Positions 1 to 44,862 of a DNA stretch of 44,862 bases are shown here, one piece after another. Within the stretch, counting starts at the first letter, position 1; each line of letters starts with the position of its first letter. The notes below the pieces were generated by a model. That model was not told the DNA's origin. It saw nothing but the letters and a program-made list of their open reading frames with translations, and searched no databases. The stretch is from assembly GCA_026706755.1 (NCBI GenBank), contig JAPOYG010000102.1:1-44862 (forward strand), in the 5' to 3' direction. This DNA comes from Acidobacteriota bacterium (GTDB lineage Bacteria; Acidobacteriota; Vicinamibacteria; Vicinamibacterales; UBA8438). Both the position numbers and the translations under genes were made by a program.

Positions 1-1
1 G

Positions 2-1081
2 CTGACCGACGTCGAGACGCGGTATCGGCAGCGCTACCTCGATCTCATCGTCAACGACGACTCGCGCCGCGTCTTCGAGACCCGCGCCCGCGTGGTGGCC
101 CGGCTGCGGGCCTTCCTCGACGCCCGCGGCTACCTCGAGGTCGAGACCCCGATGATGCAGCCGGTGGCCGGGGGAGCGCTGGCGCGGCCGTTCGTCACGC
201 ACCACAACGCGCTCGACCTGCCGCTCTACCTGCGCGTGGCGCCGGAGCTGTACCTGAAGCGCCTGGTCGTGGGGGGACTGGAGCGCGTCTACGAGATCAA
301 CCGCAACTTCCGGAACGAGGGGATCTCGACGCGCCACAACCCCGAGTTCACGATGCTGGAGTTCTACGAGGCCTACAGCCATGCCGAGGCCTTGATGACC
401 CTGACGGAGGAGATGCTGTCGTCGGTCGCGCGGGAGGTTCTGGACGGCGAGGAGAGCGGTCCGTTCGGCGGCGAGCGCATCTCGTACGCGCGCCCGTTCC
501 GGCGGCTGCGGCTGCGGGACGCCGTGCGCGAGGCAGCCTCCGAGCGTCTGCGCAGGGAAGTGGCGGAGGGCGAGTTGCGGCGGCGCGACTCCGCCGCGGA
601 ACTGGCGGAGGGCCTCGGGGTCGCCGTTCCGCCCCACGCGGGGGCGGGCCGCATCGCGGCCGCGCTGTTCGAGGAGCTCTGCGAGGACGCGCTCGTGCAG
701 CCGACGTTCGTCCACGACTTCCCGACCGAGGTCTCGCCGCTCTCGAAGCAACGGCCGGACGATCCCGACACCGTGGAGCGGTTCGAGCTCTACGTCGCGC
801 GCATGGAGATCGCCAACGGCTTCACCGAGCTGAACGATCCGGCCGAGCAGCGGCGCCGCTTCGAGGCGCAGCTCGCGGCGCGGGCCGGGGGAGACGGGGA
901 GTCGCACGCGATGGACGAGGACTATCTGCGCGCCCTCGCCTACGGCCTGCCGCCGACCGGGGGCGAGGGCATCGGGATCGACCGGCTGGTGATGCTGCTC
1001 GCGAACCGTCCCTCGATTCGGGACGTGATCCTGTTCCCGTTGCTGCGGCCGGCGCGGACCGGGCCGCGCCAGGGGGAATGA
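2..1081 (+). CDS. lysS: Lysyl-tRNA synthetase (class II), 5' truncated by window edge
   Basis: Frame is open from base 2 (LTDVETRYRQRYLDLIVNDDSRRVFETRARVV...). Class II motifs present: RNFRNEGISTRHNPEFTMLEFYEAY, FVHDFPTEVSPLSK, GIGIDRLVMLL. Confidence 0.96.
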   Translation: MTDVETRYRQRYLDLIVNDDSRRVFETRARVVARLRAFLDARGYLEVETPMMQPVAGGALARPFVTHHNALDLPLYLRVAPELYLKRLVVGGLERVYEINRNFRNEGISTRHNPEFTMLEFYEAYSHAEALMTLTEEMLSSVAREVLDGEESGPFGGERISYARPFRRLRLRDAVREAASERLRREVAEGELRRRDSAAELAEGLGVAVPPHAGAGRIAAALFEELCEDALVQPTFVHDFPTEVSPLSKQRPDDPDTVERFELYVARMEIANGFTELNDPAEQRRRFEAQLAARAGGDGESHAMDEDYLRALAYGLPPTGGEGIGIDRLVMLLANRPSIRDVILFPLLRPARTGPRQGE

Positions 1082-2325
1082 CGATGCGCCGGCCTCCCTT
1101 CGAGCTGTACCTGGCGTTGCGCTACCTGACCGCCCGCCGCAAGCAGGCATCCATCGCGAGCACGTCGCTCATCTCGATCCTGGGCGTTCTGGTCGGGGTC
1201 ATGGCGCTCGTCATCGCCCTCGCCCTGATGACCGGACTGGCGCAGGAGATGCGCGACCGCATCGTCGGCGCCTCCGCGCACGTCTACGTCTGGAAGGCGG
1301 GCGGCTTCGACGACTACCGGGAGGAGGCGAAGGAGCTCGTGCGGGTGCCGGGGGTGGTCGCGGCGGCCCCGGCCCTGCCGGGCGAGGCGCTGGCGTTCAC
1401 CCGCCAGGCGCAGGCATTCGTCCGGATCAAGGGCATCGATCCGGACCTCGAGGCGGAGGCTACCGAGCTCGCGACCTCGCTGACCCACGGCCGGCTGCCC
1501 GACCTGGCCGTTCCGCTGCCGCCGGAGCGGCGGGCCGTCGGCGGCGTCGTCATCGGCGACCGCCTCGCGCAGAAGCTGGGCGCCTTCGTCGGGGACGAGC
1601 TCAGCGTCCTGACGACGGCCGGCACGCCCACTCCCCTGGGGGTCTGGCCGCGCCCGCGCCGGCTGGTGGTGGCCGGGATCTTCAGCCTGGGGCTCCTGGA
1701 GTACGACGAGGCCTTCGCCTTCGTCACGCTGGACACCGCCCGGCGGCTCTTCAACGCGGAAGGCGTGGGAATGATGGAGCTGCGGGTCGACGATCCGATG
1801 GCGTCGCGGGCGGTGGCGGAGGGGATACCCGAACGGCTGGGGCCGAACTACGTGACCGACGACTGGTCGCGGCTGAACGCACCCCTCTTCGGGGCCATGT
1901 GGCTGGAGAAGATGGGCATCTCGATCGCCGTCGGCCTCATCGTCGTCGTCGCGGCCCTGCACATCATCGCCTCGCTCGTCATGCTGGTGATGGAGCGGAG
2001 CCGGGACATCGCGATCCTCAAGACGATGGGCGCGTCGTCGCGCGTCATACGGCGCGTCTTCATGCTGCAGGGCCTGATCATCGGCGCCGTCGGCACGCTC
2101 GGAGGCGCCGCCGCCGGCTATCTCGTGTCGACGGTGATGGACCGCTACCGGCTCCTGCAGCTTCCGATGGAGATCTACCAGGTGTCGTACGTGCCGTTCA
2201 CCGTCCGTGCGGTCGACATCACGGTGGTGGTCGTCGTGGCTCTCGTCGTCTGCTTCGTCGCCACGGTGTACCCGTCGCGCCAGGCTTCGAGGCTGGATCC
2301 GGCGGAGGCGCTGCGCTACCAGTAG
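1078..2325 (+). CDS. Lipoprotein-releasing ABC transporter permease (LolC/LolE family)
   Basis: 415 aa; N-terminal FELYLALRYLTARRKQASIASTSLISILGVLVGVMALVIALALMTG; MacB-like periplasmic region; C-terminal FtsX-type TM domain with RSRDIAILKTMGAS. ATGA overlap with lysS; followed by lolD. Confidence 0.92.
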   Translation: MTMRRPPFELYLALRYLTARRKQASIASTSLISILGVLVGVMALVIALALMTGLAQEMRDRIVGASAHVYVWKAGGFDDYREEAKELVRVPGVVAAAPALPGEALAFTRQAQAFVRIKGIDPDLEAEATELATSLTHGRLPDLAVPLPPERRAVGGVVIGDRLAQKLGAFVGDELSVLTTAGTPTPLGVWPRPRRLVVAGIFSLGLLEYDEAFAFVTLDTARRLFNAEGVGMMELRVDDPMASRAVAEGIPERLGPNYVTDDWSRLNAPLFGAMWLEKMGISIAVGLIVVVAALHIIASLVMLVMERSRDIAILKTMGASSRVIRRVFMLQGLIIGAVGTLGGAAAGYLVSTVMDRYRLLQLPMEIYQVSYVPFTVRAVDITVVVVVALVVCFVATVYPSRQASRLDPAEALRYQ

Positions 2326-2364
2326 CTCCGGCCCGCGCGGGAGGCCCGCCGAGGCGCGCGCCGC

Positions 2365-3039
2365 ATGGCCTACCTTGAGATAACGAGCCTTTCGAAGGCA
2401 TACCGCGGGAGCGGCCGGATGCTGCCGGTGCTCCGCGGGATCGAGCTGACCGTGGAGTCGGGACAGATGGTCGCCGTCGTCGGCGCCTCCGGCGTCGGCA
2501 AGAGCACGCTGCTCCACGTCCTCGGCGGTCTGGATCGCGCGGACGGCGGCACGGTGCGCGTCGGGGAGACCGAGGTGACCGGGCTGGACGATGCGGCGCT
2601 CGTGGCGTTCCGCAGCCGGAATATCGGCTTCGTCTTCCAGTTCCATCACCTGCTGCCGGAGTTCAGCGCGCTCGAGAACGCCGAGATGCCGCTGCGCATC
2701 GCGCGCCGGCCGGCCGCCGAGGCGCGGGAGCGGGCGGCGTCGCTGCTCTCGCAGGTCGGCTTGGGAGACCGGTTCGACCATCGACCCGGCATGCTCTCGG
2801 GGGGCGAGCAGCAGCGGGTGGCCGTGGCCCGCGCGCTCGTGATGCGTCCCGGGCTGCTGCTGGCCGACGAGCCGACCGGCAACGTCGACGAGACGACGGG
2901 CGAGGCCCTTCAGGGCCTGCTGCGGGAGATGCACGCCCGGCACGGCCTGACCTCGGTGATCGCGACCCACAACCCGCGGCTCGCGGGGGCCTGCGACCGC
3001 GTGCTCCACCTCGAGAACGGCCGCCTGCGCGAAGGGTGA
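2365..3039 (+). CDS. lolD: Lipoprotein-releasing system ATP-binding protein LolD
   Basis: Walker [10 protein letters not shown], signature [15 protein letters not shown], Walker [13 protein letters not shown]; adjacent to the LolC/E permease. Confidence 0.93.
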
Positions 3040-3102
3040 GCGACGACCCCCGGTCGTGGCCGGAGGCGGCGCGGGGCCGGTGGCGCCGGCATCCCGATGC
3101 CT

Positions 3103-3108
3103 TATAAT
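3103..3108 (+). promoter_or_regulatory. Candidate -10 element (TATAAT) upstream of clpC
   Basis: Exact TATAAT in a very GC-rich context, 50 bp upstream of the clpC ATG; no clear -35 seen. Confidence 0.4.
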
Positions 3109-3157
3109 CCTGGAGGGCCGTCGCGTTCTGTCGCGGGGGATGGACCGGTAGGGGCGC

Positions 3158-5593
<2,436 letters not shown>

Positions 5594-5623
5594 CGGGATC
5601 CGGGCGCGAGTACCGGCCGAAAC

Positions 5624-5658
5624 CGGGAGTTCGCGCCGTAGCACGGCGCGGACTCCCG
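5624..5658. repeat. Palindromic element/hairpin (16-bp stem with one G-T, 3-nt loop); member of GAGYTYGCGCCGCAG family
   Basis: CGGGAGTTCGCGCCGT-AGC-ACGGCGCGGACTCCCG read directly, 31 nt after the clpC stop codon; could also act as a terminator. Confidence 0.75.
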
Positions 5659-5849
5659 CAGGCCGGCTGGGCGGGAAGCGGAGCCGCAGGCGACGGTTGC
5701 CGGGCTAGATCGGCGCGTCCAAGATCTCGTACACTCGCGATCTGCGGGCTCCGAGCGGCCCCGCGAGCGGTCCGTGGTCCACACGGGCGGCGCGCGGCCC
5801 GCGAGCCGGGTGACTCGCGAGATCCTCGCGACTTTTACGGGGACTGACG

Positions 5850-8525
5850 ATGCAAGCAGCCAGATACACGGTTGGTCGCGTGATCGCGGCGACGGTCGCC
5901 GCGGCGCTCCTGCCGGTGTGGGCGGCAGCCGAGCCGGGGCAGCAGCGCCCGCAGCCGCCGTCCATCTTCGGCGCTCCGCAGCGGCCGGCGGAGCCCCGGC
6001 CTATCCTGCCGCCGCAGGGTTCGCCGCCGCTCCTGCGGAACCTGGAGTTGCGGTTTCCGGCCCAGGGCAACGTGGCCAGCGTCGAGTACGACACCTACCT
6101 CTACTACATGGAGCTGCCGGGCCACGTGAGCCTTCCCTCGCAGGGCCGCTGGACGCCGTACACCGAGGAGATCGAGCGCGTGGTGCTCGACGACTTCACC
6201 CGTCTCTGGGACACCGGGTTCCTTGACGACCTCTGGATTGAGGTCGTGGACGAACCCTGGCCCAACGGCGTGATCGGCAAGCGCGTGATCTTCAACATGG
6301 AGGAGCGGCAGCGGGTCAAGATCGTCAGCTACGAGGGCTCCGAGGAGCTCAAGCAGGAGGACATCGACCTCAACCTCGAGGACAACGGCGTCGTCCTGCG
6401 GATGGATTCCTTCCTCGACCCCGCCGTCATCCAGCGGGTCAAGGGCGTTCTGCAGGTGATGTTCCGGGCCAAGGGCTTCCTCTTCTCCGAGGTGAGCCAC
6501 TCGATCGAGGAGCTCCCGGGCGGCCCGAAGCTGGTGCGGCTCACGTTCCACCTGGACGAGGGCCCGAAGGTCATGATCCGGAACATCGACTTCGTCGGCA
6601 ACCGGGCGCTCAGCGACGGCGACCTCAAGGGGCAGATGAGCAAGGTCCGCGAGTCGTGGTGGCTGTCCTGGATGACGGGGCGCGGGACGTACAAGGAAGG
6701 CGAGTTCGAGGAGGATGCCGAGGCGATCGTCGCCCACTACCGCAACCGCGGCTACATCCGGGCAACGGTGGGGCAGCCGAACATCGAGTACCTGGAGCTG
6801 TCGGAGGACGGCGAGACGCGGAGCATCAACCTGCGCATCCCCGTCGACGAGGGCGAGCGCTACCGGCTGGGAGAGCTCGACTTCGCGGGGAACGAGATTC
6901 TCCTCGAAGAGGGGCTGCGGCGCATCTTCCAGGACATCGAGCCCGGCAACTACTACAGCGAGGGGGACATCCGGGAGGGCTTCGAGGACGCGCGAGAGCT
7001 GTACGGGTCGCTCGGGTACTACGAGATGACGCTCGTGCCGGAGCTCGCCCCGCGGGACGAGCCGCTCCCCGACGCCGCAAGCGCGAACGGGAACGGCAAC
7101 GGCAACGGCAACGGAGAGCACGAGGGCGAGGAAGCGGAGGAGCGGCCGACGCACATGGAAGGCGCTCCCGTGGTCGACGTCACGATTCGCGTGCAGGAAG
7201 GCGAGCAGTACTTCGTCAACCGGATCGAGTTCGCGGGCAACAAGACGACGCACGACGAGGTCATCCGTCGGGAGCTGCAGCTTGCGGAGAACGCGGTGTT
7301 CAACACCGAGGCCCTCAAGTACAGCGTGCGGCGCCTGAACCAGCTCGGCTTCTTCGAGCCGCTCGAGGAGGCGGGCGTCGGCATCGAGAAGACCGACTCG
7401 GAGGAGAACGAAGTCGACATCACGTTCAACCTCTCGGAGACGAACCTGAACCAGCTCACCTTCGGTGCCGGCGTCTCCGAGTTCGACGGATTCTTCGGCC
7501 AGGTGTCGTTCCAGACCACCAACTTCATGGGCCGCGGGGAGTCGCTCCAGGTATCGATGCTGAGCGGCTCGCGCGCCCGGAACTACCAGCTCTCCTTCAC
7601 GGAGCCGTTCATCTTCGGACGTCCCATCTCCCTCGGCAGCACGGTGTACTCGCGGCGCATCGAGTGGATCGGGAGCTTCACGGAGGACAGCCGCGGCGCG
7701 ACCGTGACCTTCGGCGTGCCGCTGGCGCTGTTCACGCGCATGTATGTCGGCTACAGCCTCGAGTCGTCCGAGGTCACCGACATCAGTTCGTACCTGACCG
7801 ACCGGCCGGAGCTGCTGGCGTTCAATCCGTTCTTCGCGGACGCGTTGCTGCAGAGCCACGGCGGACGCCGCATCATCAGCAAGGTCACCCCTTCGCTGGT
7901 GCTGAACACCGTCGACCATCCAATCTTTCCGACGAACGGCCACAGCCTGAGCGCATCGCTGGAGCTCGCGGGCCTCGGCGGTAACACGCAGTTCTGGAAG
8001 CCGACGCTGGAGGGCACCTGGTACGTCCGGCACACGTCGAAGACGATCATCGGCCTCCGCGGCCAGTACAGCTACATGGGAGCCGGCAATCCGAATCAGA
8101 TCCCGATCTTCGAGCGACTGTGGCTGGGTGGCGAGTACTCGGTGCGCGGGTTCGACATCCGGCGCATCGGGCCGCTGTTCTCGGACGTCGACCCGGACGT
8201 GAACGCGAACTCGTACGCCGGCCGGATGATCATCGGCGGCAACAAGAGCCTGCTGTTCAATGCGGAGTACCAGTTCCTGATCGGCGGCCCGGTGCGGCTC
8301 GTCTGGTTCTACGACGCCGGGCAGGTCCAGGACTTCGGCTCGCGATTCGCGATGCAGGACTTCAAGACTTCCACCGGCGTCGAGCTGCGATTCTTCATGC
8401 CGATGCTGAACGTGCCGTTCCGGTTGATCTACTACTGGAATCCGCAGAACGACGGGGTCTACAACGACCGGCTCTACGAGCAGGAGAGGAGCGGGTTCCG
8501 CTTCTCGATCGGCACGACGTTCTAG
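5850..8525 (+). CDS. bamA: Outer membrane protein assembly factor BamA
   Basis: 891 aa; signal peptide, multiple POTRA repeats (VMIRNIDFVGNRALSDGDLK, YFVNRIEFAGNKTTHDEVIRREL), C-terminal 16-strand barrel with LGGEYSVRGFDIRRIGP and terminal aromatic residue (SIGTTF). Followed by skp. Confidence 0.95.
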   Translation: MQAARYTVGRVIAATVAAALLPVWAAAEPGQQRPQPPSIFGAPQRPAEPRPILPPQGSPPLLRNLELRFPAQGNVASVEYDTYLYYMELPGHVSLPSQGRWTPYTEEIERVVLDDFTRLWDTGFLDDLWIEVVDEPWPNGVIGKRVIFNMEERQRVKIVSYEGSEELKQEDIDLNLEDNGVVLRMDSFLDPAVIQRVKGVLQVMFRAKGFLFSEVSHSIEELPGGPKLVRLTFHLDEGPKVMIRNIDFVGNRALSDGDLKGQMSKVRESWWLSWMTGRGTYKEGEFEEDAEAIVAHYRNRGYIRATVGQPNIEYLELSEDGETRSINLRIPVDEGERYRLGELDFAGNEILLEEGLRRIFQDIEPGNYYSEGDIREGFEDARELYGSLGYYEMTLVPELAPRDEPLPDAASANGNGNGNGNGEHEGEEAEERPTHMEGAPVVDVTIRVQEGEQYFVNRIEFAGNKTTHDEVIRRELQLAENAVFNTEALKYSVRRLNQLGFFEPLEEAGVGIEKTDSEENEVDITFNLSETNLNQLTFGAGVSEFDGFFGQVSFQTTNFMGRGESLQVSMLSGSRARNYQLSFTEPFIFGRPISLGSTVYSRRIEWIGSFTEDSRGATVTFGVPLALFTRMYVGYSLESSEVTDISSYLTDRPELLAFNPFFADALLQSHGGRRIISKVTPSLVLNTVDHPIFPTNGHSLSASLELAGLGGNTQFWKPTLEGTWYVRHTSKTIIGLRGQYSYMGAGNPNQIPIFERLWLGGEYSVRGFDIRRIGPLFSDVDPDVNANSYAGRMIIGGNKSLLFNAEYQFLIGGPVRLVWFYDAGQVQDFGSRFAMQDFKTSTGVELRFFMPMLNVPFRLIYYWNPQNDGVYNDRLYEQERSGFRFSIGTTF

Positions 8526-8530
8526 AGTGG

Positions 8531-8558
8531 TTCGCGGCCGCAGCGCGACGGCGCGAAA
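8531..8558. repeat. Palindromic element (GAGYTYGCGCCGCAG family, divergent copy)
   Basis: TTCGCGGCCGCAGCGCGACGGCGCGAA: imperfect inverted repeat 5 nt after the bamA stop codon. Confidence 0.5.
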
Positions 8559-8599
8559 CTTATGAGCAGGACAACCGATCAGCCCGAGGTGATGCATCG

Positions 8600-9193
8600 A
8601 TGAGATTCGCGATCCGTGCCGCAACGGCGGTGAGTTTCGTCCTCGCGGCCGCCGGCGCCGCGACCGCGCAGGCGCCGCCGTTCCCTCCCGGTACCAAGTA
8701 CGGCTACATCAACCTGCAGCGGGTGCTCGCGGAGTCGAACGTGGGACGGACCGCGAGCACCAGGGTGCAGGAGTTGACGGATACGAAGCTCGCCGAGCTC
8801 CAGTCCCGACAGACGACCCTCCAGGGGCAGCTGACCAGCAGCGAGCAGCAGCTCGTCGAGTTGCAACAGAGGCTCGAGCAGGGACAGAACGTCATGAGTG
8901 CCCAGGCGCGGCTCAGCCTGCAGCGTGAGATCTCCCGGCTGCAACTCGAGTTCCAGCGCCAGACGCAGGACGCGCAGGCCGAGATGGAGCGTGTATCGCA
9001 GGACGCCGACGCCGAGGTGGCGGAGCTGCGGCAGGAGCTCCAGCTCGAGTTCGAGCAGCAACTGGCGCCGGCGCTCGATCAGGTCGCGACCGAGCGCCAG
9101 GTCGATCTGATCTTCAACGTCGAAGGTCTCATCTGGGGTCTGCCGGCCCTCGACCTGACGCAGGCGGTCGTCGATCGCCTCAACGGGCGCTGA
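8600..9193 (+). CDS. skp: OmpH/Skp family periplasmic chaperone
   Basis: Signal peptide (MRFAIRAATAVSFVLAAAGAATAQA), then YGYINLQRVLAESNVG and a long Gln-rich coiled coil; located between bamA and fabZ/lpxA as in the canonical cluster. Confidence 0.9.
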   Translation: MRFAIRAATAVSFVLAAAGAATAQAPPFPPGTKYGYINLQRVLAESNVGRTASTRVQELTDTKLAELQSRQTTLQGQLTSSEQQLVELQQRLEQGQNVMSAQARLSLQREISRLQLEFQRQTQDAQAEMERVSQDADAEVAELRQELQLEFEQQLAPALDQVATERQVDLIFNVEGLIWGLPALDLTQAVVDRLNGR

Positions 9194-9197
9194 GAGT

Positions 9198-9252
9198 CCG
9201 CGCCGCAGGACGGCGCAAACGGCGGGCCCGGAGTCCGCGGCCTGCGGCGCGG
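9198..9252. repeat. Palindromic element (GAGYTYGCGCCGCAG family)
   Basis: Perfect 12-bp inverted repeat CCGCGCCGCAGG (9198-9209) / CCTGCGGCGCGG (9241-9252), starting 4 nt after the skp stop codon. Confidence 0.6.
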
Positions 9253-9327
9253 GTTTCCCCGGTGGACGGTGGGGGCCGGAGTGTGTACACTCTGCCTGCC
9301 TCGCGCGTTGCCCGGGTCAGCCGTCCA

Positions 9328-10596
9328 GTGCCGCTCGACATCCCGGTCCTCCTCGACCGCCTCTGCTACCGCTACCCGTCGCTCCTGGTCGACAGCGTGG
9401 TCGAGCATCTGCCCGGCCGCCGGATCGTGGCCGTCAAGAACGTGACGGTCAACGAAGACTACTTCCAGGGGCACTTCCCCGGCACGCCCCTGATGCCGGG
9501 CGTGATGATGATCGAGACGCTGGTGCAGGTGGCGGCCCTGCTGCTGCTCGACGAAGGGGAGGCGCCGACCCGCCGCGCCGTCCTCCGCGGCGTGAACGAC
9601 GCGAAGTTCCGCCGGCAGGTGGTGCCCGGGGACCGGCTGCGGCTGGCCGTGACGCACGAAGGCGGAAAGCCGGGGTTGGCGGTGGCGCGCGGCGTGGCCA
9701 CGGTTGCCGACCGGACGGTCGCGGAGGCGGAGCTGCTCCTGGGAATCGAGTACGACGAGCCCGACGTTCATCCGACCGCGATCGTCCACCCGGGCGCGGC
9801 CATCGGAGCGGGTACGGTCGTGGGTCCGTACGCCGTGATCGGCCCGGGGGTGCGCCTCGGGCGCGGCAACCGGGTGGGCGCCTCGGCCGTGATCGACGGC
9901 GACACCGAGATCGGGGACGGCTGTCACGTCCTCTCGTTCGCGTCGGTCGGCCAGATTCCGCAGGACCTGAAGTTCCGCGGCGAGGCGACGGGCCTCAGGA
10001 TCGGCCACCGGAACGTCTTCCGCGAGTTCGTCACCATCCATCGGGGCACGCGCGGGGGCGGAGGCGTGACGCGCATCGGCGACGACAACGTGTTCATGGC
10101 GTACGCGCACGTCGCCCACGACTGCGTCATCGGAAGCAAGACGCTGTTCGGCAACGGCGCGACGCTGGGAGGGCACGTCGTCGTCGAGGACGGCGCCACG
10201 ATCAGCGCGGGATCGGGTGTCCATCAGTTCTGCCACGTGGGCCGCCAGGCGTTCATCGGCGGCTACACCGTCGTCACGAAGGATGCGCTGCCCTACGCCC
10301 GCACCGTCGGGAACCGCGCCCGGGTCTACGGTCTGAACCGCATCGGCCTCGAACGCCGCGGCGTGCCCCCGGAGACCATCGCCAAGCTGAAGCGGGCGTT
10401 CCGGTACCTGCTGCAATCCAAGCTCAACACCAGCCAGGCGCTGGAGCAGATCGACGGCGACCCGGGGCTCGACTGCCCCGAGGTCGCCTACCTCGTCGAG
10501 TTCATCCGGGAGTCGAGGCAGGGCTCGCGGCGAGGCGTCACGTTGCGTCGGCCCCTCGGCCGGGCCGAGCCGGCGGAGAGCGAGAACCGCGTCTGA
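9328..10596 (+). CDS. Bifunctional 3-hydroxyacyl-ACP dehydratase (FabZ) / UDP-GlcNAc acyltransferase (LpxA) fusion
   Basis: One ORF (open from 9262; GTG at 9328 fits FabZ better: [22 protein letters not shown]). FabZ motif [16 protein letters not shown]; then LpxA hexapeptide repeats ([56 protein letters not shown]) and LpxA C-terminal helical domain. Confidence 0.93.
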
Positions 10597-10624
10597 GCGT
10601 CTGATCCATGGCGCCGAGCAGGGC

Positions 10625-11458
10625 ATGCGCTTCGGCCTGATCGCCGGCAACGGCCGCTTCCCCTTTCTGGCCCTCGAGGCCATGAAGCGCCTCGGGCACG
10701 CGGTGACCGTGGTCGCGATTCGAGAGGAGACGTCCCCCGCGCTGGCCGCCGCGGCCGCCTCGGACCCTCCGGCGGCGCTCCACTGGGTTTCCCTCGGCGA
10801 GCTGGGGAGGTGCATCGCCACGCTCAGGGAGGCGGGCGTGACGCGGGCCCTGATGGCCGGGCAGGTCCAGCACCGGCGCCTCTTCACCGGCGTGATGCCC
10901 GACCGCGTCCTGCTGGGCGTCCTGCGGCGCCTGGCGACCCGCAACACCGACGCGCTCATTTCCGGGGTCGCCGACGTGCTCCGCGAGCACGGCATCGAGC
11001 TGGTCGACTCGACCGCCTTCCTGGAGCCGCTCCTGGCGCGGCCCGGATGCCTGACCGCGCGCGAGCCGACCGACGACGAGCGCGCCGATCTCGACTTCGG
11101 CTATCGCATGGCCGACGCGGTGGCCGCGCTGGACATCGGGCAGACCGTCGCGGTGAAGGAGCGGGCCGTGGTCGCGATCGAGGCAATGGAGGGTACCGAC
11201 GCCGTGATCGCCCGCGCGGGACGGCTCGCGGGCCCCGGCGTCTCCGTGATCAAGGTGGCGAAGCCGAACCAGGACATGCGCTTCGACGTCCCCGTCGTCG
11301 GCCTGCCGACCGTGGACGCACTCCGGAGCGCGGGGGCGCGGGTGCTGTCGATCGACGCCGGCCGAACCCTGGTGCTGGACGGGGAGCGCCTGCTCGAGGC
11401 GGCCGAGGAAGCCGGAATCACCGTCGTGGGTCGCGCCTTGCAGGACGCTGCCCGGTGA
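10625..11458 (+). CDS. lpxI: UDP-2,3-diacylglucosamine pyrophosphatase LpxI (DUF1009)
   Basis: 277 aa; N-terminal [25 protein letters not shown], and [32 protein letters not shown]...[14 protein letters not shown], typical of LpxI; follows lpxA. Confidence 0.92.
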
Positions 11459-12408
11459 CGAAGCCGTTCTGCGCCGCGGTGGTGGGGGTCGGCCACCTGG
11501 GACGGCATCACGCTCGGCTCCTGGCTCGTCTGCCGGGTGTCGAGCTGGCCGCCGTCGTCGACGTCGACGCGCGCCGCGCCGCCACCGTCGCGTCCGAGCT
11601 CGGTACCCGGGCCGCTTCCGGGATCGAGGAGCTGCCCGCCGACCTCGACGGGGTCGCGGTCGCCGTACCCACGGCGGCGCACGCCGAGGTCGCGCTGCCG
11701 CTGCTGCGGGCCGGCACGCCGGTCCTGGTGGAGAAGCCGATCGCGGCGTCGGTGGCGGAGGCGGACGCGCTGGTCGCGGCCGCGGCGAAGTCGGGCGCGA
11801 CGCTGGCCGTGGGCCACACCGAGCGCCACAACCCGGCCGTGACGACGGCCCGGGGGCTGGTGGCCGCCCCCCGTTTCATCGAGGGGCATCGCCTGGCCGG
11901 ATTCGCCCGTCGCAGCCTCGACATCGACGTGGTGTTCGATCTGATGATCCACGATCTCGACATCGTGCTTGCCATGGTCGGGTCGGAGCCGGCGTCCATC
12001 GAGGCGGTCGGCGTCCCCGTGCTCACCGAGCGCGTCGACATCGCCAACGCCCGCCTCCGGTTCGGGAACGGGTGCCTGGTGAACCTGACGGCCAGCCGCA
12101 TCAGCCGGGACCGCGTGCGCAAGCTCCGCGTCTTCGAGGCGCACTCCTATGTATCGCTGGACTACGGCGCCCAGAAGGTCGAGGCGTGGCGCGTGACAGA
12201 GGGCGGCGGGGGAGAGCGGGCCATCGAGGGGGGGAGCGTTCCCGTGACGCGTGCGGAGCCGCTCGAGCGGGAGCTGTCCGATTTCGTAGCTGCCTGCCGC
12301 GCAGGCTCGCGCCCGCGCGTGACGGGGGAGGATGGGCGCCGGGCACTGGTCGTCGCCCAGCGCGTCGCGGAGGAGATCGCCCGGGGGACGGAGGTCGGCC
12401 TGTCGTGA
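11455..12408 (+). CDS. Gfo/Idh/MocA-family oxidoreductase, possible UDP-GlcNAc 3-dehydrogenase (GnnA-like)
   Basis: GTGA overlap with lpx[63 protein letters not shown]. GnnA assignment rests on lipid A gene context. Confidence 0.85.
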
Positions 12409-12484
12409 GCGCCCGACGCGAGCCCGCCGCGCGACGTCGCGGGCCGGGGGGCGGAGCCGGAGCGTGAGCTCGGCGGAGCGGGGA

Positions 12485-13411
12485 ATGGCAGCGGATCGAC
12501 AGGCCGGATCGACGACGGCAGAGCTCGAGGCAATCGGGGAGAGACTGCGCGCGGGCGACGGCCTCGCGTCCGGCGACGCGGCCGTGCTGGCCGCAACTCC
12601 CGACCTCGTCGCGCTGGGCGCGCTCGCGGATGAGCGGCGGCGGGCGGTGCGCGGGGACCGGGTGACGTTCGTCCGGGTGCTCGAGGTCGAAGCGGCCGCC
12701 GCCGGGGCGGGACCGGACGGCGTGCCGCCGCGCGCCGGTGAGGTGCGCATCGTCGGGCGTCCGGCGAACATCGCCGCAGCGGTGGCCGCGGCCCGGCGGC
12801 TGCGCGAGGCGGCCGGCCGCACTCCCGTCACCGGATTCGCGCTCGACGATCTCGTGGACGTATGCGGTGCCGACGCCTCCGCCGTGCGCGAGGCGCTGGC
12901 CGGGCTCCGGGAGGCAGGTCTGGAGCGCGTTGCCGAGGCCAGGGTGGACGGCGTCGCCGACCCGGCGTGGATCGAGCTCGCGGCGGCGGAGGGGCTGCCC
13001 GTCACGCGGTTGACGGTGGCGTCGGCCGACGCGGACGCTCTCGAGACGGCCGGGACGGTCGCGGCCTGGGGGGCGGCGGCGGCCAGCGTTCGCGTCTTCG
13101 CGCCGTTGCCGACGAATGCCGGTCCCCGACCGTCGACGGGCTACGATGATCTCCGCCGGGTTGCGCTCGCGCGGCTGGTGGTTGACAATATCGACTCCAT
13201 ACAGGTCGATTGGCGCTTGTATGGGCCCAAGCTGGCACAAGTGGCGCTCACTTTCGGGGCCGACGACGTGGACGCCGTCTCACCGATCGACACGCTCGAG
13301 CACGGATGGCGCCGTGCGCCTCTCGAGGAGATCGCACGCAACGTGAGCGCCGCGGCGCGGGTCCCGATCGAGCGCAACGGCCGGTTCGAGACCGGCACGG
13401 CACGACCATGA
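12485..13411 (+). CDS. MqnE/MqnC-like protein lacking the radical-SAM CxxxCxxC motif (alternative GTG start at 12464)
   Basis: N-term LVALGALADERRRAVRGDRVTFVR and C-term PSTGYDDLRRVALARLVVDNIDSIQVDWRLYGPKLAQVALTFGADDVDAVSPIDTLEHGWRRAPLEEIARNVSAAARVPIERNGRFE match the MqnE/MqnC/CofH family; no Cys cluster between VTFVR and GEVRIVG. ATGA overlap with mqnA. Confidence 0.8.
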   Translation: MAADRQAGSTTAELEAIGERLRAGDGLASGDAAVLAATPDLVALGALADERRRAVRGDRVTFVRVLEVEAAAAGAGPDGVPPRAGEVRIVGRPANIAAAVAAARRLREAAGRTPVTGFALDDLVDVCGADASAVREALAGLREAGLERVAEARVDGVADPAWIELAAAEGLPVTRLTVASADADALETAGTVAAWGAAAASVRVFAPLPTNAGPRPSTGYDDLRRVALARLVVDNIDSIQVDWRLYGPKLAQVALTFGADDVDAVSPIDTLEHGWRRAPLEEIARNVSAAARVPIERNGRFETGTARP

Positions 13412-14205
13412 GCGTGGTGCGCGTCGGCTGCGTCGAGTATCTCAACGCCCGCCCGCTCGTCCACGGGCTGGATGGGCGGCCTGATCTGTTCTCGCTGCGC
13501 TTCGACGTTCCGGCCCGCTGCGCCTCCTGGCTGCACGAACGCGAGGTCGATCTGGCCCTCATCCCCACCATCGAGTACCAGCGCCGGCCCGACTACCGGA
13601 TCGTGCCGGACCTCGCGGTGGCGTCCAACGGCCCGGTAGCTTCCGTCGCCATCTTCACCAAGCGGCCGGCAACGGCCATCCGTTCCATCGCCATCGATTC
13701 CAGCTCCCGCACGGCGGTCGCGCTGTTGCGGATTCTGTGCGCCCAGTGGTTCGACATCGAGCCGACGTTCGTGACGATGCGTCCCGACCTGCCGGCGATG
13801 CTCAAGCGTTGCGACGCCGCCCTGCTCATCGGCGACGTGGCGCTGTTCACGGAGCACGAGACCACGGACCTCGACAAGATCGACCTCGGCGAGGAGTGGA
13901 CGGCGATGACGAACCTGCCCTTCGTGTGGGCGTTCTGGGCGGGGCGCCCGGGAGCGGTCGAGCCGGTCCACGTCGCCGCGCTCCGCGCGGCGCGCGTCTC
14001 CGGGGAGGCCGCGTTCGACGAGATCGCCGCCGCGCACGGGCCGGAGGACGAGGACGAGGCGGTGCTCGCCCGCGCCTACCTCGAGGCCAACGTGCAGTTC
14101 GCGCTGACCCCGGAGTGTCTGGCGGGCCTCAAGCGGTTCTTCGGCGCGGCGCTCGATCTCAACATCGTGCAGCAGGCGACGAGCGTCCGCTTCTACGAGT
14201 CGTGA
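13408..14205 (+). CDS. mqnA: Chorismate dehydratase (menaquinone biosynthesis MqnA)
   Basis: MSVVRVGCVEYLNARPLVHGL...CASWLHEREVDLALIPTIEYQRRPDYRIVPDLAVASNGPVASVAIFTK...DLGEEWTAMTNLPFVWAFWAGRPG. Confidence 0.94.
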   Translation: MSVVRVGCVEYLNARPLVHGLDGRPDLFSLRFDVPARCASWLHEREVDLALIPTIEYQRRPDYRIVPDLAVASNGPVASVAIFTKRPATAIRSIAIDSSSRTAVALLRILCAQWFDIEPTFVTMRPDLPAMLKRCDAALLIGDVALFTEHETTDLDKIDLGEEWTAMTNLPFVWAFWAGRPGAVEPVHVAALRAARVSGEAAFDEIAAAHGPEDEDEAVLARAYLEANVQFALTPECLAGLKRFFGAALDLNIVQQATSVRFYES

Positions 14206-15416
14206 TGGGCTGCGGGCTCGACGAGATCGCCACCCGCCTGCGGGGCGGGGAGCGGCTGAGGGCGGGGGAGGCGCTCGACCTGTACCGCGCCGCTCCGACC
14301 CTCGAGCTCGGGCGCCTCGCGGATGCGGCGCGCGCGGCGAAGCACCCCGAGCGCATCGTCACCTACATCATCGACCGCAACGTCAACTACACGAACGTCT
14401 GCGTCGCCCGCTGCAACTTCTGCGCCTTCTACCGGCCGGTCGGCGCCGGAGACGGCTACGTGCTCGGTTTCGACGAGATCTTCGCCAAGATCGACGAGAC
14501 CCTCGAGGTCGGAGGGGTGCAGCTCCTCCTGCAGGGCGGACACAACCCCGACCTTCCACTGGGGTGGTACGAGGACCTCTTCCGGGCCGTCAAGGAACGG
14601 TACCCGACCTTCCGGCTGCACGCCCTGTCGCCGCCCGAGGTCATCCACCTGTCGCGGCTCTCGCAGCTTCCGGTGCCCGCGGTCGTCGAGCGGCTGGTCG
14701 CGGCCGGCCTCGACAGCATTCCCGGCGGCGGGGCCGAGATCCTCGTGGACCGTGTGCGCCGCCTCCTGAACTGCCACGGCAAGGCGACGGCGGAGGAGTG
14801 GCTCGACGTGATGCGCACCGCGCACCGGGCCGGCTTGCGCACCACGGCCACGATGATGTACGGCACCGTGGAGCGGCCCGAGGAGCGGATCGAGCACCTG
14901 CTCCGGCTGCGTGACCTGCAGGACGAGACCGGCGGGTTCACGGCGTTCATCGCCTGGAGCTACCAGCCTCCGAACACCGAGCTCGGCGGGATCGAGGCGA
15001 CGGGCGTCGAGTATCTGCGCACGCTGGCCCTGGCCCGGCTGGTGCTGGACAACTTCGACAACCTGCAGGCGTCGTGGGTGACGCAGGGCGGCAGGGTGGG
15101 GCAGCTCAGCCTCGCGTTCGGCGCCAACGACATGGGCAGCGTGATGATCGAGGAGAACGTCGTCCGCGCGGCCGGCGCCGCCTACTGCATGGACGAGGTC
15201 GAGATCGTCCGCAACATCGAGAACGCCGGCTTCGTGCCCAAGCGGCGCAACATGCACTACGAGCTGCTCGGCGACCCGATCTTTCGCGAGCGTGCCGTGC
15301 CCCGGATGCTCGAGCTGGCCGTCGCCCGGGCCGGCGAGGTCGGGGCGCCGCCGCCCGAGGTCGCGCGCTATCCGGCCCGCAGCCGTGCGGAGAAGGCCCG
15401 TCGCGCAGCGCGATGA
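14205..15416 (+). CDS. mqnC: Cyclic dehypoxanthinyl futalosine synthase MqnC (radical SAM)
   Basis: YIIDRNVNYTNVCVARCNFCAFYRP (CxxxCxxC), GGVQLLLQGGHNPDLPLGWYEDLFRAVKERYPTFRLHALSPPEV, GLDSIPGGGAEIL, TATMMYGTVE. TGATG overlap with mqnA. Confidence 0.95.
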   Translation: MGCGLDEIATRLRGGERLRAGEALDLYRAAPTLELGRLADAARAAKHPERIVTYIIDRNVNYTNVCVARCNFCAFYRPVGAGDGYVLGFDEIFAKIDETLEVGGVQLLLQGGHNPDLPLGWYEDLFRAVKERYPTFRLHALSPPEVIHLSRLSQLPVPAVVERLVAAGLDSIPGGGAEILVDRVRRLLNCHGKATAEEWLDVMRTAHRAGLRTTATMMYGTVERPEERIEHLLRLRDLQDETGGFTAFIAWSYQPPNTELGGIEATGVEYLRTLALARLVLDNFDNLQASWVTQGGRVGQLSLAFGANDMGSVMIEENVVRAAGAAYCMDEVEIVRNIENAGFVPKRRNMHYELLGDPIFRERAVPRMLELAVARAGEVGAPPPEVARYPARSRAEKARRAAR

Positions 15417-16660
15417 GGCCCTCGCGACCCACCCGCTACCACGCCGCCTGGGTGCTGCCCGTCGCGACCCCGCCGATCCGCGACGGGTGGGTCGAGGTCG
15501 CCGGCGGCGTCGTGACCGACGTGGGGGCGCCCGCCTCCCTCCCGCGGGACCGCCCCGCCCGGACCGTGCACCTGCCGGGGCACGCCGTGCTGCCGGGCCT
15601 CGTCAATGCGCACACCCATCTGGAGCTCTCCGGCCTGCGGGGGACCGTTCCCCGGACGCGCTCGATGCCGGAGTGGGCTCGCGCGGTCATGGCGGGCCGG
15701 GCGCGGCCGTCGGCCGGCCGCGCGGCGGCCGTCGGCTCCGCGGTGGACGAGATGCGGGGAGCGGGCACCGCCCTGGTCGGCGACGTTGCGAACACGCACG
15801 AATCGATGGCCGCTCTCCGCGACGGCCCGGTGGCCGCGGTCGTGTTCCGGGAGGCCCTGGGCTTCGACGCGGGCGACGCCGAGGCGGCCGCGATCGGGGC
15901 CGCGCTGTCCGCGGAGCGGGCGGCCGGGGCGGGTAACCACGTGCGGGTCGCCATCGCCGCGCACGCGCCGTACTCCGTGTCGCCCGCCCTGTTCCGGGCC
16001 CTGGCCGGCGCGGCCGGCGGCGGCCCGCGGTCGGTCCACGTCGCCGAGTCGGCGGAGGAGCTCGAGCTGCTGCGGGCGGGGACCGGCGTCTGGCGCGCGA
16101 TCCTCGAGGAGCGGGGCCGCTGGGGCTCGGACTGGGTGCCTCCCCGCTCGGGGCCCGTCGCGTACCTCGATGCGCTCGGGTGGATCGGCCCGCGCACCCT
16201 GATCGTGCACGGCGTACACCTCACGCCGACCGAGATCGATCGGATCGCGGCCGCGGGGGCGACGCTCGTGGCGTGCCCGCGCAGCAACGCCTGGACCGGC
16301 GCCGGCACGCCGCCGATCGCTCGCTTCTACGCGGCGGCGGGGCGGGTGGCAGTGGGCACCGACAGTCTGGCCAGCGCCCCGGATCTCAACGTGTTCGCCG
16401 AACTCTCCCTGATGCGGCGGCTGGCGCCGTCGGTGCCGGCCTCGGCGCTCCTCGCCAGCGCGACCGCGGTGGGAGCGTCCGCGCTCGGGGCCGGCGACCG
16501 CTTCGGCGTCATCGCGCCGTCGAGGCCGGCCTCGCTGATCGCGGTCGAGTTGCGGGGCGCGACCGACGATGTGGAAGAATACCTGCTCAGTGGCATCGAG
16601 CCCGATTGCGTCACCTGGCTCGCGGACCTGGAATCCGGACCGGGCGGCCCCGAGAGGTAG
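15413..16660 (+). CDS. Amidohydrolase, probable aminodeoxyfutalosine deaminase (MqnX-like)
   Basis: Metal-dependent amidohydrolase motifs VNAHTHLELSGLRG, HAPYSVSP, HVAESAEE, IVHGVHLTPTEIDRIA, VGTDSLASAPDLN; ATGA overlap with mqnC. Substrate inferred from operon. Confidence 0.82.
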   Translation: MRPSRPTRYHAAWVLPVATPPIRDGWVEVAGGVVTDVGAPASLPRDRPARTVHLPGHAVLPGLVNAHTHLELSGLRGTVPRTRSMPEWARAVMAGRARPSAGRAAAVGSAVDEMRGAGTALVGDVANTHESMAALRDGPVAAVVFREALGFDAGDAEAAAIGAALSAERAAGAGNHVRVAIAAHAPYSVSPALFRALAGAAGGGPRSVHVAESAEELELLRAGTGVWRAILEERGRWGSDWVPPRSGPVAYLDALGWIGPRTLIVHGVHLTPTEIDRIAAAGATLVACPRSNAWTGAGTPPIARFYAAAGRVAVGTDSLASAPDLNVFAELSLMRRLAPSVPASALLASATAVGASALGAGDRFGVIAPSRPASLIAVELRGATDDVEEYLLSGIEPDCVTWLADLESGPGGPER

Positions 16661-16666
16661 GCAGGA

Positions 16667-17557
16667 TTGAATCGCACCGGGGGGGGCCTGGCCGGGCCGC
16701 GAGAGGTCGCCGGCCGTCTCCGCACCTACGCCTCGCTGGTGCGGCTGAGCCACACCGTCTTCGCGCTCCCGTTCGCACTGACGGGCGCGATGCTCGCTGC
16801 CGTCGAGACCCCGCTGACGGCGGCGCGGCTCGCCTGGATCGTGGCCGCGATGGCGACCGCGCGCACCGCCGCGATGGGCTTCAACCGCCTGGTCGACGCG
16901 CGATCCGACGCCCTGAACCCTCGCACCCGCAGCCGCGAGCTGCCCCGCGGCCTGGTCTCGCGGCGGGAAGCGGCGGTGCTGGTCGGAGTGTCGTCCGCGG
17001 CATTCGTGGCCGTGACGTCGCGCATCAGCGCGCTCTGCCTGGCGCTGTCCCCGGTCGCCCTCGGCATCGTCTTCTGGTACTCGCTGGCCAAGCGCTACAC
17101 GACGTGGACGCAGGTCTATCTCGGCATTGCGCTCGCGGTTGCGCCGGTCGGAGGATGGATTGCGGCCGGCGGCGGAGCCGGTTGGGAGCCGTGGCTGCTC
17201 GCGATCGGCACCGGAACCTGGGTGGCGGGGTTCGACATCCTCTATGCGTGCCAGGACGTGGAGTTCGACCGGAGCCAGGGGCTGCGATCGATTCCGGCCC
17301 GCTTCGGCGTCGCGCGGGCGCTCACCATCGCGCGCGCGTTCCACGTGCTCACCGTGGCGGCCCTGGCCTCGCTGGCGTGGGTGGTGCCGCTCGGGCCCGT
17401 CTACCTGGCCGGGGTCGCGGGTGTCGCCGCGCTGCTCGCGTACGAGCAGTCGCTCGTGCGGCCGGGCAACCTGTCGCGGGTTGGACAGGCGTTCGATCTG
17501 AACGGCTACGTGGGCGTGCTCTACTGCGTCGCGACGGCGGTGGCGATCCATGCCTGA
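16667..17557 (+). CDS. UbiA-family prenyltransferase (MqnP-like)
   Basis: TTG start; SLVRLSHTVFALPFALTGAML, GFNRLVDARSDALNPRTRSRELP, YACQDVEFDRSQGLRSIPARFG, multiple TM helices. Confidence 0.92.
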   Translation: MNRTGGGLAGPREVAGRLRTYASLVRLSHTVFALPFALTGAMLAAVETPLTAARLAWIVAAMATARTAAMGFNRLVDARSDALNPRTRSRELPRGLVSRREAAVLVGVSSAAFVAVTSRISALCLALSPVALGIVFWYSLAKRYTTWTQVYLGIALAVAPVGGWIAAGGGAGWEPWLLAIGTGTWVAGFDILYACQDVEFDRSQGLRSIPARFGVARALTIARAFHVLTVAALASLAWVVPLGPVYLAGVAGVAALLAYEQSLVRPGNLSRVGQAFDLNGYVGVLYCVATAVAIHA

Positions 17558-18191
17558 GCCGCGGCGACTCACCGTGGGCGTCACGGGGGCCAGCGGCGCC
17601 CTGTACGCCGTGCGGACGGTCGCCGCGCTCCTGGCGGAGGGCGTTGCCGTCGAGCTCGTCGTTTCGGACTTCGGGCGACGGTTGTTGCGGGACGAGCTGG
17701 GACCGGAAGCGGCGCTCGAGCGCCTGGCCGAGTACCTCGCCCGCCGCTACGGCATCGCGCCGCCCGGGCGCGGCCTCGTCGTTCACAGCAACCGGGACGT
17801 CGGTGCCTCGATCGCCAGCGGTAGCCACCCGAGCGAGGCGATGGTGATCGTCCCGTGCTCGATGAAGACGCTGGCCGGAGTCGCGCACGGACTCTCGCGC
17901 AACCTGATCGAGCGCGCCGCCGACGTCGTGCTCAAGGAGGGGCGCCGCCTCGTCCTGGTGCCGCGGGAGACGCCCATGAGCCTGCCGCAGCTTCGCAATC
18001 TCGTCCTCTGCGCGGAGGCCGGCGCGCACGTGCTGCCCGCGATGCCGGCCTTCTACCAGCGCCCGCGCACGCTCGACGACCTGGCGGACTTCCTGGCCGG
18101 CAAGATCCTCGCCGCGCTCGGCTTCGAGCAGCGCCTCTTTCCGCCGTGGAACGGCACGCCGCCGGACGACGGATCGGACGCCGGCGGATGA
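17550..18191 (+). CDS. ubiX: Flavin prenyltransferase UbiX
   Basis: LTVGVTGASGALYAVRTVAALL, MVIVPCSMKTLAGVAHGLSRNLIERAADVVLKEGRRLVLVPRETPMSLPQLRNL. Confidence 0.95.
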   Translation: MPEPRRLTVGVTGASGALYAVRTVAALLAEGVAVELVVSDFGRRLLRDELGPEAALERLAEYLARRYGIAPPGRGLVVHSNRDVGASIASGSHPSEAMVIVPCSMKTLAGVAHGLSRNLIERAADVVLKEGRRLVLVPRETPMSLPQLRNLVLCAEAGAHVLPAMPAFYQRPRTLDDLADFLAGKILAALGFEQRLFPPWNGTPPDDGSDAGG

Positions 18192-18958
18192 CCGCCGGGC
18201 GCGGAGGGGTGGGGGAGCGGCCGGCCGGTCGGGATGCGGGGGCGGCCGCGGGGGTAGACAAGGGGCCCGCCCGCATCGCGGCGATGTTCGACGCGATCGC
18301 GCGCCGCTACGACCTGCTGAACCGGGTCCTGAGCGCGGGGCTGGACCAGCGGTGGCGAGCGCGGGCCGTTCGGTCGCTCCGGCTGACGGGGCGGGAGACG
18401 GTGGCGGACTTCTGCACCGGCACCGCCGATCTGGCCATCGCGCTGGCCGGAAGGCGCGGAGGTGCGGCGCGCGTGGTGGGGATCGACTTCGCGGGGGAGA
18501 TGCTGCGGCACGGACTGGCCAAGCTGCGGCGGTCGGGGCTGGAGCGGCGGGTCGCCCTCGTGCGCGCCGACGCGACGCAGGCGCCGCTCGCCGACGGCGC
18601 CGTCGACGCGGCGACGGTCGCCTTCGGCATCCGGAACGTCGAGCAGCCGCAGCTCGCCCTCTCCGAGATGCACCGGCTCGTCCGCCCCGGGGGCCGGATC
18701 GCGATCCTGGAGTTCGGCATGCCCCGGCTCCCGGTGGTCGGCGCCGCCTACGGCTGGTACTTCCGTCGCGTCCTGCCGCGGCTGGGGAGCGTCGTGTCGG
18801 GGCACGGCAGCGCATACGCCTATCTTCCCGCGTCGGTGGGAGCGTTCCACGGGCCGGAGGCGTTCTGCCGGCTCCTCGGGGAGGCGGGCTTCCGCGACGC
18901 CCGCGCCGTTCCGCTGCAGATGGGCATCGTGTACCTCTACGAGGCGGCCCGCGCGTAG
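18188..18958 (+). CDS. ubiE: Demethylmenaquinone methyltransferase (UbiE/MenG)
   Basis: MFDAIARRYDLLNRVLSAGLDQRWRARAVRSL, SAM motif VADFCTGTADLAIALAG, TVAFGIRNVEQPQLALSEMHRLVRPGGRIAILEFGMP; ATGA overlap with ubiX. Confidence 0.94.
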   Translation: MTAGRGGVGERPAGRDAGAAAGVDKGPARIAAMFDAIARRYDLLNRVLSAGLDQRWRARAVRSLRLTGRETVADFCTGTADLAIALAGRRGGAARVVGIDFAGEMLRHGLAKLRRSGLERRVALVRADATQAPLADGAVDAATVAFGIRNVEQPQLALSEMHRLVRPGGRIAILEFGMPRLPVVGAAYGWYFRRVLPRLGSVVSGHGSAYAYLPASVGAFHGPEAFCRLLGEAGFRDARAVPLQMGIVYLYEAARA

Positions 18959-19060
18959 CACCGAAGCTCCGTCCGCGGCGCGGCGTCCGCCCCCGGTGCC
19001 GCGAGCCCACGGCTCCGCGGCGTCGCGTGCCCCGCGGCAGGAAACACGCGGCGACGCTGC

Positions 19061-19066
19061 TATACT
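19061..19066 (+). promoter_or_regulatory. Candidate -10 element (TATACT) upstream of the tonB-like gene
   Basis: TATACT in GC-rich intergenic DNA, 34 bp before the ATG; no obvious -35. Confidence 0.35.
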
Positions 19067-19099
19067 GGCGGGGGATCCCGTAGTCCGACCCGACGTTCC

Positions 19100-20221
19100 A
19101 TGCTGTTCGACTTCGAGGACCGCTGTTTCGACACGCCGACCGTCGATTCGGCGATGTCGTGGCGCGAGCAGATCCTGCTGTCGGGGTTGATTCACCTGCT
19201 CGTCGTGCTGGCCGTCCTGTTCGTGCCGGAACTCTCGTTCGTGCGGGATGCGGAGGCGCGGCGCGCGGAGCGCCTGGCCCAGCAGGCCGAACTGCTCGCG
19301 CAGGCGCAGCCCGCGGCTCCCGACACGGGCCGGCCCTTCATCTTCGTCCAGCCGCGCGTCGATCTCGAGGCCCCGGACGCCCGGCCGGACGCCCCGCTGT
19401 CCGATCAGGACCGGCGGGCCCAGTCCCCGTTCGCGTCCCTGGATCCCCGCAACCGCCTGCCGAACGCTCGTGGCAACTCGATGGAGTTCGTCGAGGCGGA
19501 GGATCCGAGCCTGGTGCTCGACGACGGTCCGCGCATCGGAGTCCCGGCCGACGCCAGCTCGCCGGACCCGGCGGACGTCCCCGAGCCCGATCCCCGGGTA
19601 GACGATCTGCTCGCGGCCGCGGCGGACGTGCCCCCCTCCCAGAGTCCCGAGGAACAGGACGAGCAGGCACCGGACGCGGAGCCCGCGGAGGAGGCGGACC
19701 CGAGCGTCGAGGAGCTGCTGGCGGAGGGTGCGCTCACCGTTCCGCGGCCGAGCGGCCGCCGCCGGGACCCGGACCCGCCCGATCGCCGCGCGGACCTCTT
19801 CGCGGACGGCCTGCTCGGGGGCAACCTGGGCGACCTGGGCCGCTACGTGCGGCGCGAGAGCTTCGGCAACGTCTACGGCGATACCGGCAATTTCGCGCCC
19901 TGGATTCAGTTCGACACCAAGGGAGTCGAGTTCGGCCCGTGGCTGCGGCGCTTCATCGCGCAGATCCGCCGCAACTGGTTCATCCCCTACGCCGCGCTGA
20001 GCATGCACGGGAACGTCCAGCTCACGTTCTACGTGCACCGGGACGGCACGATGACGGGGCTCACCGTCCGCCGGCCGTCGGCGGTGGATGCGTTCACGAA
20101 CTCGGCCTTCAACGCGCTGAAGTCCTCCAACCCGACCCGGCCGCTCCCGGCGGAGTACCCGGACGACCAGGCCTTCTTCACGGTCACCTTCTACTTCAAC
20201 GAGTCGCCGCCGCGGGCCTGA
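19100..20221 (+). CDS. TonB-family energy transducer-like protein
   Basis: Single N-terminal TM (WREQILLSGLIHLLVVLAVLFVPEL), long Pro/Asp/Glu-rich linker, C-terminal TonB-like domain (NWFIPYAALSMHGNVQLTFYVHRDGTMTGLTVRRPSAVDAFTNSAFNALKSSNPTRPLPAEYPDDQAFFTVTFYFN). Confidence 0.8.
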   Translation: MLFDFEDRCFDTPTVDSAMSWREQILLSGLIHLLVVLAVLFVPELSFVRDAEARRAERLAQQAELLAQAQPAAPDTGRPFIFVQPRVDLEAPDARPDAPLSDQDRRAQSPFASLDPRNRLPNARGNSMEFVEAEDPSLVLDDGPRIGVPADASSPDPADVPEPDPRVDDLLAAAADVPPSQSPEEQDEQAPDAEPAEEADPSVEELLAEGALTVPRPSGRRRDPDPPDRRADLFADGLLGGNLGDLGRYVRRESFGNVYGDTGNFAPWIQFDTKGVEFGPWLRRFIAQIRRNWFIPYAALSMHGNVQLTFYVHRDGTMTGLTVRRPSAVDAFTNSAFNALKSSNPTRPLPAEYPDDQAFFTVTFYFNESPPRA

Positions 20222-20306
20222 CGGACGCCGGCGTCTGCCGGGAAGCGGAGGCGCGGCCCGACGCCGGCAAGCGACGGGGGCCGGCGAACGGCCCCGACAG
20301 CACTCG

Positions 20307-20402
20307 ATGGCGCTTCCGAACCGGACGCAGCAGGTCGGCTGGCTCGTGCTGCTGACGCTGCTCCTGGCTCTGGTCGTCCTCCGGTGGCTGGGGCTCGCCT
20401 GA
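20307..20402 (+). CDS. Candidate 31-aa single-pass membrane microprotein
   Basis: ATG...TGA encodes MALPNRTQQVGWLVLLTLLLALVVLRWLGLA; one hydrophobic helix; overlaps the miaA start region. Confidence 0.4.
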   Translation: MALPNRTQQVGWLVLLTLLLALVVLRWLGLA

Positions 20403-21361
20403 CCCGCGGGCCGCGGCGGGTCGTTGCGGTCGTGGGCCCGACCGCATCCGGGAAGAGCACGCTCGGGGTGGCGCTCGCCCGCCGGCTGGGAGGCGAGGTC
20501 GTCAGTTGCGATTCGACCGCCGTCTACCGTGGACTGGACATCGGGACGGACAAGCTGCCCGGCGACCGACGCCGGGGCGTGCCGCATCACCTGGTCGACG
20601 TGGTCGAGCCGACCGAGCGCTACTCCGCGGCGCGCTACGCGCAGGCGGCCGCGGCGGCCGTCCGCGACATCGCCCGTCGGGGGCGGCTGCCGATAGTCGT
20701 CGGCGGGAGCGGACTCTACTATCGGGCGCTCACCCGCGGCCTGTTCCCGGGTCCCGGCCGGGACGACGCCCTGCGCGCGCGCCTGACCCGGGTCGCCCGC
20801 CGGCGCGGTCCGGACTGCCTCCGGCGGGCGCTGGCGCGTGTCGATCCGGCGTCGGCGGAGCGGATTCAGCCGCGGGACGAGAAACGCCTGATTCGCGCCC
20901 TCGAGGTGTTCCGCCTCACCGGCCGGCCGCTCACCGAGCACTTCGCCCGGACGCGGTCGCCGCTCGCCGACTACGAGGTGTCGGGCTTCGCCATCCGGCT
21001 CCCGCCGGCCGACACGGCACGGCGCGTGGCGGACCGCGTGGACGCCCAGTTCGCGGCCGGGCTGCTCGACGAGGTGCGCACGGCCCTCGCGGCGGGGCTT
21101 CCCGAGGACGCGCACCCGCTGGGCGGTCTCGTCTACCGGCAGGTCGTCGAGCACCTGCGGGGGGAACGCGACGAGCCGGCGACCCGCGAGGAGATCGTGC
21201 GGGAGAACCTGCGCTACGCGCGGCGGCAGTTGATCTGGTTCCGCAAAGAACCTAATCTACGCTGGATCCGAGTGCCGGGCGAGCATCCGAGCGCGCTCCC
21301 CGCCGTGCTCGGCAGCCTCTTCGACATGGAGCCGACCGACGTCGATGTCGAGCCGCGGTGA
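20384..21361 (+). CDS. miaA: tRNA dimethylallyltransferase MiaA
   Basis: VVAVVGPTASGKSTLGVALARRLGGEVVSCDSTAVYRGLDIGTDK, GVPHHLVDVVEPTERYSAARYAQAA, VVGGSGLYYRALTRGL. Confidence 0.95.
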   Translation: MAGARLTRGPRRVVAVVGPTASGKSTLGVALARRLGGEVVSCDSTAVYRGLDIGTDKLPGDRRRGVPHHLVDVVEPTERYSAARYAQAAAAAVRDIARRGRLPIVVGGSGLYYRALTRGLFPGPGRDDALRARLTRVARRRGPDCLRRALARVDPASAERIQPRDEKRLIRALEVFRLTGRPLTEHFARTRSPLADYEVSGFAIRLPPADTARRVADRVDAQFAAGLLDEVRTALAAGLPEDAHPLGGLVYRQVVEHLRGERDEPATREEIVRENLRYARRQLIWFRKEPNLRWIRVPGEHPSALPAVLGSLFDMEPTDVDVEPR

Positions 21362-21590
21362 GGCCGCGTCCGTCTCGCACCTGCAGGAGACCTTCCTCAA
21401 CGGCGCCCGCCGTGAGCGGCTGCAGGTGGTGATCCGCCTCATGGACGGGACCGAGGTCGACGGCCGCATCAAGAGCTTCGACCGCTTCTCCGTTCTCGTG
21501 GAGCACAACGGGGCGGACCACATGCTCTTCAAGCACGCGATCGCGCTGATTCGCCCCTTCGCCACCAATCTGCCGGGCGGCGCTTCGTAG
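21345..21590 (+). CDS. hfq: RNA chaperone Hfq
   Basis: 81 aa; LQETFLNGARRERLQVVIRLMDGTEVDGRIKSFDRFSVLVEHNGADHMLFKHAIALIRP (Sm1, and Sm2-like FKHA); miaA-hfq synteny. Confidence 0.92.
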   Translation: MSSRGEAASVSHLQETFLNGARRERLQVVIRLMDGTEVDGRIKSFDRFSVLVEHNGADHMLFKHAIALIRPFATNLPGGAS

Positions 21591-21605
21591 GCCCGGAGCC
21601 CCGGC

Positions 21606-22685
21606 ATGCTCGAGCCACCGGTTGGAGGCCCCCTGCGCGTGCGGCTCGAGGCGCGGGAGCGCGAGACCCTGGCGCCGTGGGCGGCGCGGGCCGGCGAGAG
21701 CCGGGGGCGCCTGCGGCCGGAGCCGGAGGATCCGATTCGGCCGGCCTTCCAGAGGGATCGCGACCGGATCGTGCACTCGAAGGCGTTCCGGCGGCTCAAG
21801 CACAAGACGCAGGTCTTCCTGGCCCCCACCGGCGACCATTACCGGACGCGGCTCACGCACACGCTCGAGGTGTCGCAGATTGCGCGGACCATCGCCAAGG
21901 TGCTCCGTCTCCACGAGGAGCTCACCGAGGCGATCGCCCTGGGACACGACCTGGGTCACACCCCGTTCGGACACGCCGGCGAGCGGGCGCTGCGCGGACT
22001 GGCGCCCGACGGCTTCAACCACTACGAGCAGAGCCTGCGCATCGTCGACGTGCTCGAGCGCGACGGACGCGGGCTGAACCTCTCCTGGGAGGTGCGCGAC
22101 GGGATCGCGAAGCACTCCAAGGGGAAGCGCGGAGCCCCGGTGGGTGCGTCCCCCGGACTGCGCGCGGCCACCCTCGAGGGTCAGGTGGCGCGCGTGGCCG
22201 ACATCATCGCGTACGTCAATCACGACATCGACGACGCGATCCGCGCCGGTATCCTGCAGGCGGCGGCCCTTCCCGCGGACGCGGTGGCGGTGCTCGGGCG
22301 CTCGTCGTCGCAACGGATCGGCCGCATGGTAACCGACGTCGTCGAGCAGAGCGTGCTGCGCCCGGAAGCACCGGAGATCGCCATGAGCGCCGAGGTACTG
22401 GAGGCGACGCTCTCGCTCCGGGAGTTCCTGTTCGCCGCCGTCTACGAGAACGACGCTGCGACGGGGGAGTTCGGCAAGGTCGCCGGCATCCTCGAGAGCC
22501 TCTGGAACCGGGTCCGGAGCGACCCGGCGCGCTTTCTCGACCGTGCCACCCTCGAGCGCGACGGCCTCGACGTCGCGTCGCGGGACTTCCTCGCGGGGAT
22601 GACGGATCGCTTCGCCATCGGACTCTTCGAGGAGCTGTTCGTCCCCCGCGGCTGGGGTGAGCGGGGCGGCTCGCGCGTGGTATAG
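21606..22685 (+). CDS. dGTPase-like HD-domain triphosphohydrolase
   Basis: RDRDRIVHSKAFRRLKHKTQVFLAPTGDHYRTRLTHTLEVSQIARTIAK, LGHDLGHTPFGHAGERAL, VNHDIDDAIRAGIL. Confidence 0.93.
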   Translation: MLEPPVGGPLRVRLEARERETLAPWAARAGESRGRLRPEPEDPIRPAFQRDRDRIVHSKAFRRLKHKTQVFLAPTGDHYRTRLTHTLEVSQIARTIAKVLRLHEELTEAIALGHDLGHTPFGHAGERALRGLAPDGFNHYEQSLRIVDVLERDGRGLNLSWEVRDGIAKHSKGKRGAPVGASPGLRAATLEGQVARVADIIAYVNHDIDDAIRAGILQAAALPADAVAVLGRSSSQRIGRMVTDVVEQSVLRPEAPEIAMSAEVLEATLSLREFLFAAVYENDAATGEFGKVAGILESLWNRVRSDPARFLDRATLERDGLDVASRDFLAGMTDRFAIGLFEELFVPRGWGERGGSRVV

Positions 22686-22712
22686 TGTCCGGTTCGCCCG
22701 CGGAGTCGAAGG

Positions 22713-23294
22713 ATGGCAGAGGAGGTTCGCTCCGGGGCAGGCGGGAAGCTGCTCCTCGATCTGAGCGCGCTGCGCCAGGGGGAGGCCAGGCTCGACCGCT
22801 CGTACGCGCCGGGCCTGTTTCCGCTTGGCCGGGGCGACGACCACTCGGTCGCCGCACCCGTGCGTCTGGCGCTCGCGATAGACCGCGACGGCGAGAGCTT
22901 CCGGTTGCGGGGGGGCCTCGGCACCGCGCTCGAGCTCGGCTGCTCGCGGTGCTTGGCGCGCTTCGAGATGACGGTCGACATCGACCTCGACGTACTGTAC
23001 CTGCCGCAGCGGGCCAACGCGGGCGAGGGAGAGCTCGAGATCGCCGACGACGACCTGAGCACGGCGTTCTATCGGGACGAGGAGCTCGACCTGGGGCATC
23101 TGATCCGGGAGCAACTGCAACTGGCGGTGCCGATGAAGCCGCTCTGCCGCGCGACGTGCCGCGGGCTGTGCGCCGTGTGCGGGATCGATCGGAACGTGGA
23201 ACGCTGCGACTGCGAGACGGTATGGCGCGATCCGCGCCTCGAGGCACTGCGCGCCCTGCGGCCCGCGGGACGCCCGGGCTCGGAGGGAAGCTGA
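22713..23294 (+). CDS. YceD/DUF177 family protein
   Basis: Position directly upstream of rpmF; internal CSRCLARFEMTVDIDLDVLYLP and C-terminal CRATCRGLCAVCGIDRNVERCDCE, typical of DUF177. Confidence 0.9.
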   Translation: MAEEVRSGAGGKLLLDLSALRQGEARLDRSYAPGLFPLGRGDDHSVAAPVRLALAIDRDGESFRLRGGLGTALELGCSRCLARFEMTVDIDLDVLYLPQRANAGEGELEIADDDLSTAFYRDEELDLGHLIREQLQLAVPMKPLCRATCRGLCAVCGIDRNVERCDCETVWRDPRLEALRALRPAGRPGSEGS

Positions 23295-23309
23295 GCAGGG
23301 ACGAAGAGG

Positions 23310-23492
23310 ATGGCGAATCCGAAGCGACGACATTCCAAGGCACGCACCGCGAAGCGTCGGGCGCATGACGCGCTGACGCCGGCCGGCCGAGGCGTATGCC
23401 CGCAGTGTCACGAGCCGAAGCTCCCGCACGTGGTCTGCCCGCACTGCGGCTACTACCGGGGCCGGCAGGTGCTTCCGGTCAAGGAAGAGTGA
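23310..23492 (+). CDS. rpmF: 50S ribosomal protein L32
   Basis: 60 aa; [23 protein letters not shown]...[25 protein letters not shown]. Confidence 0.97.
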
Positions 23493-23581
23493 TCCCCGCG
23501 GGTCGCCCGACTCCTCCGCCAGACCCCCCCGTGACGCTGCCTCGCCCGGCCGCCGGCGCGGTCGGGGCGATGGAGTGACCG

Positions 23582-24514
23582 ATGATTGCGTTCGTGTTTC
23601 CGGGCCAGGGCTCGCAGCGCGCCGGCATGGGGAAGGCGCTCGCGGCCGAATACCCCGTCTGCCGGGAAGCGTTCGAGCAGGCGGACGACGTGCTCGGCGA
23701 GCCGCTCGGTCGGCTGTGCTTCGAGGGGCCGGCGGAACGGCTCGCCCTCACGGAGAACACGCAACCGGCCGTGCTGGCGATGAGCATCGCCGTCCACCGC
23801 GTTCTCGCGGCCCGCGGACATGCCCCGGCCCTGGTGGCCGGCCACAGCCTCGGCGAGTACTCGGCTCACGTGGCGGCCGGGACGCTGGGGTACGCGGACG
23901 CGCTGCGCACCGTGCGCCGCCGCGGCGTCTACATGCAGGAGGCGGTACCGGTGGGGCAGGGAGCGATGGCCGCGGTCCTCGAACTGGAGACGGATCGGGT
24001 TCGTCAGGCGTGCGCGGATGCGGCCGGCGGCGACGTGGTGAGCGTGGCGAACGTGAACGCGCCCGGTCAGGTGGTCATCGCGGGGACGCGCGAGGCGGTC
24101 GCGCGCGCGGGGGAGCGGGCGCGGGAGCTCGGGGCGCGGCGCGTGCTGCCGCTCGACGTCAGCGCCCCGTTCCACTGCGCGCTGATGAAGCCTGCCGAGG
24201 AGCGGCTGGCGCGGGACCTCCGGGCGCTCGTCGTTGCCGATCCCGACGTGCCGGTCGTGGCCAACGTGGACGCCGAGCCGAAGCGAGGGGCGGCGGAGGC
24301 GGTCGACGCCCTCATCCGCCAGGTGAGCGCGCCGGTGCAGTGGGAGGCGGTGGTGCGCCGCATGGCCGAGGACGGGGTGACGACGTTCATCGAGGTCGGG
24401 CCCGGCAAGGTCCTGAGCCGCCTCGTTCGGCAGACGCTGCCCGCCGCGCGGGTGGCGCAGGTGAACGACGTGCGCAGCCTCGAGGCGGCGGGGGCGCTGC
24501 TGGCGGGACCATGA
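23582..24514 (+). CDS. fabD: Malonyl-CoA:ACP transacylase
   Basis: MIAFVFPGQGSQRAGMGKAL, VAGHSLGEYSAHVAAG, QVVIAGTREAV. Confidence 0.96.
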   Translation: MIAFVFPGQGSQRAGMGKALAAEYPVCREAFEQADDVLGEPLGRLCFEGPAERLALTENTQPAVLAMSIAVHRVLAARGHAPALVAGHSLGEYSAHVAAGTLGYADALRTVRRRGVYMQEAVPVGQGAMAAVLELETDRVRQACADAAGGDVVSVANVNAPGQVVIAGTREAVARAGERARELGARRVLPLDVSAPFHCALMKPAEERLARDLRALVVADPDVPVVANVDAEPKRGAAEAVDALIRQVSAPVQWEAVVRRMAEDGVTTFIEVGPGKVLSRLVRQTLPAARVAQVNDVRSLEAAGALLAGP

Positions 24515-25278
24515 CGCCGCGATCGGTGGGAACGCCCATGGTCGACCTCACGGGCCGCGTGGCGCTGGTGACCGGCGCCTCCCGGGGAATCGGACGGGCG
24601 GTGGCGCTCCGACTGGCCGCGGCCGGCGCCTCCGTGGTCGCCGGGGCCCGCGCGGACCACGCGGAGGAAGTTGTGCGCGAGGCGGTCGCGGCTGGCGGCG
24701 CGGCGCTCTCCGTCGGTCTGGACGTGACCGACGCGGACAGCGTGCGGCGGGCGGTGCAGGCGGCGTTGGACGGCTTCGGCCGGGTCGACATCCTGGTCAA
24801 CAACGCCGGCATCGTGAGCGACCAGCTCACGGTGCGCATGAAGCCGGCGGCATGGAACGCCGTGCTGGCCACGAATCTGACGGGCGCGTTCACCTGTTGC
24901 CAGATGGTGCTGCGCCCGATGCTGAAGCAGCGGTCGGGGCGCATCATCAACGTCGGGTCCGTCGTCGGGCAGTCCGGCAACGCGGGGCAGGCGAACTACG
25001 CGGCGACGAAGGCGGGGCTGACCGGGTTCACGAAGTCGCTGGCGCAAGAGGTGGCCTCGCGGGGCATCACCGTCAACGTGGTGGCGCCGGGCATGATCGA
25101 CACGGACATGATAGGCGGGCTGGACGAACGCGCGCGCGAGGCGATGGAAGGTCGGATCCCGCAGGGTCGCCTGGGAAGACCGGACGACGTGGCGGCCGCG
25201 GTGTGCTTTCTCGCGTCCGACGATGCGTCGTATATTACGGGGCAGGTCCTCGGCGTCAATGGCGGGATGTACATGTAG
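24511..25278 (+). CDS. fabG: 3-oxoacyl-ACP reductase
   Basis: VALVTGASRGIGRAVALRLAAAG, VNNAGI, YAATKAGLTGFTKSLAQE, C-terminal ITGQVLGVNGGMYM; ATGA overlap with fabD. Confidence 0.95.
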   Translation: MTPRSVGTPMVDLTGRVALVTGASRGIGRAVALRLAAAGASVVAGARADHAEEVVREAVAAGGAALSVGLDVTDADSVRRAVQAALDGFGRVDILVNNAGIVSDQLTVRMKPAAWNAVLATNLTGAFTCCQMVLRPMLKQRSGRIINVGSVVGQSGNAGQANYAATKAGLTGFTKSLAQEVASRGITVNVVAPGMIDTDMIGGLDERAREAMEGRIPQGRLGRPDDVAAAVCFLASDDASYITGQVLGVNGGMYM

Positions 25279-25290
25279 GAGGCTGGTTGC

Positions 25291-25593
25291 ATGGCGGTTG
25301 CTGACAAGGTCAAGGAGATCATCGTCGAGCATTTGGGCGTGGACGAGGACGAGGTGACGCCGGACGCGTCCTTTGTCGAGGACTTGGGCGCCGACTCGCT
25401 CGACACCGTCGAGCTGGTCATGCAGCTCGAAGAAGAGTTCAAGCTCGACATCCCCGACGAGGACGCCGAGAAGATCACTCGCGTCCGGGAGGCCATCGAG
25501 TACATCGAGTCGCACGCGGGCCGCAGCAGCAGCGGCAGCAGCGGCGACGCCGAGACCGGCAAGGTGGCGTCCGAATCGACCGACGAAGGCTAG
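25291..25593 (+). CDS. acpP: Acyl carrier protein with Ser/Gly-rich C-terminal extension
   Basis: [59 protein letters not shown]; phosphopantetheine Ser in DSL. Confidence 0.96.
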
Positions 25594-25598
25594 GACCT

Positions 25599-26843
25599 TT
25601 GCAGAGGCGCGTCGTCGTCACCGGAGTCGGGCTGGTGTCGTCGCTCGGTATCGGGACCGAGCCGACCTGGGAGTCGCTGTGCGCCGGTCGGAGCGGCATC
25701 GGCGAGATTACCCACTTCGATGCTTCCGCATTCGCATCCCGCATCGCCGGCGAGGTCAAGGATTTCGACCCTCTGCAGTTCGTCAACCGGAAAGACGTCA
25801 AGAAGATGGACGTCTTCATCCAGTACGCCATCGCCGCCTCGGAGTTCGCCCTCTGTGACGCCGGCCTGAAGGCAGCGCAGCCCCTCGGCCCCGAGGTGGG
25901 CGTGTTCATCGCCTCGGGAATCGGCGGCTTCAGCACGATCGAGCGCGAGCATCAGTCCCTGTTGCGGGGCGGGCCCCGCAAGATCTCGCCGTTCTTCATC
26001 CCGTCCGCAATCATCAACCTCGCCGCGGGGCAGGTTTCCATTCGCTTCGGCGCGCGGGGGCCCAACTCCGCCACCTGCACGGCCTGCTCGGCATCGGCGC
26101 ATGCGATCGGCGACGCCTTCGAGATCGTGCGGCGCGGTACGGCCGAGGCGATGATCGCGGGCGGCTCCGAAGCGGCCATCACGCCCCTCGGCGTGGGCGG
26201 CTTCGCGGCAATGCGAGCCCTCTCGACGCGCAACGACGAGCCGCAGCGGGCCAGCCGCCCGTTCGACCGGGACCGGGACGGCTTCATCATCGGCGAGGGC
26301 GCCGGCGTCGTGGTGCTCGAGGAGCTCGAGCGCGCCCGCCGGCGGGGCGCGTCGATCTATGCGGAGCTCGTGGGCTACGGGATGTCGGCTGATGCCTTCC
26401 ACGTGACGGCGCCAGCCGAGGACGGCGACGGCGCGGTCCGCGTGATGAGCGCGGCCCTCGAGCAGGCCGCGGTAGCCCCCGAGCAGGTCGACTACATCAA
26501 CGCCCACGGCACCTCGACTCCGTACAACGATCGCCTCGAGACGCTCGCCATCAAGCGCTGCCTGGGTGCCCGCGCCTCCACCGTCGCGATCTCGTCGACC
26601 AAGTCGATGACGGGACACCTGCTCGGGGCGGCCGGCGGGCTCGAAGCGGGCATCACCGCGCTCGCCGTCCGGGAGCAGATCGCTCCGCCGACCATCAACC
26701 TCGAGAACCCCGACCCGGCGTGCGACCTGGACTACGTGCCGAACGAATCCCGGCCGCTGTCGATCGGTTACGCCCTCTCGAACTCGTTCGGCTTCGGCGG
26801 CACGAACGCCAGCCTGCTCCTCAAGAGGTACGAAGACACGTGA
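25599..26843 (+). CDS. fabF: 3-oxoacyl-ACP synthase II
   Basis: [25 protein letters not shown], active-site Cys [45 protein letters not shown]. Confidence 0.96.
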
Positions 26844-27610
26844 AGATCGCCGTCTGCATCAAGCAGGTCGTCACCCGCGACTGGCCCTTGCGCATCGACG
26901 AATCGGCGGGTTGGGTCCGCGACGGAGACGCGAGCTTCGAGATGAACGAGCCGGACGCCTACGCCCTCGAGGAGGGACTGCGGCTCAAGGAGCGGCACGG
27001 GGGCGAGGTGGTCGTCTGCTCGGCCGGTCCCGCACGCGTCGCCCAGGTGATCCGGGAGGCGCTGGCCCGCGGTGCCGACCGGGCGATACACGTGGTGAGC
27101 GAGGATCTGCCCACCGCGGACGCGGGTGTCGTGGCGGAGGCTCTCGCCGCGGCGCTCCGCGACGAATCGTTCGACCTGGTGCTGACGGGCCTGCAGTCGG
27201 ACGATCAGGGATTCGGGGAGACCGGCGTGATCCTGGCGGATCGGCTCGGGCTGCCGCACGCCACCATCATCATGGAGATCGCGGCCGACGGCGACGGCGA
27301 GGGTCGTATCCGCGTGAAGCGGGAGCTCGAGGGCGGCTGGTTCCAGTGGCTCTCGATGCCGACCCCGGCCCTGCTGACGATCCAGAGCGGGATCAACCAG
27401 CTTCGCTATGCCACGCTGCGCGGCATCATGGCGGCCAAACGAAAGGAAGTTCGGACCGTGCCGTTCGCGTCTCCACCGCCATCCGCCTGGAACATCGTCG
27501 CCCTCCGCGTGCCGGTCAAGGACAAGCAGACACGGTTCGTCGACGGCCCGCCCGAGGCGGCGGCGGCCGAGCTCGTCCGGCTGCTGCGCGACGAGGCGCG
27601 CGCCCTCTGA
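26840..27610 (+). CDS. etfB: Electron transfer flavoprotein beta subunit
   Basis: GTGA overlap with fab[21 protein letters not shown]...[45 protein letters not shown]. Confidence 0.94.
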
Positions 27611-27655
27611 CGGCGATCCAGTCACGCCCCTCCCGCGGAAGGATGACAGTGAACG

Positions 27656-28639
27656 ATGCCGATGCCCTCGAGTGACCGCGCACCCGTCCTGGTCATCGCC
27701 GAGCAGCGGGCCGGCAACCTCAACCCCGTGACCTGGGAGACGGTGGCGGCAGCCCAGGCGCTCGGGGGGGCGGTCGCCGTGGCGGTGGCCGGCACCGGGA
27801 TCGCCGGGGCGGCGGCCGAGCTCGCGGCGGCGGACGTGGCCGAGGTGCTGGTCCTGGAGGACCCGGCGCTCGAGAGCTACACGCCCGACGGCCACATCGC
27901 CGCCCTCGCCTCCCTCGTCGAGCAGGAGCGGCCCGGCCTGGTGCTCTTCCCGCACACCTACCAGACGCGCGACTACGCGCCGGCGCTGGCGAACCGCCTC
28001 GGCGGCGTCCTCATTCCGGACTGCGTCGGGGCGGAGGTACGCGACGCCGGGCTCGTCCTGCTGCGGCCGATGTTCCAGGGCAAGTTCGTGGCGGAGGTGG
28101 CGCCGGCGGGACCGGGGCCCCATTGCATCAGCTTCCAGATCGGCGCCTGGCGAGCGGACGCCGCGGCGCGGGGTGGGGCGGCGGCGACGCGCACCGTTCC
28201 CGTGTCCGTCGACGGCTCGACCATCCGGCAGCGCCCGGAGGCGCCGTTCCAGGAAGCGAAGCAGGCCGTCGACCTGACGCAGGCGGAGCGGATCGTCGCC
28301 GTCGGCCGGGGCATCAAGGGGCAGGAGCACCTGCCGCTCGTGCAGGAGCTCGCTCGCGCGCTCGGCGCGGAGGTGGCCGCCTCGCGGCCGATCTGCGACT
28401 CCGGGTGGCTCCCGATGGACCGGCAGATCGGCAGCTCCGGCCAGACCGTGTCCCCCAAGCTCTACGTGGCGCTGGGCATCTCCGGCGCCATCCAGCACCT
28501 CGTGGGCATGAAGGGTTCCCGAACCATCGTGGCCGTCAACAAGGACGCCGACGCCCCGATCTTCGAGGTCGCCGACTACGGCATCGTCGGCGACCTGTTC
28601 GAGGTCGTGCCGGCCCTGGTGGCGGCGCTGGGGGAGTGA
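27656..28639 (+). CDS. etfA: Electron transfer flavoprotein alpha subunit
   Basis: [30 protein letters not shown]-terminal FAD domain [80 protein letters not shown]. Confidence 0.95.
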
Positions 28640-28640
28640 G

Positions 28641-30284
28641 CTGGACCGCGAGACGCTCGACGTCGACGTGCTGATCGTCGGTGGAGGCCCCGCCGGCCTC
28701 GCCGCGGCCTACCGCCTTGCCACGCGCCACCGGGGCCCGGGCGGCGACCCTCCGGTGGTCGCCGTGCTCGAGAAGTCCCGCGAAGCGGGCGCCCACATGC
28801 TGTCCGGGGCCGTGCTCGACCCGTCGGCGCTGACGGATCTGATGCCGGACTGGCGGTCGCGCGGGGCGCCGGTGGAGGTTCCGGTCACCGAGGACCGCAT
28901 CTACTTCCTGACCGAGCGCCGCCGGATTCCGTTTCCCGTCACGCCGCCCCCGCTCCGCAATCACGGTAATTACGTCATCTCGCTCAACCGCCTCGTGCGC
29001 TGGCTGGCCGGGCAGGTCGAGGCGGCCGGCGTCGACATCTTCGCGGGGTTCGCCGGTGCCGAGCTCCTGTACGAGGGGGACCGCGTGGTCGGGGTCCGCA
29101 CCGGGGACCGCGGCATCGACCGCGAAGGGAACCGCAAGGCGACGTTCGAGCCGGGGGTCGACATCCGCGCCCAGGTCACCGTGCTGGCCGACGGGGTGCG
29201 CGGCAACCTGACCAAGTCCCTCGTCGAACGCTTCCGGCTCGACGGGGGACGGCTGCCTCAGGTGTACGCGGTCGGGATCAAGGAGCTGTGGGACGTTCCT
29301 GCCGGTCGCCTGCCGGCCGGGGCCGTCATCCACACCCTGGGCTACCCGCTGCCGCACGAGCAGTTCGGGGGCGGGTTCCTCTACGCGCTCCCCGACGGCG
29401 CCCTGTCGGTCGGCTTCGTCGCCGGGCTCGACTACCGCGACCCCGGGTTCGACCCGCACTCCGCGTTCCAGCGCTTCAAGCGCCACCCTCTCGTGGCCGG
29501 CCTGCTGGCCGGCGGCGAGATGGTCCGCTACGGGGCGAAGGCCCTGCCGGAGGGAGGCTGGCACGCGATTCCGCGCTGTCACGTCGACGGCGCCCTGATC
29601 GTCGGCGATGCGGCCGGCTTCCTGAACTCGATGCGGCTCAAGGGCATTCACCTTGCAATGCAGAGCGGCATCGCCGCCGCGGATGCCGCCCTCGATGCTC
29701 TGGAGGCCTGGGACACGTCGGCCGAACGTCTCGCCCGCTACGCCGCGCTCGTCGAGTCGGGTCCGATCCGGCGCGAGCTCCATCCGGTGCGCAACGTGCA
29801 CCAGGCCTTCGCGGGCGGACTCCTGCCCGGGCTGCTCTACTCCGGCCTGTCGCTGGTGACCGGCGGCTGGTGGATCCGCGATCCGATGCCGGCGCACCCC
29901 GGGCACCAACGGATGCAGCACGTCCGGGGAGAGCGCTCTGCCGCGCCCGACGCCGTGCCGGTCGACCGCCGGCTGACGTTCGACAAGCTGACCAACGTCC
30001 ACTATTCCGGCACGCGGCACGACGAGGACCAGCCGTCGCACCTGCTGGTCCAGGATACGGACGTGTGCCGGACGCGCTGCCGCGAGGAGTACGGCAATCC
30101 GTGCACGCGCTTCTGCCCGGCGGCCGTCTACGAGATGGTGGACGCCCGTGGGGGCGGCAAGCGGTTGCAGATCAACGCCTCGAACTGCGTCCACTGCAAG
30201 ACGTGCGACATCATGGACCCGTATCAGATCATCGACTGGGTCCCGCCCGAGGGGGGCGGCGGCCCCCGCTACGAAGGCATGTGA
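28641..30284 (+). CDS. Electron transfer flavoprotein-ubiquinone oxidoreductase (start codon uncertain: CTG 28641 or further upstream; GTG 28668 looks too short)
   Basis: VDVLIVGGGPAGLAAAYRLA, HMLSGAVLDPSAL, C-terminal ferredoxin domain CRTRCREEYGNPCTRFCPAAVYEMV...INASNCVHCKTCDIMDPYQIIDWVPPEGGGGPRYEGM. Confidence 0.94.
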   Translation: MDRETLDVDVLIVGGGPAGLAAAYRLATRHRGPGGDPPVVAVLEKSREAGAHMLSGAVLDPSALTDLMPDWRSRGAPVEVPVTEDRIYFLTERRRIPFPVTPPPLRNHGNYVISLNRLVRWLAGQVEAAGVDIFAGFAGAELLYEGDRVVGVRTGDRGIDREGNRKATFEPGVDIRAQVTVLADGVRGNLTKSLVERFRLDGGRLPQVYAVGIKELWDVPAGRLPAGAVIHTLGYPLPHEQFGGGFLYALPDGALSVGFVAGLDYRDPGFDPHSAFQRFKRHPLVAGLLAGGEMVRYGAKALPEGGWHAIPRCHVDGALIVGDAAGFLNSMRLKGIHLAMQSGIAAADAALDALEAWDTSAERLARYAALVESGPIRRELHPVRNVHQAFAGGLLPGLLYSGLSLVTGGWWIRDPMPAHPGHQRMQHVRGERSAAPDAVPVDRRLTFDKLTNVHYSGTRHDEDQPSHLLVQDTDVCRTRCREEYGNPCTRFCPAAVYEMVDARGGGKRLQINASNCVHCKTCDIMDPYQIIDWVPPEGGGGPRYEGM

Positions 30285-30967
30285 GCCCGCCGGCCGGCAC
30301 GACGCGGCTGACGCGGAGCCAGCGAGCGCAGGCTGCGGCCATCGCGGCAGCCGGCTATCCGACCGTCGCCCTGCTGGGACGGTCGCTGCGCTGGACCGTC
30401 CGCGGCTACGAACACTACGAGGCCCTCGAACGAGCGGGCCAACCGCCGATTTTCGCGTTCTGGCACGGGCGCATTCTCGCGGCAACCTACTTCTGGCGGC
30501 GGCGCGGCATCGTCGTGATGACCAGCGCGAACTTCGACGGCGAGTGGATCGCGCGCATCATCGAGCGGTTCGGGTACGGGACGGCCCGGGGTTCCACCTC
30601 CCGCGACGGTCGCCGGGCCCTGGCCCAGCTCCGGCGCGACATGCAGGCGGGGCGCCCGGCCGCGTTCACCGTCGACGGCCCCCGCGGCCCCGCGCGGTCG
30701 GTCCAGCCGGGGGCCGTCTGGCTGGCGCGGCTGACGGGGCAGCCGATTCTGCCGTTCCACATCGAGGCGTCCCCGTGCTGGACCGTACGGAGCTGGGATC
30801 GGGCCCAGGTGCCGAAGCCGTTCGCCCGCGCCGCGATCGTCGTGGGGCAACCCATTCCCGCGCCGCCGGCGAGCGAGGAGCGGATCGAGACGACGAGGCT
30901 GGAGCTCGAGCGGGCGTTGCACGGCGCCGCGCGCCGCGCGCTGGCGTTGATGGGCCGGGACGCCTGA
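30281..30967 (+). CDS. DUF374 lysophospholipid acyltransferase-family protein
   Basis: PPIFAFWHGRILAATYFWRRRGIVVMTSANFDGEWIARIIERFGYGTARGSTSRDGRRAL, AAFTVDGPRGPARSVQPGAVWLA; GTGA overlap with the ETF-QO gene. Confidence 0.88.
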   Translation: MSPPAGTTRLTRSQRAQAAAIAAAGYPTVALLGRSLRWTVRGYEHYEALERAGQPPIFAFWHGRILAATYFWRRRGIVVMTSANFDGEWIARIIERFGYGTARGSTSRDGRRALAQLRRDMQAGRPAAFTVDGPRGPARSVQPGAVWLARLTGQPILPFHIEASPCWTVRSWDRAQVPKPFARAAIVVGQPIPAPPASEERIETTRLELERALHGAARRALALMGRDA

Positions 30968-30982
30968 GACAAGGGGGCCGAA

Positions 30983-32017
30983 GTGGCGAGGGATGACGTG
31001 TTGGTGGTCGGGTCGGAGCGCTTCCGCGATCACGCGACGCCGGCCGGACATCCGGAGCGTCCGGATCGGGCGGAGGTGATGACGGCGGTCGTCTCGCGCT
31101 GGCGGACCGGCGGCGGCCGCACTGTCGAACCCGCACCTGCAACGGATGCCGCCCTCGAGCGCGTGCACGCGTCTCCCTACGTCCGATCGATCGGCGCGAC
31201 GGCCGGACGCAGGGTGCGACTCGACCCGGACACGTACGCCGCGCCGGAGTCGGAGGCGGTGGCCCGGCTCGCGGCCGGGGCGGCGCTCGCGGCGGTCGAT
31301 CACGCCCTCGACCGCGACGCGATTGGGCTGGCTCTGGTCCGGCCCCCCGGTCACCACGCGGAGCGCGAGCGGGCGATGGGCTTCTGCCTCTACAACAACG
31401 CGGCCGTCGCCGCGGCCCACGCGCTGGACCGAGGCCTCGAACGGGTCGCCGTCGTCGACTACGACGTGCATCACGGCAACGGCACGCAGTGGATCTTCTA
31501 CGACGATCCGCGGGTGCTCTACCTGTCCACGCACCAGTACCCGTTCTATCCCGGCACGGGGGCGGCGGACGACGTCGGGCGCGGGGACGGGGCGGGGTTC
31601 ACGGTCAACATCCCGCTCGCGGCGGGCGCCGGCGACGCGGACCTCGATCGCGTCTTTCGCGAAGTGGCGGTGCCGGTCCTGGCGGCCTACGAGCCCGAGC
31701 TGATCGTGCTGTCGGCGGGGTACGACGCGCACGCGGACGATCCACTGGGTGGGATGCGCGTGACCACCGGCGGGTTCGCGACGCTCGACCGCCGCCTGCG
31801 CGCGGTCGCGGAGCGGAGCTGCCGCGGGCGGATGGCCGTCGTCACGGAAGGGGGCTACGACCTGGCCGCCCTCGAAGCCTGCCTGGAAGGCACCCTGGAG
31901 GTGGCCGCGGGCGCGCCCCCCGGGGCAATCCCCGGCGTGGAGGGAGCCAGCCCCGCGGCGGAGGCGGCCCTGGCGGCCGTCCGGCCGGCGCTCCGGGCCT
32001 TTTGGCCTACACTATGA
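30983..32017 (+). CDS. Histone deacetylase-superfamily (HDAC-like amidohydrolase/acetylpolyamine deacetylase) protein
   Basis: HPERPDRAEVM, LVRPPGHHAERERAMGFCLYNNAAVAAAHAL, VAVVDYDVHHGNGTQWIFYDDPRVLYLSTHQYPFYPGTG, LSAGYDAHADDPLGGM. Confidence 0.94.
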   Translation: MARDDVLVVGSERFRDHATPAGHPERPDRAEVMTAVVSRWRTGGGRTVEPAPATDAALERVHASPYVRSIGATAGRRVRLDPDTYAAPESEAVARLAAGAALAAVDHALDRDAIGLALVRPPGHHAERERAMGFCLYNNAAVAAAHALDRGLERVAVVDYDVHHGNGTQWIFYDDPRVLYLSTHQYPFYPGTGAADDVGRGDGAGFTVNIPLAAGAGDADLDRVFREVAVPVLAAYEPELIVLSAGYDAHADDPLGGMRVTTGGFATLDRRLRAVAERSCRGRMAVVTEGGYDLAALEACLEGTLEVAAGAPPGAIPGVEGASPAAEAALAAVRPALRAFWPTL

Positions 32018-32052
32018 GTTGACGGCGGCACGCCGGCGCCGCTCCGGCGCCG

Positions 32053-32109
32053 CCGGGAGCTTGCGCCGCAGAACGCAACGGTCGTGAGCCCTGCGGCGCA
32101 AGCTCCTGG
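32053..32109. repeat. Long inverted repeat/hairpin (16-bp perfect core GGAGCTTGCGCCGCAG, about 19-nt loop)
   Basis: GGAGCTTGCGCCGCAG at 32056-32071 and exact reverse complement CTGCGGCGCAAGCTCC at 32091-32106; extendable to about 19 bp with one G-T pair. Confidence 0.85.
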
Positions 32110-32171
32110 AACGGTGGGGGCTGGGGCCGAACACGGAGCCCGCGACGGGTTCGGCGGCGCCACCGACTCCA

Positions 32172-34778
32172 GTGCGCGACTACGACCCGCAGGCCATCGA
32201 ACGGAAGTGGCAGCGGCGGTGGTCCGAGGAGCGGGCGTTCGAGGTCAGCGAGGACCCGACCCGCCCCAAGTACTACTGCCTCGTGATGTTCGCCTATCCG
32301 TCCGGCCACGCGCACGTCGGTCACGTCCGCAACTACATGATCGGCGACGTGATCGCCCGCATGAAGCGGATGCGGGGCTGCAACGTGCTGCATCCGTTCG
32401 GCTGGGACGCGTTCGGCATGCCGGCCGAGAACGCGGCGATCAAGAACGAGTCGCATCCGGAACGCTGGACCCGCGCGAACATCGCGCACATGAAGAGCCA
32501 GCTCCAGCGCCTCGGCATCGGGTATGCGTGGGAGCGCGAGATCGCCACGTGCGACCGCGAGTACTACCGCTGGAACCAGTGGCTGTTCCTGAAGATGTAC
32601 GAGCGCGGTCTCGCCTATCGCAAGCGCTCGTCCGTCAACTGGTGCCCCGACTGCCGGACCGTGCTGGCCAACGAGCAGGTGGTGGACGAGGGGTGCTGGC
32701 GCTGCGGCGCCGGGGTGGAGGCGCGCGAACTCGAGCAGTGGTTCCTGCGCATAACGCACTACGCGGAAGAGTTGCTCGAACGCATCGGGAAGCTCGAGGC
32801 CTGGCCCCGCAAGGTGCTCACGATGCAGCAGAACTGGATCGGGCGATCGGAGGGGGCCCGGGTCCGGTTCGATCTTCTCGCCGTCGACGGATCGGACGGT
32901 TCCGCAAACGATGCGATCGAGGTCTTCACGACGCGGATCGACACCATCCACGGCGCCACGTTCGTGCTGCTTGCGCCGGAGCATCCGCTCGTCGAGCGGC
33001 TGGCGGCCGAAAGCTCCGACCGCGAGGGCTTTCGGGACCGCGTCGGACGGTTCCGAGCCCTCGATCGCATGGCCCGCCTGACCGGGCAGCTCGAGAAGGA
33101 GGGCTTCGATACCGGGCGGCGGGCACGCAACCCCTTCACCGGCGAGGCGGTTCCGATCTGGATCGCGAACTTCGTCCTGGCCGACTACGGGACCGGCGCG
33201 ATCATGGCCGTGCCGGCTCACGACCAGCGCGATTTCGAGTTCGCGCGCAAGTACGGACTGCCGGTGCGGGTGGTGATTCAGCCGGAGGAAGGACCGGAGC
33301 TGGCGGGGGAGACGCTCGAGGAAGCCTCGGCGGCGCCGGGGAGGGCGGTTGCCTCGGGCGAGTTCTCGGGGCTGTCGAGCGCGGAGGCCGTCCAGGCCAT
33401 GACGCGCGCGGCGGAGGCCCGGGACATCGGTCGTGGCGAGATCCAGTACCGCCTGAAGGACTGGGGAATCTCCCGGCAGCGCTACTGGGGCACGCCGATC
33501 CCGATCGTCTTCTGTGACGCGTGCGGAGTCTGCCCGGTGCCGTACGAGGATCTCCCGGTGGTGCTGCCCGATGTCGAGGTCTTCACGGGGCGCGGCGACT
33601 CGCCGCTCGGGCAGGTGCCGGAGTTCGTGTCGGCGCGGTGTCCGAGCTGCGGGGGGGAGGCGCGGCGAGAGACGGACACCATGGACACGTTCGTCGACTC
33701 CTCCTGGTACTTCTACCGCTTCTGCGACCCGCAGAACCACGGCGCGCCGTTCAGTCCGGAGTCCGTGCGGTACTGGGCCCCGGTGGACTTCTACATCGGG
33801 GGCGTCGAGCACGCCATTCTCCATCTCATCTATTCGCGCTTCGTGTGCAGCGTGATGCGGGACCTCGGTCTGGTGACCCACGACGAGCCGTTCACGCGGC
33901 TGCTGACCCAGGGCATGGTGCTGCGCAACGGTGCGGTCATGTCGAAGTCCAAGGGGAACGTCGTCGATCCGGACGAGATGATCGCGACCTACGGCGCGGA
34001 TGCCCTGCGGCTCTACGAGATGTTCGTGGCCCCCCCGGAGAAGGAGATCGAGTGGACGGACGCGGGGCTCGAGGGGAGCGCGCGCTTTCTCGGTCGCGTC
34101 TGGCGCCTGGTGATGCCGTTCGCGGCGGCGTTCTCATCCGGTGCCGGCAAGGCGGCGGAAGTCGGCGGCTCGGCATCCCCGCTGCAGCGCGGGGAGGCGG
34201 AACGGGCGCTGCGGCGCAAGACGCACGAGACGATCCGCCGGGTCTCGGACGATCTCGACCCGCGGGTGCACCTCAACACCGCTGTTTCCGCGCTCATGGA
34301 ACTGGTCAACGAAACCTACGCGTACTGCGAGCGGACGCGGCTCGGACCGTTCGCCGCCGCTCCGGACGAGACGGTGCCGCCCCCGGAGACGCCGGCGGGA
34401 GCCCTCGGCACGGTGCGCGAGGCGGTCGAGGCGCTGATTCTGATGCTGGCGCCGTTCACGCCGCATCTCGCCGAGGAGCTCTGGGAGTCGATCGGACAGG
34501 CGGGCGGCGTCACCGCGGCGGGCTGGCCGGCGTTCGATCCCGAGATCGCGCGCGCGGAAGAGGTAGAGCTTCCGGTGCAGGTCAACGGGAAGGTGCGCGC
34601 CCACCTGACCGTGCCGCTGGAGACGCCGGAGGCGGAGGTGCGGCGTCTGGCGCTCGCCGATCCCCACGTGGAAGCGCGAACGTCCGGCCAGCAGGTGGTC
34701 CGCGTCATCGTGGTGCCGCGCCGCCTCGTCAACGTCGTGACCCGACCGGCGCCCGCGGAGCGGGCGGGAGAGCACTGA
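32172..34778 (+). CDS. leuS: Leucyl-tRNA synthetase
   Basis: [36 protein letters not shown], editing domain, KMSKS-like [32 protein letters not shown]; start at or near [14 protein letters not shown]. Confidence 0.96.
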
Positions 34779-35353
34779 TGCCAAAGACTACAAGGGCGCG
34801 GACCGGCCGGCGGGCTCCCGCGGCACCGAGCGCGGCGGTCGTCCTGCTGTTCGCGCTCGGTTGCACCTCGTGCGGCTACACGCTGGCGGGGCGCGGCTCG
34901 TTCCTTCCCGAGTACATCGAGACCATCGGCATTCCGACGTTCGAGAACCGGACTCCGGTCTTCGAGGTCGAGCGGCTGCTCACGCAGGAGGTCCGAACCG
35001 CGTTCATCGGGCGGGGCTCCTACCGCGTCCAGACGGACGAGTCGGGCGCCCAGGCGCGGCTGTCGGGGAGCATCAACAACATCACCATCCAGCCGGCGAG
35101 CTTCAGCGCCGAGCAGCAGGCGTCTCGCTACGTGCTGACCCTCACCGCCTCGATCGAGTTCGTCGATCTGACCACGAACGAGGTGATCTGGAGCAACACC
35201 AGCCTCATCTTCAGCGAAGAGTACGACGTGGCCTCGGGGGCCGGCGACGTTTCCAACGCTTCGGCGTTCTTCGGACAGCGGAGCAACGCGGTCGAGCGCA
35301 TGGCAACCGACTTCGCGACGACCGTCGTCAGCTCCATCCTGGAGGCGTTCTAG
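34778..35353 (+). CDS. lptE: LPS assembly lipoprotein LptE-like
   Basis: Lipobox VLLFALGCTSCGYTLAGRGSFLPEYIETIGIPTFENRTPVFEVERLLTQEVRTAFIGRGSYRV; leuS-lptE-holA synteny. Confidence 0.88.
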   Translation: MPKTTRARTGRRAPAAPSAAVVLLFALGCTSCGYTLAGRGSFLPEYIETIGIPTFENRTPVFEVERLLTQEVRTAFIGRGSYRVQTDESGAQARLSGSINNITIQPASFSAEQQASRYVLTLTASIEFVDLTTNEVIWSNTSLIFSEEYDVASGAGDVSNASAFFGQRSNAVERMATDFATTVVSSILEAF

Positions 35354-35369
35354 AGCTTGCGCCGCAGCA
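35353..35369 (+). repeat. Copy of the GAGYTYGCGCCGCAG element at the lptE/holA junction
   Basis: GAGCTTGCGCCGCAGCA, identical over 15 nt to 32057-32071; starts in the lptE TAG and includes the putative holA TTG start. Confidence 0.6.
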
Positions 35370-36364
35370 CGCTCACTCCCCGCGCGCTCCGCGAGCGCCT
35401 CGCGTCCGGCGAGGCGGTGCCGATCTGCGTCCTGCTCGGCGACGACGAGCACGAGAAGACGGCGCTCGCGGCCGAGTTCGAGGCCACCGTCGACGCCGGC
35501 CTGCGCGCCTTCGACTGCGAACGCTTCCACGGGGGCGAGGGATCGCTTGCGGCGGTCCTGGACGCGGCGCGTACGCTGCCGATGATGGCGCCGCGGCGGG
35601 TGGTCGTGGCCCTGCACGCCGAGCGCTGGCTGCAGCCGAAACGGGAGACCCGCGCGGCGGTGGAAGACCTCGCGGCACTCGAAGCCTACGTCGCGGCCCC
35701 GGCTGCTCATACAGCGCTGGTCCTGGTCGCGGCCGGGCTCAACGAGCAGCGCCGCGCGAGCAAGCGGCTCCTGGCCGGGGCGACGGTCGTCCGCTGCGAA
35801 GGGGTGGGCACCGTGGCGGACGCGCAGCGCTGGATCCTGGCGCGGCTGCGCGAGAGCGGCAAGCAGGTCGAACCGGCGGCCGCGCGGGTCCTGGGGGCGA
35901 TGGTCGGACCCGACATCGGCCGCCTGCGGCGCGAGGTGGACCGACTCCTCCTCTATGCCGCCGCGCAACCGGCGGTGACCGTCGACGACGTCGCGGCCGT
36001 AGCCGGGCCGCCGGTGGCCCACGACGACTGGGCGGTGACCCGCGCCATCGAGCGAGGGGCGGCGGACGTGGCGCTGCGCGAGGTAGGGCTGGCCTTCGAA
36101 GCCGGTGCGGTGCCGCAGATGCTGCTCGGAAAGCTGGCCTGGGTGGCGCGGTCGAAGCTGCCCCCGGCCCGCGTGCCCGCGGCGATAGACGCCGTGTTCC
36201 GCACCGACAGCGACCTGAAGCGCTCCGCGGGCGAGCCGCGCCTGTTGATAGAGCGACTGATTGCCGAGCTCTGCGGAGCGGGCGGGGAACGGCCGCGCGG
36301 CGATGCGAGACGGAGCGGCGGACGGGGCAGCCGGTTCGAGCGCCGGCCCCAACGCCGAGGCTAG
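35357..36364 (+). CDS. holA: DNA polymerase III delta subunit
   Basis: 335 aa; ICVLLGDDEHEKTALAAEFE, LPMMAPRRVVVALHAERWL, ILARLRESGKQVEPAAARVLGAMVGPDIGRLRREVDRLLLYA; lptE-holA-rpsT order. Confidence 0.88.
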   Translation: MRRSTLTPRALRERLASGEAVPICVLLGDDEHEKTALAAEFEATVDAGLRAFDCERFHGGEGSLAAVLDAARTLPMMAPRRVVVALHAERWLQPKRETRAAVEDLAALEAYVAAPAAHTALVLVAAGLNEQRRASKRLLAGATVVRCEGVGTVADAQRWILARLRESGKQVEPAAARVLGAMVGPDIGRLRREVDRLLLYAAAQPAVTVDDVAAVAGPPVAHDDWAVTRAIERGAADVALREVGLAFEAGAVPQMLLGKLAWVARSKLPPARVPAAIDAVFRTDSDLKRSAGEPRLLIERLIAELCGAGGERPRGDARRSGGRGSRFERRPQRRG

Positions 36365-36379
36365 AAGGCGGCGCCGTGA

Positions 36380-36661
36380 TCAGACGCCGGCGAGGCGCCG
36401 GTTGAGACGGGCCTTGTAGCGGGACGCCGTGTTGACGTGGATGATTCCCTTGCCCGCCAGCCGGTCGATCAGCGAGACGGTCGAGCGGAACTGATCGCGC
36501 AGCGCGTCCGTCGCGCCCCCGCCGTCCTCGGTTGCTGCAGCATCCATCGCCGCGCGCATCGACCTGAGGGCCCGGCGCATGCGGCTGCGGTACTGGCGGT
36601 TGCGGTCGCGGCGCTGGAGGCTGCGACGGTGGGCCTTGACTGCCGACTTGTGATTCGCCAT
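36380..36661 (-). CDS. rpsT: 30S ribosomal protein S20
   Basis: [39 protein letters not shown]...[34 protein letters not shown]. Confidence 0.95.
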
Positions 36662-36672
36662 CGAGCGCTGAC

Positions 36673-36678
36673 TATACT
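36673..36678 (+). promoter_or_regulatory. Candidate -10 (TATACT) for htpG in the rpsT/htpG divergent region
   Basis: TATACT 45 bp upstream of the htpG ATG; possible TTGTGA -35 about 19 bp further upstream. Confidence 0.4.
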
Positions 36679-36723
36679 GAAAACCCGAGACCACGGGCAA
36701 ACTCTACGCAGGAGCGCGGCAGG

Positions 36724-38661
36724 ATGTCGGAGACGTCGGAACGCACCACGCACACCTTCCAGACCGAGGCCCGTCAGCTCCTCGATCTGATGATCCACTC
36801 CCTCTACTCGAACAAGGAGATCTTCCTGCGCGAGCTGGTCTCGAACGCTTCGGATGCGTGCGACAAGCTGCGCTTCGAGGCGCTCACGGAGCCGGCCCTC
36901 CTCGACGACGACCCGGACCTGGCGATCCACGTCGAGGTGGACGCGGACGCACGCACCATCACCGTCCGCGACAACGGGGTGGGCATGTCGCGCCAGGAGG
37001 TGATCGACGACATCGGCACGATCGCGAAGTCGGGGACGCGGGAGTTCGTCGAGCGGCTGACCGGCGACCGGGCGGCGGACGCCCGGCTCATCGGTCAGTT
37101 CGGCGTCGGGTTCTACTCCTCGTTCATCGTGGCGCAACGGGTCGTGCTGACGACGCGGCGGACGGGGCTCGCGGCCGGGGACGGGGTCCGGTGGGAGAGT
37201 GCGGGCCAGGGAGACTACACGATCGAGCCGGCGGTCCGCGAGGCGCGCGGGACGGAGGTGACGCTGCATCTCCGGGAGGGCGAGGACGAGCTCCTCGACG
37301 GCGCGCGGCTGCGCGCGGTGCTCCGGAAGTACTCGGATCACATCACCATCCCGATCCTGATGCGGAAGGAGGAGGTGGCCGGCCGGCAGGCGGATACCGG
37401 GGCCGTCGACACCACCGAGCGGGTGAACCAGGCTTCCGCACTGTGGGCACGGCCCAAGGCCGACATCACCGAGGCGCAGTACCACGAGTTCTACAAGCAC
37501 GTCGCGCACGACTTCGAGCCGCCCCTGGCGCACACCCACTCCCGGGTGGAGGGGAGGCAGGAGTTCACGCTCCTCCTCTTCGTCCCGCGGCGGGCTCCGT
37601 TCGACCTGTGGGACCGCGACGAGCGCCACGGCATCAAGCTCTACGTGCGCCGGGTGTTCATCATGGACGGCGCGACGGAATTGATGCCGCCCTGGCTCCG
37701 CTTCGTGCGGGGCATCATCGATTCGAACGACCTGCCGCTGAACGTGTCGCGCGAGATCCTGCAGGACTCCCGCGACGTCGAGGCGATCCGCGGCGCGGGC
37801 GTCAAGCGGGTGCTCGGGCTGCTCGAGGAGCTGGCCGCGGACCAGCCGGACCGCTACGCGGATTTCTGGCGCGAGTTCGGGCGCGTCCTGAAGGAAGGCG
37901 TCGGACAGGACCCGGGCAACCAGGAGCGCATCGCGAAGCTCCTGCGATTCGCGTCGACCCACACGGACCGGCCCGATCAGACGGTAGCGCTCGCCGACTA
38001 CCTCGCCCGTGCGAAGGAGGGGCAGGAGAAGATCTTCTACGTCACCGCGGAGAGCTTCTCGGCGGCCCGCAGCAGCCCGCACCTGGAGGTCTTCCGCAAG
38101 AACGGCATCGAGGTGCTGCTGCTGCACGACCGGGTCGACGAATGGGTCGTGACCCACCTCGGATCCTTCGAGGGCAAGCCGCTGCAGTCGGTTGCGCAGG
38201 GCGATCTCGACCTCGGGGCGCTGGCCGGGGACGAGGAAGGTGCCCGGCGCGCGCCCGTGGACGACTACCAGCCGGTCGTCGAGCGGATGCGAAAGGTGCT
38301 CGGCGAGAAGGCGAAGGAGGTGCGGATCTCGGACCGGCTCACCGAGTCGCCGGCCTGCCTGGTGACGGATCAGGACGGGATGAGCGCCAATCTGGGGCGC
38401 CTGCTCCGGGCGGCGGGGCAGGATGTGCCCAACCTGCCGCTGATCCTGGAGATCAACCCGGGCCACCCTATCGTGACCCGCCTGACCGCCGAGACCGACG
38501 ACGCGCAGTTCGCCGACTGGAGCCACATCCTCTTCGACCAGGCGATGCTCGCCGAAGGCGGGCAACTCGACGATCCGGCGGGATTCGTCAAGCGTCTGAA
38601 CAGCCTGATGCTGACCTTGGCGGGGGAGCCGACGTCGCGCATCTGGACGCCGGGAGGGTAG
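36724..38661 (+). CDS. htpG: Molecular chaperone HtpG (Hsp90)
   Basis: [91 protein letters not shown]. Confidence 0.97.
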
Positions 38662-38710
38662 GTGGACTCTCTCGCGCAGACTCCCGGCGCGCGCACGAGG
38701 GCGCGCGGCG

Positions 38711-39025
38711 TCAGCCTCCGCCCTCGGCATCGCCGCCGCGGATGCGGGCGATTCTCCGGTCGCGCTCGGTCGCGTAGCGGGCGAGGTCCCGCCGGTGGTT
38801 GGCCTGGAGCTCCTCGCGTGCCTCGGGCTCGAACGTCGTGGCGAGGGCCGAGTTGAGCAGGATCTCGCACTCGGCGACCTGTGCGGCGTAGGTGCTGCGC
38901 GCCTCGGCGATGGCCGCCACCTGGTCGTCGGAGAGCGCTACGGCCTCCACGCCGGCGGCTTCGTCCTGTCGCCTGAGCTTCTCCATCGCCAGCTCGAAGG
39001 CGCTCTTCGGGGCTCCGTCTGACAC
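38711..39025 (-). CDS. Small hypothetical charged/helical protein
   Basis: GTG start; VSDGAPKSAFELAMEKLRRQDEAAGVEAVALSDDQVAAIAEARSTYAAQVAECEILLNSALATTFEPEAREELQANHRRDLARYATERDRRIARIRGGDAEGGG. Resembles a recurring conserved hypothetical family, from memory. Confidence 0.7.
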   Translation of the reverse strand: MSDGAPKSAFELAMEKLRRQDEAAGVEAVALSDDQVAAIAEARSTYAAQVAECEILLNSALATTFEPEAREELQANHRRDLARYATERDRRIARIRGGDAEGGG

Positions 39026-39092
39026 GTCGGACTCCTCTGCGCAGCCGCGGGGTGCCGAAAAACCGCGGCTACTATGGCAGAGGGAGAAGCCG

Positions 39093-39293
39093 ATGACCAA
39101 GTTCCTGCTCTGGTGCATCCTGCTCGTCCTGTGCTGGCCGCTCGCCCTGCTGGCCATCGTCCTGTATCCCGTCGTCTGGCTGTTGCTGCTTCCGTTCCGG
39201 CTCCTCGGCATCGCCGTGGGCGGCGTGCTGGAGCTGGTCGGGGCCGTCGTGCGGTTCCCGGCGCGCGTGCTCCGGGGACCGGGCGCGGCGTGA
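39093..39293 (+). CDS. Small (66 aa) hydrophobic membrane protein
   Basis: MTKFLLWCILLVLCWPLALLAIVLYPVVWLLLLPFRLLGIAVGGVLELVGAVVRFPARVLRGPGAA, with purine-rich AGAGGGAGAAG just upstream. Confidence 0.65.
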   Translation: MTKFLLWCILLVLCWPLALLAIVLYPVVWLLLLPFRLLGIAVGGVLELVGAVVRFPARVLRGPGAA

Positions 39294-39301
39294 GAAAGCC
39301 A

Positions 39302-39330
39302 TTGAGGTCCGCCGCCGCACCTGCTAGGAT
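39302..39330 (+). promoter_or_regulatory. Candidate sigma70-type promoter: TTGAGG-17 bp-TAGGAT
   Basis: TTGAGG at 39302-39307, TAGGAT at 39325-39330, 51 bp before the ATG at 39382. Confidence 0.45.
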
Positions 39331-39381
39331 TCCACGGGTACGCGTGTGTTCCGTAGTCCCGGGAGCAGCGAGAGGGATGAC

Positions 39382-40905
39382 ATGACAACGACGCAGCACG
39401 ATCGGCGGCGGTCGACGGCGGCGCGGGCGGTCCTGGCCCTCGCGGCGGCTGTCGCGGTCATGGCGGCACTGCCCGCGGCGGGGCAGGTACTCGAGTCCGA
39501 CCGGGTCGCCCACGAGGTGACCTTCACGAAGGACATCGCGCCGATCCTGCAGCGGAGCTGCCAGAAGTGCCACCAGCCCGACGCTCTGGCGCCGATGTCG
39601 CTGATCGACTACGAAGAGGTGCGTCCCTGGGCGCGGGCGATGAAGTACCGCACCGGGCTGCGGGACAAGATGGGCGTGATGCCGCCCTGGTACATCGAGA
39701 AGGACATCGGCATTCAGGACTTCAAGAACGACCCGTCGCTGACGGAGGAGGAGATCGAGAAGATCGCCGCCTGGGCCGACAACGGAGCGCCGCTCGGCAA
39801 CCCGGCCGACATGCCGCCGCCCGTCGCGTTCATCGACGTCGACGAGTGGGAGATCGGCCAGCCCGACCTCATCGTGTCGTCTCCGAGCGTGGAGGTGCAG
39901 CCGGACGCGCCCGACTGGTGGGGCGCCGTTGCCGACGTCGAGACCGGCCTCCAGGAAGACCGCTACGTCTCCGCGATCGAGTTCAAGGAAATCACCGAGT
40001 CGCGCGTCGGGGAGGGCCGGCAGACGGTCGGCGGGCGCTTCGTCTTCCACCATGCGGTGATCCGCGTCGTCGGTCCCGACTTCGACGACGAGGACCCGCT
40101 GGCGGCCGCCGGGCTCTCGAGCTGGCCGGTCCACGAGGTGGGACGGAACGCCGACGTCTTCGATCCGAAGGCCGGCAAGGAGATGGTCGCCAACTCGAAG
40201 ATCACGTTCCCCTCGCTGCACCTCCACGCGAACGGCGCCGCCACCCGGGCGCACCTCGACATCGCCTTCAAGTTCCACCCCCGGGACTATGAGCCGGAGG
40301 TGGACCAGAGGCTGATCGCCTTCGGCAACGGCGTCGACCTCGACGTCGAGGCGGAGCATCCGAACCAGACGATGGAGTCGTACTTCGTGCTGCCGGACCA
40401 TGCGCGGATCGCGGTCTTCGAGCCGCACATGCACGCGCCCGGCGTGCGGATGTGCCTGGAGGCCATCTACGGCACGACGATCGAGACGCTCAACTGCTCG
40501 GGCTACGACCACAGCTGGGTCCGCGTCTACACCTACGAGGACCACGCGATGCCCTTGCTCCCGAAGGGCACCATCCTGCACATCACCGGCTGGTTCAACA
40601 ACTCGGCGTCGAACCCCAACGTTCCCGATCCGCGGAACTGGTCGGGCGGCGGCAACCGCTCCGTCGATCAGATGTTCATCAACATCATGCAGGGCAGCTA
40701 TCTCGATGATGACGAGTTCAAGGCGGCCCTGGCGGAGCGGGAACGCGTGCTCGACCTGACGCCGGGCGAGCGCGTGATCGGCTGTCCGCTCTGCGGCGTC
40801 GAGGACCCGCTCAACGAGGAAGCGGCGGCCGCGGAGGCGGCGGCCGAGGCGGAAGCCGAAGCGGCGGCGGCCGAGGCGGCTGAGGCGGCAGGCGCCGGCC
40901 AGTAG
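39382..40905 (+). CDS. Secreted cytochrome c / copper type II ascorbate-dependent monooxygenase-like protein
   Basis: Signal peptide; single CxxCH heme motif in VTFTKDIAPILQRSCQKCHQPDALAPMSL; His-rich motifs SLHLHANG, EPHMHAPGVRM, and LHITGWFNNSASNPNVPDPRNW typical of PHM-like domains; Ala/Glu-rich C-terminal tail. Confidence 0.75.
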   Translation: MTTTQHDRRRSTAARAVLALAAAVAVMAALPAAGQVLESDRVAHEVTFTKDIAPILQRSCQKCHQPDALAPMSLIDYEEVRPWARAMKYRTGLRDKMGVMPPWYIEKDIGIQDFKNDPSLTEEEIEKIAAWADNGAPLGNPADMPPPVAFIDVDEWEIGQPDLIVSSPSVEVQPDAPDWWGAVADVETGLQEDRYVSAIEFKEITESRVGEGRQTVGGRFVFHHAVIRVVGPDFDDEDPLAAAGLSSWPVHEVGRNADVFDPKAGKEMVANSKITFPSLHLHANGAATRAHLDIAFKFHPRDYEPEVDQRLIAFGNGVDLDVEAEHPNQTMESYFVLPDHARIAVFEPHMHAPGVRMCLEAIYGTTIETLNCSGYDHSWVRVYTYEDHAMPLLPKGTILHITGWFNNSASNPNVPDPRNWSGGGNRSVDQMFINIMQGSYLDDDEFKAALAERERVLDLTPGERVIGCPLCGVEDPLNEEAAAAEAAAEAEAEAAAAEAAEAAGAGQ

Positions 40906-40950
40906 CCCGCGCAGCCGGCCGGGCGTTCCGGCGTTCCGAGAATCCCGATC

Positions 40951-40986
40951 GCGACGGGGCCGCGGCCAGGGCCGTGGCCCCGTCGC
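40951..40986. terminator. Strong GC-rich hairpin between the two secreted-protein genes
   Basis: GCGACGGGGCCGCGGCC-AG-GGCCGTGGCCCCGTCGC (17-nt arms, one G-T); 45 nt after the upstream stop codon; no clear T-tract. Confidence 0.5.
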
Positions 40987-41015
40987 ACGTTGTCGTACAC
41001 CATGGAGGGTCGGCC

Positions 41016-41948
41016 ATGAACGAACCGCGCACTCGCTGGCTGACGTCGCGGCTGGGCTGCGCGTTGCTCGTCGCGTCGGCGATCGTCGTCGGGACCGTTC
41101 TGGAGAGCGGCGCCCAGGAGCCCCGCAAGATGCGGGAGTCGTTCGCGACGGGCCAGGAGGTAGTGCCCGCGTACGAAGGTTGGGAGCCGAACCCCGACGG
41201 ATCCTTCAACCTCGTCTTCGGCTACTTCAACCGGAACTGGGAAGAGGAGATCGACATCCCGCCCGGTCCGAACAACCGGCTCGATCCGGGCGGCCCGGAT
41301 CTGGGGCAGCCGACGCGCTTCCTGCCCCGCCGCAACCGCTTCCTGTTCAAGGTGCACGTGCCGGCGGACTTCGGCGACGACGAGGTGGTATGGACGCTGA
41401 CGAGCCCCAACGGCGAGACGAAGCGGGCCTACGGCACGCTGCATCCCGACTACTTCATCGACAACAGCGTGCTCATGGCGAACAACGGCGGGGGCGCGTC
41501 CGGCGAAATCTACAAGAACCAGACGCCGGACCTCCTGCTCGTCGGGGAGACGAAGCGCAAGGTCGAGGCCGGGCAATGGGTGACCCTCTCCGCCTACGCG
41601 AGCGATGACGAGTTGCCGAGGCCGCGAGCGATGCGTCGCTTCGATCCGACGAAGCCGCCGGTCAACGTGACGCCGAACGCGGCTACCGGGCTCCGCCTGT
41701 CGTGGTTCGTCTACCGCGGCGGCCCCGGCGAGGTGCGCTTCAATCCGCCGCAGTACAAGGCGTGGGAAGACACGCGGAACAACGCCGACTCGCCGTTCTC
41801 TCCCGGATGGAAGACGCCCGAGGCGCCCCCGATGGGCAAGTGGGTGGTGCAGGCGCGGTTCAGCGAGCCGGGGACGTACATCCTGCGCTGCCTCGCCCAC
41901 GACGGCGGGCTGATGGCGCACGAGGACGTGACCTTCGTCGTCGAATAG
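41016..41948 (+). CDS. Secreted hypothetical protein
   Basis: Signal peptide (RLGCALLVASAIVVGTVLESGAQ), FNLVFGYFNRNWEEEIDIPPGPNNRLDPGGPDLGQPTRFLPRRNRFLFKVHVPADFGDDEVVWTLTSPNG; no enzyme motif recognised. Confidence 0.7.
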   Translation: MNEPRTRWLTSRLGCALLVASAIVVGTVLESGAQEPRKMRESFATGQEVVPAYEGWEPNPDGSFNLVFGYFNRNWEEEIDIPPGPNNRLDPGGPDLGQPTRFLPRRNRFLFKVHVPADFGDDEVVWTLTSPNGETKRAYGTLHPDYFIDNSVLMANNGGGASGEIYKNQTPDLLLVGETKRKVEAGQWVTLSAYASDDELPRPRAMRRFDPTKPPVNVTPNAATGLRLSWFVYRGGPGEVRFNPPQYKAWEDTRNNADSPFSPGWKTPEAPPMGKWVVQARFSEPGTYILRCLAHDGGLMAHEDVTFVVE

Positions 41949-41973
41949 CCCCACCGGACCGGTCTCAATCTCC

Positions 41974-42008
41974 CGACCCCCGTTGCGCCGCGCGCGCAGC
42001 GGGGGTCG
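41974..42008. terminator. Terminator-like hairpin between convergent genes
   Basis: CGACCCCCGTTGCGC (41974-41988) / GCGCAGCGGGGGTCG (41994-42008), one G-T, followed by TGTTCTT. Confidence 0.7.
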
Positions 42009-42170
42009 TGTTCTTCCGCGGTCCACCGCGCCCCCTGGCGAACGCCCGCGGGGCCTCGGCGGCAGCCTCTGGATCGGTCGCTGTCGACGGGGCCCGTGCC
42101 TTCAGGCCTTTGCAGGGCCGCTGCAGGGCCGGTTGCCCGCCGGCTCGACGACCGGCGAAGCCCCGCGAGG

Positions 42171-44138
42171 CTACACGTCCAGATCCAGCGCGTCGTCGGC
42201 CCGTTCCATGATGAAGCGGAAGCGGGCGGAGGCGTCCCGGCCCATGAGATCGGCGATGACCCGATCGGTCTTCAGCCCGTCCTCGATCGCGACGCGCAGC
42301 AGCCGTCGCGTGGCCGGGTTGAGCGTCGTTTCCCAGAGCACGCGCGGCATCATCTCCCCGAGTCCCTTGAAGCGGGTGATCTGAGGTCTGGCGCCACGCC
42401 CGTTCGCCGACCTCGCCTGCGCGAGCAGCCGGTCGCGGTGCGCGTCGTCGACCGCCCAGTGCGTCTCCTTGCCGATGTCGACCCGATAGAGCGGGGGCTG
42501 GGCGAGAAAGACCTTGCCGTTCGTCACGAGGGCCGGGAGGAAGCGGTAGAAGAACGTGAGCAGCAGGGTGGCGATGTGGTGGCCGTCCGAGTCGGCGTCC
42601 GCGAGGATGATGACACGGTCGTAGCGCAACCTGCCGAGATCGAACGACTTCCCGAAGCCGCAGCCGAGCGCGGTGACGACGTCGGAGAGCTCCTTGTTGG
42701 CGAGCACCTTGGACACCGGTGCGCTCTCGACGTTCAGCACCTTGCCGCGGAGCGGCAGGATCGCCTGCCGGGTGCGGTCGCGCCCCTGCTTGGCGGAGCC
42801 GCCCGCCGAGTCCCCCTCGACGATGAAGAGCTCCGTCTCCTCCCGCGCGCTCCCCGTGCAGTCGCTCAGCTTGCCGGGCAGGTTGAGGCGCCTCGACGCC
42901 GCGCTCTTGCGCGTGACGCTCTCCTGCGCGGCGCGGCTCGCGGCCCGGGCGCGGGCGGCGAGAACGATCCGGGCGACGATCGCCTCGGCGACGCTGGGAT
43001 TGTGGTTCAGCCAGTGCTCGAGCGCGGGGCGGACCGCGGCGTCGAGCGCCTGGGTCAGCTCGGGGTTGTTCAGCCGATCCTTGGTCTGGCCCTGGAACTG
43101 CGGCTCCGGCACGAAGATGCTGATGACGCCGGTCAGTCCCTCCCGGATGTCGTCGGCGGTCAGGGTCACGCCCTTCGGCGTCAGGCCGTGCGTGTCGATG
43201 AAGTTGCGCATCGCCTTGCCGAGGCCGGCCCGCACGCCGGCCTCGTGCGTGCCTCCCGAGCCCGTCGGGATCCCGTTGACGTAGCTCCGCACGTGCTCGT
43301 CGGTGGACTCCGTCCACTGCAGGACCACCCCGAAGCGCGACCCCGATTCCGCATGCTCCCGGGCCAGGAGGAACGCCGCGTCGTGGACCGGCGCGGCTTC
43401 CCGTTCCGCGACGATCCGGGCGAGGTAGTCGGTCAGTCCCTCGTCGTGCCGGAAGACCTCGCGAGCCCCCGCTGTCTCGTCCTCGAACACGAACTCGACG
43501 CCGCCGTGCACGTAGCTGGCGACCTCGAGCCGCTCGCGCACGAGGCCCGCGTCGAACGCGGTCCGGGGAAAGATGCGCGGATCGGGGTGGAAACGGATCG
43601 TGGTGCCCGAGCCGCGGGCCGGCCGCAGGCGCCGGAGCGGCGCGACGGGCTTGCCGCGCCGGAAGGTCTGCTGCCAGAGGAAGCCGTCCCGTCTGGAGAT
43701 CGCCACGAGCTCCTGCGACAACGCGTTGACGACGCTCGCGCCAACCCCGTGCAGGCCGCCCGCCGTCCGATAGGTCCGGTTCTCGAACTTGCCGCCGGCG
43801 TGCAGCGTCGTGAAGATGACCTCGAGGGCGCTCGCGCCGTTCGTCGGATGCCGGTCGACCGGCACGCCTCGCCCGTCGTCGCTGACGGTCACCGACGACC
43901 CGTCGGCGTGCAGCGTGACCCGCACGTGCGAAGCGTGGCCGTTCATCGCCTCGTCCACCGCGTTGTCGAGGATCTCCCAGACCAGGTGATGGAGCCCCGG
44001 CGACCCGACGCCCCCGATGTACATGCCGGGGCGCTTGCGCACGGGCTCGAGACCCTCGAGGACCGTGATGTCCTTCGCCGTGTAGGACTGCGCCATGCCG
44101 TTCGTTCCGCGGCCTGGGCTGGGCTCCGAGGCCTTCAC
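42171..44138 (-). CDS. parE: DNA topoisomerase IV/gyrase subunit B (ParE/GyrB type II topoisomerase ATPase subunit)
   Basis: VLEGLEPVRKRPGMYIGGVGSPGLHHLVWEILDNAVDEAMNGHA, TAGGLHGVGASVVNALS, ELFIVEGDSAGGSAKQGRDRTRQAILPLRGKVLNVE, ADADSDGHHIATLLLTFFYRFLP; likely start MAQSYTAKDITVLEG or upstream ATG. Confidence 0.88.
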   Translation of the reverse strand: MKASEPSPGRGTNGMAQSYTAKDITVLEGLEPVRKRPGMYIGGVGSPGLHHLVWEILDNAVDEAMNGHASHVRVTLHADGSSVTVSDDGRGVPVDRHPTNGASALEVIFTTLHAGGKFENRTYRTAGGLHGVGASVVNALSQELVAISRRDGFLWQQTFRRGKPVAPLRRLRPARGSGTTIRFHPDPRIFPRTAFDAGLVRERLEVASYVHGGVEFVFEDETAGAREVFRHDEGLTDYLARIVAEREAAPVHDAAFLLAREHAESGSRFGVVLQWTESTDEHVRSYVNGIPTGSGGTHEAGVRAGLGKAMRNFIDTHGLTPKGVTLTADDIREGLTGVISIFVPEPQFQGQTKDRLNNPELTQALDAAVRPALEHWLNHNPSVAEAIVARIVLAARARAASRAAQESVTRKSAASRRLNLPGKLSDCTGSAREETELFIVEGDSAGGSAKQGRDRTRQAILPLRGKVLNVESAPVSKVLANKELSDVVTALGCGFGKSFDLGRLRYDRVIILADADSDGHHIATLLLTFFYRFLPALVTNGKVFLAQPPLYRVDIGKETHWAVDDAHRDRLLAQARSANGRGARPQITRFKGLGEMMPRVLWETTLNPATRRLLRVAIEDGLKTDRVIADLMGRDASARFRFIMERADDALDLDV

Positions 44139-44265
44139 CGTCGCGGCTCCCCGCCTGGATGACAGGACCCGCGAGAACGCCTTGAGGATGGAACCTCAGT
44201 CTAGCATGGCCGCCATCCGATCTGCTGCGGCGTCCCCCCGGATCGGCCGCGGAACGCGTCCGCGG

Positions 44266-44862
44266 TCACGGCTGGTAGCGCTGCAGTTCCTGACGGACGA
44301 GCGGCGCCATCAGGTACAGCCCCACCAGGTTCGGTATCGCGACCACGAAGACGAGCGCGTCGGAGAGGTCGACCACCGCGCCGAGGTCGACGCTGGCTCC
44401 GATGACGACGAAGACGCAGAAGAACAGCTTGAAGCCGAGGTCCTGTGCGCGGCCCTCGCCGACGAGGTAGGTGAAGGCCTTGAGCCCGTAGTAGGCCCAG
44501 GCGATCATCGTGGAGAAGGCGAACAGCATGGCGGCGACGCCGAGGGGAGCCGCCGACCACGACAGCGTGGAGGTGAACGCGCGCGTGGTCAGCTCGATGC
44601 CGTTCACCCCCGCCCCGGCGAGGGCCGGGTCGTACACCGTCGTGATGATGACGAGCGCGGTCATCGTGCAGATGACGACGGTGTCGAGGAACGGCTCGAT
44701 CAGGCCGACGTAGCCTTCGCTGACGGGCCGCGCGGTGCGCGCCGTGGCGTGCGCGATGGCCGCGCTCCCGAGGCCCGCCTCGTTCGAGAAGGCGGCGCGC
44801 CGGAAGCCGATCACCAGGGCGCCGAGCGCGCCGCCGGCGATGCCCTCGGGTGCGAACGCCCC
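44266..44862 (-). CDS. Alanine/glycine:cation symporter (AGCS family), N-terminus outside the window
   Basis: Open to the window end on minus: GAFAPEGIAGGALGALVIGFRRAAFSNEAGLGSAAIAHATARTARPVSEGYVGLIEPFLDTVVICTMTALVI...IAWAYYGLKAFTYLVG. Confidence 0.93.
   Translation of the reverse strand, partial: GAFAPEGIAGGALGALVIGFRRAAFSNEAGLGSAAIAHATARTARPVSEGYVGLIEPFLDTVVICTMTALVIITTVYDPALAGAGVNGIELTTRAFTSTLSWSAAPLGVAAMLFAFSTMIAWAYYGLKAFTYLVGEGRAQDLGFKLFFCVFVVIGASVDLGAVVDLSDALVFVVAIPNLVGLYLMAPLVRQELQRYQP

Follow-up and report, generated by a model that had tools for sequence, protein, structure and literature searches.

Pseudoenzymes are well known among kinases and among some metabolic enzymes. Two described cases, PDX1.2 (PMC6829848) and a TSB-like protein (PMC12727527), are non-catalytic paralogues that stand beside active ones and for which an effect on a partner has been shown. 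Our literature search returned no paper title on a pseudoenzyme of the radical-SAM superfamily, and searches on menaquinone in Vicinamibacterales, on cluster-less radical SAM proteins and on futalosine in Acidobacteria returned nothing on the protein described here, which we call pseudo-MqnE. Its closest described relatives are two enzymes of the futalosine (menaquinone) pathway, the aminofutalosine synthase MqnE (PDB 6xi9 and 6xig; TIGR03700) and MqnC (TIGR03699), the cyclic dehypoxanthinyl futalosine synthase.

The window is the whole stretch of DNA that was analysed, 44,862 nucleotides of contig JAPOYG010000102.1 from an Acidobacteriota genome (GCA_026706755.1) of the order Vicinamibacterales, hereafter the order. 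The genes of its futalosine operon and their neighbours are as follows.

11455..12408, + strand: Gfo/Idh-type oxidoreductase, the conserved upstream neighbour (conserved synteny)
12485..13411, + strand: pseudo-MqnE, a cluster-less MqnE-like barrel protein of 308 aa (homology, AlphaFold2 and Foldseek; start from homologue alignment)
13408..14205, + strand: mqnA (Pfam PF02621, VitK2_biosynth); its start and the stop of pseudo-mqnE share ATGA
14205..15416, + strand: mqnC, canonical radical SAM (NVCVARCNFC) with an order-specific C-terminal tail (TIGR03699, 478.7 bits)
15404..16660, + strand: amidohydrolase, likely aminofutalosine deaminase (MqnX-like) (PF01979; NF006269 122.8 bits, below the cut-off)
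16667..17557, + strand: UbiA-like prenyltransferase (sequence inspection, conserved syntenic position)

Pseudo-MqnE shares with MqnE the barrel, the N- and C-terminal sequence blocks and the operon position that mqnE holds in sister families, but it is without the cluster loop, helix alpha-1 and GGGAE motif of that enzyme. Its barrel is also homologous to that of MqnC, whose gene lies in the same operon; whereas MqnC has a cluster and NDMG/NDFG, pseudo-MqnE has no cluster and an MqnE-like DDxD.

Sequence and predicted fold of pseudo-MqnE

The best start is the ATG at 12485, where close homologues align; a GTG at 12464 is also in frame. The first-pass annotation had described an open reading frame in the mqnE position that overlaps mqnA by ATGA and has lost the CxxxCxxC loop and GGGAE, and the overlap and both motif losses were verified in the sequence. 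CxxxCxxC is absent from the window protein and from every homologue. The loss is larger than the cluster loop that had been proposed, since it runs from the loop through helix alpha-1 and is accompanied by a shortened beta-4/alpha-4 region, and the protein has 308 aa compared with about 366 aa for MqnE. Its single cysteine, C127, is non-conserved (cysteine at that column in 16 of 46 homologues), and a hidden Fe-S site on other cysteines is ruled out by the lack of any conserved cysteine in the family.

The kinship of pseudo-MqnE to MqnE and MqnC is beyond chance. The protein scores 28.5 bits against Pfam CofH_C (PF19288), above the gathering cut-off of 27 bits, and matches PDB 6xi9 with E=5e-7 as a single sequence and 5e-17 as a family profile. 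Profile-profile comparison with the order's own MqnE and MqnC gave a probability of 99.6% over 286-294 columns. It scores as neither catalytic enzyme: the match to NCBIfam TIGR03700 (MqnE; E=2.5e-18, 66.2 bits) is far below the cut-off of 434.55, and that to TIGR03699 (MqnC) reaches 57.4 bits against a cut-off of 428.1, with no CxxxCxxC.

The AlphaFold2 model, built from the 46-member family alignment (pLDDT 92.5, pTM 0.90), has eight strands with their helices and forms a full barrel except for the missing helix alpha-1. The four best PDB matches in Foldseek are chains of the MqnE structures 6xig and 6xi9 (TM 0.75-0.77; best 6xig, 0.77), followed by radical-SAM barrels including BioB, PylB, HydE, HydG and ThiH. 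The prediction thus agrees with the earlier proposal of an MqnE-type barrel without the cluster site, and not with an unrelated fold. Four parts of the protein are referred to below.

12659..12691, + strand: beta-1, residues 59-69, VTFVRVLEVEA (AlphaFold2 secondary structure, family alignments)
12692..12739, + strand: place where the [4Fe-4S] loop and alpha-1 have been lost, 16 Ala/Gly/Pro-rich residues 70-85 joining beta-1 and beta-2 (model; homologues without CxxxCxxC)
12740..12748, + strand: invariant E86-x-R88 in beta-2 (46/46 sequences)
13085..13408, + strand: residues 201-308, the most conserved part, a CofH_C-like barrel half, FAPLP...TGY.D...VDNIDSIQVDW...GPKLAQVALTFGADDVDAV...RR...R (invariant columns; dN/dS 0.10-0.16)

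In MqnE and MqnC, beta-1 leads directly into the CxxxCxxC loop; in the pseudo-MqnE model the 16-residue loop runs straight from beta-1 to beta-2 (residues 86-90). The 46 sequences have 20 invariant columns, which include E86, R88, D222, R230, W243, Q252, D261, D263, R276, R277 and R297, and Q240 and D242 are near-invariant (44/46). By strand parity, E86/R88, D261/D263 and Q240/D242 should face the barrel interior. We propose E86-x-R88 as the counterpart of E120-x-H122 in canonical MqnE; this correspondence of beta-2 is drawn from predicted secondary structure, because MAFFT misplaced beta-2 when the three families were aligned together.

With the catalytic residues gone, the fold and gene kept by selection and an active paralogue, canonical MqnE, in the same genome, the name 'MqnE pseudoenzyme' given by the first-pass annotation is a fair one.

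Conservation across the order and origin

Pseudo-MqnE is found order-wide and is fixed in the mqnA-mqnC operon at the mqnE slot. The arrangement LpxI - Gfo/Idh - pseudo-mqnE - mqnA - mqnC occurs in 19/19 neighbourhoods mapped, and in 28 of 45 loci the pseudo-mqnE stop was seen to overlap the start of mqnA by 4 bp. An intact mqnE heads the arrangement mqnE - mqnA - mqnC in sister family f16 and in several further families, so that pseudo-mqnE sits in the slot held there by the canonical gene.

The sample from the order comprised 106 genomes, each at least 90% complete and most of them fragmented assemblies. Pseudo-mqnE was found in 94, with one further fragment at a contig end (G384). Five genomes lack the futalosine genes altogether and have none of MqnE, MqnC and pseudo-MqnE (G037, G047, G057, G353 (family f11) and G053). 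For the six in which MqnE or MqnC was found and pseudo-mqnE was not, the contig stops at mqnA/mqnC in two (G265, G340), and MqnC was not found either in the other four (G325, G378, G359, G345). These six lack assembled sequence at the site, and we found no genome with sequence assembled upstream of mqnA that is without pseudo-mqnE. Among 297 genomes of the phylum, matches above 230 bits are limited to this order, and across 192 genomes sampled from the class, families other than those of the order gave only canonical-type scores. The search beyond the phylum was one short-pattern scan. A contig filed under a Woeseiaceae MAG (NZSH01000018.1) has the same Acidobacteriota-type gene order and is probably a binning error.

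The gene is under purifying selection. Values of dN/dS for pseudo-mqnE are 0.19-0.35, including 0.19, 0.26 and 0.24 for the window gene compared with three congeners, and fall to 0.10-0.16 across residues 201-308. Those for mqnA and mqnC are about 0.10-0.15, leaving aside one comparison whose 101 codons are too few to be usable. Mean column identity is 45% in pseudo-MqnE versus 76-79% in MqnC/MqnE. The earlier view that this is not a decaying pseudogene is borne out by dN/dS well below 1 and by intact homologues in many relatives; a pseudogene or frameshift is ruled out by selection and conservation together.

The first-pass annotation had left two options, a non-catalytic partner or scaffold for MqnC/MqnA with a true mqnE elsewhere in the genome, or part of a non-radical variant of the MqnE step. 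A search of the genome for a canonical mqnE with CxxxCxxC found one on another contig (C84), directly beside mqnD, which is truncated by the contig end and scores 445 bits against TIGR03700, above the cut-off. Relatives across the order have this trio too, with pseudo-MqnE and MqnC beside a canonical MqnE in one genome, which favours the first option. Because the same genome has a canonical mqnE, a non-radical replacement is not needed, and the second option is disfavoured. Elsewhere in this genome, there is an 848-aa open frame (L008/L031, contig C433), one of whose two radical-SAM domains matches CofH/MqnE-type models, which suggests an FbiC-like F420 enzyme.

Both synteny and shared motifs suggest that pseudo-mqnE descends from the operon mqnE. 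The f16 operon MqnE has YFVRN, ETTGFDDL and PRLAQVGLSFGADDIDG where pseudo-MqnE has TFVRV, PSTGYDDL and PKLAQVALTFGADDVDA, and FGADDIDGT in MqnE of sister families is matched by FGADDVDAV. The order's canonical MqnE has FGVDDLDG, and counterparts of the other motifs shared by f16 MqnE and pseudo-MqnE are missing from it. Full-length and trimmed trees put pseudo-MqnE on a long branch at the MqnE/MqnC divide and do not place it on the operon mqnE, because the branch is very long. In AU tests, a grouping with MqnE, whether that of f16 (p 0.13) or that of the order (p 0.08), is not rejected, and one with class MqnC is the least favoured (p 0.02-0.06). We infer that pseudo-mqnE would be the original operon mqnE, freed from catalysis once a second mqnE, the one now beside mqnD in the window's genome, had taken over.

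Candidate roles of pseudo-MqnE

Because pseudo-MqnE is kept under selection order-wide beside a working MqnE, it most likely has a non-radical job in the futalosine pathway. The likeliest form of that job, with about an even chance of being the right one, is that of a non-catalytic, radical-SAM-derived barrel serving as a fixed accessory subunit of the pathway; we judge it so because the substrate-side half of the barrel is retained and the protein is made in step with MqnA and MqnC. Pseudo-MqnE would bind MqnC and perhaps MqnA, and the retained substrate half (beta-2 and beta-6 to beta-8) would make the partner more stable or activate it allosterically, or else would bind an aminofutalosine-type intermediate and pass it on. 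Its mode of action might resemble that of PDX1.2 or the TSB-like pseudoenzymes.

The choice of MqnC or MqnA as partner is our inference. One possible contact is the conserved, order-specific C-terminal tail of MqnC (GDPxFR...VPR...PAEL..Y.ARS..K; 15260-15413 in the window), which is about 50 aa long in the order, 28-29 in f16 and mostly 3-10 (maximum 21) elsewhere, and which may be a docking element for pseudo-MqnE. The shorter tail of f16, in which there is no pseudo-MqnE, counts against the docking idea, and the coincidence of tail and pseudo-MqnE, as a single phylogenetic event, is only suggestive.

More tentatively, and as the chief competing reading, pseudo-MqnE could be a new non-radical enzyme that has kept the (amino)futalosine-binding half and acquired a new polar site, for example for N-glycosidic cleavage (the MqnB step) or another non-redox step. 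The 11 residues from E86 to R297 that are invariant in 46/46 sequences and the near-invariant Q240 and D242 are compatible with this reading: E86, R88, D261, D263 and D242 in the predicted barrel interior could equally mean a catalytic site, and at the position of D242 the canonical MqnE and MqnC consensus has another residue. Moreover, no futalosine hydrolase TIGR03664 (MqnB) was recognised in four genomes, that of the window and G028, G033 and G058, although these have the other genes of the pathway. However, the hydrolase lies beside mqnD in G006, G007 and G056, all of which also have pseudo-mqnE, so that the latter is no complement to the loss of MqnB; with both coexisting in several genomes, replacement of MqnB is a weak candidate. 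Other PF01048 nucleosidases also occur in most genomes (G058 is without any PF01048 protein), and we recognised no arrangement of catalytic residues typical of a known family.

Pseudo-MqnE might instead bind an intermediate as a regulator, buffer or sensor that makes no stable contact with the pathway enzymes; this reading would likewise draw on the kept substrate-side half and the operon position. We consider such a sensor rather unlikely, as tight translational coupling to mqnA and strict fixation in the operon suggest stoichiometric production with MqnA and MqnC. The faster evolution of pseudo-MqnE relative to MqnC and MqnE would fit a slowly decaying relic held by its operon position, or an assembly artefact, but a frame open in nearly all genomes searched, the low dN/dS, columns invariant order-wide and a high-confidence fold make this very improbable. 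We give next to no credence to non-radical chemistry in place of the MqnE step, which its position in the operon's mqnE slot might suggest, given canonical MqnE in this genome and across the order. Replacement of MqnD is ruled out, mqnD being present next to canonical mqnE.

A second cluster-less protein and comparison with known systems

In family f23, which belongs to the same phylum, there is a protein of about 305-320 aa that is MqnC-like but cluster-less (alignment A5; L126:6363-7310, L127, L172, L190 and others). The tree places it inside f23 MqnC (SH-aLRT 100 and 99), and its gene occupies the locus at which a sister species has canonical MqnC, adjoining a glycosyltransferase gene and not mqnA. 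It is under strong purifying selection (dN/dS 0.07-0.10). Its model is less certain (pLDDT 77.8), and the best match is again MqnE (TM 0.87-0.88). Of 15 genomes tested, 11 have the cluster-less protein, and none of these has an MqnC above the cut-off; all 11 carry another MqnC-like radical-SAM protein that scores 300-317 bits. In the other four, canonical MqnC is present and the 300-317-bit protein is not. This divergent protein, which has CxxxCxxC (L174 to L178 and L183), has presumably taken over the MqnC step in the f23 genomes with the cluster-less protein.

The MqnC-derived protein of f23 and the MqnE-like protein of the order therefore represent two separate origins in the phylum, each beside another active copy. 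We think it fairly probable that the barrel has taken on a new role, either that of an obligate allosteric subunit or that of a new non-radical enzyme, as an undescribed extra component of the order's futalosine pathway, and that within one phylum two enzymes of one pathway have given rise to radical-SAM pseudoenzymes on at least two occasions. The case is order-wide in a pathway that is otherwise well described, and with two independent losses it becomes testable what benefit a cluster-less radical-SAM barrel brings. For annotation it carries a warning: an MqnE-like gene in an mqn operon need not be MqnE.

Like pseudo-MqnE, PDX1.2 and the TSB-like protein are non-catalytic paralogues that a biosynthetic pathway has kept alongside its active ones; they differ in being plant proteins of unrelated families whose effect on a partner has been shown, whereas for pseudo-MqnE we infer one. 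The f23 protein shares with pseudo-MqnE its enzyme family and phylum, an independent loss of the CxxxCxxC loop and strong purifying selection. Unlike pseudo-MqnE, it arose in place from MqnC, has a glycosyltransferase as its neighbour, and occurs together with a different MqnC-like radical-SAM protein.
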